Of a stretch of DNA of 64,000 bases, positions 1 to 64,000 are shown one piece after another. The stretch covers positions 124,001 to 188,000 of the forward strand of contig VRMN01000010.1 in the NCBI GenBank assembly GCA_008690995.1. The letters run 5' to 3'. The notes below the pieces were generated by a model. That model did not search any database. It was not told where the DNA came from and saw only the letters and a list, made by a program, of their open reading frames with translations. Both the position numbers and the translations under genes were made by a program. The first letter of the stretch is position 1, and every line of letters begins with the position of its first letter. Source of the stretch: Porphyridium purpureum (lineage: Eukaryota > Rhodophyta > Bangiophyceae > Porphyridiales > Porphyridiaceae).

Positions 1-895
1 TCAGTTTTAGGAGGGCGCGCGTGGACTGTGGATAAAAGGGAGCGTCGGAATTTCTTCTCTAAGGGGTTTTCCTGCGCTACTTCCCTGCGTCTTCCCTTCT
101 TCGATAAGAGTGATTGAGTATAGGTGAGTGAATAAATTCATTTTAGGAGCCATTGCGATGTGTTCCTGTTCGGAAACCTCGCTCCGCTGATGGACAACCT
201 CCAATCCAACGACCAAGTTTATCAAGTTCTAAACGTATAACTTTTCCAACTCGCACTCCCTACCGAAGACCACCACGGTCGCGCTCAGCATCGAGCTTCG
301 CGTGCGGCTTATAAGCCAACGGACCCTTTCTCCTACGCTCCTACCGCCGGCCGACAACCGCAGCCACGTTTCCCCTCTCAAGTCACGTCCCTTATCAGTT
401 ATTAGCTTAACGGCTTAACGACTACAAGGTAACTGCTAACCGTTAACCGCCATGCTCCACGCATCTTAACAGTTCCTCTTGGCACGACGCCCATTGCGAA
501 TGACATTGTGACAGCTGGCCCCATCCTTCAAGCTAGATAAAGCAAACACGAGACGGTGTCGCAGCTGAATTAACAAGAAAACGGGAGAGCAGGAGGCTCA
601 TTAAATAGACCGCTCACGTCGTCTTCAACCGTTTTCCGACCCGCCGCTCTCCACGCGCCTCAGCACGCACGCGCACGCTCTGCGTGCACCTGCGACGCCG
701 CGCGCTAGAAGGTCACGCGACTGGCGACCACAGAACATGCGCGCGCGTCGATGCAGACGCGCGCAGACGCATTCTGAGCCTGCGCGCGTCTCCCATGCGA
801 GCTACGCAAACCGCAGGCGCAATGTGCCGTGGATAGAAACACGCCAATCGCCGTTTCCCGCCACGTTGCGGCAGTTTAGCCATCAGTTCGACACT
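1..895. repeat. Upstream segment of duplicated unit 1
   Basis: This is noncoding DNA that recurs, diverged, at about 12.06-12.99, 16.49-16.94, 21.69-23.87 and 29.88-30.65 kb. Shared landmarks are a stretch near 170-330 (matching about 22.12-22.31 and 30.31-30.49 kb), a cluster of AACCG/CGGTT and TTAACGG words near 400-450, and a GC-rich part near 740-850 that matches 12.60-12.71 kb. Homology to unit 2 stops near 895 and resumes after 5612, so later insertions split this segment from its gene. No convincing gene was seen. Confidence 0.6.
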
Positions 896-1273
896 GCCTG
901 TGAAACAGGATTATGAATGGGGGCATGAGCGTAGACGAATGCCACGGTGCGTATTGTCGCCTTACCGAGAGATGATGACTTTCCGATTCCAATGCCGCCT
1001 TTATACGTTAAAACCTATTCATCTCTGCCTCCCAGTCTAGACAAGCACCACGACAAAGACACGGGCACCTCTTGTATATCTCGGCCTCGCGAACCCGGAC
1101 CGAGGTGGGCTGAGGCTCACACAGCGCGCGCACGTGGTGGTCCACTACGCGTACCGGTCGTCACCTTGGCGCCCCCATTGGCGACGACCCCTCGAGTCAT
1201 TGCGGGTACAAGCGTGGCGCCCCCACGGGTCATCGTCGAGCTCGTCGCGAGGATTTCGAAGTACTCTTCACGC
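896..1273. other. Inserted DNA with no recognised content
   Basis: These bases interrupt the alignment between unit 1 and the other units, to the left of the copia element. They are not LTR sequence and have no protein resemblance I recognise. They may be a remnant of an earlier insertion. Open frames here are short and unconvincing. Confidence 0.4.
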
Positions 1274-4200
1274 TGTTGTATCCTTTCCTTCTGAGAGATG
1301 CAAGTGCGGGTTGTGCACGTGCCTTTAGGAACTCAACCCTGCCAAGACGAAAACTCAATTTCTTCAACAAATTCCGTTTGTTTAACTTCACATCTCTACC
1401 TAAAAGTATGAGCTGAAGCCTGCCAAACGACTCGCCATCCTGCTTTCATACTCTGCTCTCAGCCCACTCGAAACCGGGTCAAGTGCGTCGCACCACGCCC
1501 CTTCGCACTCGCAACCCCCTTTTCCGAAACAACCCCAAGGTTTCAAACCAAGCCGACAAAGCGAATCACCTCAAGCAAGGGTCGCGTTCAAACACTTCCC
1601 CTTTTTAGACACCTTGCTTGACCTCTTGCTCAACATGGTCAAGTACTTTCCCAGTCTGTAAGAAGCGCGCTAATGACTTGTTGCTTTTCACCTTGGTAAG
1701 CGCGTCTGCTAGATTATCTTCACCCCTAATCCAGCAGATTCTTGCAATTTCTTGCCGCTGAAAAGCCTCTCTGATGACTGCTAAATCCAATGCGAGACGC
1801 TTCTCTGTAGTAACTCGGCTGGTCGTCACCGAATCAAAGATGCATTTGCTATCTGTGAATAAGTGCAGCTCCACTTGTTGTTTGAGGCTGTGCAACAAAG
1901 CTTTCACATATAATCCGGCATCCAACGCATCGCTTAGGGCCAGCACTTCTGCTCCTAAAACGCTCCTCACGATTCTGCGAGTCTTCTTTGATGTCCATAG
2001 AAGCGGCACGCCAGTCCCATTGTTATCGCACAAAATGACGCAATATCCAACCTGGGATGACAAGTCCTCATTGTTCCCGAACGCTGCGTCTGAATATACT
2101 CGGAGAGCAAGCTTGGTGCTCAAGTTGGGAACTAGCAGCTTAGTGTCGAGACCTACCACGTTTCGTGCCATCGATATCAAGTGGTTTGTTTTGTCCCTGT
2201 CAAATGTGCTCTCCGTAACTTGCATCAATTGTCCTGTGATATAAGTAGTAAGTGGGCTGGTGAGTGCGCTCAACCAAGCCCACTTGCCTCTGATCGTTTG
2301 GAGCTCTTTGTAGCTATTCACCTTTGTATCTTGGTCAAGCAACACCTTCAAGAATGCCTGTTGATCAATTTCCAGCATTCCACGAACAAGCCTCATAGAT
2401 TGGCCGGCAAATCGCAAAGGAGGGCCGTCGTCCACCAAGAACTCTCTTTCCTTCACGTCAAACCTGTTCTCAAATGTTTTCAAGACATCACTCAAGTGAT
2501 TTCCGCCTCCCGCAATAATATCGTCGACGTAAATACCGAGGAGTTCAGCTTCGCTGGTGATAAACGCGCAGGGATCGGTTCCTTGCACCAGATTTCGCTC
2601 TTGCAAATCATTCAGTACTGTTTTAGACCAGTATGTGGGTGCGTCCACCAATCCATACAAAGGTTTCACCAATTTCCAATATTTCATATCACCTTTTCGG
2701 TTGTACTCGGCAGGCGGCAAGACGTAAATGGCTCTGCTCAAATTCTCGCTTTGTAGAAAAGCTTGCTTAACGTCTTGCGTCCACAGCTGCAGCCGGCGGT
2801 GTCGCGCCAGTGCGAGTATTGCCCGCATGGTTACAAACTGTAGCGTGGGTGCTTCAGGAACTTGCTCGGCTTTGTCACGGTCTACATGACCCAGAATAGT
2901 AAGTCTTGCCTTCGGTGAGCCGTCAGCTTTGACAGTCAAAACCCATTTGGTGCGTAGCAGGTTAGCGTTTGAGGGCAGATGTGAGACGTCCTCAAAAACG
3001 TTCCTTGCGATCAAGCCTTGGAGCTCAGATGCTTTTGCTGCTTCAAATACTGTGTCCGACTCATCATTGAGGTAGTACAAGTCTGGTGTGGCGAGTCCAG
3101 ATGTTCGTTCACGAAACGGTCGAACAACTGCTACTGATAGCGTCATCTGTGTACTGTTTTTGTGGTCTCGTACCACAGCTATGTTACGGTCGTACTCAAT
3201 GCTCACCAGTGTCATGGGGCCTTCCCACAGTTTCCGTTTGAAACGATAGACCTTGACCAAGTCACCTGGTTTCATCGCAACCTCCATGGGGTACTTCCCG
3301 CTCAACGCGCGATGAAGTCTCTCCATCGCTACGAGACTCTCATATTCCGTTCTGATTGTTCGCATTACGTGCATTCTTGCGCGCTGATCCAAGGATGCCA
3401 TCATATCGGTGCCCAGGATAGTTCGTGGCGTTACTCCAAACACCAGCAACGTTGGTATAAAACCACTTGGATTCATCGTGTCGTTCAAAACTTTTACGCA
3501 CAGTTCGAGAAGCAGGCTGTCCGATAGAGCATCACTGCCTGGTTCAGCAGAGAGACGACTATGCACGCGTCTAAGCGGCCCATGTACTTGTTCTCCACGT
3601 CCGAGTTGCCAATGGGCTTCCACCCCAATAGGTACCACACTTATGCCATGAGACTGCGCGGTCGAGGTGAAACCCATACCGATAAACTCTGAGCCTTGGT
3701 CTACCCGGAGTTCGTGTGGTAATCCGCTCGTAGTGCATACCCATGTTGCAATGAAAGCATCCCATACTGTCTTGTTTGACTTGTCTTTCAAAAAAACTGC
3801 CCTTGTATATCCGGTGTGAACACAAACAGCCTGCAGAACTGGTTTGTTGTTCAGGTAGAACACATCCACTTCGTGGACTTCGTCATCGGCCGGAAGCTCT
3901 TCAACAAATCTCACATGCTCCTCTTCCTCATCACTTGCTTTTCCGCTTCCCGCTTCCTCGTCTTCGGCTTCTCCTGTTGCAAACATCTCTGTGAACCTGA
4001 TGTCATCTGCCTCGTCAGCGCGTGGGCACTCGCGAAACAGATGGTACATTGACTTGCACTTGAGACAACGTAAAGTTTTCCCGTCGCGTCCCTTTCTGTT
4101 CTTTCGCTTCGAGTACTTGTTCGTCGCAAAGAATGTATTGTTTGTTGGTTCATCTGCTGGCATGTTCACAATCCCTAAGCGGCAGCGCTGAACGAAGTGC

Positions 4201-5612
4201 TGCAGGCTATTCGGCGGGTCGTTCAATACATTGAATGCCCATGGCTGCCCTCTAACCGCTCCCTGGAGCGTGCTCACAAGCACTTCCTCCGCCTGCATTC
4301 CCTTAGGCAGCCGTCTCTGCAGCTTCTGTGCTTTCGCTATGAGCGCATTAAAAGCTTCGAGGGTTGAGCCGCCTATGCTGTCATCAAACCGGAGTGCCCT
4401 GAATTCGCTCATGCCCAATTGTTCGCCAGCGAGACCAAACAAACGGTTCTTCAGAACTGTGAAGACCTCCGTCGGTGAGATGTAGTCCGTTGCCTTCATT
4501 GCTGTTGTCCATATACGCAAAGCTTCCCCTCCTAACACCAGAAAAATACATTCGACCTGCGCCTCTCGCGGAGCTTGCACTACCCTGCACGCGTTCTGAT
4601 AAAACATCAACGTCTCCTCCGCGTCGTCGTTGTAATCCCCGGTGAAAAGCGGGGCCTTATGTAGCAACTTGCTAAGCGCGTCCGGCATTTTACCTGCAGT
4701 GTTGGCCAACGCCCCGACATGTGACCCTTGTGCGGACGCTGGTTCAGTCTGCGCCGTCTGCGCAGATGCTGTCCTGCCCTGCTGCCCAATGGAACGCCCA
4801 TACGTCACGAAGTCACTCCGGAATTGCTCACTCCGTGCCAGTGTTTCCAGCAGCTTATCGCGCAGGCTCAAATCCCCGGACTTGGAGACTGGCACACCAC
4901 GGGCTTCCTAAAACTGCTTGACTTCCTTTCGCTGGATAGGCGACATATTGTCAATGATTTCTGCCGTCATCAACTCTTTGTACTCTTCCTCCAGTTCATG
5001 ACCTTTCAGCCCTTGAAGGCTGTTTTTTATCTCCACCCAATGATGGTACAATTGGCTCATTGCCAGTGCGTTGCTACCTGCCGCAGCTGGTGTTGTACCA
5101 GAGCCCTGCACTGAGGACCGTCCAAATTCAGGCGCACCGCCACTCCCGCTCCCTGTGGCCGCTGCGGCGAATTCTTGTCCAGCCGTGTCATGCGTCGCCC
5201 TTGCTGCCATGGCTCGCGTCACACGTTCAGTCATACGGTCCGTCATTGTCGTTCCGTACGCTCAATACCTTTCAAGCTCTTAATTCATGAATGTTGTAGC
5301 CTTTCCTTCTGAGAGGTGCAAGTGCGGGTTGTGCACGTGCCTTTAGGAACTCAACCCTGTCAAGACGAAAACTCAATTTCTTCAACAAATTCCGTTTGTT
5401 TAACTTCACATCTCTACCTAAAAGTATGAGCTGAAGCCTGCCAAACGACTCGCCATCCTGCTTTCATACTCTGCTCTCAGCCCACTCGAAACCGGGTCAA
5501 GTGCGTCGCACCACGCCCCTTCGCACTCGCAACCCCCTTTTCCGAAACAACCCCAAGGTTTCAAACCAAGCCGCCAAGGCGAATCACCTCAAGCAAGGGT
5601 CGCGTTCAAACA
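1274..5612 (-). mobile_element. Ty1/copia-type LTR retrotransposon, young, mostly whole
   Basis: Two direct repeats of about 320 bp (1274-1594 and 5293-5612) begin with TG and end with CA and flank a minus-strand coding region at about 1.6-5.25 kb. Parts read in copia order: a gag region with a CCHC zinc knuckle, an integrase segment, reverse transcriptase with the IYVDDI box, and RNase H. The two LTRs differ at only about five positions, so the insertion is recent. Flanks carry a similar 5-bp word (CACGC and CACAC). The element looks mostly whole with at least one break in its coding region. It sits about 240 bp upstream of the first WD40-EH gene and splits that gene's upstream segment. Confidence 0.9.
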
Positions 5613-5851
5613 CACACTACCTCCGGCGTTTCGGGTGGAATGGTCGAACGATTCCGAACGTGTGCGAGCATCGGCGGTGGTTGGATGCCGACATTCGTGA
5701 GTGGCATTCGGTTTCGCCGTACGCATCGGAGTGAGCGCGCGCTAGTGCGCGGGAGGGGCGGCGGTGGAGGTTGTGTGTAGACGGGCGGGTGTGCCGTGTC
5801 CGCGAAGGGCAGCGTGCGGGCGCGGCAACGCGCGTGAAAGAGTAAAGGGAC

Positions 5852-7984
5852 ATGGCAACCGCGCTGACTTTGGTGGGGCACTCAAATGTGGTGGCCGCGG
5901 TGGACTTTTCGCCGGATGGTCGGTTTATCGTGTCCGCGAGCAATGACAAAACAGTCAAGGTGTGGGACGCGCACACGGGTGTGCGCGTGCGCACCATAGA
6001 CGGGCACTCGGGTGTAGTGCGGGCAGTGCACTTTTCGCCCGATGGCCGGTTCATCGCGTCCGGCAGCGATCACAAGACGGTGAAGGTGTGGGACGCACAC
6101 ACCGGCGCATGCGTGTGCATATTGACGGATCACTCAGAGGCGATAACTGCGGTGCGCTTCTCACCCGATGGCCGTTTCATCGTGTCCGCCAGTTTGGACG
6201 AGACGGTCAAGGTGTGGGACGCACATACCGGCGCGTGCACTCGCACCATGAACGGACACTATGAATTGGTCTGGGCGGTTCATTTTTCGCCCGATTGCCG
6301 GTTTATTGCGTCCGGCAGCGAAGACAGAACGGTCAAGGTGTGGGACGTATACACCGGCGCGTGCATTCGCACCATCTTGGGGCATTCAGGTGTGGTGCGG
6401 ACGGTGCACTTTTCGCCCGATGGCAAGCGCATCGCTTCCGGCAGCGAAGACACGACGCTGAAGCTGTGGGACGCACATACCGGCTCATGTGTACGCACCA
6501 TGACGGCGCACTCAGGTGTGGTGCGGGCGGTTCATTTTTCGCCCGATGGCCGGTTCATCGCGTCCGGCAGCGAAGACCAAGCGGTCAAAGTATGGGACGC
6601 ACACACGGGCGCGTGCGTGCGAACCATCACGGGGCACTCAAATTCGGTACGTTCGGTGCGTTTTTCCCCTGATGGCCGATTCATCGCGTCCGGCAGTGTT
6701 GACAAAACGGTCAAGGTGTGGGACACAAGCGACCTAAAGTGTGGCCCCGAAGGAACGTCAGGTGACGCTAACGAGGAAAAATATTGCAAGGACTATTGGG
6801 AGGTCGCCGACTCGGATGGGAGCCAAGCGTTGGACGCTCAGGAGGCGCTGGCGTTCTTCTCGAAGGCGCGGCTGCCGATGTCGGTGCTGCATCGGATGTG
6901 GGATGCGATAGCAACAGCTCGCGGCAAGCGTGCGCTTACCTATGACGACTTTGTGCTCGCACTGCGGTGGGTTGCGCTGGCGCAGAACGGCGAGGAGGCG
7001 AGCCTCGCACGTGTGCAGCAAGGTTCGCTGTCACTGCGCGCCAAGATCGACGTACCCGGGTGGAACCCGTTCGACAGGGTCGCGCGCACGCTGTCGGAGA
7101 CTGCGCGACACGAGGAGTACTGGAAGATGGCCGACGCAGACGGAAGTGGGGAGGTGGACGTGCATGAAGCGGTAGCGTTTTTGTCCAAGTCTGGACTGCG
7201 GAACCGCGTGCTGAATGAGATCTGGGGCCTTGCAACCAGCCAAGGGATGTTTTCGTCGCTGGACACGGAGCGGTTCAAGACTGCGCTGCGTCTGGTAGCA
7301 ATGGCACAGAAGGAAATGAAGCTGGATGTGAAGGAGGCGGCAGGTGGCGAGATGGAACTGATTGCGGACTTCAAAATCAATGCCGCGAAGCCGGCACCGG
7401 AACCGATGCCAGAGCCGATGCCAGAGCCGATGCCAGAGCCGATGCCAGAGCCAATGTCGAAGCCGATGCCGAAGCCAGTACCGAAGCCGATGCCGAAGCC
7501 GGTGCCAGAGCCGGTGCCAGAGCCGGACACCGACTTGGAGAGGATGTTTGCGGAAACTGCGCTGGATGATCTGACATGTGAGCAGCTGGCTCGAGTGCTG
7601 GAAGAGGTCTTGGAGGTTAACGGGGCCTCGGTGAGGAATGTGAGGGAGCGCCGGGTGAGCGGTGAGGCACTGCACGACATGAGGGAGTTCCAGGAGTTTG
7701 TGCAGCTTTCATTCCCGGACAAGAAGAGAGTTGAAAAGTGGGTTGCGGGGCGGAAATCGTACGAAGGATTCGAGGAATACCTGTTTGGCGTGCTTGGTGG
7801 TGATTCGGAGCGCGCCGAGCGTGCGTGCGCTTTGCTTTTAGAGTCTCACGCTGTGTCGAACTTGGACGAGTGGTTGTGGTTTCGGAAGCAGCCTAGCAAG
7901 CGAACAAGTATGAGGACGATTGTGCGGCGCTTCCCGGAGCTCGGGACGTGGCCGGGCGGGCCGGACGCGGAAGATTGGACGTAG
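5852..7984 (+). CDS. WD40-EH-EH-SAM-like protein, copy 1 (seven WD repeats)
   Basis: This 710-residue protein starts at the first ATG after a leader conserved in all copies. Residues about 8-300 are seven WD40 repeats of 42 residues, each close to [20 protein letters not shown] followed by SGS-x-D and [11 protein letters not shown], enough for one propeller. Two EH domains follow (about 305-385 and 420-500); the second has an EF-type loop (DADGSGEVD) and the IWGLA helix typical of EH folds. Between them is an NPF tripeptide (GWNPFDR), the classic EH ligand. A Pro-Glu/Met spacer (about 515-560) leads to a region resembling a SAM domain and a conserved tail ending near EDWT. EH domains usually act in endocytosis and membrane traffic; WD propellers bind partners. 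The combination is not one I recognise, so the function is unknown. The domain calls are firm for WD40, good for EH and tentative for SAM. Confidence 0.9.
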   Translation: MATALTLVGHSNVVAAVDFSPDGRFIVSASNDKTVKVWDAHTGVRVRTIDGHSGVVRAVHFSPDGRFIASGSDHKTVKVWDAHTGACVCILTDHSEAITAVRFSPDGRFIVSASLDETVKVWDAHTGACTRTMNGHYELVWAVHFSPDCRFIASGSEDRTVKVWDVYTGACIRTILGHSGVVRTVHFSPDGKRIASGSEDTTLKLWDAHTGSCVRTMTAHSGVVRAVHFSPDGRFIASGSEDQAVKVWDAHTGACVRTITGHSNSVRSVRFSPDGRFIASGSVDKTVKVWDTSDLKCGPEGTSGDANEEKYCKDYWEVADSDGSQALDAQEALAFFSKARLPMSVLHRMWDAIATARGKRALTYDDFVLALRWVALAQNGEEASLARVQQGSLSLRAKIDVPGWNPFDRVARTLSETARHEEYWKMADADGSGEVDVHEAVAFLSKSGLRNRVLNEIWGLATSQGMFSSLDTERFKTALRLVAMAQKEMKLDVKEAAGGEMELIADFKINAAKPAPEPMPEPMPEPMPEPMPEPMSKPMPKPVPKPMPKPVPEPVPEPDTDLERMFAETALDDLTCEQLARVLEEVLEVNGASVRNVRERRVSGEALHDMREFQEFVQLSFPDKKRVEKWVAGRKSYEGFEEYLFGVLGGDSERAERACALLLESHAVSNLDEWLWFRKQPSKRTSMRTIVRRFPELGTWPGGPDAEDWT

Positions 7985-8720
7985 GCCGATGCTGGTGCCT
8001 TTGAGTTTTGATGCGGACGAACAGTGTCCCGGTGTCGCGCCGGTTGCTCGTCAGTGTGTACGTGGAGCGCACGCGCGGGTGCCACTGACTGAACAGACCT
8101 TGCGAACATCGACATGGTTGCTGCGCCTGGGACGGGCTATGTTTTCCGGCTGGAAGCGAGAATGTTGTTTTCTTTCTGCGGAACGCCTGGAGGCCGGGCC
8201 CGTGTAGCGTGCTGTGGAACGCTTGATTGGCGCTGGCTGGTGTATCCAAGCACATTTGCGCGTTTCGGGCGTCAACGCCTGCACGGGCTGCGCTCTGCTA
8301 GCCACGCGCCAAGTTCATCCCGGTGCTGTATGAAAGGATCCTCCTGCCTGTGCGCTGACGCAACGATTACAGAACGAGGATTGAGACCAGTGGCTCAGCG
8401 CGAATGTGCGCCGAAAATCAGCAAGACCCGCTGGTTCGAATGCTGTCTGCCAGATGGGCGCGAGTCTGCGCATGTTGTGTGCTCCGCGTGACAGTCTCAT
8501 GCGAACCCTTCAAATGGCATTTCCATAAAAATGGCTGGGGACATTTTTGGTGTCGTGCGCAAGCTCTTTGCAAATACCACGCGCACGGACACATTCCTCG
8601 AGCAACTTTGGTACTCAGCATGTACGCCGTGCCCGCGATACGAACACGCTTTCTCACTGCGCTATGCCTACCTACGCACACCATGCCCATGAATCCGTTG
8701 GCCGCTCGCCGTGACCGCTC
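7985..8720 (+). repeat. Conserved downstream segment of unit 1
   Basis: The DNA after the stop codon is strongly conserved after copies 2, 3 and 4 (15076-15730, 19137-19800, 25335-26050). A landmark is TGAACAGACCTTGCGAACA at about 8090. Reading frames are not preserved between copies, so it is more likely 3' UTR or other noncoding sequence than a second gene. Confidence 0.6.
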
Positions 8721-9359
8721 CATCTGACGCTTGCGCACAGGTTTTCACTCATCGGAATCCTCGTGAATACGATCGTGCGACTCGCACTCGGCTCCATCAC
8801 AATTCTCGCAATACTTCTGCCCATGACAACTCCGTCAACAGATGTTGTTGAAGACGGCTTCCCACTCCTCTCCGCGTACTGTAAAATCCGGTCGTGTCCT
8901 CTCTCTCGACGGATGAAAGAGCTGAGCCTGGACGCTTGCGCGGGGAGGTCCTGAGCTCGCGTGCACTGCACGGTAGGCTACTTCACGTAGATTACCTCTA
9001 GGAAAAGTTCCGTTGTTCAATCAGCCTTACCTTTTATTGTGGATTGAGAAACTCGGAGAAGTTGGTAGATGGTTGATCATATAGGCACCCCTCGGCTCGC
9101 AAAAGCCCGCCTGGACTCAAAAACTGCGTCGAGCGCATCAATCACAACCCCTCAAGTATTGAGGAATCGCACCTTATCACAATGACCGGCCTCGCAAGCA
9201 ATGACGACTATCTCCGAAAACCTGAAGTGCGCCCATTTGCCCAAACCATGCCACACTCAAAATTCATTGCTCTTGTCTCACTGCGTACTTAGCAGCACAG
9301 TCCTTCGCCAGTAAATGCGTCTCAGACAATTAGCACGCTGCAAAATTTGTCCATTTTCA
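8721..9359. other. Intergenic DNA, nothing recognised
   Basis: The stretch lies between the unit 1 downstream segment and a Tc1/mariner transposon. I see no gene, RNA or clear repeat in it. Confidence 0.4.
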
Positions 9360-10613
9360 TAGTAAATTATGAAAGTTTACTATGAAGACGTGTTTCGGAG
9401 GGGGAAACACGATGCTCAAACAAATAGGACACAAGCGTTTTGGCGCGCCCGGCGGCGGCCAGTCGACAAGAAGAGGGCGATTTCGGGCGGGAAATGGGGC
9501 GCGCGGGTGCGTTGACCGAGGCGGAGAAGCGTGCCATCTGGGGATGGCGCGCGGCGGGGCTCAAGCTGTCCGATATAGCCACACGCGCGGATCGGTCCAG
9601 AAAAGCCGTAAAAAGCTTTCTGGACCAGCCCGACGCGACCCCAGGCTACGTCGGCAACCAGAATACCCGTAAATTCACAGGACCCGCTCAAACGCGTGTT
9701 CTGAATAAACTTAGAGCGGCTCCTAGGAGCCCTCTAAAGGCTCTCACAATGCAGGTCAATACCGGCAGGTCCCAAAGGAAGCCGGTAAGCCGTGAGACAG
9801 TGAGGCGCAATATGGCTGATGATCTGTCCTTTCGGCGTGCCATCGTGAGGCAGCCTCTTTCCCGTGAGAATCGGCTGCGTCGCGTGGCATTTGCCATGCA
9901 AAATCTGAACAAAATTGAAGAGCATAAGAAAGTCATCTTTACGGATGAAAAGAAGTTCAATTTAGATGGCCCTGATGGGTATTCTGGTCAGTGGGTCCGG
10001 ACAGGAGAGTTCCCGGATCGAGTCCGTCGTCATACGGGCGGCGGAAGTGTGATGTTTTGGATGGCAATTTCTTCCGCCGGGAAGATGGCGCTCCTGAAGA
10101 CCCCAGCAAGGATCACTTCAGAAAACTATGTGGCCATGCTGGAGTCCTCTCGAGTGGCGACCATCGTCAGTGAAACCCATCCAGAAGGATGGACATTCAT
10201 GCAGGACAATGCCCCTGCTCATGTGGCGCGGAATACAAAGTCCTTCTTCGCGCGCGAAGGATGGCATGTAATGGATTGGCCAGCGTACTCGCCAGACCTG
10301 AATCCGGTGGAGAACGTGTGGAGCATTATGTCGCGCCGAATGTACGCCGGAAACAGGCAGTATGAGTCTCTCTCGGAGCTGGAGGCTGAAATCATGGAAG
10401 TGTGGGCGTCGATCACGAACGCAGAGGTCGGGAGCCTTGTGACGGGGTGGAATGCACGTCTACACCGGTGCGTGAACATGGAGGGCGCGAACGTCCAGAA
10501 CGTTTAGTTCCTAGATCTCCATATAGTCTCTCTTTGTCCATTGAGCTATTTGATCGAGCATCCTGTTTCCCTCGCCATAACAGGTCTTCATAATAAAAAT
10601 TCATAATTCACTG
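9360..10613 (+). mobile_element. Tc1/mariner DNA transposon, apparently intact
   Basis: Imperfect terminal inverted repeats of about 30 bp lie at 9360-9390 and about 10583-10613; both share the inner words AATTATGAA and TATGAAGAC or close variants. They enclose one transposase frame. A clear TA target duplication is not preserved at the right end. The unbroken frame and catalytic triad suggest recent activity. Confidence 0.75.
9494..10507 (+). CDS. Tc1/mariner transposase (DD34E)
   Basis: A 337-residue transposase from the first in-frame ATG (MGRAGALTEAEK). The N-terminal half has a helix-turn-helix (LSDIATRADRSRKAVKSFL). The catalytic domain shows the three expected acidic residues: D in FTDEKKFNLDG, D in FMQDNAPAH, and E in SPDLNPVENVW, with 34 residues between the second and third, as in Tc1 elements. 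Frame, length and motifs are all intact. It belongs to a different lineage from the decayed element at 19.97-20.99 kb, although both share the DEKKFNLDGPDG block. Confidence 0.9.
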   Translation: MGRAGALTEAEKRAIWGWRAAGLKLSDIATRADRSRKAVKSFLDQPDATPGYVGNQNTRKFTGPAQTRVLNKLRAAPRSPLKALTMQVNTGRSQRKPVSRETVRRNMADDLSFRRAIVRQPLSRENRLRRVAFAMQNLNKIEEHKKVIFTDEKKFNLDGPDGYSGQWVRTGEFPDRVRRHTGGGSVMFWMAISSAGKMALLKTPARITSENYVAMLESSRVATIVSETHPEGWTFMQDNAPAHVARNTKSFFAREGWHVMDWPAYSPDLNPVENVWSIMSRRMYAGNRQYESLSELEAEIMEVWASITNAEVGSLVTGWNARLHRCVNMEGANVQNV

Positions 10614-10751
10614 AAGAAGAACAAACTTTGCAGTTTGCTGATTGTTTGAGACGCACTTTACACGCACGGTACTCACCTCCTCCTCTTCTTCCTTGCTGCC
10701 AAAGGACCGTCGTGCAGCTACCTAACAACTTGCCGGCTCTTATTCCCTCAA

Positions 10752-11058
10752 TGTTATCCGTTCGACCCCAGTCACCTAGAACGGTTCGGTTAATCCAAAA
10801 CCGGTAAGCCGTTAAACCGGTAGACCGTTTAACCGTTTCTAAAAGCTTCTAGAGGTTCCAGAACCTTCGAGACGCGCGCAGAAATGCCAATGATTTGCAT
10901 TGTCATTTCTCTTGGCGCCTTGCTGTCCCTGGCGGAAGTAAGGGTATAAAAAGGCGACGCGCCTGCTCGGACTAGCCGGTCAGGTCTTGCTCGGAGAGAG
11001 AAGAGGTAGGAAGAAGAGACCGACAGTAAAAAAACACTCAGATACACAGCTGATAACA
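10752..11058 (+). mobile_element. Solo-type LTR, family B, copy 1
   Basis: A sequence of about 307 bp starts TGTTATCCG and ends GATAACA, and matches two other copies at 22.92-23.22 and 23.30-23.61 kb. It contains a TATA-like word (GGTATAAAAAGG). Unlike the other two copies, no target duplication is visible, so some internal sequence or a deletion may follow. It is treated as an LTR-retrotransposon fossil. Confidence 0.65.
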
Positions 11059-12060
11059 ATTGACGCGTGCTTTCTCCAATGTCCAGCGCCGCTTGATCTC
11101 CTGGGCTCTGTCCAGAAAGCGCGTGGTCCTCAATTAAGTCCTGTGCATCCTCAGTTTCGCCGTTTAATATCTGTAGCGGGCGGTGCTCCCGCAGTGCGCG
11201 CAGAAGTCCTGCGCGCTGACGAGGGACCGGCTCAATGCCTAGGTTTGTTGCTGCGTCTCGCACTTCAGACACTGACAGCCTCTCGAGTGTCTCCTCGGTG
11301 TTCTATCTCACCCGTCCTCCCTCTCCTTTCTTTATTCTGGCCATTCTTCTCTTTCTAGTTCTTCTCGTGATCTTCTCCTGAAGCCCGCCGCTAACGACGG
11401 GCTTAAACTGTGGGAGATCGCATCAGCCCTGAGTTTAATCGAGTGTGAGTAATATTTAGGGCCCGGGAGGTCCAGAGGGGATACCATTGTACGGAAACGA
11501 TTAAGCGGTTATTGGATCGGTAGAACACTCGGATAGGTCAATTAGCTCCACGTTTCGAGGTGGAGGAGAAGCGTGCCGATACACGCGATACGCTTTCCAA
11601 CCTAAAAAGACACCGAATCGCGATTGTCAGTGCTTTTGCGTTGTGTCGTACTATCAAGGTGCGTATCTACTGGCAGTTTTGAGAGCGGATAGCTGCGCGC
11701 ACCTCCCGTGACCCGCGCAGCTTATTGCTTCGGTTTCCCGTTACGAGTCAACTAAAAGCTTTACCAGCCCCTTCTTACTGTCGTTCATCTTTATTCCCCG
11801 TCAGGCTATCCCACGGGGCGGAAGGTTTGTTCTTTTTCCATACACCCTTAACCTTTATTTTTGTTCTAGTGCTACTTTCCCGCCGCCGCTCGCCGCGTAT
11901 TTATACGCTGGTCAAGAAATTGAGGGTTCGGGTAACCCTCAAAGTAACTTGGTACATCTACACCTGTACTTGGTCAATTATTCACACGAATAATTGACAC
12001 TTTTTCTGTTCCACTCTGACGAGAACTCTACATTGCGACACGTCCACCGAGAGGCGGCTG
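11059..12060. other. Intergenic, possible retroelement internal remnant
   Basis: The first 200 bp after the LTR can be read on the minus strand as a short protein-like stretch, which could be an old internal fragment of the LTR element. I could not identify it. From about 11.3 to 12.06 kb I see nothing recognisable. Confidence 0.3.
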
Positions 12061-12990
12061 GCTTTTGTAGCGCGCAGCCTAGCACGGAGCCCTTATTATG
12101 ACCGCAGTTATAACAAGGGTTGTGGGGAAGCGTGCTCTTGGATCTTTCACAACAGAAGATTCGCAGGTAACGGAGAGGCAGCTCATGTTATTGATCCGTA
12201 ACGGACTTGGGAATACACCTTTTCGTGTTTTCTGGTGGTATCTAGAGGGGAGCCCGATCATGTGGGGATAGCGGGAACTATCTGTGGATGTTGGTGTGCA
12301 GAGTACCATATCGGCGCACTGGCCCGTGGACAGGACGTTACGCGACCAAACTCAGCTCATCTAATTTTTCAGCTGGCCCTACCCAGGGACACGCTGGCAT
12401 TGATCACGATTCACCACCACGATTCTAAAACACACACCTTATCAGTTACCGGTTGGACGGTTTATCGACTACACCTTAACCGTTACCTGACCCGCTACTT
12501 TTGCACGCACCTCAACACGCATACGCGCATTGTGCGTGCACTTATGGCGCTACGCGTTCAAGGGTGACGCAAGTGGTGGTCATAGAAAACACCCGCGCCT
12601 CGATGCAGGCTCGCGCAGACGCGTTCTGAGTCTGCGCTGTTTTCCATGCGTGCTGCGCGAGCCGCAGATGCAATGCGCCGTGGGTGAGGAAAACCGCCAG
12701 TCGCGATTTTCATGGCCCCGTTTCGATGTTTCATATGTCAATTCGACGCCAGATGCGGCGTTTCGGGTGGAATGTCGCGATAGAAAATGCGAGCATGCAC
12801 GAGTAATGCGGCGATAGTTGGATGTCGGGAATCGCGAGTGACGTCTGGTTTCGCCGCACGCAACGGAGAGAGCGCGCGCGAGTAAGCGGAAGGGGCGGCG
12901 GTGAAGAGTTGTGCAGGGACGGACGGGTGTGTGGTTCACGCAAGCGGTAGCGTGTCGGTGCGGCGACGCGCGCGTGGATCGGAAAGGGGC
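12061..12990. repeat. Upstream segment of duplicated unit 2
   Basis: This matches the other upstream segments: an AGAAGATTCGCAGGTAACGG-type block near 12.15 kb (compare 22.48 kb), the CGGTT/TTAACCG cluster near 12.44-12.49 kb, the GC-rich block near 12.60-12.71 kb, and a box near 12.75 kb reading GGCGTTTCGGGTGGAATG that is shared by all four genes 110-240 bp before the start codon. Confidence 0.6.
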
Positions 12991-15075
12991 ATGGCGCGTC
13001 CGTTGACTTTGGTGGGGCACTCGGATACGGTGGTCGCGGTGGACTTTTCGCCCGATGGCCGGCTCATCGCGTCCGGCAGCTGGGATAACACGGTCAAGGT
13101 GTGGGACGCACACACCCGCGCTTGTGTGCGCACCATGGACCGCCACTCTCGTAAGGTGTGCGCGGTCCACTTTTCGCCCGATAGCCGGTTAATCGCGTCC
13201 GGCAGCCATGACAAAACGGTCAAGGTGTGGGACACGCACACCGGCGCGTGCGTGCACACATTGACGGGGCACTCAGATTTTGTGGAGGCGGTTCATTTTT
13301 CGCCCGATGGCCGTTTCATCGCGTCCGGCAGCGATGACGAGACGGTAAAGGTGTGGGATGCACACACGGGCGCGTGCGTGCACACGTTGACGGGGCACTC
13401 AGATTGTGTGGAGGCGGTTCGCTTTTCGCCCAATGGTCGATTCATTGCTTCCGGCAGCGATGACGAAAGGGTCAAGATTTGGAACGCGCAAACCGGCGCG
13501 TACGTGCGCTCATTGATCGGGCACTCGGATTGGGTTAAGGTGGTGCACTTTTCGCCCGACGGCCGGTTCATCGCGTCCGGTAGCGACGACGAGACGGTAA
13601 AGGTATGGGATGCAAACACTGGTGCATGCGTGCGCACATTGACGGGGCACTCAGGGGCGGTGAGCGCGGTGCACTTTTCGCCCGATGGCCGGTTCATTGC
13701 TTCCGGCAGCGACGACGAGACGGTTAGGGTATGGGACGCAAACACCGGCGCGTGCGTTCGCACATTGACAGGGCACTCAGGCGCGGTGGGCGCTGTGCAG
13801 TTTTCGGTCGACGGCCGCTTTATCGCGTCCGGTAACGACAACAAGAAGGTGAAGTTGTGGGACACAACCGACCTGAAGTGTGGCCCCGAAGGAACGCCAG
13901 GTGACGTTGACGAGGAAAAATATTGCAAGGACTATTGGGAGGTCGCCGACTCGGATGGGAGCCAAGCGTTGGACGCTCAGGAGGCGCTGGCGTTCTTCTC
14001 GAAGGCGCGGCTGCCGATGTCGGTGCTGCATCGGATGTGGGATGAGATTGCGATAGCTCGCGGCAAGCGTGCGCTTACCTATGACGACTTTGTGCTCGCA
14101 CTGCGGTGGGTTGCGCTGGCGCAGAACGGCGAGGAGGCGAGCCTCGCACGTGTGCAGCAAGGTTCGCTGTCACTGCGCGCCAAGATCGACGTACCCGGGT
14201 GGAACCCGTTCGACAGGGTCGCGCGCACGCTGTCAGAGACTGCGCGACACGAGGAGTACTGGAAGGTGGCCGACGCGGACGGAAGCGGGGAGGTGGACGT
14301 GCATGAAGCGGTAGCGTTTTTGTCCAAGTCTGGACTGCGGAGCCGCGTGCTGAATGAGATCTGGGGCCTTGCAACCAGCCAAGGGATGTTTTCGTCGCTG
14401 GACACGGAGCGGTTCAAGACTGCGCTGCGTCTGGTAGCAATGGCACAGAAGGAAATGAAGCTGGATGTGAAGGAGGCGGCAGGCGGCGAGATGGAACTGA
14501 TTGCGGACTTCAAAATCAATGCCGCGAAGCCGGAACCGGAACCGATGCCAGAGCCGATGCCAGAGCCAATGCCGAAGCCGATGCCAGAGCCAATGCCGAA
14601 GCCGATGCCGAAGCCGGTCACTGACTTGGAGAGGATGCTTGCGGAAACTGCGCTGGATGATCTGACGTGTGAGCAGCTGGCTCGAGTGCTGGAAGAGGTC
14701 TTGGAGGTTGATGGGGCCTCGGTGAGGAATGTGAGGGAGCGCCAGGTGAGCGGTGAGGCACTGCACGACATGAAGGAGTTCCAGGAGTTTGTGCAGCTGT
14801 CGTTCCCGGACAAGAAGAGAGTTGAAAAGTGGGTGGCGGGGCGGAAATCGTACGAAGGATTCGAGGAATACCTGTTTGGCGTGCTTGGTGGTGATTCGGA
14901 GCGCGCCGAGCGTGCGTGCGCTTTGCTTTTAGAGTCTCACGCTGTGTCGAACTTGGACGAGTGGTTGTGGTTTCGGAAGCAGCCCAGCAAGCGAACAAAT
15001 ATGAGAGTTATTGTGCGGCGCTTCCCGGAGCTCGGGACGTGGCCGGGCAGGCCGGAGGTGGAGGACTGGAAGTAG
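12991..15075 (+). CDS. WD40-EH-EH-SAM-like protein, copy 2 (seven WD repeats)
   Basis: The start is taken as the ATG at 12991 (MARPLTLVGHS), which aligns with the starts of the other copies; the frame is open further upstream but that part is conserved leader. The product has 694 residues: seven WD40 repeats (about 8-300), EH1, an NPF motif (GWNPFDR), EH2 with an intact DADGSGEVD loop, a shorter Pro-Glu/Met/Lys spacer than copy 1, and the conserved SAM-like C-terminal region. From EH1 to the stop it is almost identical to copy 4 and very close to copy 1. The WD repeats differ from copy 1 mainly at the residues after GHS, after the first V, and on either side of D in SGSxDx. Function unknown. 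Confidence 0.9.
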   Translation: MARPLTLVGHSDTVVAVDFSPDGRLIASGSWDNTVKVWDAHTRACVRTMDRHSRKVCAVHFSPDSRLIASGSHDKTVKVWDTHTGACVHTLTGHSDFVEAVHFSPDGRFIASGSDDETVKVWDAHTGACVHTLTGHSDCVEAVRFSPNGRFIASGSDDERVKIWNAQTGAYVRSLIGHSDWVKVVHFSPDGRFIASGSDDETVKVWDANTGACVRTLTGHSGAVSAVHFSPDGRFIASGSDDETVRVWDANTGACVRTLTGHSGAVGAVQFSVDGRFIASGNDNKKVKLWDTTDLKCGPEGTPGDVDEEKYCKDYWEVADSDGSQALDAQEALAFFSKARLPMSVLHRMWDEIAIARGKRALTYDDFVLALRWVALAQNGEEASLARVQQGSLSLRAKIDVPGWNPFDRVARTLSETARHEEYWKVADADGSGEVDVHEAVAFLSKSGLRSRVLNEIWGLATSQGMFSSLDTERFKTALRLVAMAQKEMKLDVKEAAGGEMELIADFKINAAKPEPEPMPEPMPEPMPKPMPEPMPKPMPKPVTDLERMLAETALDDLTCEQLARVLEEVLEVDGASVRNVRERQVSGEALHDMKEFQEFVQLSFPDKKRVEKWVAGRKSYEGFEEYLFGVLGGDSERAERACALLLESHAVSNLDEWLWFRKQPSKRTNMRVIVRRFPELGTWPGRPEVEDWK

Positions 15076-15730
15076 GTCAGCGCTGGTGTCTTTGGGTTTT
15101 GAAAGGGACGAGTAGTGTCCCGGTGTCGTGCCGGTCGCTCGTGAGCGTGTGTCGGGTGCGCACGTAAGGGTGCCACTGACTGAACAGACCTTGCGAACAT
15201 CGACATGGTTGCTGCGCCTGGGACGGGCTATGTTTTCTGGCGCGTCGCAATAATGTCATTGTGTTGCTGCGGAAGGCCTGCCATGGAGCAGTTTATTGTT
15301 GCTGGCTGAAATATCCAAGCGCGGTCGCGCGTTTCCGGCGCCAGTGGCTGCACGGGCTGCGCTCTGCAAGCCACCTGCGAAGTTAATCCGGATGCGGTGT
15401 AAAACAAAGCTCGTGCTTACGCGCTGCTGCGACGGTTGCAAAGCGAGGATTGGAACCAGTGGCTCGGTGCGAATGTCCGCCAAAAATCACCAAGCCTCGC
15501 CAGTTTATGTGCGTGCAGCCAGATGGGCCTGAGTCCGCGGATGTTGTGTGCTCCCCAGGACGGTCTGATCTGGGATACTGTGTATGGCATGTCCACAAAA
15601 ATTGACTGGTGATTTAATACTTGGCCGGGCGTGATATTGCTGGGATCGTGCGCAAGCTCTTTGTAAATGTCACGCGCACAGGGACACATTCCTCGAGCAA
15701 CTATGGCATTCATCATCTACGCCGTGCCCG
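15076..15730 (+). repeat. Conserved downstream segment of unit 2
   Basis: Homologous to the downstream segments of copies 1, 3 and 4, and closest to that of copy 3: both share a block ending GGCGCGTCGCAATAATGTCA. No preserved reading frame. Confidence 0.6.
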
Positions 15731-16489
15731 TGCAGTGTGAAAGTGCTTCCTCATCCACAACATTCGCACCCGCGCCCACCATATCCGCGAGTTTCTTGGT
15801 GACTCGCTGCGACCGCTCCATGTGACTCTTCCTGACACGTCGCCACTAGCTTCCAAAACACCGCCTTGCAGCTATCGCGGACGTCGTTTGATGCTCTTGC
15901 TCGTCGCGATTGTCTGAACTGACCGCACGGTACTCATGTCTGGACAAGTTCCAGAAGTCGGGCCTGTACGCGTAAGGTTGGATTCTCGTTTGTCTCCCTG
16001 GAATTGCAACTGTTGAAATACACGTGTTGTTGCTTTCGTTTGTTTACACCAAGCGCGGGGTCTGCCCGAACGTGAGCCGGTTCCTCCAAAGCTCGCAGAG
16101 AGATGTCGCACTGCCGAGTTGCTCTACTCCAGGCAGTGTCGCGAATGAATAAGACCCCTTCTTGTTTTCACAAACTTTTTCCTTATTGTTTTTACATTTA
16201 TTTTCAAAGTTGCATAGCTCCGCAAGCGGCCCTTCGTTTACACCCGACGGCACTGCCACGCGCCGATGTGTCAATTGCACTAAGGCCCTGGTGGACACGC
16301 ATGCACACGGATCGGCATTGTTCTGGTTGGTGATCTTGTCTTGCTGGTACGTTGTATCATGATCAACGCTGTCTAGGAAATGCTGGCACGACTGCTTGTC
16401 TGCACGTGGCTCAGTGGTACAGCCTGACAATGACGTGCGCTCTGATAAAGTGTTGAAAGTGGTTTTGACAAACACGAACTAGCGCGTTA
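15731..16489. other. Intergenic DNA, nothing recognised
   Basis: Between unit 2 and the upstream segment of unit 3. Short open frames only; no gene, RNA or repeat recognised. Confidence 0.35.
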
Positions 16490-16940
16490 TGCATCCACCT
16501 CCAGAGCTGCGCGGTCGAGGGCGGGGCGGGTTGCGGTCACACAACATGCGCGCACGTCCATGCAGACGCGCACAGACGCGTTCTGATTCTGCACTGTCTA
16601 TGGTGCGTGCTACTCGGCAGCAGGCGCGATATGTCATCGGGCGGGAAAACGCCAGTCGCTATTTACACAGCCGCGTTACGATATTTCGGGCCTCCATTCG
16701 GCGCCAGATCCGGCGTTTCGGGTGGAATGGAAGAAAATGCGAGCGCGCGCGCTTAGCGGCGGTGGATGGATGTCGGGAATCGTGATTGGCGTCTAGTTTC
16801 GCCGCACGGAACGGAGTGGGCGCGCACGAGTGTGTGGGAGGGCCGGTGGTGAAGGCCTGTTTGTGGACGGGCGGGTGTGCGGTTGCCGCAAAAGAACACG
16901 GGAAGTGCGCGGCGACGCGCACGTGAAGCGAAAAAGAGGG
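16490..16940. repeat. Upstream segment of duplicated unit 3
   Basis: The shortest upstream segment. It retains the GC-rich block near 16.55-16.66 kb, the GGCGTTTCGGGTGGAATG box near 16.715 kb and the conserved leader. The distal block seen in units 1, 2, 4 and 5 is absent or lost. Confidence 0.6.
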
Positions 16941-19136
16941 ATGGCGATCGCGTTGAATTTGGTAGGGCACTCGTATGCGGTGGTCGCCCTGGACTTTTCG
17001 CCCGATGACCGCTTCATCGTGTCCGGAAGCTTTGACGACACGATCAAGGTGTGGGACGCACACAGCGGCGCGTGCTTGCGCACATTGACGGAGCACTCAG
17101 ATTGGCTGAGTGCGGTTCACTTTTCGCCCGACGGCCAGTTCATCGCGTCCGGCAGCCATGACGGAACGATCAAGGTGTGGGACGCACACACCGGCGCGTG
17201 CGTGCGCACATTGACGGAGCACTCAAATTTGGTTTTCACGGTGCGCTTTTCGCCCGATGGCCGGTTCATCGCGTCCGGCGGCAGCGACAGAACGGCCAAG
17301 GTGTGGGATGCATATACCGGCGCGTGCGTGCGTACCGTCATGGGGCACTCAAATTCCGTAAGTTCGGTGTACTTTTCGCCCGATGGCCGCTTCATCGCGT
17401 CCGGCAGCTGGGACAAAACGGTCAGGATGTGGGACACACACACCGGTGCATGCGAGCACACATTGACGGGACACTCAGGTGCGGTAAGCGCGGTGCACTT
17501 TTCGCCCGATGGCCGGTACATCGCGTCCGGCAGCGAGGATACGACGGTCAAGGTTTGGGATGCACAAACCGGCGCGTGCGTGCGCACAGTGGAGGGGCAC
17601 TCAGATGCGGTGAGCGCGATTCACTTCTCGCCCGATGGCCGGTTCATCGTGTCTGGCAGCAAAGACCAAGCGGTCAAGGTATGGGATGCACACACCGGCG
17701 CGTGCGTACGCACATTGATGGGGCACTCGAACTCGGTGCGTGTGGTGCTTTTTTCGCCCGACGGCCGCGTCGTCGCGTCTGGCGGCGGCGACAAAACGGC
17801 CAAGGTGTGGGACACGAGCGACCTCCAGTGTGGCCCCGAAGGAACGTCAAGCGCCGCGGACGAGGAAAATTATTGCAAAGATTATTGGAAGGTCGTCGAC
17901 TCGGATCGGAGCGGAGAGTTGGACGCTCAGAATGCACTGGTATTCTTCTCGAAGGCGCGGTTGCCGATCTCGGTTCTGTATCGGATGTGGGACGAGATTG
18001 CGACAGCTCGCGGCAAGCGCGCGCTCACCTACGACGACTTTGTGCTCGCACTGCGGTGGGTTGCGCTGGCGCAGAACGGCGAGGAGGCGAGCCTCGCACG
18101 TGTGCAGCAAGGTTCGTTGTCCTTGCACGCCAAGATCGACGTACCGGGTTGGAACCGGTTTGACACGGTTTTGCGCACGCCGTTGGAGACAGCGCGCCAT
18201 GAGGAGTACTGGAAGGTGGCTGTCGCAGACGGAAGCGGGGAGGTGGACGTGCATGAAGCGGTAGCGTTTTTGTCCAAGTCTGGACTGCGGAACCGCGTGC
18301 TGAATGAGATCTGGGGCCTTGCAACCAGTCAAGGGGTTTTTTCGTCCCTGGACACGGAGCGGTTCAAGACTGCGTTGCGTCTGGTGGCAATGGCGCAGAA
18401 GGGAATGAGGCTGGATGTGAAGGAGGCGGCAGGTGGCGAGATGGAACTGATTGCGGACTTCAAAATTAATGTCGCGAAGCCGGCGCCCGAGCCGGCGCCC
18501 GAGCAGGCGCCAAAACCGGTGCCGGAGCCTGTGCCAGAACCAGTGCCAGAGCCGGCGCCAGAACCGGTGCCAGAGCCGGTGCCAGAACCGTTGCCAGAAC
18601 CGGTGCCAGAACCGGTGCTAGAGCCGGTGTCGGAGCCGGTGTCAGATCCGTTCAGGCGGTCCCGAAACGACAGCCAGGGTGCTGACTTGAAGAAGACGCT
18701 TGCGGAAACTGCGCTGGATGATCTGACATGTGAGCAGCTGGCTCGAGTGCTGCAAGAGGTCTTCCAGGTTGATGAGGCCTCGGTGAGGAATGTGAGGGAG
18801 CGCAAGTTGAACGGTGACGCGCTGCACGACATGAGGGAGTTTCAAGAGCTTGCAAGGCTGTCATTTCCGGACAAGAAGAAAGTTGAAAAGTGGGTGGCGG
18901 GGCGGAAATCGTACGAAGGATTCGAGGAATACCTGTTTGGCGTGCTTGGTGGTGATTCGGAGCGCGCCGAGCGTGCGTGCGCTTTGCTTTTAGAGTCTCA
19001 CGCTGTGTCGAACTTGGACGAGTGGTTGTGGTTTCGGAAGCAGCCCAGCAAGCGGGCAAATATGAGAGTTATTGTGCGGCGCTTCCCGGAGCTCGGGACG
19101 TGGCCGGGCGGGCCGGAGGTGGAGGACTGGAAGTAG
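16941..19136 (+). CDS. WD40-EH-EH-SAM-like protein, copy 3 (most diverged)
   Basis: The ATG at 16941 ([11 protein letters not shown]) matches the starts of the other copies and gives 731 residues. Seven WD40 repeats occupy about 8-300. EH1 and EH2 follow, but this copy has lost two features present in the rest: the linker reads GWNRFDT instead of GWNPFDR, so the NPF ligand is gone, and the second EF-type loop reads VADGSG where the others have DADGSG, so its first metal ligand is missing. The Pro-Glu/Val spacer is the longest of the four (about 515-570) and is followed by a charged insert (RRSRNDSQG). The C-terminal region remains nearly identical to the other copies. Function unknown; it may be a divergent paralogue with altered EH interactions. 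Confidence 0.9.
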
Positions 19137-19800
19137 GTCAGCGCTGGTGTCTTTGGGTTCTGGAAGGGCTGAGCACTGTCCCGGTGTCGCGCCGGTCGCT
19201 CGTGAGCGTGTGTCGGGTGCGCACATGAGGGGGCCACTGGCTGAACAGACCCTGCGAACACCGACATGGTTGCTGCGCCTGGGACGGGCTATGTTTTCTG
19301 GCGCGTCGCAATAATGTCATTGTGTTGCTGCGGAAGGCCTGCCATGTAGCACTTTATTGTTGCTGGCTGAAATATCCAAGCGCGGTCGCGCGTTTCCGGC
19401 GCCAGTGGCTGCACGGACTGCGCTCTGCTAGCCACGCGCCAAGTTCATCCTGGTGCTGTCGAAAAGGATGCTCGTGCCTCTGCTCTGATGCGACGGTTAC
19501 ACAACGAGGATTAGGACCAATGGCTCGGTGCAAATGTGCGCCGAAAATCAGCAGGCCTCGCCAGTGTATGTACGTGCAGCCAGATGGGCCTGAGTCCGCG
19601 GATGTTCTGTGCTCCCCAGAACGGTCTGATGAGGGATACTTTGTGTCGTATGTCCACAAAGATGGCTGGTGACATTTTTGGGAGCGTATGCAGGCTCTTT
19701 ACAAATGCCATGCGCACGAACACATTCCTCGAGCAACTTTGGCACTCGGCATCTACGCCTTGCTCGCGCGCCGCGAGCGTGCTTCCTCAAACACACCATG
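19137..19800 (+). repeat. Conserved downstream segment of unit 3
   Basis: Homologous to the three other downstream segments. Ends near the CTCGAGCAACTTTGGCACTC block, which has counterparts at about 8.60, 15.69 and 25.97 kb. Confidence 0.6.
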
Positions 19801-19969
19801 TGAAGTGCGACCAAATCAAATAGGGGACAGTACGTTTTTTCAAGTTTCACTAGCAAAATGATCTGCTTTACTATAAAAGGGAAAGAGGTCCGGTGAAAAG
19901 GGAATGTGGAATAGGTCGAAACGGATAGGGGACACGGCACATTTCTGGCCATTACTCAGCCATAGAGAA

Positions 19970-20994
19970 TCAGAATTGGTCGCGGTTTCCTTGCACGTAC
20001 GCGCCTTGAAGACACGCACAGTCGAATATTCGTTTCGGCAGCGACGCGTACAAATTGGCCATCACAGGCTGGTCCAAAGTCTCCCAAGCCAGTAAAATGG
20101 CATTCTTGAGCTCTAGCACCGTCTGATACTGCCTTGCACCCTCGTAAACCTTGCGCGCTAGTATTCCCCACAGATTTTCGATAATATTGAAGTCCGGCGA
20201 GTACGCTGGCCAGTCTAGGAGCTCCACATTCTCGTTATTCATGAAATTCTTAACCAGGCAACTTTTGTGCACTGGCGCGTTATTCTGCTGAAAACCCATG
20301 TTCGGGCCCACTATCTGACGGCAGCGGTCCAGCATATTGTCCTCTCGAAGCAGGGAGAAATATTTTGCAGCCGTAAATGACCCTCAATAAAATGAAGGTG
20401 AATCTTTCCTCTTGCAGAAATTGCACTCCAAACCATGCATCCACCGCCGCCGGAATGTCGCGACCAAACGTTCGGAACGTCCGCCGTACGCTCAACCCAC
20501 GTCTTGTGGAAACCATCGGGTCCGTCCAGGTTGAACTTCTTTTCGTCAGTGAACACAATTGCGGCCCAATTGGTTTGTTCCAGCTGATGATGCCTGGCCC
20601 AGGCCAGCCTCTTGAGCTTGCGATTGAGTGTCAGTGGCGGACAAGCTGGAATTTTGCGGTATGCATGCGTGACACTCATTGCCTTCCTGATTGTCGTCAA
20701 GCTTTGGATTGGTTTAGCTCCACGAATTCGCAGAGCTGCTTGAACCTGACGTGCCGTGTGAATGTTCGGAAGCTTAGCGATGTTAAAAATCTTTGTTTTG
20801 ACCGCCTCAGTCAGCTTTGAAGCGTTCACATTGGCATATGTCTGGCAGTAATCGTTTGGAGCCGACAAATAGCGGGAAACCATTTTCTTCGAGTGCCCAA
20901 CCTTGGTCGTAGTGGCTCTCACGCTGTTGCCCGACTCTCGGAGACTCTGAATACGTCCTTTCTCGTCGCCCGTAAGGCCAATATTGCGCCCCAT
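19970..20994 (-). pseudogene. Decayed Tc1/mariner transposase
   Basis: A minus-strand transposase starting at the ATG at 20994 (MGRNIGLTGDEK). The N-terminal two thirds (to about 20.31 kb) include a helix-turn-helix and the first catalytic D in FTDEKKFNLDG. A frameshift near 20.32 kb moves the rest into another frame, which ends at 19970. There the second catalytic D is replaced by N (QQNNAPVH instead of QDNAPAH), while the last E is kept (FNIIENLW). It is therefore a dead copy. I could not delimit terminal repeats. Confidence 0.85.
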
Positions 20995-21689
20995 GGAGTC
21001 AAAATCGAGCTTTTCACGAGCTGCGATGGATCCGCACTTCTCCGCTTACACTGAACAGCCGACTTCCGAGATATTTTGCTTTCACGCAGTGTCCCGTATC
21101 CGTTTTGAGCCAAAACTTTCGTCATAACCGTTGCAAACGAACCCGCCCGTTCTACGTTCATTGCAAAAGATCAAAATTTACCGTCAATCAACAATTTTTC
21201 TAGAAACCGTAGATAAAACAAACCACTGAGTCGTTGGAACGGTTACGGGATGATATGTCTTTAGCCGATTTGCCACCTAGACCGATTTTGTGACCGTGGT
21301 GACCGGGTTTTTGGTCCGAACACCCGAGTGCCTGCATCAGGCGGTCTTTAAGTCGATCAACCGTGATAAAACAGGGTCGCGGGGGCAATGCACATGAGGC
21401 ATTCGGACGTGAGCATCCGAAGTCACGCTTTCACCAGTCTCGCGGAGGCCAGGAAGGTGCACATGCTCCGTTTGTAGTTTGCGTTGCATTCCTGCAGCGG
21501 CCTCGGGAAAAGTCTTCAAAAGTAGCGCTGTGCGGGGCTGCGAGCTCATCTAGATAGAGAATATAACAACAGACATAGACAACTGCAAAGGCTGTTCAGT
21601 TCGGCGAAGAATATCGGTACGATTACACACAGGCTTTAACCATGGAACCGTTTGACTGTCCCCTTTCCATTTTCGTCGCACTTTGGTGG
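20995..21689. other. Intergenic DNA between dead transposon and unit 4
   Basis: Probably holds the 5' end of the Tc1-like element (about 20.99-21.2 kb). The remainder has short open frames only and nothing I can identify. Confidence 0.35.
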
Positions 21690-22923
21690 CAAAGCTTGTG
21701 ATGAAGCACGATTTCTCGACACGTCCTCCAGTGCGTGGCACTTCCCGCAAAAACACGCCACGTCCCTCATGTAGCTCCCGCCACACCCCGAGCAGAGTAT
21801 GGCTTCCGTCAGTACTCCACAGAGAAAACACGAACACGTATATTCCCAAGCCTTTTGCACACAATAATGTCAGCTACCTTTTCATCCTTAAGTTTTCCAG
21901 AACTTTTCATCTTTTCTAGCCCTAAAATAAATGCAGTCATCGTTGGCAGAAATGTAGCGTTAATTGTGATACATTCGAGTGCGAAGGTCGCCATCGTATT
22001 CGTGAGGATTCCAGAACTTCACACTTTTTAGAAAGTATGCAGCTGGCAAAGTTGAGCGTAGCACCGATAGCGAAGGAGCTGAAGACCAACGGCTCAGCTG
22101 TCCCCGCCGCAGCACATTTGCTGTTCGGAAACTTCACTCCGCTGAAAGGAGACCTCCAACCAAGCGACCACCTTTGTAACGCCAACCTTACATGTAAAAC
22201 TTTTCCAAGTCGCACTCCGTACCCAAGCCGCCGTGGTCGCGCTCTGCGCCGAGCTTCGTACGCGGGTTATAACCCAAGAGATGCTTTCTCTTGCGGTCGT
22301 GTCGCCAGCTGACAATCACAGCCGAGAGCTTCCCTTTTCAAGCCACAATGTCAAGATTTGGATGTGATAAAATGCATTTCTCCCGCCTCGCACTCATCGT
22401 CTGATCAGACATGCTCCATCTAGAGAACGTAGCTTGGCACGCGCTTATTTAATGATGTTGAGAAGGACGCACAGAAGATTCGCTAGGCGAGGTAGCTCAT
22501 GTAATGTTTTTGTAAAGGACTAGAGAATACACACTGTTGTGATTTCTTGTGGGATTTAGACCGGAGCCTGATCATCTAGGGATCGCAGGAGCTATTTTTG
22601 GACGTTGGTGTGAGCGGGAGACGCAACGGCGCACCGGTGCGTGGACAGGACGTCACGCGACCAAGCTCAGCTTATTTCCGACTTGCCCCAGGCGAGGACT
22701 CGCTGGCTTTGATTGGAAATCCCCGAGGTTATTCCGGCATTGTCGGTAACCTGCCTAACGGCTTGTCGACTACACGTTAAACGTTACCCGACCCGCTACT
22801 CGCGGCGCACCTCAACACGCATACGCGCGTTATGTGTGCACCTGCGACGCTGCGCGGTCGAAGGTGACGCGGCTGGCGCGTGTGTCAATGAAGACGCGCT
22901 CTGATCCTGCGCGCGTCTCCCTT

Positions 22924-23216
22924 TGTTATCCGTTCGACCCCAGTCACCTAGAACGGTTCGGTTAATCCGAAATCGGTAAGCCGTTAACCGGTAGACCGTT
23001 TAACCGTTTCTAGAAGCTTCTAGAGGTTCCAGAACCTTCTAGACGCGCGCAGAAATGCCAATGATTTGCATTGTCAATTCTCTTGGCGCCTTGCTGTCCC
23101 TGGCGGAAGTAACGGTATAAAAAGGCGACGCGCCTGCCCGGACTAGCCGGTCACGTCTTGCTCGGAGAGATGAGAGGAGGCAGAAGAGAGAGAATAAAGG
23201 CACAGCATTGGTAACA
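22924..23216 (+). mobile_element. Solo LTR, family B, copy 2
   Basis: An LTR of about 293 bp, starting TGTTATCC and ending GGTAACA, flanked on both sides by the 5-bp target duplication CCCTT. Nothing internal remains, which fits LTR-LTR recombination. It carries the TATA-like word GGTATAAAAAGG. Confidence 0.85.
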
Positions 23217-23296
23217 CCCTTGCGTGCCGCGCCAATCGCAGGCGCAATGCGCCGTGGGGAGAAAAATGCCTGTCTCGATTTCCAGCCAAGATGCGG

Positions 23297-23609
23297 TGTT
23301 ATCAGCTGTGTATCTGATTTTTTTTTATTGTCGGTCTGTTCATTTTTCCTCTCCTTACCTCTTCTCTCTCCGAGCAAGACCTGATCGGCTTGTCCGGGCA
23401 GGCATGTCGCGATTCTATACCCTTACTTCCACCAGGGACAGGAAGGCGCCACGAGAAATGACAATGCAAATCATTGTCATTTCTGCGCACGTCTAGTTTC
23501 CGGAAGCGCTAGAAGCTTCTAGAAACGGTTAAAATGTCTAACGGTTCAACGGCTTAAAGGTTTTGCATGAACCGAACCGTTCTAGGTGACTGGGGTCGAA
23601 CGGATAACG
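23297..23609 (-). mobile_element. Solo LTR, family B, copy 3 (opposite orientation)
   Basis: The reverse-oriented copy of the same LTR, flanked by the 5-bp target duplication TGCGG. It lies 80 bp from copy 2, so the two form a long imperfect inverted repeat in the region upstream of WD40-EH copy 4. It is more diverged than copies 1 and 2 are from each other, so it is probably older. Confidence 0.85.
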
Positions 23610-23873
23610 TGCGGCATCTCGTCCGTCAATTCGACGCCAGATCCTGCGTTTCGGGTGGAATGGTTTAGCGAATGCGCGCACACGAACGATGCGGCTCTGT
23701 TTCGATGCCGGGAGTCGTGATTGGCGACGAGTGTTGCCGCGCGAGACCGAGTGGGCGCGCACGAGTGTGGGGGAGGGCCGGTGGTGAAGGGTTGTTTGCG
23801 GACGGGCGGGTAGGCGGTTACCGCAAAAGACACGAAGCGTGCGTGGCGACGCAGGCGTGGAAGGGAAAAGGGG

Positions 23874-25334
23874 ATGACAACCGCGTTGACGCTGGAGGGT
23901 CACTCAGATGCGGTGAGCGCGGTGCACTTTTCGCCCGATGGCCGGTTCATTGCTTCCGGCAGCGACGACGAGACGGTTAGGGTATGGGACGCAAACACCG
24001 GCGCGTGCGTTCGCACATTGACAGGGCACTCAGGCGCGGTGGGCGCTGTGCAGTTTTCGGTCGACGGCCGCTTTATCGCGTCCGGTAACGACAACAAGAA
24101 GGTGAAGTTGTGGGACACAACCGACCTGAAGTGTGGCCCCGAAGGAACGCCAGGTGACGCTGACGAGGAAAAATATTGCAAGGATTATTGGGAGGTCGCC
24201 GACTCGGATGGGAGCCAAGAGTTGGACGCTCAGGAGGCGCTGGCGTTCTTCTCGAAGGCGCGGCTGCCGATGTCGGTGCTGCATCGGATGTGGGATGAGA
24301 TTGCGATAGCTCGCGGCAAGCGTGCGCTCACCTACGACGACTTTGTGCTCGCACTGCGGTGGGTTGCGCTGGCGCAGAACGGCGAGGAGGCGAGCCTCGC
24401 ACGTGTGCAGCAAGGTTCGCTGTCACTGCGCGCCAAGATCGACGTACCCGGGTGGAACCCGTTCGACAGGGTCGCGCGCACGCTGTCGGAGACAGCGCGG
24501 CACGAGGAGTACTGGAAGATGGCCGACGCAGACGGAAGCGGGGAGGTGGACGTGCATGAAGCGGTAGCGTTTTTGTCCAAGTCTGGACTGCGGAGCTGCG
24601 TGCTGAATGAGATCTGGGGCTTTGCAACCAGCCAAGGGATGTTTTCGTCGCTGGACACGGAGCGTTTCAAGACTGCGCTGCGTCTGGTAGCAATGGCACA
24701 GAAGGAAATGAAGCTGGATGTGAAGGAGGCGGCAGGCGGCGAGATGGAACTGATTGCGGACTTCAAAATCAATGCCGCGAAGCCGGCACCGGAACCGATG
24801 CCGAAGCCGAAGCCGATGCCAGAGCCGATGCCAGAGCCGATGCCAGAGCCGATGCCAGAGCCGGTGCCAGAGCCGGACACGGACTTGGAGAGGATGCTTG
24901 CGGAAACTGCGCTGGATGATCTGACGTGTGAGCAGCTGGCTCGAGTGCTGGAAGAGGTCTTGGAGGTTAACGGGGCCTCGGTGAGGAATGTGAGGGAGCG
25001 CCAGGTGAGCGGTGAGGCCTTGCACGACATGAGGGAGTTCCAGGAGTTTGTGCAGCTGTCGTTCCCGGACAAGAAGAGAGTTGAAAAGTGGGTGGCGGGG
25101 CGGAAATCGTACGAAGGATTCGAGGAATACCTGTTTGGCGTGCTTGGTGGTGATTCGGAGCGCGCCGAGCGTGCGTGCGCTTTGCTTTTGGAATCTCACG
25201 CTGTGTCGAACTTGGACGAGTGGTTGTGGTTTCGGAAGCAGCCCAGCAAGCGGGCAAATATGAGAGTTATTGTGCGGCGCTTCCCGGAGCTCGGGACGTG
25301 GCCGGGCGGGCCGGAGGTGGAGGACTGGAAGTAG
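23874..25334 (+). CDS. WD40-EH-EH-SAM-like protein, copy 4 (only two WD repeats)
   Basis: A 486-residue member starting MTTALTLEGHS. Only two WD repeats remain (about 8-91). They match repeats 6 and 7 of copy 2 almost base for base, including the unusual repeat 7 ([20 protein letters not shown]). Both EH domains, the NPF motif (GWNPFDR), the Pro-Glu/Met spacer and the SAM-like C-terminal region are complete and nearly identical to copy 2. The simplest reading is that recombination between the first and sixth repeats removed five repeats in frame. Two repeats cannot close a propeller alone, so the protein may be non-functional, may act through its EH and C-terminal parts, or may complete a propeller by oligomerising. 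Confidence 0.85.
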   Translation: MTTALTLEGHSDAVSAVHFSPDGRFIASGSDDETVRVWDANTGACVRTLTGHSGAVGAVQFSVDGRFIASGNDNKKVKLWDTTDLKCGPEGTPGDADEEKYCKDYWEVADSDGSQELDAQEALAFFSKARLPMSVLHRMWDEIAIARGKRALTYDDFVLALRWVALAQNGEEASLARVQQGSLSLRAKIDVPGWNPFDRVARTLSETARHEEYWKMADADGSGEVDVHEAVAFLSKSGLRSCVLNEIWGFATSQGMFSSLDTERFKTALRLVAMAQKEMKLDVKEAAGGEMELIADFKINAAKPAPEPMPKPKPMPEPMPEPMPEPMPEPVPEPDTDLERMLAETALDDLTCEQLARVLEEVLEVNGASVRNVRERQVSGEALHDMREFQEFVQLSFPDKKRVEKWVAGRKSYEGFEEYLFGVLGGDSERAERACALLLESHAVSNLDEWLWFRKQPSKRANMRVIVRRFPELGTWPGGPEVEDWK

Positions 25335-26050
25335 GTCAGCGCTGGTGTCTTTGGGTTTTGATGCGGACGAGCAGTGTCCCGGTGTCGCGCCGGTTGCTCG
25401 TCAGTGTGTACGTGGAGCGCACGCGCGGGTGCCACTGACTGAACAGACCTTGCGAACATCGACATGGTTGCTGCGCCTGGGACGGGCTGTGTTCTCTGGC
25501 GGGGTGCGAGAATGTCGTTTTGTGCCTGCGGAACGCCTGAAGGCCGGGCTCGTGTGGCGTGCTGTGGAACGCTTGATTGGCGCTGGCTGGTACATCCAAG
25601 CACATTTGCGCGTTTCGGGCGTCAACGCCTGCACGAGCTGCGCTCTGCTAGCCACGCGCCAAGTTCATCCTGGTGCTGTATAAAAGGATGCTCGTGCCTG
25701 TGCGCTGACGCAACGGTTAAACAACGAGGATTAGGACCAATGGCTCGGTGCAAGTGTGCGCCGAAAATCAGCAGGCCTCGCCGATGTATGTGCGTGCAGC
25801 CAGTTGGGCCCGAGTCTGCGGATGTCGTGTGCTCCCCAGGACGGTCTGATGTGGGATACTGTGTATGGCATGTTCACAAAAAATGACTGGTGACCCAATA
25901 CTTCGCCGGGCGTGACATTTTTGGGATCGTGCCCAAGCTCTTTGCAAATGTCACGCGCACAGGGACACATTCCTCGAGCAACTATGGCATTCATCATTTA
26001 CGCCGTGCCCGCGTGATGCAAGCGTGTTTCATGACGCACACCATGTATAC
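25335..26050 (+). repeat. Conserved downstream segment of unit 4
   Basis: Homologous to the other downstream segments and closest to that of unit 1 over its first 300 bp. No preserved reading frame. Confidence 0.6.
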
Positions 26051-26544
26051 CCACGCAAACCAAGGCTGAGAATGTATAGCTCACTCGCTGCGACCTCTCC
26101 ATCTGAACCTTTCGGACACGCTTCCGCTCGCCTACCACACGCCGACATCCAGCCAGCAGGGACCTCGTCTGATGTTCTTTGCGCGATTGGCCGAACGGAC
26201 TCCACAATGTCCATGTCGTGTCGAAATTTAAAAAAACTGTACCCCTGCATTTTGGTGCCACCCAACGTGTCCTACAACACAATTATCCATCACTATTGTC
26301 TATCAAAATGACAGACGATAAAGATATGGTAAAAATGGTATGTTTTAACGATATCGGGCTTGTTTGTGTTTCAAGGCACGAAGAGAAGGAATGGGGGGGG
26401 GGGGAGGGAAGGGAGTGGGGGATGATGGTTTCGCAGTTGTCTCACAGAGGAACGTATGCAGTTCGAGTCAAGTGATCAATGCGCAACGTAGCTTTATTCT
26501 GAATGTTTTCCTTTGATTCACGCACCAGGCGCTGTGCGAGCCTG
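26051..26544. other. Intergenic DNA with a G tract
   Basis: Holds a run of ten or more G at about 26393-26404 followed by a purine-rich stretch. Nothing else recognised; it may include the 3' end of the Crypton-like element. Confidence 0.35.
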
Positions 26545-28710
26545 TTAAGGCAGTGTGGATACATTTTCAGCACGCCTCGGCTTTCGAATGACTTTTGCAG
26601 TGGTTAGGACTGTGCGATTCGACGCACGAATTGTGCGCTGCGTCATCTTTTCAGCAGACTTTGGCGCGATGCCGTGCTTTTCAAGAGCCTTCCACATATT
26701 TTGGATGTCGGCTAAGCTTGGGTGTGTGTGATCCATCGCAGGCTCCAATACGCGTACCGTGTCCGTGTAATACGTCATCAAATTGCGCCACTCAGTCAGT
26801 GCGCACTGACCGGACCTGGTCGCGAAGTCAGATGCTTTCAACAGCCGGAAGGCTGGAATGCGTACGGACTCTGTTTCTGAGAACTTGTGTTGATATCCTT
26901 CCCACCAGAGTTGCCAACCTGCTGCCGGCGAGACAGTGGGCAAGCCGGGCCATTTCTCGGGCACGAGGCGGTACTTTCCTTTCCAGAAGTGCATAAGAGA
27001 CTCTGCATTAACCGGGCGATTATGTCGACGCTCATCTGCATTCACGCGACGGCCGCTCTCAAGGCGGGCCAGCGAGCTCTGGATTCTTTGCTCCATCCCG
27101 ACGAGCCGCTGCTCCATGTACGCGCGGTCTCCGCTTACGGCACATTCCTCTAAAATGCGCTTCACTCCGTCCAACAAGTTTTCTGGACGCAACTCTTGAA
27201 GCTGCTTAAGGATCGCAGTCTGAGGCGGGATACCTGTCGCCGTCATGCCACTTTCACTCGATGTGACTACGTAGTCTGCAAGCTCTGTAAGCTCCGGTGC
27301 AGTCGTGACAAAGTTTTGCCTTTGAGGATGGTTGGCTGGTAGCGCACTTTGTAGCCACTCGCGATGATATATTAAAGAGGCCAGACACATGAGCAGAACT
27401 TCACGCATGTTCATGTGCTCAGCTAGGTCGACAAATGGAAAAACCATGTGAATGGCAGTGTTGATCTTCGAACTAATCAACTGGTGACACAAAGACTCAG
27501 TCGTAAAGTGCGGCGGAAGCAGGGCAAAGGTAGCCTTGTTTATCGGAAGGCCAGCGAGGCAACGACCCACGAATTGGTCACCAGCGCTGTCTGCCCGCAA
27601 GTACCTCCCGAGCGTGTCCCCAACTGACCAGCCTCCTCTGCGCAGGATCGATGTCAAGCTTGGCCCACCAACCGAACCTCATGTCCCGTACATTGCCGCG
27701 CCTTTTCGCAATGAGTGAAATCCAAACTCCTTCGGCTTTCTGCCCAATGTCGAAAGAAGGATAGAGCAAGAAGGGCTTGAAAGTGCATCTTGCATGCATT
27801 TACGGACGCGCTCGGCTTGATGACTTCCAGGAAATAGTTCGACGCCGGTTGCGGTTAGCCCGCTCGCGCAGTATATCGCCAGCGAAAGGATTGCGCAGGT
27901 TTGTGGTTCGGTCGGGTTTGCATAAACGTGTTTTGTCTCCCGTGCGAGGCCTTCTCCGTCCGTATCATTTTTGGCCGTTGTAAGATGAAAACCAAGAGCA
28001 TCGCCCGCCCAATGAAGGTGTATGAATGTAATATCTTGCGTATTATCTCCTCGGCACATCAGATTCCAACAGAGAATGGAGAGTAAATGAGTAAACGGAG
28101 CAGTTGTTGTATCACTGGAGCCTGATGCTCTGCCCTTCTGACCTGCGGCCCGCGCGGGGGTGGAGACGTTAGAGATTAAGAAAGAGCAAAGGAAAACATA
28201 CAAAGAGTACGCCAGGTACATTTTACCGTCGTCATCCTTTTCTTTTCCCTTATGGTTGTCCTGCAACCTCTTTTTCTTCATTCCGCGCGCCAGCTGGCTG
28301 ATTTCTGTCTTGAAGAAGACACGCACTGCGACTTTTTGATCGGCGAATAGTGCTCGCAAAGCCGACTTTGCGGATGCTAGGCCATCAGGGCCGATAGGAG
28401 CACCTGACTTGCTCTTCTTGAGAGTCACGAGGAATCTTGTAACCATTTCTTTCGTCAATGCGCCGGCTTGGATACCAAAGTGCGTCTCAGCAGAGCCTCG
28501 TTCATCAGTAAGGCTGATAGCGCCAGTATTCGCATAATGCTGGACTAAAAAGTCAGAGAGGCGCTTCCAGTACGTCTTATAAGTTTTCCTCGAACTTTCG
28601 CCTATCCTCGCTCTCGCATACTCTTGAGCATCCTGTATCCAGTCGTTGTCGACGGTTTCTTCTTGCTCAACGAGCGCGTTGATCAATGCCGCGCTTTCGT
28701 TCAAGTCCAT
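26545..28710 (-). pseudogene. Crypton-like tyrosine-recombinase transposon gene, interrupted
   Basis: A minus-strand recombinase gene beginning at the ATG at 28710 (MDLNESAAL). The N-terminal part has a core-binding-like domain (ARIGESSRKTYKTYWKRL). The catalytic part shows the first Arg (LCWNLMCRGDNTQ), the HSLRKGA box and, further on, the nucleophile Tyr in LGRYLRADSAGDQF followed by VGRCLAGLP, a block seen in Crypton-type recombinases of algae and oomycetes. A single in-frame TGA (about 27680) lies between the HxxR box and the Tyr; the frame is otherwise open on both sides to 26545. No reverse transcriptase is nearby, so Crypton is favoured over DIRS. The long C-terminal extension is not identified. 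Confidence 0.75.
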
Positions 28711-29879
28711 GGCGCCGCCCAGTTCGCTCTTCTGCGGCAATCAACTCGCACGACTTCGCCTACTCTCACCACGATTCGCTTTAAACACAAAAATAAAGGG
28801 CGCACTTCGCCTCACACAAGCTCGCCCACTCGCTGCTCTTTACTTTCAATGCTTGGTACTTGCTTGACTTGCTTAATCGCAACCCGAAAGAGTGATGGTA
28901 ACGTCTTACTGATAAAACAGGAGATTGGCATATGTAAATTATCTTCTATCATTTCCACAGACAATAGTTTTCAACTTTACACGAAGCGACGCGATAAGTA
29001 AATTTCATAGGAAAACAGATGATTTTTACTATCACAGTACCTAGAAATTATTTTCGCTTTCAAATTATTTTCTGCCAAAATGATAGAAGATAAGCTAGTA
29101 AACCGTTTGTGGAGATAGAAATTAACTGTTTGTACACCACTATCTGTGGAGTAATGTGGCGGACCATTGTACACATTTGCTGGACTGAGGTGGGAAGGTA
29201 TGGATTGCGGACACTGGTCCGTGGATGCCTTTGATGGCGTTAGCAATGAGGCGTTAAATGACTCGCTGGGAGCGGCCGCCCGGCGCCCTCGTGCGCTCCC
29301 GGAGGTGCGTCAGTCGCAGAATAAAAGGAGGGCGACAAAAGTCGTCGCCCTGCGAAAGAGAGGAGTCCGTAGTTGCGTTTGGAAGGAGTGAAATCATACT
29401 TTTAGTCTCTGTGGGTATAAACGGTGTTTGCTGCTAGAAATCTCTTGTGCTTACATCACCCCAGCGGAGAGCGAATCACACCACTATCTGTTGCTTCTGG
29501 AATCTTCCGTTGGCGCGGGCAGGTCTCCAGTGTGGATTTCACCGCGTACACAATAAGCGCGTCCCAGTATCCGGGTGTCATGCTGGGAGGAAAACTTTAG
29601 AGACTAAACGTTGGGAGAGTAGAAAATCATATAACTCGTGTGAAATGTCAGTATGGAGCCCTCGAAGACAACCTCCCGCAGAGCCGAAGACTTACGCGTG
29701 GTCGGGAATTTGCTTCCGGCTCGTCCGTACGTTTTCCTGCGCCGTTGTAGTCTCTCCGATGCGCGGAATCTCGAAACACCGGGTTTTCTTGACACCAGAC
29801 GACCTGAACATCTACTTTCTGGTGGAAATTTGACGGGAAATTGACACCCTTCTAGATAAAAGGCGGCAAACCCGGAGAA
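28711..29879. other. AT-richer intergenic DNA with hairpins
   Basis: No gene seen. It contains a perfect 16-bp inverted repeat (28939-28954 and 29078-29093, TTATCTTCTATCATTT and its complement) and a short hairpin near 29.33 kb with arms GGGCGAC and GTCGCCC-like, just after an ATAAAAGG word. Confidence 0.4.
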
Positions 29880-30650
29880 ATAAAACTAGTTACAGAGCTC
29901 TTAATGAGGCACGTTTTCCCGACACGCACTGCAGTGCGCGGTACGTTTCCCAAAGACAAGTCACGTCCCTTCTTTAGCTCCCGCCACACCCCAAGCAGAC
30001 TGTGGCTTCCGCCAGTACTCCACAAAGAAAACACGAGCACGTATACTCCCAAGCCTTTTGCACACAAAAATATCAGCTACCTTTTCCTCCTTACTTTCTC
30101 CAGAACTTTTCATTTGTTCTAGTCTTGCACACGCGCAGTCGTCACTGGCAGAAGTGTAGCGGTGATTGTGATACAGTCGAATGGGAATCGCGCCATCGTA
30201 TTCATAAGGGTTCCTGCACGTTCCACTTTGTAGAAAGTCCATTGTTGGCAAGGTTGGACGTGGCACCCATAGCGAAGGAGTTTAAAAGATCAGCGGCTCG
30301 GCCGTCCCGGCAGCAGCACCTACGCCATTCAAAAACCTCTCGCCGCTGATGGGAGACCGCCAACCTGACGACCCAGTTTATCCTCTCAAGTTTAATCGTA
30401 AAACTTTCTCAAGTCAGTTTACACGGAGAGCCACCGAGGCCGCACTATGCGCCGAGCTTCGTGCGCGGTTGATAACCCAGCGGACGCTTTCTCCGCGCGC
30501 TCGTTCCGCCGGCGGGCAATCATAACCAAGAATTCTCCCTCGAAAAGCCACGCCGCTTATCAGTTCCCGGCTTACCGGTTTATCCACTAAACGCTAGCCG
30601 CTAACCGACCCGCTATGGTCGACGCATCTCCACAGGGTGTACAGTATGCT
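29880..30650. repeat. Orphan upstream segment (unit 5, no gene)
   Basis: Closely matches 21.69-22.33 kb and, more weakly, 1-450, including the AACCG/CGGTT cluster near 30.55-30.61 kb. No WD40-EH gene follows. Single-copy DNA begins by about 30.7 kb, so this marks the right edge of the duplicated array. Confidence 0.6.
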
Positions 30651-30955
30651 TACACAGAAGTACAGCCGCGCGGTGTACGGTCCAAAATGAAGCGCAGCTC
30701 GGACCGAGTGGAAGGATCACGTGCGTTGGCCGCACGCATGTGCACGGGGAGCAGACCTACTGTGGTGGGATAAGAAGCAGCCTTTCTGCCCGACGAAGCC
30801 AGTTCGTAAAGAAGGAAGCGTGCGGATACCTCAATCCAGTCTCAAGGCACACTTTTGCACCAGATTGAGAATAAGCACGGCAAAATTTGCAAGTGGGTTC
30901 CTCGGTAGAGCGGGCAAAGACTTGAGGTATTGAAGGAGCAAGTTTGTGTGGCGTC

Positions 30956-31372
30956 ATGTTTGTCCCGACGTTTTCGACGACCAGCTGCAGCGTGGCGGCC
31001 ACGAGCCGTGTGCTGAGTGTTGCGCAGAGTGCGAACAGGTGTGACTCTGTGGCGCGTGGCGCAGTGAGCCGAAGCCGCGTGCGCAAGGGCAGGGCGATGG
31101 TGAGCATGGCCGGTGATGCGGATAAGGCGGCTGCCGCGAAGAGCAAGGCAGACAAGGCAGAGGCCACGCGGCGAATGCTGGCGGCGGATGAACCGCAGGT
31201 CAGGTTCCGAAGAGAGGAGACGCAGCTTGACTCGGGCTCGTTTTCATACCAGTCAGGAGTCAAGGATGGAGTGGATATTTGGCTCATTGTGGGTATCCTC
31301 AGCTTTGTTGTGCCTGCCTGCATTTTTGCATATGGAGTTGCGGTCGGGTGGGTTGATATTCCGCGCAGGTAG
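30956..31372 (+). CDS. Small plastid-type single-pass membrane protein, unknown
   Basis: A 138-residue protein from the ATG at 30956. Residues 1-50 are rich in Ser, Ala, Thr and Arg with almost no acidic residues, as in a plastid transit peptide. A charged Lys/Ala segment (about 52-75) follows, then SFSYQSGVKDGVDIW and one hydrophobic segment (about 108-129, LIVGILSFVVPACIFAYGVA) near the C-terminus. I do not recognise the family. The layout fits a small thylakoid or envelope protein with its N-terminus in the stroma. It converges on ispH, with 172 bp between stop codons. Confidence 0.7.
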   Translation: MFVPTFSTTSCSVAATSRVLSVAQSANRCDSVARGAVSRSRVRKGRAMVSMAGDADKAAAAKSKADKAEATRRMLAADEPQVRFRREETQLDSGSFSYQSGVKDGVDIWLIVGILSFVVPACIFAYGVAVGWVDIPRR

Positions 31373-31544
31373 ACTAGCGTCTTGCTGTTTTATCTTCTCC
31401 TTGGTCGGGGCCATGAAGCGGGCCCAAGCGTCGTGCATGATGGACGCGAGACGAACCACGGACGGTCCTCGCACATTTCTAGATAATAACCACTTTTCTT
31501 TCTTCTTCTTTTTTCATTCATCAATTTTTTTTACCTTTACACGC

Positions 31545-32990
31545 TCACGCGCTAAGCTTGTGGATCATAAACACACGTTCAAGCACGTCCTCGACGACCT
31601 TGTCTGGCGTTGACGCACCGGATGTCACGCCAATCGTGACTTTCCCTTTCGGCAGAAATCCCTCCTTCACAAACTCCTCGCCCGCCGAGTTGCGAAACAG
31701 AATGCGATTGTCCGGGCCGATGCAGTTCGGCTCATTCACCCAGTACGACGTCAGGTTGGCGTGCTCGGCAATCTCCTGCAGATGACTTGTGTTGCTCGAG
31801 TTGAATCCTCCAATCACCAGAAGCAGATCCATGTCTTCCTTGATAAGGTCGTACATGGCGTCCTGGCGCTCTTGTGTGGCGTCGCAGATTGTGTTGAACG
31901 CCACAAAGCGCTGTGTGATTTCCGCCACGCCATACTTTTTCATCATGGTCTTCTCGAAAAGTTTGCCGATCTCCTCCGTCTCGCCCTTGAGCATGGTAGT
32001 CTGGTTTGCAATGCCAATCGCCTGCAGGTCACGGTCTGGGTCAAAGCCTGCGCTCATCGCCTTCTCGTGGAACTTGCTGAAGAATTCTTGCTTGTCGCCG
32101 CCGTTCAAAATGTAATCGGCCACGTAGTTGGCTTCGTCCATATTCAGCACGATCAAAAACTTGTCCGCAAAGCTCGCGGTGGCAACCGTCTCTTCGTGCT
32201 TCCACTTGCCGTGAATGATGCTTGTCGCTTCCATACGCTGGTGCTTGTCGAGCGCGTTCCATACCTTGGACACCCATGGGCAGGTTGTGTCGACGATTTG
32301 CACGCCGCGCGAGTTGAGGTACTGCATTTCCTCCAGGGTTGCGCCAAACGCCGGCAGGATGACAACGTCGCCGTCATCCACGACCGTCAGGTCCTTAGTG
32401 AGCCCTTCCTGTGGCACAAACCTGACGCCCATTTCTGCGAGCCGGCGGTTCACGATGGGGTTATGAATCACCTCATTGGTGAGCCACAGGGTCTGCGTGG
32501 GAAACTGTTGCCTTGCCTCATACGCGATGGCCACGGCACGCTCCACGCCCCAGCAAAAGCCGTACGCCTTGGCGAGTTTGATGGTCAGATCTCCCTTCTG
32601 CACAATGTACGCCTGGTCCCGGAGCTCCTGGATGAGCCCCGACGTAAACTCCAGGTTCATCATGCCCTCGACCTCCTCCTTGGTGGTCTTATACCCGCGG
32701 CGATTAAACCGCTCGGAGCCCATAATCTCGCGGCGCGCGGCACGCTTATCGACCTTTTCGCGCTCCTCGACGTCTGCTTCCACGCCCGCGGCCGACATCA
32801 CCGCGCTGCGCGCCGCTCCGCGGCATCGCACACGCACCTCCTGCCGCGCTCCGCCACACACAAGCCCCGTGCGCGCGCGCACGCCCGCGCCATCGCGCCC
32901 GGAAACCGCCCACTTCAACGACCCGGGCATCCCGAGCGCCCCCGGTGCCCCACAAAACGCCGCATGCATCTCCCCACACCCACTCTCCAT
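31545..32990 (-). CDS. ispH: 4-hydroxy-3-methylbut-2-enyl diphosphate reductase, plastid form
   Basis: A 481-residue IspH/LytB (HDR), the last enzyme of the plastid MEP pathway, which reduces HMBPP to IPP and DMAPP using an iron-sulfur cluster. The three cluster cysteines are visible: C146 ([10 protein letters not shown]), C237 ([10 protein letters not shown]) and C369 ([11 protein letters not shown]). Other family blocks are [28 protein letters not shown] and [11 protein letters not shown]. The sequence resembles the plant and cyanobacterial type with its longer insert. The first 90 residues are Ala, Gly and Arg rich and serve as a likely plastid targeting region. The ATG at 32990 follows a GA-rich leader on the coding strand. 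Confidence 0.95.
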
Positions 32991-33260
32991 CCTCTCCTAG
33001 CCTCTCCTTCTCTTCCTCTCTCTCTCTCTTCCTCTCTCTCTCTTCCTCTCTCTCTCTCCACCTCTCTCCCCCAGCGCCTCTCGCCATAAAAGGCGGTGCA
33101 CGCCACAAAACAGAAAACCAAAAGCGCAACCAACTCTCATACTAAAACGCGCCTGTTTTATCATAAACACAGCTGCGCCTCACGAGCAACGCAAATCACG
33201 CCAGTCCTGCAATGACCGCACTGTACCGCACTGAACGATGCTGTACCTGACAGTGTACAC
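32991..33260 (-). promoter_or_regulatory. ispH upstream region: GA tract, dyad, GTACAGTG boxes
   Basis: On the ispH coding strand a GA-repeat leader fills about 33066-33000. A dyad with core TAAAACGCGCCTGTTTTA lies at 33138-33164, 148 bp from the ATG. Beyond it are ACTGTAC at about 33220-33226 and CAGTGTACA at 33251-33259. The dyad and the GTACAGTG word recur upstream of other genes in this window. From 33261 to about 33780 I see nothing further except AACCG-type words near 33.73 kb. Confidence 0.45.
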
Positions 33261-33782
33261 CCCCGGCGCATCCAGCGTGAAACCGCGCTGCTGGTGTGGT
33301 GGAGGTGGAAGGGGTTAGAGCCACGAGCGGCGTTGCGGGAACGGCCGGCGCGCTGCCATTGTCGCGCGTGGCAGCCTCTGCGATCTGCTGGTCGCTGCAA
33401 GCAGGCGCTCTTGTACACATGTAGCAGGGCTGACTTGCTTGCTTGATCCGTGGCTTGTTTACTGGAACAGCGTGGAACGAGCAGTTGGGCAGAGACGAGG
33501 TGGCGAGATGTTCCTCCCGCCTGTCTTGGATGGAGCGCCTGAAATTACCATTTTAGAATTTGGAGTGGTGAGTTGCTTAATTGTCTGACGAGCAACCCTG
33601 GCAGCGACGCGCGCGATCACGCACAACTGCGGACGTGCGGGGCAGCGCACCACAACCCATCCACCAACTCCCACTCGCAATGAGCCTACGCATGCAGTCA
33701 AAACCCGACTGCGCGATTACCCACAAACCGTAAAGCCGATAAACCGTTTGATGCTACACCACGTGTACGGACCGGTTACCGC

Positions 33783-33810
33783 GTATAAGAAACCGGGCGC
33801 GTTTTGATAG
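33783..33810 (+). promoter_or_regulatory. Dyad element upstream of MCM9
   Basis: GAAACCGGGCGCGTTTTG between two TAT/ATA words, 211 bp before the chosen ATG. It is one of seven similar dyads found upstream of single-copy genes here. Confidence 0.4.
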
Positions 33811-34020
33811 AGCTAGGGTGATGACCGAAAATGGTTGGCGTCATTTTTGTGCGCGCCCCAAGGGGGGTGGGGGACAGAGGGAAAACCCTTAACCGGTAGG
33901 GTTAGGCGGCATGCGTGGGGTGTGGCCACCAGAAAGCGCGCGAAAGCGGCGGTGTTGCGTGTGCGTGCGGCGTGGCGCGTCCGGGAAGCGGAGAGGGAGA
34001 GAGGGAGAAGGGAGAGGGGC

Positions 34021-37000
34021 ATGTCAGACGATGAGTGGGACTTCGAGAGGGCGTTACGCAGTGATGATGAGGAGGATGGCGGCGGCATCGGCGGTGGTGG
34101 TGATGATGCGCAGCCAGAGCCGCGGCGCGCGCATGCAGTAGCGCTTGAGACTGGTGCGGCGAGTGATGAGCGCTCGTGGCCGCAGCAAGGGCATGATGTT
34201 CTTGGCCGCGATATACTGTGTCGGCAGGACGTGTTCAGTGCTGAAGGAAGGCAGCCATGCTCACAGAAAGAAGCAGTGCGTGTGGATGGGGAGCGGGTGG
34301 GTGTGGGCAAGGCGGCAGCCGATGGTGAGCTTCAGCACTTGCGGCAGCATGAAAATGGTGCCCGGGAGGATGAGCAGGAAGCGGGCGCCGATTGGCTTGT
34401 CGAAAGCACGCCGCCGCTCGATGAAGCGGGCGCCGCGATGCTCATGGAGCGCTTTGTGCAAGCAGAAGAATTCGCAAGCTACAGTCTCGCGCTGTACTGC
34501 GCGCGCGACCGCGTGGCAGTGACAGGAGCCGCGATGGGAACATTGGCTGCCGCCCCAACCGTCACCGTGCGTGTCAGTGGGATGTATGACTTTTCAGCAC
34601 CACTCGCGGCGTACGTCGTCCAGCACCCAGATCAGGCAGTCGCGCAGTTGGAGCGCGTGTTTCTGCGCACGGGGTTCCGTGCAGATCCGCACGCGTTCGA
34701 GCACGACGACGCTGTGAAGATCCGGCTGTTTGATATTCCACACCGCTCAGCCATGCGCGACTCGCTGCCGCCTTCTGTGCGCTCGCTTCGCAAGGCGCAC
34801 GATGGCTCGCTGGTGCAGCTGACGGGCACTGTCGTGCGCGTAGGGGCCGTACGATCGCAAGAGCTGTGGCGCGAAATGAAGTGCATAAAGTGCGCACACA
34901 GATTCGTCCTGGAGGCCGACATGAGCCAACCAAAGCTCGACTTTAACCCGCCCAGGCGGTGTCCATCGGTGTATGATCGGCCGTGCACGGGTACGACCTT
35001 TCGCATGACCCGTTCTGGCACGGTGAACGACTACCAGATTATTCGGCTCCAGGACAAGCCGGACGCGGGCGCGCGCCCGCCGGCTCCGCTAATTGTGTCT
35101 CAGGTGGCCTCGGACAACGTTGGTGATCCGCACGACCAAACCCGCGTCGCAGCTGCGCCTGAGCAGGTGCCGGTTGGAGATCGACCAGCCGATACGACGC
35201 CGTGTAGCATTGCCGTTGTGCTCTGCGATGAGCTTGCGGACACGTTAAAGGCCGGCGACGACGCGGTGATCTGCGGCAAAGTATTTCATAGGTGGGTGCG
35301 CAACTTGGTGCCCAACTCGCGCGCGACCGCAGACTATGCGCTGCTTGCCTCGCATGTAGAGAACGCCAACGCGGCGAAAGACGCAACGTTTGGCGGTGCT
35401 TCAGACGGCCGACGGCTAGATCCGGCGTTGATTGACTCGTTCGAGTCGTTCTGGGGCTCCACGAGCAAGTGGAAAAATAAGCTCAAGCTGCGTGATATTA
35501 TTGTGCGCTCAGTGTGTCCGCAGCTGCACGGCATGTACCTCGTAAAGCTGATTGTGTTGCTCACGCTGATTGGGGGCTGCACAGATGCCGACGCGCTTGG
35601 CGCTGCGAATAAGCACGAAACAGCGGCTGCTGGCGCAAAGGTGGACGACACATCGACTCCTTCCCACCGTCACCACCAGCGCGTGCGTAGTATCAGCCAT
35701 TTGCTGATGGTGGGTGACGTCGGCACCGGCAAATCACAGTTGCTTCGCTTTGCGTCACGACTGAGCACGCGCGGCGTACTGACCACGGGCATTGGTTCTT
35801 CCGCAGCTGGGCTCACAGTGACAGCTTCGCGTGAAGCCGGCTCGAATGGTGAATGGGGCCTGGAGGCCGGCGCGCTGGTGCTCGCGGATGGCGGGCTGTG
35901 CTGCATCGACGAGTTTGACAGTATGAAAAGCTCTGAGCGTGCTGCCATGCACGAGGCGATGGAGCAGCAGACACTGTCGGTCGCCAAGGCCGGCATGGTA
36001 AGCACGCTGCAGTGCCGCACCACAGTTATTGCCGCCATCAATCCCCGCACTAGTGCCGCCCGTCTTGACTCACGCTCGTTTGGCGGTGGGGACCACCAAC
36101 AAATGCGCTCGCAATCGCTCCACGTCGGCATGGCGGCGCCGCTCATGAGCCGCTTTGACGTTGTGCTCGTCCTTCGCGACTTGAAAAACAAGCAGCGTGA
36201 CGAGCAGCTTTGCGAATTCATTCTAGACGGATTTGGTTTCGAAGAAGAGCGCGGGTCGCTACGTGCGGCTGCGTGCGCCGATGAGCTGCGCTGTGATGTC
36301 ACCGCGGACGGGCTTTACAAGGATGGCGATGAGCGCCTGTCCAAGGGAAACAGAAGGCCGGTCCACACGGATGACCAGCAGGTTGATGAGTACTTGTGGG
36401 GCATCGCCGACCTGCGCGCGTACTTGGCGTATGTGCGACGACGATTCCATCCACGTATCTCCAAGGCGGCGTCTACTGTGCTCCGTTACTACTACCAGGG
36501 CGAGCGACAGGCGCAAGGTCGCAACGCTGCACGCACCACGGTGCGTCTGCTGCAATCACTTATGCGTCTCACACAGGCACACGCGCGACTTATGTATCGC
36601 CAGGTCGCCGTTGTGCAGGACGCCATGTTTGCCATCATGGCCGTCGAGGCGTCGCTGAACAGCTCGAATCAGTTTTTACGTGACCCAGATTGTTTGCTGG
36701 CTGACTTTCCGAGCCATGCTTTCAAGCAGTACAAGTCATTTGCGCAGACGGTGCTGGTTGCCACTGGTCTCGAAGGCCGCGTGCCGCTTGATGAGACCGA
36801 AGAGGATGTGTTGGAAAGCCGCGACACGGACGAGGAAGCGACAGCTTTACCGCTCGAACTAGACAGAGACGACGACTTGGAAGACGAGCCTTCCGCAAGC
36901 GCACGGCCGAGCTCGTCCGCGGGTTCGCACGAGCTAGGACACAATGCGGCCGGAACCGACCTCGGCAGCGACAACGTAGATCAGCCGGAAATGGAAAGAA

Positions 37001-37371
37001 GCCTCTCGAACTCGTCGCGCGGCAGAAAGTCGGAGAAAAATCCAGCGTGTGCGAGCGACTCAGGTGCGAGCGTGGACGCCAGCGAGCTCGCACTGTCACT
37101 GAGAAAGAAGAGGCGCTTACGAGCGGGAAATGGCGAACCAGCTTTACATCCCATTAGCGAAGAATGCGTTAGCGGTGATGAAGACGGGCAAGGTCATGCT
37201 AGTGGTGCAAAGAACGAGCGCATGGAGCAGGCGCTGATGCCACAAAGGTCTCGAAGTCCGACGGAACCAGCCAATCGTGCTCCGGCTTCAGCTGTTTTAG
37301 ATGCCGCTGGGCCGGTGGCAACGCTCACATTGCCGCCCGATGACGACGAGCTGTTTGAAATTTCAGACTAG
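34021..37371 (+). CDS. MCM9: MCM-family helicase, MCM9-like
   Basis: A 1116-residue protein if it starts at 34021 (MSDDEWDFERAL), right after a purine-rich leader; the frame is open further upstream. An acidic N-terminus leads into the MCM N-terminal domain with a zinc finger (MKCIKCAHRF, then paired Cys). The AAA+ core shows Walker A (GDVGTGKSQ, about 565-573), the block LTTGIGSSAAGLTVTA, Walker B (GLCCIDEFD, D630-E631) and the arginine finger (MSRFDVVL, R711). LTTGIGSS together with LVLADGGLCCIDEF fits MCM9 better than MCM2-7 or MCM8. MCM9 works with MCM8 in homologous recombination and crosslink repair. The last 330 residues are acidic, low-complexity and probably disordered. FANCI, another crosslink-repair gene, lies 21 kb away. 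Confidence 0.88.
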   Translation: MSDDEWDFERALRSDDEEDGGGIGGGGDDAQPEPRRAHAVALETGAASDERSWPQQGHDVLGRDILCRQDVFSAEGRQPCSQKEAVRVDGERVGVGKAAADGELQHLRQHENGAREDEQEAGADWLVESTPPLDEAGAAMLMERFVQAEEFASYSLALYCARDRVAVTGAAMGTLAAAPTVTVRVSGMYDFSAPLAAYVVQHPDQAVAQLERVFLRTGFRADPHAFEHDDAVKIRLFDIPHRSAMRDSLPPSVRSLRKAHDGSLVQLTGTVVRVGAVRSQELWREMKCIKCAHRFVLEADMSQPKLDFNPPRRCPSVYDRPCTGTTFRMTRSGTVNDYQIIRLQDKPDAGARPPAPLIVSQVASDNVGDPHDQTRVAAAPEQVPVGDRPADTTPCSIAVVLCDELADTLKAGDDAVICGKVFHRWVRNLVPNSRATADYALLASHVENANAAKDATFGGASDGRRLDPALIDSFESFWGSTSKWKNKLKLRDIIVRSVCPQLHGMYLVKLIVLLTLIGGCTDADALGAANKHETAAAGAKVDDTSTPSHRHHQRVRSISHLLMVGDVGTGKSQLLRFASRLSTRGVLTTGIGSSAAGLTVTASREAGSNGEWGLEAGALVLADGGLCCIDEFDSMKSSERAAMHEAMEQQTLSVAKAGMVSTLQCRTTVIAAINPRTSAARLDSRSFGGGDHQQMRSQSLHVGMAAPLMSRFDVVLVLRDLKNKQRDEQLCEFILDGFGFEEERGSLRAAACADELRCDVTADGLYKDGDERLSKGNRRPVHTDDQQVDEYLWGIADLRAYLAYVRRRFHPRISKAASTVLRYYYQGERQAQGRNAARTTVRLLQSLMRLTQAHARLMYRQVAVVQDAMFAIMAVEASLNSSNQFLRDPDCLLADFPSHAFKQYKSFAQTVLVATGLEGRVPLDETEEDVLESRDTDEEATALPLELDRDDDLEDEPSASARPSSSAGSHELGHNAAGTDLGSDNVDQPEMERSLSNSSRGRKSEKNPACASDSGASVDASELALSLRKKRRLRAGNGEPALHPISEECVSGDEDGQGHASGAKNERMEQALMPQRSRSPTEPANRAPASAVLDAAGPVATLTLPPDDDELFEISD

Positions 37372-37970
37372 ACATGGAAAGCTGTGCGCGTCGCTGAGGC
37401 GCGACGTTGTTGAATCTTGTTTCTGGATAAATGTCTCCCAGCGTCGACGCTCGATTCTGCTGAGAGTCTGGGTCGCATCGTATCTTGCACGCCAGCGAAG
37501 TGCGCGGCAGACGGACCGTCACATCAAGGGCCGAGCGAGGGAGAGTTGTTCTGGACGAGTTTGGCTTGACCTTGCTGTCCACGGTGCGTAACCCAAAACA
37601 GGAAACCTCCCATCGAGCAGCGCGCTGCCAGACAACCCAGGCTCGCGCACATACGTGGCTGCAACCTGCCTGCTTCTTCACGGACACATCCACTAGTAAG
37701 CAGCACTGACGCTTCAGGCAGAACCGCACCAGCTAACTGCTCCGTACTGGTCTCTCGCAGAGCATTAATAACCCACGGTCATTCCTCGTTCGCGCACCTA
37801 TCCATTGTCTGGGGGATGCGACGTGAAGCAGTGCGACACGCAAGGCCTTGCCGCGCCACACGCAGCAGGGGGTTGATCGCAATATTCAAAGTTCGGCGGC
37901 GTGCCTAGCGCGACGATGCAGTCCGGAGATGAGTTAAGCCTCCCATTGAGGAAAGGACGGAAAGAAATAT
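37372..37970. other. Intergenic DNA, nothing recognised
   Basis: Between MCM9 and the terminator of the permuted tRNA gene. No gene or repeat recognised. Confidence 0.4.
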
Positions 37971-37979
37971 AAAAAAAAA
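37971..37979 (-). terminator. RNA polymerase III oligo-T terminator
   Basis: A run of nine T on the minus strand, 22 nt beyond the tRNA 5'-half flank. It suits pol III termination of the permuted tRNA transcript. Confidence 0.7.
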
Positions 37980-38001
37980 CCAAAAGAATAATTCCGCTGT
38001 C

Positions 38002-38117
38002 CTGGAGTCTACCGCACTACCATTGTGCTACGGGGCCCATGCATTCGCATGACCCCGGTAGGAAATTCTTAAAGGCCTCGTCACATGATCAGCGAATCGA
38101 ACCCACAACCATCAGAT
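38002..38117 (-). tRNA. trnW-CCA: Circularly permuted tRNA-Trp(CCA) with a T-arm intron
   Basis: On the minus strand the 3' half comes first. It covers positions 38-61 (38117-38094), then a 32-nt intron (38093-38062, boundary ambiguous by one base), then positions 62-73 (38061-38050). A 12-nt spacer (38049-38038) follows, then the 5' half, positions 1-37 (38037-38002), ending in anticodon CCA. Rejoined pieces fold as a 72-nt tRNA: acceptor GGCCCCG with CGGGGTC, discriminator A; D arm GCAC with GTGC and GG in the loop; loop CTCCAGA; T arm GTGGG-TTCGATT-CCTAC. Weak points are G27-A43 and a G-U at 28-42. Flanks pair over seven positions (38129-38123 with 37995-38001), as expected for processing. 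A TATA-like word lies at about 38152-38161 and an oligo-T tract at 37971-37979. CGGGGTCA is also the 3' end of animal tRNA-Trp. Confidence 0.87.
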
Positions 38118-38592
38118 TACATAACAGCGTGGTTGGGAGGGGGAAAATTACAATATATATAGAGTAATACGTGTAAGGTGGCTTCAGGTTGGCGGGTGTG
38201 CGGAGGCGAAGCGTTTACGGCGTGTGCGTGCAAGGCCGGAACTTGATAGAGAGATGGATAAGTGTGCGACGCAATGGCGCCGCAGGAATAGCGGCGTGTT
38301 GTCTTGTGGTTTGCTTGGATGAGGGTGAAAGCTGACTGGATGATTGGGCCATAGCTTGCAAGGCCGCGGCTGTTTGATCGTAGCCACGTGCGGGTTCCGG
38401 TTTTGAGTTCATGTGAGGTGGCTCATTGCGGTACGCTCAGGATCGAGTGAAGTTATGTCTCGCGTCGAAAGTGTTTCGCCTTCACAGCAGGCATTCAAAG
38501 CTCACCCGGCGAGCAAATGCCTCAGGGCACTGGCTCTGTTGGGTCATGCCCTACCGGCAATCCTTTTCACATTTCTGGCTGTCGTTCAGCGT

Positions 38593-39450
38593 CTACTGCA
38601 TACGTAGGAGGATTAGTTTCCGCGTGCAAATGACCCCACGGACGCCACATTTTGCGTGATCACAGGGCTGGATTGGCTTTGCGCGACTTTGCGATCCAAC
38701 TCGACAGTCGCGCGCCCATCCACGTACGAACCACCCCCTTCCAAGTTTACATTCTGTACCGAAAGCGTGTTGCGAGTCGGTGTCTCCCTGCTTCTCGGCT
38801 TTCTCGTACCACTTGAATGCCGCAATTTCTTTTTTGCCTGGACTTGCCGGTCCGATATTATCAGAAAAATGCCCACGTGACTCTGAGCACCAGCATGACC
38901 GAATTCTGCCGGTCGACGATTCTATATCAATGCTTTCCCATTTCGTATACGTCCCCAGCATTCTGTTTCGACAAATTCAAACCATCCCTCCCCACTACAG
39001 AGCGCTTGTTTGGCCACGGCTTCAAGATACCGAGCCTCGGCGTCTCGCCATCGAGCCTCTGCAGCTCTTGCCTCGCAAAGTGCAGACCTTTATCAATCAT
39101 GCGCAACCGGACGCCAACATTCTTCAAAAAGTGAAGAAGCGCAATGCGCCGGCGTACTCCCCAAATTCAGCGTCGCGTCAAGCAGAGGTCTTCGCCGCCG
39201 GAAAACCTTCGCGCTTCTAGCACGGATTGATCATCTGTCCCCCGAGCCGTCATAAACGTTGACGCGATCGTTCTGCCCTGTTTGGCAGCGTTTGTACACC
39301 AGTGCTTGACCAAAGGTCGGTCCACGAGTGGTGGTGGCGGCCCAACTCCGCTACGGCCTTTCGGTTGTCCCGGAGCTGCAGCCGCGCACAATCCCAGCCT
39401 AAAGCGCAGCCCAAATGGATGAATATCCCATGCAATCCGTTCAGAAAGAT
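38593..39450 (-). pseudogene. Possible Sel1-like repeat gene remnant
   Basis: On the minus strand one frame reads AFKWYEKAEKQGDTDSQHAFG, which fits a Sel1-like repeat (WY-KAA-QGD-A). Neighbouring stretches in other frames contain alanine- and glutamate-rich coiled-coil-like text (for example EARYLEAVAKQA near 39.05 kb). No single frame is open across the region, so it looks like a decayed gene. Confidence is low because Sel1 motifs are short. Confidence 0.3.
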
Positions 39451-40092
39451 CTTGTCCGGTCGAAACTCGCACTCAGCGCAGCCTTGCCTCGGCACCTACT
39501 TTCACAACCGCCCACACACACACACTCCACGAACGCCATCCTTTCCCTTTGCTGCGCGGCACTCATCACTTGACCAACACCCAGTACCGTGGCAGTTTCA
39601 GCGCGCATCATTTCGCGAGCCCACGGCACCTGTGTTCTGTCATATGCAGAACAAATCACCGCGCCGACAGATTGCGCTGCATGCTGCTGCCCACCATCAC
39701 CGCCACATGCCAAAACCTACCCCCTCAACCGCCACCCCGCAACCCTTCAATTCTCAAACCCTAAATTACCCTAATCTCCACCACACGCTTTTCTGCCCTC
39801 TATATGTAAACCGGCTCGTTTACATAGGAAACTGTAAAAGTACAGTGAAACATAGTAGAAGTACAGTGTAAATATGCGCGTTTGAAGATGGTTTACATAT
39901 AGGCCATTGGCTCGGTAAAGCGTGCGAGTTTGATAAGAGGTAACGATGGGGGTACAGTGAAGATGATGAGTCGTGGAAGTACACTTGTCACTGTACTTGT
40001 GTTCTGTAAGGCGGGTGTACCGCGGTGTGACGCGGTTATTGAGATGCACGGATTGGTGGGTGGCGACGCCAAGCGAGAACGCGCCGCGCGCC
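39451..40092 (+). promoter_or_regulatory. Upstream region of the K+ channel: dyad and GTACAGTG cluster
   Basis: A dyad TAAACCGGCTCGTTTA (39801-39826 with its flanking TATA and CATA words) lies 267 bp before the start codon. GTACAGTG occurs at 39840-39847, 39861-39868 and 39952-39959, and inverted as CACTGTAC at 39989-39996. This is the densest cluster of that word in the window. No gene was seen between 39451 and 39800. Confidence 0.45.
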
Positions 40093-41871
40093 ATGTCCGG
40101 TATCAAGGCTTGCTTCTCGCCGGACGCGCAGCGCGCGCACGTCAATGTGCGGCACCAGCAGCGCCGCATCCGCGCCTGCGTGCAGCGCCTCGCGCATGAA
40201 ACTCAGCAACTGCACGACCTCCACGCGCAGCTGGAGGCGCTGCAGCTGCGCTTGCAGGACGCGTGCGCCGCGTCAGACGGCGCGGATGAGCACCACTCTC
40301 GGTTTAACTCGGATGCAAGCACCGCTAGGGAAGAGAGGCAAAGTATGCTCCTGCATGAGCACAAAGCACTGCTGCAAAAGGCCGAGCGCACAAAAGTGGC
40401 GCTCGAGGCGTGGAGCGCAGCCGAGCGCGAGCACGACGCGCTCACTGCGGACGAGCTAGATGCTCTGGATGAAGCTGAAAAGGTGGCTCGCATGCGACCT
40501 ATTCTTGAAAGCGAGGCGCGAGCCAGGGCGCGTTCGTGCCGCGGTTGGACCGATTTCCGCAACAAACACCCGTGGATGAAGAGTCTTTGGTACACGCTAG
40601 AGTTCCCTGGATACTCAACTCTTGCGCTCATCTGGGCCATATTTATGATGCTGCTCATCTTGTTGTACGTCGTGCTGCTCGTGCTTGACTCATTTGTGAG
40701 CATCGGTGAAAAGAGCCAGTGGATACAGACCTTTTTTGTATTTGAGGCCGTGATCACGGCGTTTTTCCTGGGCGAGTTCTTGCTGCGAATTAGCACGTGC
40801 CCTAGTCATGTCACTTTCGCGCTTTCATTCCTCAACTGGATCGATCTGATTTCGATTCTGCCGTTCTTCATTGGTCTCGGCGTTGTGGCGTCGTCAGGCG
40901 TTTCATCGCTCGTCGCGCTGCGCCTTCTCAAGTTTCTGCGGCTCATCCGCGTGCTGCGTATCTTCAAAACATCGTCGACCATGCAGACGCTGCTGGACGC
41001 CGTTATCGAAGCTCGCTTTGGCGTCATCTTCCTGGTTGTGCTTCTTGTTGCCGAAACAATCTTTTTTGGCACCTTGATCTTTTACGCCGAGACGAGTAGC
41101 TGTGAGCTTATCGACGACCAGTACGTTTACAAATCTTCGGCGCTACCTGGTGAGGTGGGCTCGGTATCTGTATTCCAGAATATTCCGGACGGTATGTGGT
41201 GGACTATTGTCACGCTCACCACTGTTGGGTACGGAGATACATTTCCGGTGACTTGGGCCGGGCGCGCCGTTGGTGCAGTCACCATGGTTGTGTCACTGCT
41301 GTCCATAGCGTTTCCCGTGACGCTGATTGGCGTCGGCTTTAGCCGCGTTACCGAACGTCTAATTCTTCAAAAGGGGACCAAAGCTGCCGGAAAGGCGAAT
41401 GACGACGACGCGGGAGGCTCTCACAGCAAAATCATGTCGCCAATTGACCAAGGTGTTCCTCTTGCACATTCTACAAGCGTAGTTGCGGCGCTCAGCTCCA
41501 AAGTCCGTCGCGGCAAAGTCAGCGGTCCCCGGAGCATCCCGAAACGCCCTGCCCAGAGCGCTTCCCGCGAGGGAGATTCTTTGGTGACAGGGCAAGCAGC
41601 AGAGAGCGGCACGGAGCTTTCTGAAGCGCTAGAGCGCGATAATGGAATCACCTTTTCCGAGCATGAGGAGAAGCGAACAGATCACGATGTCAGTGTTGGA
41701 TCGAGTCCAAGAAGAATAGTTAAGACGCACGAGCTGAACCCCAATCTGTCACGTATCATAGCCGAGCTGGAGACTCTCAAGGCACAGCTGGACCGTGAGA
41801 GTCTGAAAGAGTCAAACGCAAGCCGAGCAGCGCATCGCAATGGCGAAAGTTACGCCATGAGCGACGGGTGA
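40093..41871 (+). CDS. Voltage-gated potassium channel (six-TM, one pore)
   Basis: A 592-residue protein from the ATG at 40093 (MSGIKACF); the upstream open part lacks a good start. Residues about 15-130 are a charged, Gln/Leu/Glu-rich coiled coil. Six membrane segments follow: S1 about 176-200, S2 214-233, S3 248-266, S4 273-292 with regularly spaced Arg/Lys (LRLLKFLRLIRVLRIFK), S5 309-333 and S6 389-416. The pore loop carries the K+ filter TVGYGD at 377-382. A single voltage-sensor and pore unit means four chains form the channel. The C-terminal tail of about 175 residues is polar and ends in a short coiled coil (SRIIAELETLKAQLD). No BTB/T1, CNBD or ankyrin domain is seen, so it is Kv-like but not a plant Shaker type. 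Confidence 0.92.
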   Translation: MSGIKACFSPDAQRAHVNVRHQQRRIRACVQRLAHETQQLHDLHAQLEALQLRLQDACAASDGADEHHSRFNSDASTAREERQSMLLHEHKALLQKAERTKVALEAWSAAEREHDALTADELDALDEAEKVARMRPILESEARARARSCRGWTDFRNKHPWMKSLWYTLEFPGYSTLALIWAIFMMLLILLYVVLLVLDSFVSIGEKSQWIQTFFVFEAVITAFFLGEFLLRISTCPSHVTFALSFLNWIDLISILPFFIGLGVVASSGVSSLVALRLLKFLRLIRVLRIFKTSSTMQTLLDAVIEARFGVIFLVVLLVAETIFFGTLIFYAETSSCELIDDQYVYKSSALPGEVGSVSVFQNIPDGMWWTIVTLTTVGYGDTFPVTWAGRAVGAVTMVVSLLSIAFPVTLIGVGFSRVTERLILQKGTKAAGKANDDDAGGSHSKIMSPIDQGVPLAHSTSVVAALSSKVRRGKVSGPRSIPKRPAQSASREGDSLVTGQAAESGTELSEALERDNGITFSEHEEKRTDHDVSVGSSPRRIVKTHELNPNLSRIIAELETLKAQLDRESLKESNASRAAHRNGESYAMSDG

Positions 41872-41936
41872 CAAACCAAAGCCTTGAATTTATTTACTCG
41901 CCTTCTATCGAGCACTTGCTTATCAGTACATTTTTC

Positions 41937-42515
41937 TCAAGAGAGCTCTACAGACGCGGAGGTCGCGTCAGGTGCAGATGTTCCCTCAGCTCCATGTCCA
42001 TCAGCGGCATCCAAGGAGCTTACTTGGTGCACGTACTCGCTGAGCGTGGAGCTAAAAGTGTTGAGCAGCCTGCGTTTGCCTGAGACCTGAGCATCCTTCT
42101 CCGCCAGGTTCTCCAGCAGCTGGCGGGCACATGCGTACGGGTTGCGTCCCTGGTCCACTCCCAACACAATGTCGACAGGAACTTGCATGTGAGTTTCCTG
42201 TTCGAGGCGTTCCGCGCACTGCATGACCTCGGCAAGTTCCTGCACGAGCTGCACAATGAGCGCGCGCAGCGCGCTATTCTGTTCCTGCGCCGTGAAGATA
42301 CACGCCGTCTCAGCAATCGCTCCCAGCGTGTTTACCGTCTTAACGAGCGCGCGCTCCAATGCAACTGCCGACGCCGGCGTACCCGCGCGCGCGCGCTCAA
42401 GCAATTGTGCGGCATCCTCCACTAGAGCATTCACTTCTTCCACTTGTGAAAAGTCAATGTCATCGTCCTCGCCATCCTTCGCGGCGACCATGGACACCAC
42501 CTCGTGCGTCTCCAT
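41937..42515 (-). CDS. MED10: Mediator complex subunit 10
   Basis: A 192-residue protein from the ATG at 42515 (METHEVVSMVAAKDG). The middle holds helices with few breaks. The diagnostic block is VPVDIVLGVDQGRNPYACAR followed by QLLENLAEKDAQVSGKR, matching the MED10 signature (VP-VLEYIDQGRNP, then LE-A--KNE-VKGK). MED10 is part of the Mediator middle module, which bridges transcription factors and RNA polymerase II. The acidic N-terminus and the Ser/Ala tail are extensions beyond the core. It is divergent from the SDR gene, with 340 bp between the start codons. Confidence 0.88.
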   Translation of the reverse strand: METHEVVSMVAAKDGEDDDIDFSQVEEVNALVEDAAQLLERARAGTPASAVALERALVKTVNTLGAIAETACIFTAQEQNSALRALIVQLVQELAEVMQCAERLEQETHMQVPVDIVLGVDQGRNPYACARQLLENLAEKDAQVSGKRRLLNTFSSTLSEYVHQVSSLDAADGHGAEGTSAPDATSASVELS

Positions 42516-42855
42516 CTTCACGCTGAGTTTGTGTCCGATGGAAAGGACCAAGCCAACGGGTTCGGCCTGATGTGAGGAAAGAATAGAATATAGTCACCTC
42601 CCCAGCGTAGCCACGCGATGGACCCTCATGCAGTGGCTCCAGGTGCGCGTCCCACGTTGCTCTTGGCGATGCTTATGAGCTCTTTTTCACGCTATCCACT
42701 CCCTGCGTCTCTTCCACCTTCACTTCGTAGAGCTTCGCGATAATAGAAGCTCAAGTCAACCGACGCAGTCTCCTGCTTGGCATTCACGTTGCGCGGCGTG
42801 CCTTGGACGAGTGAGCCATTCAAGTTGGCTCATTGCTCCGCTTGTCGAGTAGCTC
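42516..42855. promoter_or_regulatory. Shared intergenic region between MED10 and the SDR gene
   Basis: Two divergent genes start within 340 bp, so this is likely a bidirectional promoter. I do not see the AAAC/CGTTT dyad or GTACAGTG words here. Confidence 0.4.
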
Positions 42856-44037
42856 ATGGAACGTGTGGTAGTGTGCGTGACTGGCGCGACCGGCTTTGTC
42901 GGCGGCCACATTGCGGTCGAGCTGCTCAAGAGCGCACCGTTTCATTGGGTGGTACGCGCGTGCGTTCGATGCTCCGCAGACGACGCGAAACTGTCGTTCT
43001 TGCGCGCCGCCGAGCAAGAGCGTGAGCAGAAGGAGGGGCGTGCGGCAGCCTGCGCGAGGCTCGAGATCGCTCGCTTCGACATTGATGACGACAACAATGA
43101 GCAACAAGACCGCGATGCATTCCGCGACGCAGCGATCGTGGTGCACGCGGCGGCCAAGGTGGCGTTCGAGAGCTCGCAGGCCGACACCGAGATCGTGCAA
43201 CCCAGTTTGCGCGGCACGCAGCGCGTGTTGATGCATCTGGACCGGAGCACCACCCGGCTGCTGCTGTTTCTGTCCTCCATCGCCGCAGTGCGTTCATTTG
43301 ACCAGCCCGACACGCACGTCTTCACCGAGGCCGACTGGAACTCGTGGAGTACGCTCGCCAACGGCGACGCGTACGGCTACGCCAAGACGGCCGCAGAGCG
43401 TATGGTGCGTGACTTTGCACAAGCCGAGCTTCAAAAGCAGCAGCAGCATCGAGGGCACGTACCGCTTCAAGTGGTTAGCGTGAACCCAGGCGTGTGCTTG
43501 GGTCCGGCACTCGCCAAGGCTCACACAAAGGCATCACCGCTGATTGTGCGGCAAATGCTTTTCGCCAACAGTCTTGTTGCGGACCAGCAGCTCGCGGTTG
43601 TGGATGCGCGCGATGTGGCCCGATTTGTTCGCATGGTCGCTGAACGTGCCCTTGCAGGCCCGAGTGCTACCTACGTTGACTACCAGCGGTTTGTTCTCGT
43701 GTGCGACAACTTGTTGCTGTCCGAGCTCGCTGCTCTGCTGCACAATTGCGCCGACCTGGCGCAATACGACGTGCGAGCTGTTTTCGACCATCCTTTCAAG
43801 CTGTGGTGCAAGAGCTGGCTAATGTCGCCCTTCTGGCGCGAGAGCTTTGCGCGGCGCTGCGTGCTGGACGGCTCGCACGCGGTGAGCGAATTCCGGCAAG
43901 CTGAGAGCGCTTCCGGGGTGGAAGTCGATACGGGTTTTTCCTACACGGATATTCGCGACTCGCTGCGCGATACCGCACTCACAATGATCCGCGAGTTTGG
44001 TATCACGCCTAGAGCGAAAGCAACGGCTGCGTCTTGA
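42856..44037 (+). CDS. Extended short-chain dehydrogenase (epimerase/DFR-like)
   Basis: A 393-residue NAD(P)-binding protein. The dinucleotide motif TGATGFVG is at residues 9-16 and the catalytic YxxxK at Y173-K177 (YGYAK), with the upstream Ser region LFLSSIAAV. The block VSVNPGVCLGPAL fits the NP-x-V/G motif of extended SDRs such as dihydroflavonol reductases, 3-beta-HSD-like enzymes and cinnamoyl-CoA reductases. Substrate cannot be told. No membrane segment or clear transit peptide is seen. It converges on hydG, with 78 bp between stop codons. Confidence 0.85.
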   Translation: MERVVVCVTGATGFVGGHIAVELLKSAPFHWVVRACVRCSADDAKLSFLRAAEQEREQKEGRAAACARLEIARFDIDDDNNEQQDRDAFRDAAIVVHAAAKVAFESSQADTEIVQPSLRGTQRVLMHLDRSTTRLLLFLSSIAAVRSFDQPDTHVFTEADWNSWSTLANGDAYGYAKTAAERMVRDFAQAELQKQQQHRGHVPLQVVSVNPGVCLGPALAKAHTKASPLIVRQMLFANSLVADQQLAVVDARDVARFVRMVAERALAGPSATYVDYQRFVLVCDNLLLSELAALLHNCADLAQYDVRAVFDHPFKLWCKSWLMSPFWRESFARRCVLDGSHAVSEFRQAESASGVEVDTGFSYTDIRDSLRDTALTMIREFGITPRAKATAAS

Positions 44038-44115
44038 AGAACATGTTATGTTGTGTTATTTTAGCATTTAGGAAGCCAGGTATAGTATGCGCCTCTTCTC
44101 ATGTTTCTTTTGTTT

Positions 44116-45843
44116 TTAAAAGTACAGGTCGTGCTCGCCGGCATTGATGCGCTTGAGCTTGCGCTCGTATGCCTGCTTTGCGCGCTCGCTCCCGATTGTT
44201 TCGCTCTCTTGTTGCACGACCTTTTCACCAAGCGCGCGCGTTCGCTCGGACGCGTAGTCAATCAAGTACTCTTGCAGCGTCAGCAGGCCGTTCGGATGGC
44301 AGTAGTTATGGATGTCGCCCTTCTTGGCAATCTTCATGAATGCCTCTCCCGTGCGCCCCTTGCGATAGCAGGCTGTGCACCAGCTCGGCACAAATCCGTC
44401 CTCCATGAGATCGTGCACAATCTCGTCCATCGCGCGGTGGTCCTGCAGTGTAAATTGTGCGAGCATGTCCTGAGATTCTTCTTGGCACTTTTCTGGCAGC
44501 ACGTTGGCCTTCTTGTCCTCCTTGGAATACGAGCCGACATCTGTCTTGCTGCCGGCGCTCATCTGGCTGACACCCAAGTGCAGCAGCATCTTTCGCGTCT
44601 GCGGGTTTTCGCGCGTGCTGAGGATCATGCCGGTGTACGGTACGGCACAGCGAAGCACAGCCACAAGTTTCATGAAGTCGGCGTCGCTCACTGGGTTGGG
44701 CCCGCCGTTGAGCGAATCTGGCGCCCCGAGCGCCGGCTGGATGCGCGGAATACTGACCGTGTGCGGGCCGGCGCCGTACGTCTGGTCTAGGTGCTGAGCG
44801 TGCTGCAGCATGCCTAGCACCTCGAAACGGTAGTCATATAGGCCAAACAAGGCACCGATGCCCACATCGTCGACGCCCGCGGTCTGCGCGCGATCCATTG
44901 TCAGCAGGCGATAGTCATAGTCGCTCTTGGGGCCCGCCGGGTGGACGCGCCTGTACGTTTCGCGGTGGTACGTTTCATGGAACAGCGTATAGGTCCCGAC
45001 GCAGTTGGTGGCCTTGAGCCGCCGGAAATCTGACACGGAAAGCGTCGGAATTTCAACATTAATGCGCCGAATGCCACCGCACGGCTCGGTGCGCACTTGC
45101 GACACAATTTGGAGTGCCTCGAGCGTCTGTTCGAAAGAATACTTGGGGCTCTCGCCGGCGACCAGCAGCAGCCGGCGGTGGCCCTGCCGTTGGAGCGCCT
45201 CCACCTCGCGCACGAGCTGGTCATTGGAGAGTGTGCCGCGCGGCGCGGCGTGGTTTGACGCGCGGAACGAGCAGTACGTGCACTGGTTGACGCAGTACGA
45301 GCCCACATACAGCGGCGCGAACAGCACGATCCGGTTTCCGTAAATGCGCTCCTTGATCCGGAACGCGGTGTCAAAAAGCAGCTGCATGAGCAGCTTGTTC
45401 GCCGAGTCGACATTCAGCAGCGTGGCAGCCTCGAGCACCGTCAAGCCTTGCACGTACTCCGAGCCGGACTGCGGCGGCACCGGCGCGCCTGATGTGCCTA
45501 CCTTGAGCAGCGCGTGGTCCTCTGCCTTTTGCAGCAGGTCCTTGACGAGCACGGCGTCCTTTGCATTTTCCTTTGTGACAAACAGCGCCTCGTGGATCTC
45601 GGCCTCGCGCACAATGTCTCGCGGCGACTTGAACACATGCTGAGGCTCCTTCTCGACGGACCACTTTGCGCCGCGCCGCGGCACATCATCCCACCGCGCG
45701 CGGCGGCCGTACCGCGCCATCCCCACCATCCTCATCACGCCCATCGCGCACCCGGCGGCGAAGCCCATGCCTCCTCCGCTCGTCACCATCCCGGCCGCGC
45801 CCACGGCGCTCCCAACCACCGCACTCATTGTCATCGCTGCCAT
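44116..45843 (-). CDS. hydG: [FeFe]-hydrogenase maturase HydG
   Basis: A 575-residue radical SAM protein. HydG cleaves tyrosine and builds the CO and cyanide ligands of the hydrogenase H cluster. The radical SAM motif CxxxCxxC is at C184, C188 and C191 (CVNQCTYC). The C-terminal auxiliary cluster motif CX2CX22C, which separates HydG from the thiamine enzyme ThiH, is intact at C489, C492 and C515 (CTAC, then HNYCHPNG). Other blocks are LLLVAGESPKY and GIGALFGLYDYRFE. The first 65 residues are Met, Ala, Gly and Arg rich and look like an organelle targeting peptide. It is head to head with hydE, with 1.19 kb between start codons. No hydA or hydF was seen in the window. Confidence 0.93.
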   Translation of the reverse strand: MAAMTMSAVVGSAVGAAGMVTSGGGMGFAAGCAMGVMRMVGMARYGRRARWDDVPRRGAKWSVEKEPQHVFKSPRDIVREAEIHEALFVTKENAKDAVLVKDLLQKAEDHALLKVGTSGAPVPPQSGSEYVQGLTVLEAATLLNVDSANKLLMQLLFDTAFRIKERIYGNRIVLFAPLYVGSYCVNQCTYCSFRASNHAAPRGTLSNDQLVREVEALQRQGHRRLLLVAGESPKYSFEQTLEALQIVSQVRTEPCGGIRRINVEIPTLSVSDFRRLKATNCVGTYTLFHETYHRETYRRVHPAGPKSDYDYRLLTMDRAQTAGVDDVGIGALFGLYDYRFEVLGMLQHAQHLDQTYGAGPHTVSIPRIQPALGAPDSLNGGPNPVSDADFMKLVAVLRCAVPYTGMILSTRENPQTRKMLLHLGVSQMSAGSKTDVGSYSKEDKKANVLPEKCQEESQDMLAQFTLQDHRAMDEIVHDLMEDGFVPSWCTACYRKGRTGEAFMKIAKKGDIHNYCHPNGLLTLQEYLIDYASERTRALGEKVVQQESETIGSERAKQAYERKLKRINAGEHDLYF

Positions 45844-46448
45844 CCTTCCGCACCCTAGTCCTCTTCCTCATTCGCTGTCTCACCCATCCCCACCTCCCAT
45901 ACTCATGCCTATGCCCACGTCTATGCCCACGCACCCGCCCGCGCGCGCTCTATGTCACACGGTCCCTCTCTGCGCATCTTATACACCTTCTCCACCGCCA
46001 CCGCGTCACCCGCTCCACCAATTCACCGCCACACCCACCCCACCCATCCACGACACTGCATCCACCGCACCAACCCCGCAACCCCCTCCCCCCTCTCGGT
46101 TACATCTCCCCTCTCTCTCTCTGCCATAAGCTCTCCATAAACCTCACCCCCGTGTAACCTGTCCTCTCCCCCCTCTCTCTCTTTCTCTCTGTCTCACCCC
46201 TTCCGCTTCCACTTTCACATAACCACCAACACACGTATCCTTGCAACACCTGCGCTCCTTCTCTCCCTCTCTCCTTCTCTCTGTGTCTTTTGCTTCGCCT
46301 CCTTCTTTCCCTTCTCGATCCTCCTGAATTCTCCGTGCCACCGCAGCAATACGTGTCCGCACCACGCAAGTTTGACTTGCACGCCCACAAACAACACACG
46401 CCATTTCTACGTGTCACCCACACCACGCTATTTATAGCTACCAGCCAT

Positions 46449-46479
<31 letters not shown>

Positions 46480-47035
46480 CGCCATACCAAAACATGATAT
46501 CTGCCAAACACCACCGCCTCCAAATGAACACACGACGCAACACAACCGCGGTTGCAGGACACGTGCACGCGTGATATGAAAAGGGGAGGATTCACACGTG
46601 GCGCAGAGTGGTGAGGATGGGCGCTGGCCGAAAAGATGGTAGCCCACTAGCATGGAAGAAGAAGGGCCGCGTGTAAACCGGGTGTAAACCGTGTGGGACC
46701 CGCGTCACATCTGTGTATCAGATGTGCAAGGGCGCACCGGTATAAGGGACAAGAGGAAAAATGTACAGCGCAGCGGAGGATACTTTGAGGCAAGGTGGAT
46801 GGATGTAAACCTGACAGTGTACTTGTCGCGCGTGGCAGAAGTGGCGGCGCGGATTGCGTTTTTATGTGGTGCGGTGCGGTGCGGTGCGCAGGGGCTCGCG
46901 CAGATCCCTGCATGCGCTGTGCGGCGGAAGATGATGGGCGCGGGTGTGAATGTCAGTGCATGTGAGAATTTGTGCGTGCGTGCGTGAAAGGATTGACAGA
47001 TTGAGAGATAGAGAGATACACACAGGGAACGTGTC
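45844..47035. promoter_or_regulatory. Divergent hydG-hydE intergenic region
   Basis: 1.19 kb between two divergent start codons. The hydG side is CT-rich on the plus strand (GA-rich on the hydG strand), especially about 46.08-46.29 kb. A CA microsatellite lies at about 46448-46475. The hydE side has GTGTAAACCG words near 46.67-46.69 kb, TGTACAGCG near 46.76 kb, CAGTGTACT near 46.815 kb, and a GAGATAGAGAG leader just before the hydE ATG. The spacing suits two separate promoters. Confidence 0.45.
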
Positions 47036-48379
47036 ATGGCGGCGTCGGCAGCGTCCGCGGCGCAGCTCGCGTCGAGATTGGGCGACGTGTTGCGCCGGCC
47101 GCTGCTTTCGGATGCCGTGCTCGCGCAGCGCGTCGCTCCGTTGGGCGCCGTGCTGGGCCATTCGGTCGAACAGCTCATGGAGCGGCTGCGCCGCGCGCGA
47201 GGCGTGGAGAACGCGCACGACCAGACGCACCAGCGCACCGCGCCAGTCTTGTCGCATATCAGCGCCGCGCAAATGAAGCACCTGCTGGACACAACAGATG
47301 TCCGAGAGACCGCGGCGCTGTTTGCGTACGCAGACGCGGTCAGTGCCGCGTACTTTGACAACCGCATTTTCTTCCGCGGGATCGTCGAGTTTTCAAACGT
47401 ATGCCAGAAAAACTGCGGCTACTGCGGCATTCGCAGAGCCACAAAGCTCCATCGATACACTATGCCCAAGCACGAGATCCTCGACTGCGCGCGCTTCTGC
47501 ATGGAGCGTGGCTACGGAACCATTATGCTGCAGTCAGGAGAGCTCAACACGCCGCAGCGCATCGACTGGCTTGTCGACCTGATCGGCGAGATCAAGCAAA
47601 CGACCAAGCAGATGGACACGAAGCATCCCGAGGCGCCCAAGGGGCTGTGCGTCGCGCTCAGCGTGGGTGAGCTCGACGAGCTCGACTACCGTCGCCTGTT
47701 CGAGGCCGGCGCGTCGCGCTATCTGCTGCGCATCGAGACGTCCAACCCAACGCTGTACGCGCAGCTGCATCCGCCAGACCACTTGTGGCAACGGCGCGTC
47801 GAGTGTCTGCGCGCACTCAAACGCGTCGGCTTTCAGCTCGGCACGGGCGTCATGATTGGACTGCCCGGTCAGACCACCGACGACCTCGTATCGGACCTGC
47901 ACTTTTTCCGCGATATCGATGCGGACATGATTGGCATGGGCCCGTACGTATATCAAGAAGGTACGCCTGTGGGCGATGCCCACAAAAAGCTCCGTGAGCG
48001 CGCCGGACAAACCGAGCAAGACAAAATGGAACAAAACGCACGCATGGTGGACTTGACCACGCGAATGTACGCGCTCGCGCGACTGTTCCTCGGTGCCGTC
48101 AACATACCAGCCACCACGGCGCTCCAGGCGCTGGACCCTGTGGGACGCGAGACCGCGCTGCAGCGCGGTGCAAATATTCTCATGCCAATTGTGACCCCCA
48201 CACAGTTCCGCAAGGAGTACCAGCTGTATGAAGACAAGCCATGCATCGACGAAGGGGCCGCCGAGTGCAGCGCGTGCCTCGCCGGGCGGGTCAAATGGGC
48301 CGGGAAAGAGCTCGCGCTGGGCGAATGGGGCGACCCACCACACTTTCACCAGGCAAGCCAGGTGTGCGAAACAGGTTAA
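47036..48379 (+). CDS. hydE: [FeFe]-hydrogenase maturase HydE
   Basis: A 447-residue radical SAM protein of the HydE/BioB superfamily, needed to assemble the dithiolate-bridged part of the H cluster. The radical SAM motif is at C123, C127 and C130 (CQKNCGYC). The block MLQSGELNTPQRIDWL and later GTGVMIGLPGQT are typical of HydE. The C-terminus carries C403-x7-C411-x2-C414, the spacing of the accessory cluster ligands known in Thermotoga HydE. The first 55 residues are Ala, Arg and Leu rich and may target an organelle. BioB and PylB are less likely because of the C-terminal Cys triad and the neighbouring hydG. Confidence 0.92.
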   Translation: MAASAASAAQLASRLGDVLRRPLLSDAVLAQRVAPLGAVLGHSVEQLMERLRRARGVENAHDQTHQRTAPVLSHISAAQMKHLLDTTDVRETAALFAYADAVSAAYFDNRIFFRGIVEFSNVCQKNCGYCGIRRATKLHRYTMPKHEILDCARFCMERGYGTIMLQSGELNTPQRIDWLVDLIGEIKQTTKQMDTKHPEAPKGLCVALSVGELDELDYRRLFEAGASRYLLRIETSNPTLYAQLHPPDHLWQRRVECLRALKRVGFQLGTGVMIGLPGQTTDDLVSDLHFFRDIDADMIGMGPYVYQEGTPVGDAHKKLRERAGQTEQDKMEQNARMVDLTTRMYALARLFLGAVNIPATTALQALDPVGRETALQRGANILMPIVTPTQFRKEYQLYEDKPCIDEGAAECSACLAGRVKWAGKELALGEWGDPPHFHQASQVCETG

Positions 48380-48975
48380 AAGTTGCTGTGCCGGCGAGGC
48401 AGCAGCGAAAGTCAAGACAGCCGTGCGAATCTAGGTGCGCGCCCGCTTCGCTGCCCAGTCAAGAATTCATGCGGGACGCGAAGAGAACCGTGTGCAAACA
48501 TCCGTTGCGTCTGAAAGCACATCTTTTGACGCACGCCCGGGGAATGATATCGCGGTCAGGACGCCGATCGAATGGAGTGAAAGGGATAAAAATCCATCTG
48601 CATCGACGTTGGACGGTGTCGAGTTCATGATGCTGCTTTCAACGGCATGATTTCAGGCTTGGTCATGCGCTGCACGCCGCAGGTGCACAGGAGCTTTTTC
48701 TCAGCATTGCCGACTCTTGCTGAGACAAAAAAGCTGTTCATTGGCCTTGGCGCCGCTCTCTGCACCGCGTGCTGCATGCAACGAATCTCATACAGTAGCC
48801 CGCTGCCAGTGCATTGCCTTTGGGGGTCTAGCCAGCTCGGGTATATCATCCCGCACAGTCAAGCAGTTGCGGATAGTGCGCAACGTCAATGGATGTCTAA
48901 TTTACACGCGCACTTTTTTGCAAAATATCGAACACCAAGGCATTCAGGACACTGCACCTTGCCGCCGGTAGATAC
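48380..48975. other. Intergenic DNA between hydE and the STELLO-like gene
   Basis: About 600 bp between two convergent genes. No gene or repeat recognised. Confidence 0.4.
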
Positions 48976-50526
48976 TCAACGTTTACGCGTCCCTGCACCA
49001 CGTGCTTGTGCAGTCAAGCGCGGAAATTCGTAGCCGACTTCGGCCAAATCGGTCAAAAACTTGTGGTTTTGCATGACATCGCCAAGCTCAATCATGCCCA
49101 ATTCATACATACTGATGTACAACAGGTCCAGGCAGCTCGAAAGTCGGTCGAGCAGGCATGTCCAGTCGTTCAGCGCGTTGACAAGTGCGTCAGCGTGCGT
49201 GTACAGCAGGCGTTCCGCCTCAAGATCCTTCATAAAGTCGTGCTCATTTCGATACTGCACAACCCACGGCTTGGTAAAGGCGACGTACATGCCCGTGTCC
49301 CACAGAAGCCGCTGGCCAAAGTACGAGCGCCAGATATCCGACACACGCCCAGGCACGGTGGTCGGCAGGTACAGGCTCCAGAATGCGCTGTGGCGGAAGA
49401 GCGTCGCCTGTGCGTTGTACGGGCTCATCACGCCCGCCGGAATAACCGTGACTGTACGATTACCGCGAAACTCGACGGGGCGAGCCCGGGTGAGCCGGTA
49501 CACAGCGTCCACATCCGGGTCGTGATCTGCGAGGGACTGGAACACGGCCACATCACGCAGCCGTATCCGAGTGCGCTCCGTTTTGCGGTCGCGCGGCCGC
49601 GTGCGTGCCTCGTCGTTCAGAATTTCCGTCAGCGGATAGCCGCGCGGCCAAATAAAGTCAGCAGAGTCTGGGTCCGGATCCAGCGCATTCGCTGCCAAAC
49701 GCATCAATGCGTCGCGATGCGCTCGCGACGCCGGCAATCCGTCCAACTCGGGAACTGTCTTGGCTCCAAAGTACAGGTACGGGTTCGTGACCTTGGCCGT
49801 GCCGCCGCCAGGCGGCTTGAGCTGGTGCAGTCGGTTCATCTTACGCTGCGCGCTGAGCAGCGCGGTGGCGTTCAGAAAGCGGAAACATTGCTTTTCCCAG
49901 CACTCGTCGCGCGTGCGCAGCCGGTTGTCATCGTCTGTGTCATATATCACCTTGGCGCCGCGCCACACGGCGTACAGAAAGCCCAGGTTTTTGCGGCCAA
50001 AGTGGTTCCACGGCGTGCTGGCCACTGAGCGGAACGGCAGCGCCAGTTGGTCGTCAGGCGATAGGTACACCACACGGCCATCGAAATCGTGTGGTAAATA
50101 GCTGCGCGGCGACTTCTTATCGCCCACCACCACTGTGCACCATCCGTCCGACACGCTCAGCGCCGCGAGCTGGTACACAAGCACGGTCGGCTTGAAAATG
50201 CTCGTGATCACGGCCCATCGAGAGCACGCGGGCTCGATTTCGCGTGAAGCACTTGGCGTCCGTCTGCGCGGCCGGATAGCGTCCAGAGCATCCCAATGCG
50301 TAAATGTGCGCACACGAGCCGCCTGAAACGACGCGCCCTGCACGTGATTGGACGCGGACAGCCGCTCCACAAACACACTCGACACATGCCCAGGCGCTGT
50401 TGGCGCGTCGCGCACCGTGTGCAAGGCAAAAATGGCGAGCAAAGTGGACAAGAATCCGACAGAAAAGGCCGAGACGCGTTGCGCGTACCCTGACGTACCG
50501 CCCGCGACGCTCCCTTGACCCGTCAT
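48976..50526 (-). CDS. STELLO-like (DUF288) Golgi glycosyltransferase-type protein
   Basis: A 516-residue protein from the ATG at 50526 (MTGQGSVAGG). It is a type II membrane protein: one segment at about 19-38 (VSAFSVGFLSTLLAIFALHT), then a lumenal domain. The lumenal part matches the plant STELLO family: WAVITSIFKPT, GWCTVVVGDKKSP, a DTDDDNRL acidic motif like the DxD of glycosyltransferases, NPYLYFGA and WPRGYPL. In Arabidopsis, STELLO proteins act in the Golgi and help assemble cellulose synthase. In a red alga the role may instead concern cell-wall polysaccharide synthesis; that is inference. It lies 140 bp downstream of the inositol dehydrogenase-like gene, on the same strand. Confidence 0.85.
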   Translation of the reverse strand: MTGQGSVAGGTSGYAQRVSAFSVGFLSTLLAIFALHTVRDAPTAPGHVSSVFVERLSASNHVQGASFQAARVRTFTHWDALDAIRPRRRTPSASREIEPACSRWAVITSIFKPTVLVYQLAALSVSDGWCTVVVGDKKSPRSYLPHDFDGRVVYLSPDDQLALPFRSVASTPWNHFGRKNLGFLYAVWRGAKVIYDTDDDNRLRTRDECWEKQCFRFLNATALLSAQRKMNRLHQLKPPGGGTAKVTNPYLYFGAKTVPELDGLPASRAHRDALMRLAANALDPDPDSADFIWPRGYPLTEILNDEARTRPRDRKTERTRIRLRDVAVFQSLADHDPDVDAVYRLTRARPVEFRGNRTVTVIPAGVMSPYNAQATLFRHSAFWSLYLPTTVPGRVSDIWRSYFGQRLLWDTGMYVAFTKPWVVQYRNEHDFMKDLEAERLLYTHADALVNALNDWTCLLDRLSSCLDLLYISMYELGMIELGDVMQNHKFLTDLAEVGYEFPRLTAQARGAGTRKR

Positions 50527-50665
50527 CACACGAATCTCTTTTATCTAAACTAGGTGAACATGCGCCAGCCCGCACGTGCAAAGCTCACAAAGAACTTGGC
50601 ACTCGACGCTGCGCGGGAGCGACGCGGAGCCTCTAAGATCAGTATGCTTCTTTGCCTTACGGGGG

Positions 50666-51685
50666 TCACACTTCGGAGAGCTTGACGGGGCGGTTCTCCT
50701 TGGCGCTGAGGCTGGCTGCCTTTGCCGCGACAATGGGTGCGCGGCCGTCGGCGCCCGTGCACGGTGGCGGCGCGCCGGTCTTGACCATCTCGACAAACGC
50801 GTCGATGGCGCCCGCGTACGCGTCGAGGTAGCGGTCCATGAAAAAGCTGTACGGCAGGCCGGCCTGCACGCCGGTGGCCGAGCTGAGTGTCACCGTGTTC
50901 GGCGCCTTGTTGTTGCCCGTGAGAATACCGTCGCGCCCAAACACCTCGATGCGCTGATCGTAGCCTAGCGCGCAGCGCCGCGAGTTCTGGATCGTGCCAA
51001 ACGATCCGTCGCTCATCTTGAGCGTCATGATCAGACTGTCGAGGTCGTTGGCGCCCTTGGCCTCCGGGTCGAACGCCGTGCCGCAAACGTACACCTCGTC
51101 GATCTCGGCGCCCGTCACAAAGCGCGCCATGTCAAAGTCGTGCGACGCCATGTCTAAGAAGATGCCGCCGGACTTTTCGAGGTACTCCTGCGGTGGGGGC
51201 GCGGGGTCGCGCGACACGATCTGGAACATGCGGACTGGTCCAATCGCGCCTGCCTCGATCTGCTTCTTGATGTTCAAAAAGTTCGAGTCGAAGCGGCGCT
51301 GGAAGCCGACCATGAGGCGGGACTTGCTCTTTTCCACGGCAGCCAAGCACTCGTCGATCACGGCCAGGTCGTTGGAGATGGGCTTTTCGCAGAAAATGTC
51401 CTTGCCTGCCGCGGCGCACGCCATGATCTGCTCGGCATGGAACGGCGTGGGCGACCCAATCACGACTCCCTGGATGCGCGGGTCCTCGACCATTTTCTTC
51501 CAGTCCTTCTCATATTCGACGCCATAGGCGTTTGCCAGCTTGAGCCCGAACTCCTCAAACACATCACTGACGGCAACAAGCGTGGCGCCCTTCGCGGCGG
51601 CGACCGACTTGGCATGCACCTGTCCAATGCGCCCGCACCCAATCACGCCAATCCCGACGCCCGACCCCGCCGCAGCATCCGCCAT
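50666..51685 (-). CDS. Gfo/Idh/MocA oxidoreductase, inositol 2-dehydrogenase-like
   Basis: A 339-residue protein from the ATG at 51685 (MADAAAGSGVGIGVIGCG). The frame is open for another 36 codons upstream to an ATG at 51793, adding an Arg-rich stretch that could be a targeting peptide. The Rossmann motif GCGRIG lies at about 16-21. The family signature EKPIS supplies the catalytic Lys, and the block FLDMASHDFDMARF supplies the Asp/His pair typical of IolG-type enzymes. Overall order and length match bacterial myo-inositol 2-dehydrogenase. Reaction: NAD-dependent oxidation of inositol or a related sugar. Related sugar substrates cannot be excluded. Confidence 0.88.
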   Translation of the reverse strand: MADAAAGSGVGIGVIGCGRIGQVHAKSVAAAKGATLVAVSDVFEEFGLKLANAYGVEYEKDWKKMVEDPRIQGVVIGSPTPFHAEQIMACAAAGKDIFCEKPISNDLAVIDECLAAVEKSKSRLMVGFQRRFDSNFLNIKKQIEAGAIGPVRMFQIVSRDPAPPPQEYLEKSGGIFLDMASHDFDMARFVTGAEIDEVYVCGTAFDPEAKGANDLDSLIMTLKMSDGSFGTIQNSRRCALGYDQRIEVFGRDGILTGNNKAPNTVTLSSATGVQAGLPYSFFMDRYLDAYAGAIDAFVEMVKTGAPPPCTGADGRAPIVAAKAASLSAKENRPVKLSEV

Positions 51686-52390
51686 CCGCAGCGCCTGCGT
51701 GCGCGGGCGCGTGCTTCCACGCGCAACCGGCATCACCGCATCCCGCGCGGCGCGGCGCGTGCCAGCGCCACGGCTGCGCCGCGTGCCGCGCATCGCTGTT
51801 GCACCTCACTCCCGCCCGCGCGGCGACCCAGCGCCGACGCGCCACACCCAACGAACGCCATCTTCTGCAGCGCGCGCGGAGTCTGTTCTCCGAATCCTCC
51901 TGTATGTCCTGCGTGTTCTCCTCCGTGTCCTCCTTCTCCTTCTTCTTCTCCTCCACACCACGTACACGCGCTTCACGCGCCGATCGCACGCGCGCCGCGC
52001 GCACGCACGCGCACAAAAAAAGGAAAAAAATTACAAAATCGCGCCGGAAAACCCGTTGTGGGTGTACAGTGAATGTACAGTGTCAGCGCCAGTGAAGGGG
52101 CGCGGGAGGGTGTACCGCACAGCTGTACACAAGCACTCGGAAACCGAATCGTTTACCGGAAACCGTTTGGTGTCGCGTTGGGAACACCGAGCGATGCAGC
52201 GGCAGCAGAAGAGCGGAGCGAAAGGAAGGAAGAAAGGGAGAAAGCTCGATATAATGCGGCACGATGGCAAGCAGATGGTCTGGGTCAAGACAAGGACAGG
52301 AGGGTACAGCAGGTACTGTCTGGAGGGGAGGTATGTGATGTGGGAAAGCGGGCACGGTGCGCGTGGAGCAGATGTATGGCGGCACGGCGA
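51686..52390 (-). promoter_or_regulatory. Upstream region of the inositol dehydrogenase-like gene
   Basis: The near part may be coding if the upstream ATG at 51793 is used. Further out, GTACAGTG occurs twice in direct repeat (52064-52071 and 52075-52082), with CAGCTGTACAC near 52.12 kb. A partial dyad-like stretch (ACAAAATCGCGCCGGAAAAC) lies at about 52034-52053. No gene between 51.8 and 52.39 kb. Confidence 0.4.
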
Positions 52391-53869
52391 TCACGCGACG
52401 CGGTACGTGTCTAGAGGGAGCTGCTGCCATGTCTCGATCGAGTCCCACAGCCAGCTCGCAGACACGAGCTTGCTCTTGTCGGAAACGTGCTGCACTCGTC
52501 CCGCGCTCTTCTCGCCCACCAGCCACAGGTTGCACGGCGAAGCATCCGCCGCGCGCAGCGCGAGGCTGCCGCCGGCCTTCTCCACAAGGATGCGCAGTTC
52601 CAGCTCAGACACCTTGACGTGGCCGCGCACGCCAAGCTTGACGCCGTCCAGAAGCTGCGGGGCCTGTCGCTGCCGCTTCAGCGGCGCGTCGTACTTTTTC
52701 ACCACATAGTCTTCCGGCTTGAGCCACTTTTCTGCCGAAATCGATTCGAACACCCACGCCTCGTGCACGATCACGGCGCCAGCGGCCAGCGCCTTGAGAA
52801 GCGTGAGCGTGCGCCGGTGATTCTCTGGCAGCACATGCACCTCGGGAAACCAGTACGGGTCAAAGTTCTCGTCCGCCGTGCTCGGCAGCACATCATACTC
52901 ACCGAGCGTGTCACACGCGTGGCGAAGCGCATCGTACAAAGCGCCTTCACCAGCCGAGTACGACACGGGCTTGCGGTTTTTCCGCATCGCAGACTGTGGA
53001 ACTCTTGCCGTCGCCGACGCCGTAGCTCCCGCGGCACTGCCGTTGTCGGTCGCCTCTGTTTCACACTCGCTCTCCTGATCCGTGTGCTGCTCCGCCGCCC
53101 CATCTGACTCGCCGTCATTTTCGTTCGTTTCCAGAGCCGCTTTGGATTTTTTGGCCATGGCACGCTTTGCCTTGGCTGCTGTTGCAGTCTTCTCCTTTGT
53201 GGGAGTAGAAGCATTCGTCTTCGTGGCGCCCGGCTTCACACCCTTTGAAGCGGGAACGGCCTTGGGCTTCAACGCAGACGTGGCGGCTTTGGGCTTGGCC
53301 ACTTTGCCTTTCCCCTGAGGCGAAGGCACAGCTTTGTCCTTTCCACTGGCCGCTGCAGCCTTTTTCGAGTCCAGGGGCTTTGCTGGTTTGGCCTTGGTGG
53401 GCGTGCTTGTGTGCACCGTCGCCGCGGTCTTGGTGGTGCCAACTTCATCGCTCGACTGAGAAAGCCTGGCCTTCTTGGCGGCCGCCGCGGAGGGCTTGAT
53501 CGCCTTTGCTGCGTTCCCGTGCTCGGGGTCTCGCTTACGGGGCGCCTTGTACTTGTGCTCGGCGATGTCCTGCGACTTGACCTTGTGGTGCGGCTCGTCC
53601 TGCTCGGCGACCCACGACGGGTCTGACCCCGCCTCATCCCGCGTGTGCGGCGCACTCACGCCCTCCGCTCCGCCGTTGCCAAGCTCTGCTGTCTTGGGAG
53701 CAGGCATGTTCGGCATGGTGGGCATCCGCGCGCGTGCGGCACCAGCGTCGACGACCTCGTGCTCCACCTGCCGTCCAGCCTCTGCGCCCTTGATCACATC
53801 CTGCGTGGTGGCAAACACGGGCGTCGCCAGCATCTCCTCTGACGCATCCGAGTCGTACGGAAGCTCCAT
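52391..53869 (-). CDS. BRCT-domain protein with long basic linker
   Basis: A 492-residue protein from the ATG at 53869. Residues about 1-300 are low-complexity: acidic and polar first, then Lys/Ala/Pro-rich (for example KAKPAKPLDSKKAAAASGK), probably disordered and DNA- or chromatin-binding. Residues about 315-492 look like two tandem BRCT repeats: TLLKALAAGAVIVHEAWVFE and WLKPEDYVV in the first, and LVEKAGGS, LWLVGEKSAG and LVSASWLWDSIE in the second. Tandem BRCTs usually bind phosphoproteins in DNA-damage signalling (MDC1, PTIP, BRCA1 type). Which orthologue this is cannot be told. A nuclear role is likely. Confidence 0.75.
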   Translation of the reverse strand: MELPYDSDASEEMLATPVFATTQDVIKGAEAGRQVEHEVVDAGAARARMPTMPNMPAPKTAELGNGGAEGVSAPHTRDEAGSDPSWVAEQDEPHHKVKSQDIAEHKYKAPRKRDPEHGNAAKAIKPSAAAAKKARLSQSSDEVGTTKTAATVHTSTPTKAKPAKPLDSKKAAAASGKDKAVPSPQGKGKVAKPKAATSALKPKAVPASKGVKPGATKTNASTPTKEKTATAAKAKRAMAKKSKAALETNENDGESDGAAEQHTDQESECETEATDNGSAAGATASATARVPQSAMRKNRKPVSYSAGEGALYDALRHACDTLGEYDVLPSTADENFDPYWFPEVHVLPENHRRTLTLLKALAAGAVIVHEAWVFESISAEKWLKPEDYVVKKYDAPLKRQRQAPQLLDGVKLGVRGHVKVSELELRILVEKAGGSLALRAADASPCNLWLVGEKSAGRVQHVSDKSKLVSASWLWDSIETWQQLPLDTYRVA

Positions 53870-53978
53870 GACTGCTTGTCCACCTGTGCTGCACCTCCAC
53901 CAACCCCCGCCCCACCCTGCGCCCTATCCCCAGCTCGCACGCCCCCGCGCCACCACTTGCGAACCAATTCCACAATCT

Positions 53979-54007
53979 CATATAAAAACAACGTCGTTTT
54001 AGTATGA
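53979..54007 (-). promoter_or_regulatory. Dyad element upstream of the BRCT gene
   Basis: AAAACAACGTCGTTTT flanked by TATA and AGTATG words, 110 bp before the BRCT start codon. It is a near-perfect palindrome and one of seven similar elements. Confidence 0.45.
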
Positions 54008-54134
54008 ACGGCCGCGTGCAGTTTGGGATGACGCGTGCGGTTTCGTCTCGTGCCGCTTCTTTCGCGCCAACTGGGCGAGTCGCCACGATGGCAGGTGTTG
54101 GTGTGACGCCAGGCAAGAACGCTGGATGGTAGCT

Positions 54135-54752
54135 TTATTGCTTGGGCCAGAAGTTTCCGTCCGCAGGGAACTGGATGCCCTTCTTGTCAGCGTCAAAGTA
54201 TCCGGTAAAGTCGTTCGGGCCGCCCTTGGGTCGAAAGTCAATGGTGATGCACGCGGCGTCGTTGGGAAGGCCCGGCGGGCATTTGAACACCATGGCCGGG
54301 AGCTCATACTCCTTGGGCTCGCCGCGGCCGCCCTTGCCAAACACCTTTGCCAGCGTGAAGCCACCGAGGCGGGTGTCTGTGAGAGCGACGGTGCGCGTTC
54401 CGCCAGGATGGTTCACGGGGTCGGTGTACGTGCCGACCACCACGCCCGGGTCGAACGCCGCGCTCACGGCCGCCGGCGCCATCATCACTGCCGCAACCGC
54501 ACATGTCGCAGCCACCAACTTGACACGCGCATTCCCATCAACACCATCGCAAGCCGCGTGACGCCTGTTCCGCGGCATCGCTCTGACCGCATCGCACGTG
54601 GTCGACGACGCGCGTGCCGCGCTCTCGCGCACAGTACCTGTCGGCACCACGCCGCGGTCCATGCCGGCCGCAGTCGCCGCCGCCGCGACAAAGCAGATCG
54701 AGCCACGCATCTCCGAACCCGTGCTACCGCTCACCATCCAGCGTTCATCCAT
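54135..54752 (-). CDS. Probable thylakoid-lumen protein, unknown family
   Basis: A 205-residue protein. The first 70 residues are rich in Ala, Ser, Thr and Arg, like a transit peptide. A second signal follows: charged residues (NARVKL), a hydrophobic core (VAATCAVAAVMMAP) and an AAVSAA cleavage-like site at about residue 98. That bipartite layout is typical of nuclear-encoded lumen proteins. The mature part (about 107 residues) begins FDPGVVVGTYTDPVNHPGG and has two Cys (KCPPGLPNDAACI) that could pair. I do not recognise the family. The start could also be the Met at residue 6 or 16. Confidence 0.7.
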   Translation of the reverse strand: MDERWMVSGSTGSEMRGSICFVAAAATAAGMDRGVVPTGTVRESAARASSTTCDAVRAMPRNRRHAACDGVDGNARVKLVAATCAVAAVMMAPAAVSAAFDPGVVVGTYTDPVNHPGGTRTVALTDTRLGGFTLAKVFGKGGRGEPKEYELPAMVFKCPPGLPNDAACITIDFRPKGGPNDFTGYFDADKKGIQFPADGNFWPKQ

Positions 54753-54880
54753 CTAACCACACCCCAATACCATTCACTCCCCCCTCGCATCTCCCGCTTG
54801 TCACGCACCATTTCCCATCCCGCAGCGCTTTTCCCGGTTGCTATGAAACTTCGACCCCCCCAAAACGGCATGTGACTGTT

Positions 54881-55082
54881 CATATCAAAACGCCCTCGTT
54901 TACATACACGCTTGCGGTGCTCCAGCACAGCCCGTCCGATCGGCATCGCGTGTTCTGTCCACTGTACACGAGCTGTACAGCACCCAGCAATGACGCTTGC
55001 TATAAACGGGGCGCGTTCTGGTAGGTCCATGCGGGCGCTCGATACGTGCGTTGGGTGGGTGTACAGTGGACGTGCACTGTAC
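54881..55082. promoter_or_regulatory. Divergent promoter elements between the lumen gene and RAD6
   Basis: Two dyads lie close together: AAAACGCCCTCGTTTA at 54881-54907, 129 bp from the lumen-protein ATG, and TAAACGGGGCGCGTTCTG at 55000-55024, facing RAD6. Between and after them are CACTGTAC (54960-54967), CTGTACAG (54973-54980), GTACAGTG (55061-55068) and CACTGTAC (55075-55082). The pairing of one dyad with each divergent gene suggests two core promoters. Confidence 0.45.
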
Positions 55083-55411
55083 CGCGCGCGAAAGCTACCG
55101 AAAAGTTCGAGAACGATGCGCGGCTGGAGCCGGGGTTTGTAGCAAGAAGGCGCGGCTGTGTGAGAAAGTGTGGGACACGGGAGCCGGAGAGAGAAGGGAG
55201 AAAGGGAAGAGGCACGAGTGTGGGGACGAGTGGACTGCGCTGCGCCGGCTTGTAGGCGAGTCTGTGCTGGTGCGTGCGTGCGTGCGGTCTGTGGGTGCAC
55301 TCGGTACTGCGGTGCGGGGGTGTCTGAAGAGTTAAGGGAGGAGAGGGGCAGGTGGTGAGGATAGGGGGTTGAGGAGGTTGTGGGACTGGGCGTGTGGCGT
55401 GCGGAGTACAG

Positions 55412-55642
55412 GTGAGAGACGCGTGGAGCTTGGGATTGTGTCGGCTGTGGGCGTGTATCCGGGTGTATGCGAGGGAGGCGGAAGGCGTGCGAGCTGTTTC
55501 GAAGGGGAGCAGCGAAGTGAGAGACTTTTGGTGCGCGTTGTCAGAGCTGGCGTTGCTTGGGTGGGGACTCTTTGCGTACCGTGCCCAAAAAGGTGGATAG
55601 GGGGTTGCCATCGGGTGGACTAAGCACAAGCCGTCATTTCAG
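55412..55642 (+). other. Possible 5'-UTR intron of RAD6
   Basis: A good donor (CAG then GTGAGA at 55412) and a good acceptor (TCATTTCAG ending at 55642) with a CTAAG branch-like word 20 nt before it. This would explain why the dyad element is 650 bp from the RAD6 start when other genes have it at 110-270 bp. A GA-rich leader lies at about 55.18-55.21 kb. From the sequence alone this is only plausible. Confidence 0.35.
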
Positions 55643-55677
55643 TGGAGTAACGACCCGGGTTGTAGGGCGTATATCAG

Positions 55678-56163
55678 ATGTCGGGAGGAGCGTCGTCGGG
55701 GTCGCGCATGTCGGCCTCGCGACTGCGCCTCATGACGGACCTCAAGATGATGAACCAGGAACCGCCAGATGGCTGCAGCGCAAGCCCGCTCAGTGAAAGC
55801 AATCTGTTTGTGTGGGGCGCGACGATCTTTGGGCCTTCCGAGACGCCATGGGAAGGCGGCGTGTATTCGCTGCGCCTAACCTTTACGGAGCAGTACCCGG
55901 AGAAGCCGCCGCGCGTCCGATTTACCTGCGAAATGTTTCATCCCAACGTGTATAGCGACGGCACGCTGTGCCTCGACATTATCCAGGACAAGTGGTCGCC
56001 GATTTATACGGTCAACAGCATCCTCACATCCATCCAGTCGCTGCTGACTGACCCAAACCCGCTCAGCCCGGCAAACACCGAGGCCGCACAAATGTTCACT
56101 ACCTCGCTCGAGGCGTACAACAAGCGCGTGCGTCGCTGTGCCCAGAAGAGCTTAGACGGATGA
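55678..56163 (+). CDS. RAD6: Ubiquitin-conjugating enzyme E2, RAD6/UBC2 type
   Basis: A 161-residue E2 with the full UBC fold and no extension at the C-terminus. The HPN motif is at 88-90 and the catalytic Cys at C98 (GTLCLDIIQDKWSP). SILTSIQSLLTDPNPLSPAN is the RAD6 signature. Alignment with yeast Rad6 (MSTPARRRLMRD) suggests the second Met (MSASRLRLMTD, at 55708) as an alternative start, ten codons in. RAD6 works with RAD18 to ubiquitinate PCNA in DNA damage tolerance and with BRE1 on histone H2B. Yeast Rad6's acidic tail is missing, as in most non-fungal forms. Confidence 0.94.
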   Translation: MSGGASSGSRMSASRLRLMTDLKMMNQEPPDGCSASPLSESNLFVWGATIFGPSETPWEGGVYSLRLTFTEQYPEKPPRVRFTCEMFHPNVYSDGTLCLDIIQDKWSPIYTVNSILTSIQSLLTDPNPLSPANTEAAQMFTTSLEAYNKRVRRCAQKSLDG

Positions 56164-56552
56164 CCGACGGCCGGCACACGGAGCAGTGGGCTTTCCTTTC
56201 AGGCAATGAACAAACGAGAAAAGAAAAAGAGAAGAAAAACGAAATAAAGACGATCACTGCGAGCTTGCAGTATTATGACTTCAAAACTTGCGCTTGCGGT
56301 TAAACGACATCCATGCGAGCGCATGCTGCTCATACGACAGGTTTCTATCGAGCGGCATCCCGAAGTCATTCTCTTTTTTTTCTTTTTTTCAGCAACTGTT
56401 TTTTTCCCCGCCCTGTTTTCAGGGCGCGCCTTGAAAACCCGAGACGGACCAGAACAAGAGACGGGAAGCACGCTAGCCAAGCAGAGGGGTTCCTGAAACA
56501 CAGGTCTTGAAGGCATACTTTCAGCTGCGAAGAAACATAAACGCAAAGTCGG

Positions 56553-57447
56553 ATGCTGGCGACCAGCCGCCGGGCGCGAAGCCCGTTCACTGCGCTTGGG
56601 CAGTGGACCCATGGCGCAGCTGGTGTAGTGGCCGTCCTGGTTGCTGTCGCGCTACTAGCCCCGTCTAGTTCAGCTGCTGTCATTCCGAGGGCACCGCTTG
56701 TGCGGCAGCCTTTCCAGGTACGTCTTGCCTTGCGCATCCTTCTGTTCGTAAGGACTCGTGGTTTCTTTGCAAGCACGAAACCTGTTGGTGCCATGAAAAG
56801 AGCCCATGTCGATTCTGCGCCGTGTCCGGACGAACTGAGCTGACTGTGTTCATTTTGTCTTCATGTCTGTGATATTCGGATCTGCATGTGCACAACTTGG
56901 CGTTCAACAGCCCTTGAACCCTCTGCCTGGCTTTTTGGGAACGCCCGCGCCGGCGCCCGACCAGCAGGAGAGCAGCCCTGAGGCAGGAGCGAATACTCCA
57001 AACCCGCCAGAGCTGCCAGAAACCGATCCGCCGCAGCCAGAGTCTCCGCCACCACAACAAACGCAGCCAGATGCCGGGAACTTGCAGCAGCCGCAGAGCG
57101 CGCCGCCACCGGGACCACGCGCACCGGGCATTGTGGTACCTTTCTTGACTGTGGTTCCGTTTGATCAGCTGCCGCCTGGAGGAGACGGCAGCGCGGGCGG
57201 CGTAGGCTCTGAGTTTGACACGAGTGGGCTGCCGCCCTTTGGACCGAGTCCAGATCCTGGCGCTGGTCAGTTTGGGCCATTCAGTCCACTAGCGCCAGCG
57301 CCTGAGCCCCAGCCCCAGCCCCAGCCCCAGCCCCAGCCCGAACCAGAGCCGGAGCTCGAGCCAGAACAAGACCAAGGCCCGCGCGTTCAGTTCCAGCCGC
57401 TCGCCCAAGTGTTACCCAGACCAAATCTCGAATTTGGACGTCGCTAG
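56553..57447 (+). CDS. Secreted proline-rich protein, two exons
   Basis: Exon 1 (56553-56717) encodes 55 residues with an N-terminal signal: TALGQWTHGAAGVVAVLVAV followed by ALLAPSSSAA. It ends in phase 0 at CAG before GTACGT. The acceptor ends at 56910 (TTCAACAG); no other AG lies in the preceding 60 nt, which are pyrimidine-rich. Exon 2 (56911-57447) is in frame and adds 178 residues, giving 233 in all. The mature protein is rich in Pro, Gln, Glu and Gly, with a PQPQ/PEPE run at about residues 185-205, and no Cys. It looks like a disordered wall or mucilage protein. The intron is 193 bp; its neighbours have none in the coding region. Confidence 0.65.
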
Positions 57448-58121
57448 ATGGCGACGCGTCTCCGATTGTTGGCCTGGAGCTACTTTCAGAGTTGACGCTG
57501 GTTGACGAGTGAAATTCAAGCGGCGCGTGTTTCGTTTTACCCCTCTGACTTGATTTGATTCGGTCATCGTCCTGCCGAATTGTTTCTTTGTTTCCGTACC
57601 CCACAAAACCTAATGCAGTCTGTTCAAACTTGCAGAAAAGGTCTTTTCCCTCACTGAGTCTTGAGAGGGGCAAAGAAAATCTCACATGGAGGAACGTAGA
57701 CTTCGAAGCGACGCTTCCATCAGCATCTATCCGCGTAGACTTGGTGTAGACATCATCATGAAGCAACCTGCCCAGCATGGCAAATCTTCCTCTGACTAGC
57801 CAAATCTGAAATGTCGCTCGACGTTTGCCGCTACGTCATCCATGTTCCACAGACATGTCCTCCAATCACCGACGCCATCGCATGATGACCCACTCACGCA
57901 CGAAAGCAAGCGCGTCCACCAACTCGACAGGACGCGTAGTGACACGTTCTCAGCGTCTCCGAGGTTGAAACCAAGCTGCTCGCACCGCATGGACTTGCAC
58001 AACTAGGCGCGTGAAGCGATGTTACCGTCGTGCCATCGAACCATCTGCGCTCGTGTCCTCCAATTCCACTGCGGGCGCAACGAGCTGCAGCACACGACTT
58101 ATAACCGTTAAACCGGTATCC
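57448..58121. other. Intergenic DNA between the proline-rich gene and FANCI
   Basis: No gene recognised. The last part contains AACCGTTAAACCGG words leading into the hexamer repeat. Confidence 0.4.
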
Positions 58122-58220
58122 TTTCGGTTTCGGTTTCGGTTTCGGTTTCGGTTTCGGTTTCGGTTTCGGTTTCGGTTTCGGTTTCGGTTTCGGTTTCGGT
58201 TTCGGTTTCGGTTTCGGTTT
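58122..58220 (+). repeat. (TTTCGG)n microsatellite, about 16 units
   Basis: A perfect 99-bp run of the hexamer TTTCGG, about 180 bp before the FANCI start codon. Its other strand reads CCGAAA. It is flanked by AACCGG words and by a dyad element. Confidence 0.9.
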
Positions 58221-58242
58221 GCGCGGATGAACCGGTTTCTCC

Positions 58243-58274
58243 GTAAACCGAAAACGTTTAGTTCGCGCCATTTG
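58243..58274 (+). promoter_or_regulatory. Dyad and E2F-like word upstream of FANCI
   Basis: TAAACCGAAAACGTTTA ends 142 bp before the FANCI ATG and fits the dyad family with a slightly longer centre. TTCGCGCC follows at about 58262-58269 and resembles an E2F site, which would suit an S-phase repair gene. The E2F reading is inference. Confidence 0.4.
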
Positions 58275-58401
58275 TTGGATGGACGGCCACTTTCGAATCG
58301 TGCATGTGCTGCGGGACAGGGATAGGAAGTCCTGGAGACTCGGACAAACAAGAGGAATGGATGCACAAAGGGCATGCATGTGACAGAGAGGAGAACTCAG
58401 G

Positions 58402-61400
58402 ATGGCGTCCTTGGCCGCAGCATCTCTGCCCGCGGACGCGGGGTCTGCGGAAATGGACGCGGCGCGCGCGGCGGTCGAGTTGTACGCGCGCAGACTAAAG
58501 TTTGCAAGCATGCATGCGTTTGGTGAGCAGATGCGCGGCGTGACAAGACGCCTCGTGGGATATTCTGCGGCACAGCATAAGCATATGCTCCGCGCGTTTG
58601 GCGATGCATACTTATTTGCGTGCTTAATGCCTGGCTTGCAGAGTGAGTTGCGAGAGCGCGTGCTGGCCGCCGCGCTCGACACCATGTTTGACGAGAATCA
58701 GAACCCGAATTCGAATCCTCATCATCAAAGTCACGCCCAGCAGAGAAATGCGACGCAGCAGTTGCGTATAGGGTACGGCATGTCGCAGTCTGTGTCTGCG
58801 TACTCGCAAATCCAGCGCGCGGTCACGGTCTCCGCTATGAATCAGTCGGCAAAGCACCTCAAGCTGGGTGCTCTTCTAGATCTCGAACTGTCGGTTCAAA
58901 CACTTTTCCGGATCGCAAGCGATGCCTTCTCGCACTTTGCTGCACCGCTCGCAACACAAGCATTTCAGCTCCTTGAGCGCATCGAGAGCGTGCAGGTGCT
59001 AGCAGGTTCACACGATTTGGTCCCGATCGGCCAGCGCGCTCGCCACGGTCGTACCAGTGTGGACGACGACGGAGTGGGCGCGCCTGGAACCCAAACTCAG
59101 ACTGAATTAGACGCTGCAGCAGCCAACGGAGCGAAGACCACGTGTGCACAAGAAGCGGTGGACGAGTCCGACAGCAACACCGAGTCCATGACTGGGCCAG
59201 TGTTTGTAAAACGTCTGCTCGTTCACTTAATCGACATGCACAAACCAGAGCACCGTAATATCATTCAAAGCAGTCTTGGGCGTGAGTCGAGCTCATTGTC
59301 ATCCGTACGAAACCATGGGTCTTGTGCCCCGACGCGGACAGAGCGCAGTGGAGCTGCGGCCCCGTTGAACGCTGTGTGCCTTGTCTCGGTTTCTCACGAT
59401 GTTATCCTCGGTTGCGCACGCGCAAGAGACGACGCGACCTTTGTGAAGGACGTATGGCACGCATTACTGGATTGGTTACATTTTGTCGATCCTGTTGACC
59501 TTCCTGCGTTCGTGTACCAGCTTCTGCTTCTTTGCAAAGATCTGGACGTAAATATGAAACATTCTGGTGCAGCCGCGGGTGGAGGTATGGCCGGCTTGAG
59601 CAACGTGACAAGCTACAAGCCTCTCATCGGCGTTGCAAAAGGCAGTGGTTTGAAAAAAGCTGACAAGCTTGCCATGCGAAAACTGCTGATTGACAGCGTG
59701 GCCGAACGATTCACCAAACTCGAAGTAGCATCCGAAGTTGAATCAGGAGCCAGACGCGAAACAGACCATCGCACTGAGGGTCCCTCGTCGTTTGGACGTT
59801 TAAGGGAACAACTGGAGCGAGAGGAGGAGCCTCATGCGATTGATGAAATTTTGCCTGTGGCTTCGGCTGCTAGAGTGTGCGTAGGCTCTAGTTCGATCAG
59901 CTCGCGCGTGTTGCAGGACATTCAAGCAACAACACTCTTTCACTTTGATACCTTTTGCACACAGGACGCTCTGTTTGCAAAATGCCTGAGTGATTTAGTC
60001 TCGGAACCATCGTCGCTCCGTGTATCATCTGGCGGCTCTTCCACTGGCACCCTGTCGCTCACGTGCTCATTTGGGCTCGCACTTCTGATTTGCTTTGGCC
60101 GTCGCTCAGCAACAGGCTCATCTTCTGCGGGCGATGGTACAACTTCCGCATCGGGCCGAGCTGGAATCGAGCGGTCCAGTTCGTCGTGGTCTATGCCGGC
60201 TGCTGCACCGCTCGGTATGTCAGCATTGCAGGAGCTCCATCCCGCAACAAAGTATGTGTATGCGGCATACGAGCTCGCGCTCACGGATTACTTGCCGTTT
60301 GTAGACCGCGTCGATGCTTTCCTAATGTCAGTTGGTGACGAAGATGATGATTCCACAGGGCGTGGACAAGGGGAGCACATTCTGAAAGTCCTTGAAGGAC
60401 GATTGAAAGAAGTGGCAGCTCGAAGCTCGAGTGCAGGTGCATGGGCGCATTTGGCTCCTCGCATTGCGCAGTTAGCGCTCGAGCTCGTTAGTTGCCTGCC
60501 AAGGCACATCCATATGAATGGTGTGCGTGGCTCAGGCGCTTCTGCGGGCTCCGCGTGTGTCCTTCAGCAGCCCGCCCTTGCGCGGAGAGTTCTTGTTCCG
60601 CGCTTGCGCGCCCTTTCACGTAGTTTGCTGCACATCCTTCTCTTTAACGCGAACGAACATGCGCAAGGATTTGAAACGGGAGCTTCACGCAGCCTCGCCG
60701 CAGCAAATGCCGAGCAGCAGAACCAGATTTGCGCGGAAGTGCTTGACTTTTGTCTTTATCGCATTGTCGCAAACGACGGTGACACACAATTTTGCAGCGA
60801 GCTTGCAGCCGAGATTCTCGGCCGATGCGCGACTTCTACCGAGTTCACGTCATCAAATCACTTAGAAGACGTCAAAGCACGTGTGACGTTTCACCTTGAC
60901 AGCATCGTTTCCGAGAAACCCGCTGCGCTTCGTCGCTTCGTGCGCGTGTTGTACCCCTTGCTTGCTGCGGAACTTTATCATCAGCGAGCACAGAGAGGCC
61001 GACATTCTCTTGATGGTTTGAACCAGGCGCGTGGCAATAATGGCCAGCTTCCCACCAGTGGGAGTGGTACTTCCAGGAGTTTCAATGCCAGTGTTTGTAG
61101 CTTGAATAATCGCGTGTTGATGCTCGCCAGGAAGTGTCAGTTCCATCAGGATTCCGCGGCGCAATCCAGCGCTACGCTCACATTAATTGAATACTGCCAT
61201 TGGTACGAGAATGAAGCGATAGCTTCAGTTCTTGACGTGCACACGAAGCAAGCAAGGCTGCCCGAGCGAGTGCATGCTATGTCTCCACGTTCTTACCCTG
61301 TTTCTGATTTGGGTGCATTGGTGACGAGAATGTTGAACCAGCATTGTTCCGTGCGCGAAGCCGTTTACCTCGAGACCGTAGGGCTAGCTGACTGTACGAG

Positions 61401-64000
61401 CCGGAATCGCAACAACGAAAGTGTTCGTGCTACGACCGCGCCGCTGCGAAGCAGTGCGACGGGTAGAATTCTACGCGATGTGCTTGCTGTCAAGTGTGCG
61501 GACTACATTGAAGATGACTCTAACGGATCGGCAACATCGTCCATGAGCACTCGTTTTCGCCGCGCCATTGGTCGCACTCAGATGTGTGTTCTGGAACCCG
61601 TTGGGTCATTGCTGCAGGCTGCGCTCTACTTTGACCAGCCGGTCTCCCAAGGTGCGACCAGCGAGGCCGGTGATGACCACGACACCGGCAGAAGCACCAG
61701 TGACATGGAGGTGCGACGCTTCGACAACGGAGCAGGCTATAGTAAGGTAGGGAGTCTTGCGCTCGCAAGCACCCGATGGACCGACTTTGTGCGCGTGTTT
61801 TCGCTAACGCCATTTGCTGTAGTTCAGCAGCACCAGCAGCAATCCTCGAGTTCCCCCGCCAATGAAAGCCGCGATATGGACCAGCAGTTTTACTATCGAA
61901 GTTGTGCCGATGACGATGCAGCACGGGCTGCAGCATCTCTAGAAGCGAGCGTCTTGCTGGGTGTTCTCGATTTCTTGCTTGCCCGGCTTCTCACCGAACG
62001 TCCCCCTCATCTGGATGTTGCGGCATCACTGAGGGTGGTGAACATGCATGCAATCTTGTTGGACGCCTCCGCCAAGCTATCCAATGCCACTGCTGCTGCC
62101 TCTGCCGCGACCAAGAGGCTGAACAAGAAGGATGGTGATGGAGATGGTGTGGAGGACGAGCCTCATGCCAAGCGCACACGAATTGGCGGTTCGGGAAAGG
62201 GTAAGGGTAAGGGTAAGAGTAAGGGAAGAGGACTCGGTACGGACCGGGGCGAGGACAGCGGCTCATTATTGGATACGCTCGACTGGTCTGAACGCGTTGC
62301 GTTGTATGCCGGCGAGGACTGGCCACATCTATTCTCGACACTTGCGGTGATGCTGAGCAGTGGTAGCAATGCAAGCTTAACAGCACAAAACGAACGGGCA
62401 CATTTTGTCTTGCTAAAAGTGATTGACGCTCAGCTGAAACGTCGAATGGAAGTGGATTGCAGCGACGGCCTTTGTGAGGATGGAATTGATCATATATTCA
62501 AGCTTTCCACGGGTATTACAGTTCCTGTGTTTCACTTGGGAGAAGATCCGCAGATGCTTGACGGCGTGACAAGTGAAAATCATGAAAGCGGCCTGCATAC
62601 TGCTTTCCAGGCTCTTATGGGTACTTTTAAGTTTTACCGTCGTCGGTGTGACCCGACATCGTCTCGTCTGGAAGCGCGTTGCGGTGTGCTTGCGCTCGAA
62701 TGCACCAAGAAGCTGTTTCGAGTTGCGCTTGAAAGTGACACCGCGAATGGCGCGGGTCCGGTGCGGGATGAAAACGGACCAGGGGATCAATATGGAGCGC
62801 ATGCTGGGCAGTACATCGAGAAGGAACTGCGCAGACTTGATTATGTATGCGCAGCATTCCTGCCGCCCCCGATGCGGCTTCAAGCCGGGCGCGCGCAAGA
62901 CCGTACCGTGAGTCAGGGTGCAGTTCAAAGCCAAAGCCTGAAAGACAACCAGCGCTTGCGCATGAATGCCGGCAACGAGGATGCCCAGATTGCTTGCGGC
63001 GGCGGTGGAGGACAGGTGGCAGTTCGTTGCATCGAAGCACTAGAGGAGCTCGTTTCGAATCTTCTTGGTGAATCACAGTGGCGCCATGCAATAGTTGTTC
63101 TCCACATGATCGCTACACTTTCCGCCCGCGCATCCATGCTCCTGCGCGGCGCGCCCAGTGCCGCCAGATGTGTTGAGCATGCGATTTTCGAATCGGAGCG
63201 GCTCGTGTGGGTGAAAAATCATTTTGGTAGTACTGTGCCGTCTTCGACTTCGTCCGGCTCGGATGCAGCCGCAGCCACGAGCATTGGATGTGCATTGGCC
63301 GAACTAATGATCAACACTTCGGCAGACAAGCACAAAAACTTGGTGGTGCTTCACGAGCTTGCTCGTGCACTCGAATACAATTTTGGCAGTAACAACCCCG
63401 ACGCGCCACCGCGCGCCGCGCCAAACATGTTGGCCTCAAGTGGTGTTCTGAGCGGTGGCCCGCACGGTCGTGAAAACTGTCACGCTATTCTTCAAAGTGT
63501 CATGTGTGCAGCAAGTTCGGCCGCACAGCAGTTGGGAAATGCAGCGGACGCGAGCCAGCGGCGCGTGCTGCGGAGTCTAAGCTCGAGCACATACATGGGG
63601 AGCGCAGACGATTGTGTACTCACCGAGCTGCGCCGCTGCCATGATATGGAGGCAGAGATGTACGTGAGGATGGAGCTTGTAGTGGGTGTGATGGTCGCAG
63701 CGCTTCGTTCACTCATTACACGCGTCGCGCAGATTGAAGTCGTCCTTCGTACCACAATCGTTGTGTATAAGGTTCTGCTCAAGTTTGCCACACATGCCGA
63801 CCAGCGTCTCAAGCGCAGCGGTGGCGGCAGTGCCGCGAAGAAAGGTAGCGCATTTGCATTCGAATTTCAAGCCGCTTTCGGGACGCTGATTGAAAAAGTG
63901 GTTTCCGAGCTGACGCCAGCAACGTACGCGTTCATGTCATTTGCCACCTCAGATGCTGTCCCCGCAGGCAAGAAGTCCTTCATTCGAAAGGAGTCACGTA
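58402..64000 (+). CDS. FANCI: FANCI-like Fanconi anaemia protein (3' end outside the window)
   Basis: One uninterrupted frame runs from the ATG at 58402 to the window edge: at least 1866 codons with no stop and no intron. Human FANCI has 1328 residues, so this is long; Gly/Ser/Asn-rich inserts account for part of it. The protein is a helical solenoid. Matches to FANCI that I can see are VDLPAFVYQLLLLCKDLDV (about residues 370-388; human IPPLVYQLLVLSS) and, near the C-terminus, a helical run followed by LTPATYAFMSFATS (human LTPLCYSFISYVQ). A Lys/Gly/Ser basic stretch (SGKGKGKGKSKGRG, about 1270) may bind DNA or localise the protein. FANCI pairs with FANCD2 at interstrand crosslinks and is monoubiquitinated; I could not place that lysine. 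FANCD2 is the alternative but fits less well. Confidence 0.72.
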   Translation, partial: MASLAAASLPADAGSAEMDAARAAVELYARRLKFASMHAFGEQMRGVTRRLVGYSAAQHKHMLRAFGDAYLFACLMPGLQSELRERVLAAALDTMFDENQNPNSNPHHQSHAQQRNATQQLRIGYGMSQSVSAYSQIQRAVTVSAMNQSAKHLKLGALLDLELSVQTLFRIASDAFSHFAAPLATQAFQLLERIESVQVLAGSHDLVPIGQRARHGRTSVDDDGVGAPGTQTQTELDAAAANGAKTTCAQEAVDESDSNTESMTGPVFVKRLLVHLIDMHKPEHRNIIQSSLGRESSSLSSVRNHGSCAPTRTERSGAAAPLNAVCLVSVSHDVILGCARARDDATFVKDVWHALLDWLHFVDPVDLPAFVYQLLLLCKDLDVNMKHSGAAAGGGMAGLSNVTSYKPLIGVAKGSGLKKADKLAMRKLLIDSVAERFTKLEVASEVESGARRETDHRTEGPSSFGRLREQLEREEEPHAIDEILPVASAARVCVGSSSISSRVLQDIQATTLFHFDTFCTQDALFAKCLSDLVSEPSSLRVSSGGSSTGTLSLTCSFGLALLICFGRRSATGSSSAGDGTTSASGRAGIERSSSSWSMPAAAPLGMSALQELHPATKYVYAAYELALTDYLPFVDRVDAFLMSVGDEDDDSTGRGQGEHILKVLEGRLKEVAARSSSAGAWAHLAPRIAQLALELVSCLPRHIHMNGVRGSGASAGSACVLQQPALARRVLVPRLRALSRSLLHILLFNANEHAQGFETGASRSLAAANAEQQNQICAEVLDFCLYRIVANDGDTQFCSELAAEILGRCATSTEFTSSNHLEDVKARVTFHLDSIVSEKPAALRRFVRVLYPLLAAELYHQRAQRGRHSLDGLNQARGNNGQLPTSGSGTSRSFNASVCSLNNRVLMLARKCQFHQDSAAQSSATLTLIEYCHWYENEAIASVLDVHTKQARLPERVHAMSPRSYPVSDLGALVTRMLNQHCSVREAVYLETVGLADCTSRNRNNESVRATTAPLRSSATGRILRDVLAVKCADYIEDDSNGSATSSMSTRFRRAIGRTQMCVLEPVGSLLQAALYFDQPVSQGATSEAGDDHDTGRSTSDMEVRRFDNGAGYSKVGSLALASTRWTDFVRVFSLTPFAVVQQHQQQSSSSPANESRDMDQQFYYRSCADDDAARAAASLEASVLLGVLDFLLARLLTERPPHLDVAASLRVVNMHAILLDASAKLSNATAAASAATKRLNKKDGDGDGVEDEPHAKRTRIGGSGKGKGKGKSKGRGLGTDRGEDSGSLLDTLDWSERVALYAGEDWPHLFSTLAVMLSSGSNASLTAQNERAHFVLLKVIDAQLKRRMEVDCSDGLCEDGIDHIFKLSTGITVPVFHLGEDPQMLDGVTSENHESGLHTAFQALMGTFKFYRRRCDPTSSRLEARCGVLALECTKKLFRVALESDTANGAGPVRDENGPGDQYGAHAGQYIEKELRRLDYVCAAFLPPPMRLQAGRAQDRTVSQGAVQSQSLKDNQRLRMNAGNEDAQIACGGGGGQVAVRCIEALEELVSNLLGESQWRHAIVVLHMIATLSARASMLLRGAPSAARCVEHAIFESERLVWVKNHFGSTVPSSTSSGSDAAAATSIGCALAELMINTSADKHKNLVVLHELARALEYNFGSNNPDAPPRAAPNMLASSGVLSGGPHGRENCHAILQSVMCAASSAAQQLGNAADASQRRVLRSLSSSTYMGSADDCVLTELRRCHDMEAEMYVRMELVVGVMVAALRSLITRVAQIEVVLRTTIVVYKVLLKFATHADQRLKRSGGGSAAKKGSAFAFEFQAAFGTLIEKVVSELTPATYAFMSFATSDAVPAGKKSFIRKESR

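Follow-up and report, generated by a model that had tools for sequence, protein, structure and literature searches.

The locus on the minus strand at positions 38161-37971 of the window (the whole 64-kb stretch of Porphyridium purpureum DNA analysed here) raises the question of whether this alga encodes its tRNA-Trp in a gene whose two halves lie in inverted order, one of them being further broken by an intron, and of whether any other tRNA-Trp gene is to be found in the genome.

Architecture of the tRNA-Trp locus

All of the pieces of the tRNA were found, with the 3' half located ahead of the 5' half, in the following arrangement:

38137..38161, minus strand: TATA-type element (TATATATATTGTAATTTTCCCCCTC), resembling elements upstream of other small-RNA genes
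38161-38154, minus strand: TATATATA, within this upstream element
38118..38129, minus strand: predicted 12-nt leader (CGCTGTTATGTA), of which 38129-38124 form an arm of the outer helix; start inferred from the 5S rRNA spacing
38096..38117, minus strand: first exon of the 3' half, tRNA positions 38-59 (ARAGORN join, covariance model R3, pairing)
38064..38095, minus strand: T-loop intron, 32 nt, most likely at 59/60 according to splicing geometry; placed at 61/62, it would be 38093-38062
38050..38063, minus strand: second exon of the 3' half, positions 60-73, with the discriminator A at 38050
38038..38049, minus strand: 12-nt spacer between the acceptor ends (TGCGAATGCATG; ARAGORN join, R3)
38002..38037, minus strand: 5' half, positions 1-37, with anticodon CCA (ARAGORN join, R3; no second copy found)
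37980..38001, minus strand: trailer, in which ACAGCG (38000-37995) pairs with the leader
37971..37979, minus strand: T9, a Pol III-type terminator

The 3' half as a whole spans 38117-38050 and is split by the 32 nt. When the 5' half was joined to the 3' half minus these 32 nt, a 72-mer was obtained, which ARAGORN called tRNA-Trp(cca). This bore out two claims of the first-pass annotation, namely a 3' half lying upstream of the 5' half on the minus strand with a 12-nt spacer, and a 72-nt tRNA with acceptor stem, D arm and CCA anticodon. The unjoined window gave no match in ARAGORN, nor in Rfam at gathering cut-offs, so standard tRNA finders miss such genes.

After rearrangement, the conserved positions U8, G18G19, U33, and T54T55C56 were present. 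The acceptor stem comprised seven pairs, one of them G-U (G2-U71), and the D stem four. The T stem, which had been described as perfect once the 32 nt are removed, was complete with its five pairs, but one of these is G-U (G51-U63). The anticodon stem, on which the first-pass annotation was silent, was the weakest, with three Watson-Crick pairs, a U28-G42 pair, and a G27-A43 mismatch. Upon unconstrained folding of the precursor minus the intron, the outer helix and the acceptor, D, and T stems were formed and the anticodon stem was not (-40.8 versus -30.8 kcal/mol for the free and the expected fold, respectively). A promoter-like element upstream (38161-38137) and a T-stretch downstream (37979-37971) were present, in agreement with the TATA-like word and oligo-T of the first-pass annotation, and neither was found between the halves. 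The first T4 of the gene starts at 37985, within the trailer; no T4 run was found from the predicted start to the end of the 5' half.

The arrangement was also examined with covariance models. R3, a model of 37/38-permuted tRNAs, was built from six sequences with Trp left out (permuted Cys and Thr, together with Lys, Phe, Arg, and Ala permuted in silico). On both strands of the 64-kb window, at E ≤ 10, it returned a single match, at 38117-38002 on the minus strand (53.6 bits, with a rough E-value of 1e-13). R2, a type IV model that included Trp and was partly built from linear Lys and Phe, gave a partial match of 41.3 bits at the tRNA-Trp in the same window, as well as two weak matches of 13 and 8.4 bits, the former covering the leader and 3' half of the tRNA-Trp gene.

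Seven of the window's open frames each carry between 3 and 20 TGG codons, for which a tRNA-Trp is needed. Among the neighbouring genes, a HydG-like [FeFe]-hydrogenase maturase is encoded at 44116-45843 (minus strand); among the best 120 of 8000 matches, its closest relatives were from Porphyridium aerugineum (77% identity) and Erythrolobus australicus (71%). An MCM helicase is encoded at 33835-37371 (plus strand), with MCM9 as the best match among solved structures. Three long WD40-repeat proteins of 710-768 aa, perhaps a gene family, are encoded on the plus strand at 5852-7984, 12901-15075, and 16830-19136, and a retrotransposon-like frame at 1605-4895 (minus strand) contains an integrase-core domain, just under the cut-off, and an RVT_2 reverse transcriptase domain.

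tRNA genes and the shared upstream element in the genome

The genome searched was the 22.16-Mb assembly (46 contigs). The 72-mer found its own locus only (one candidate scored). The Trp pattern from the D arm to the anticodon, with at most 2 mismatches, gave 10 matches versus 7 for a control. The tRNA-Trp locus itself was matched exactly and a tRNA-Cys with a single mismatch; of the other eight, six were copies of the same repeat and two were unlike tRNA. The pattern from the anticodon to the T stem gave one match, with 2 mismatches and unlike tRNA. The Rfam model RF00005 gave 17 matches, 12 of them over the cut-off (63 of 475 candidates scored); for 13 of the 17, ARAGORN gave an identity, in some cases only once pieces had been joined, and none was Trp (the others being L012, L015, L017, and L018). 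Overall, the linear tRNA-Trp(CCA) that the first-pass annotation had named as one part of the grounds for rejecting its reading was looked for genome-wide and not found: these heuristic searches (72-mer, two patterns, and RF00005) detected no other tRNA-Trp in the 22.16-Mb assembly, within a scope that leaves aside a linear gene broken in both the D and anticodon arms or lying in an assembly gap.

Six further genes formed ARAGORN cloverleaves once joined in permuted order; since the joins were chosen to restore the tRNA form, these calls serve as a consistency check rather than as proof. The permuted models R1 and R2 were applied to 74 loci, some of them overlapping, which make up a partial and biased sample. 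Cys(GCA) and Thr(TGT), both permuted at 37/38, scored 71.3 and 66.4 bits, respectively, in R1, a model whose training set contained both. Leu(AAG), also 37/38 and outside R1, scored 29.2 bits versus 20-22 bits for several linear tRNA loci. Ser(AGA), read as 37/38 with a D-loop insert, reached 20.4 bits over part of R1, a score that we consider as background because linear tRNA loci obtain about 20-22 bits, and its assignment comes from reading and the join. Two genes showed other apparent junctions:

G000:C2, about 2091230-2091380, minus strand: tRNA-Lys(TTT) (L041), apparently permuted at 59/60
G000:C45, about 401120-401400: tRNA-Asp(GTC) (L032/L039), apparently permuted at about 26/27

For Lys(TTT), in which every pair is standard, R2 gave 65.3 bits; this model discriminates poorly, as linear Lys and Phe, which are partly its source, reach 57 bits. 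A TTTTT stretch soon after the 5' part of this gene would end transcription ahead of any linear reading. In the Asp(GTC) gene, one insert lies at 37/38 and another in the T loop, and the joined RNA was called tRNA-Asp by ARAGORN; it had no match in the permuted models R1 and R2, and was assigned by reading and the join. Ser and Asp are thus both without discriminating model support. On this basis, Cys, Thr, and Leu are clearly permuted and Lys is probably permuted, while the evidence for permuted Ser and Asp is weaker.

Among the linear genes, six contained inserts and gave a cloverleaf on joining: eMet, Arg(TCG), Pro(TGG), which has three inserts, Arg(TCT), Gly(CCC), and Ala(TGC). Of the 12 RF00005 matches over the cut-off, six were called by ARAGORN without any insert and with an ordinary isotype, namely Lys(CTT), Phe, Arg(ACG), Gln, Ala(CGC), and Leu(CAA). 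Arg(TCG) (L014) and eMet (L011) looked permuted by R2, but on reading both proved to be linear, with an intron in the T loop, and were left out of the permuted count. Likewise, L054, tried as Leu(TAA), gave Leu(AAG) when joined, and L008, called SeC by ARAGORN, became Gly(CCC) after removal of a D-arm insert. L012, L015, L017, L018, L044, and L050 resemble further broken tRNA genes and were kept outside the counts of verified joins; CTCCA was absent from five of these six segments, and the one present in L018 lies upstream of the tRNA-like part.

Pattern searches on single arms gave 37 rows for the T arm versus 30 for the reversed control. In the 30 rows examined (29 places), six known tRNA loci were recovered; none of the other 23 places had TATAT[AT] in the 260 bases upstream, and these were regarded as noise. 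The D-arm pattern, with 7 matches versus 23 in the control, was also discarded. Separately, a T-arm-like palindrome at G000:C43:4953571-4953755, about 160 bases from a minus-strand match of the upstream element, may belong to another small-RNA gene.

The pattern of this upstream element, TATATATTTTAATTTTCC, was modelled on the upstream regions of several tRNA genes and searched genome-wide with at most 3 mismatches. It gave 34 matches versus 8 for the reversed pattern. Thirty of these 34 loci were extracted and 27 were read, the remaining three being Trp and, by position, Ala and Leu(CAA). Fifteen of the 30 were found by reading to precede tRNA genes or tRNA-like sequences, four precede 5S rRNA (confirmed by Rfam), and one each precedes a U6-like (L036) and a U3-like (L045) sequence, both under the Rfam cut-offs; no recognised gene was found at the other nine. 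TATATATTTTAATTTTC, which lies upstream of tRNA, 5S rRNA, U6-like, and U3-like loci (L034-L063), is therefore described here as a putative common small-RNA promoter. The Thr gene was missed by TATATATTTTAATTTTCC, and the looser TATATAAAGTTTAAT stands upstream of it. At the four 5S genes, the element begins 29-30 nt ahead of the RNA. A spacing of 30 nt, a rule inferred from the 5S genes alone, would place the start of the Trp transcript at 38129, where the outer helix begins, leaving a leader of 12 nt.

In Cyanidioschyzon merolae, the TFIIIC subunit TFC1 is reported to be absent (PMC3978253, section 5). Here, a 637-aa frame matched the Tau95 (TFIIIC) family with 27.5 bits versus a cut-off of 23.7 bits (E = 6.5e-5, profile positions 66-144 of 144). 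With this Tau95-like frame present, a loss of TFIIIC as in C. merolae was not supported, and the argument drawn from that loss cannot be transferred to this alga; the search concerned Tau95, and the review also names TFC3.

Predicted splicing junctions and proposed maturation

In a bulge-helix-bulge motif, the distance from the cuts is set for each element: the inner stem h, the central helix H of 4 bp, the bulges (two, of 3 nt each), and the outer helix h'. The types of this motif are described in section 8 of PMC3978253. At the Trp 37/38 junction, h' starts exactly at +2/-7, which is the canonical register: CGCTGT (38129-38124) pairs with ACAGCG (38000-37995) through six Watson-Crick pairs and an adjoining G-U, in line with the seven paired positions given in the first-pass annotation. 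Four of the five h positions pair, one as G-U, and the central helix H pairs at one of four positions (C32 with -3). Among 200,000 random position pairs from this window, a fixed-register run of at least six Watson-Crick pairs occurred in 0.0345% of cases, or 0.3% when G-U was included.

For the T-loop intron, four placements were tested, each of which yields an identical mature RNA. At 59/60, h is the whole T stem (5/5), H pairs at three of four positions, and there is no h', whereas placement at 61/62, 60/61, or 58/59 produces mismatches in the inner stem. The boundary is ambiguous, and 59/60 (38095-38064) is favoured on the basis of splicing geometry over the 61/62 join that had been proposed at first. 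As read from the sequence, both predicted Trp junctions, 37/38 and 59/60, fit a relaxed bulge-helix-bulge geometry.

The 37/38 junctions vary from gene to gene. In permuted Leu(AAG), all eight h' positions tested pair, in the same register as in Trp; in Ser(AGA), five h' pairs are followed by a mismatch; Thr has a full H (4/4) and a poor h'; and in Cys both H and h' are poor. The motif is therefore relaxed and uneven. At 59/60, T54 T55 C56 was found opposite GAA, two bases before the cut, in all six of the genes examined. These are Trp, three further genes with introns (eMet, Arg(TCG), and Pro(TGG)), Lys(TTT), where the site is a permutation junction, and Asp, where one of the pairs is G-U. 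This rule is descriptive, since the alignments were set after viewing the sequences. A continuous h' was present in none of the six, and for short introns the h' test means little.

Maturation of such a transcript might proceed as follows. RNA polymerase III would start near 38129 and continue to the T-run, yielding one transcript, from which the tRNA splicing endonuclease would first remove the T-loop intron. The same enzyme would next cut the leader and trailer off at 37/38, the last splice site, after which a ligase could join G37 to A38 and generate a circular RNA. Finally, RNase P and tRNase Z would excise the 12-nt spacer, so reopening the circle, and CCA would be added. The order of these steps (intron, 37/38, spacer) is borrowed from work on the C. 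merolae tRNA-Gly(CCC), and precedent for the pathway is given in sections 6-8 of PMC3978253. With regard to the splicing machinery, two frames matched the tRNA endonuclease family and two matched RtcB, all over the cut-off. The RtcB-family frames are located at G000:C3:263918-265243 and C1:1357653-1358798, in the same nuclear assembly.

Alternative explanations and comparison with known systems

We consider it highly probable that the locus is a functional nuclear tRNA-Trp(CCA) gene, probably single-copy, permuted at 37/38 and carrying a T-loop intron at 59/60. A circularly permuted tRNA-Trp with a T-arm intron, as the first-pass annotation had it, is by far the best reading because of the R3 match, the outer helix in register, and the shared upstream element; it is also supported by the further permuted genes of the genome and by the lack of another tRNA-Trp in our searches. 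Against a functional gene stand the weak anticodon stem and the relaxed motifs, with H pairing at one of four positions at 37/38 and an intron without an outer helix.

The same anticodon stem would suit a relic, that is, a dead permuted copy whose normal counterpart was missed elsewhere, all the more as the searches were heuristic and the assembly may be incomplete (BUSCO of 90.4% for the P. purpureum gene models, if the published assembly is the one searched here; PMC6811547). However, apart from the anticodon stem the arms are intact, as are the anticodon, the terminator, and the promoter-like element, the leader and trailer pair exactly in register, the searches yielded no second tRNA-Trp, and breaks of this kind recur in other tRNA genes of the genome, all of which make a pseudogene very unlikely. 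The inverted order of the halves could also be that of a split tRNA, made as two separate RNAs and trans-spliced, as exists in archaea (PMC3218864); yet the halves are 12 nt apart with no T4 run between them, and a single upstream element precedes the first while a single T-run follows the second, so that we give trans-splicing scarcely any credit. Finally, the published assembly, if it is the one used here, combines long and short reads (PMC6811547), and a single assembly allows for a local change of order. An assembly rearrangement, however, would not yield splicing-motif pairing at the permuted ends, and a chance resemblance is at odds with an E-value of 1e-13 from a model never shown tRNA-Trp and with the same architecture in other genes at unrelated places; either would be extraordinary. 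The permuted, intron-containing tRNA-Trp gene is thus the reading retained below.

Permuted tRNA genes are uncommon, and questions persist over how they arose and what purpose they serve. Their occurrence in another lineage of red algae, where they include what may be the sole tRNA-Trp gene, would point to an old origin within this group rather than to a mere peculiarity of life in acid hot springs. Of wider interest is the apparently scrambled tRNA set of Porphyridium, which would extend this rare phenomenon to a new algal group, in an organism, P. purpureum, that can be cultured in the laboratory. Among the open-access papers listed, as far as titles and the openings of abstracts go, none was seen to report permutation either in the tRNAs of Porphyridium or in a tRNA-Trp. 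Table 1 of a 2014 review lists 34 permuted genes, with no Trp and with C. merolae as the sole red alga (PMC3978253).

When all of these observations are taken together, we lean slightly towards the following picture. The alga, mesophilic and outside the Cyanidiophyceae, would possess a scrambled tRNA set comparable to that of C. merolae, in which the only tRNA-Trp is both permuted and broken by an intron. Its Asp gene, with two introns, would have a junction at about 26/27 that is absent from the 2014 table. One element would drive both tRNA and 5S rRNA genes, thereby freeing the order of internal promoters. One minimal T-loop signal (TTC opposite GAA) would serve as intron boundary in Trp, eMet, Arg, and Pro and as permutation junction in Lys, so that introns and permutations would be interchangeable, and the splicing system may date from a red algal ancestor. 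The Asp junction is not among types I-V of that review (PMC3978253).

Several known systems share parts of this architecture. In the green alga Auxenochlorella, permuted tRNA genes were found after tRNAscan-SE had returned an incomplete set (PMC12633428). The type II genes of prasinophytes and chlorarachniophyte nucleomorphs resemble the Trp gene in their 37/38 junction, inverted halves, and short spacers (PMC3978253, PMC4494063); unlike here, the isotypes given in PMC3978253 are Ser, Cys, Leu, Arg, Asn, and iMet, without Trp, and one gene has an intron, at 27/28. T-arm introns are also found in the multi-intron linear tRNAs of C. merolae, such as tRNA-Ile(UAU), which differs in being unpermuted and in having its T-arm intron at 53/54 (PMC9602550). 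For Lys(TTT), both the isotype and the apparent 59/60 junction match those of the C. merolae Lys(TTT) (PMC3978253, Table 1), and shared inheritance is possible.

Most permuted genes of C. merolae have, as here, a TATA-like sequence upstream, with a T-stretch downstream (PMC3978253). The closest parallel to the combination seen here, of which the first-pass annotation knew no report for Trp, is the type II C. merolae tRNA-Gly(CCC), permuted at 37/38 with a short spacer (7 bp) and a T-loop intron (PMC3978253, Table 1); the pairing of a 37/38 permutation with a T-loop intron was therefore already known, and what is new in this regard is the organism, together with the Trp isotype. Gly(CCC) is encoded by two genes, with a 13 bp intron at 55/56 and a 'no h' motif (PMC3978253), whereas in P. 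purpureum, which belongs to another red algal class, a single Trp gene was found, with a 32 nt intron that fits best at 59/60 and the inner stem kept. Judged from its sequence features, the tRNA-Trp gene is real and very probably functional, a new member of a class already known, of an isotype and in a lineage for which no earlier report was found.
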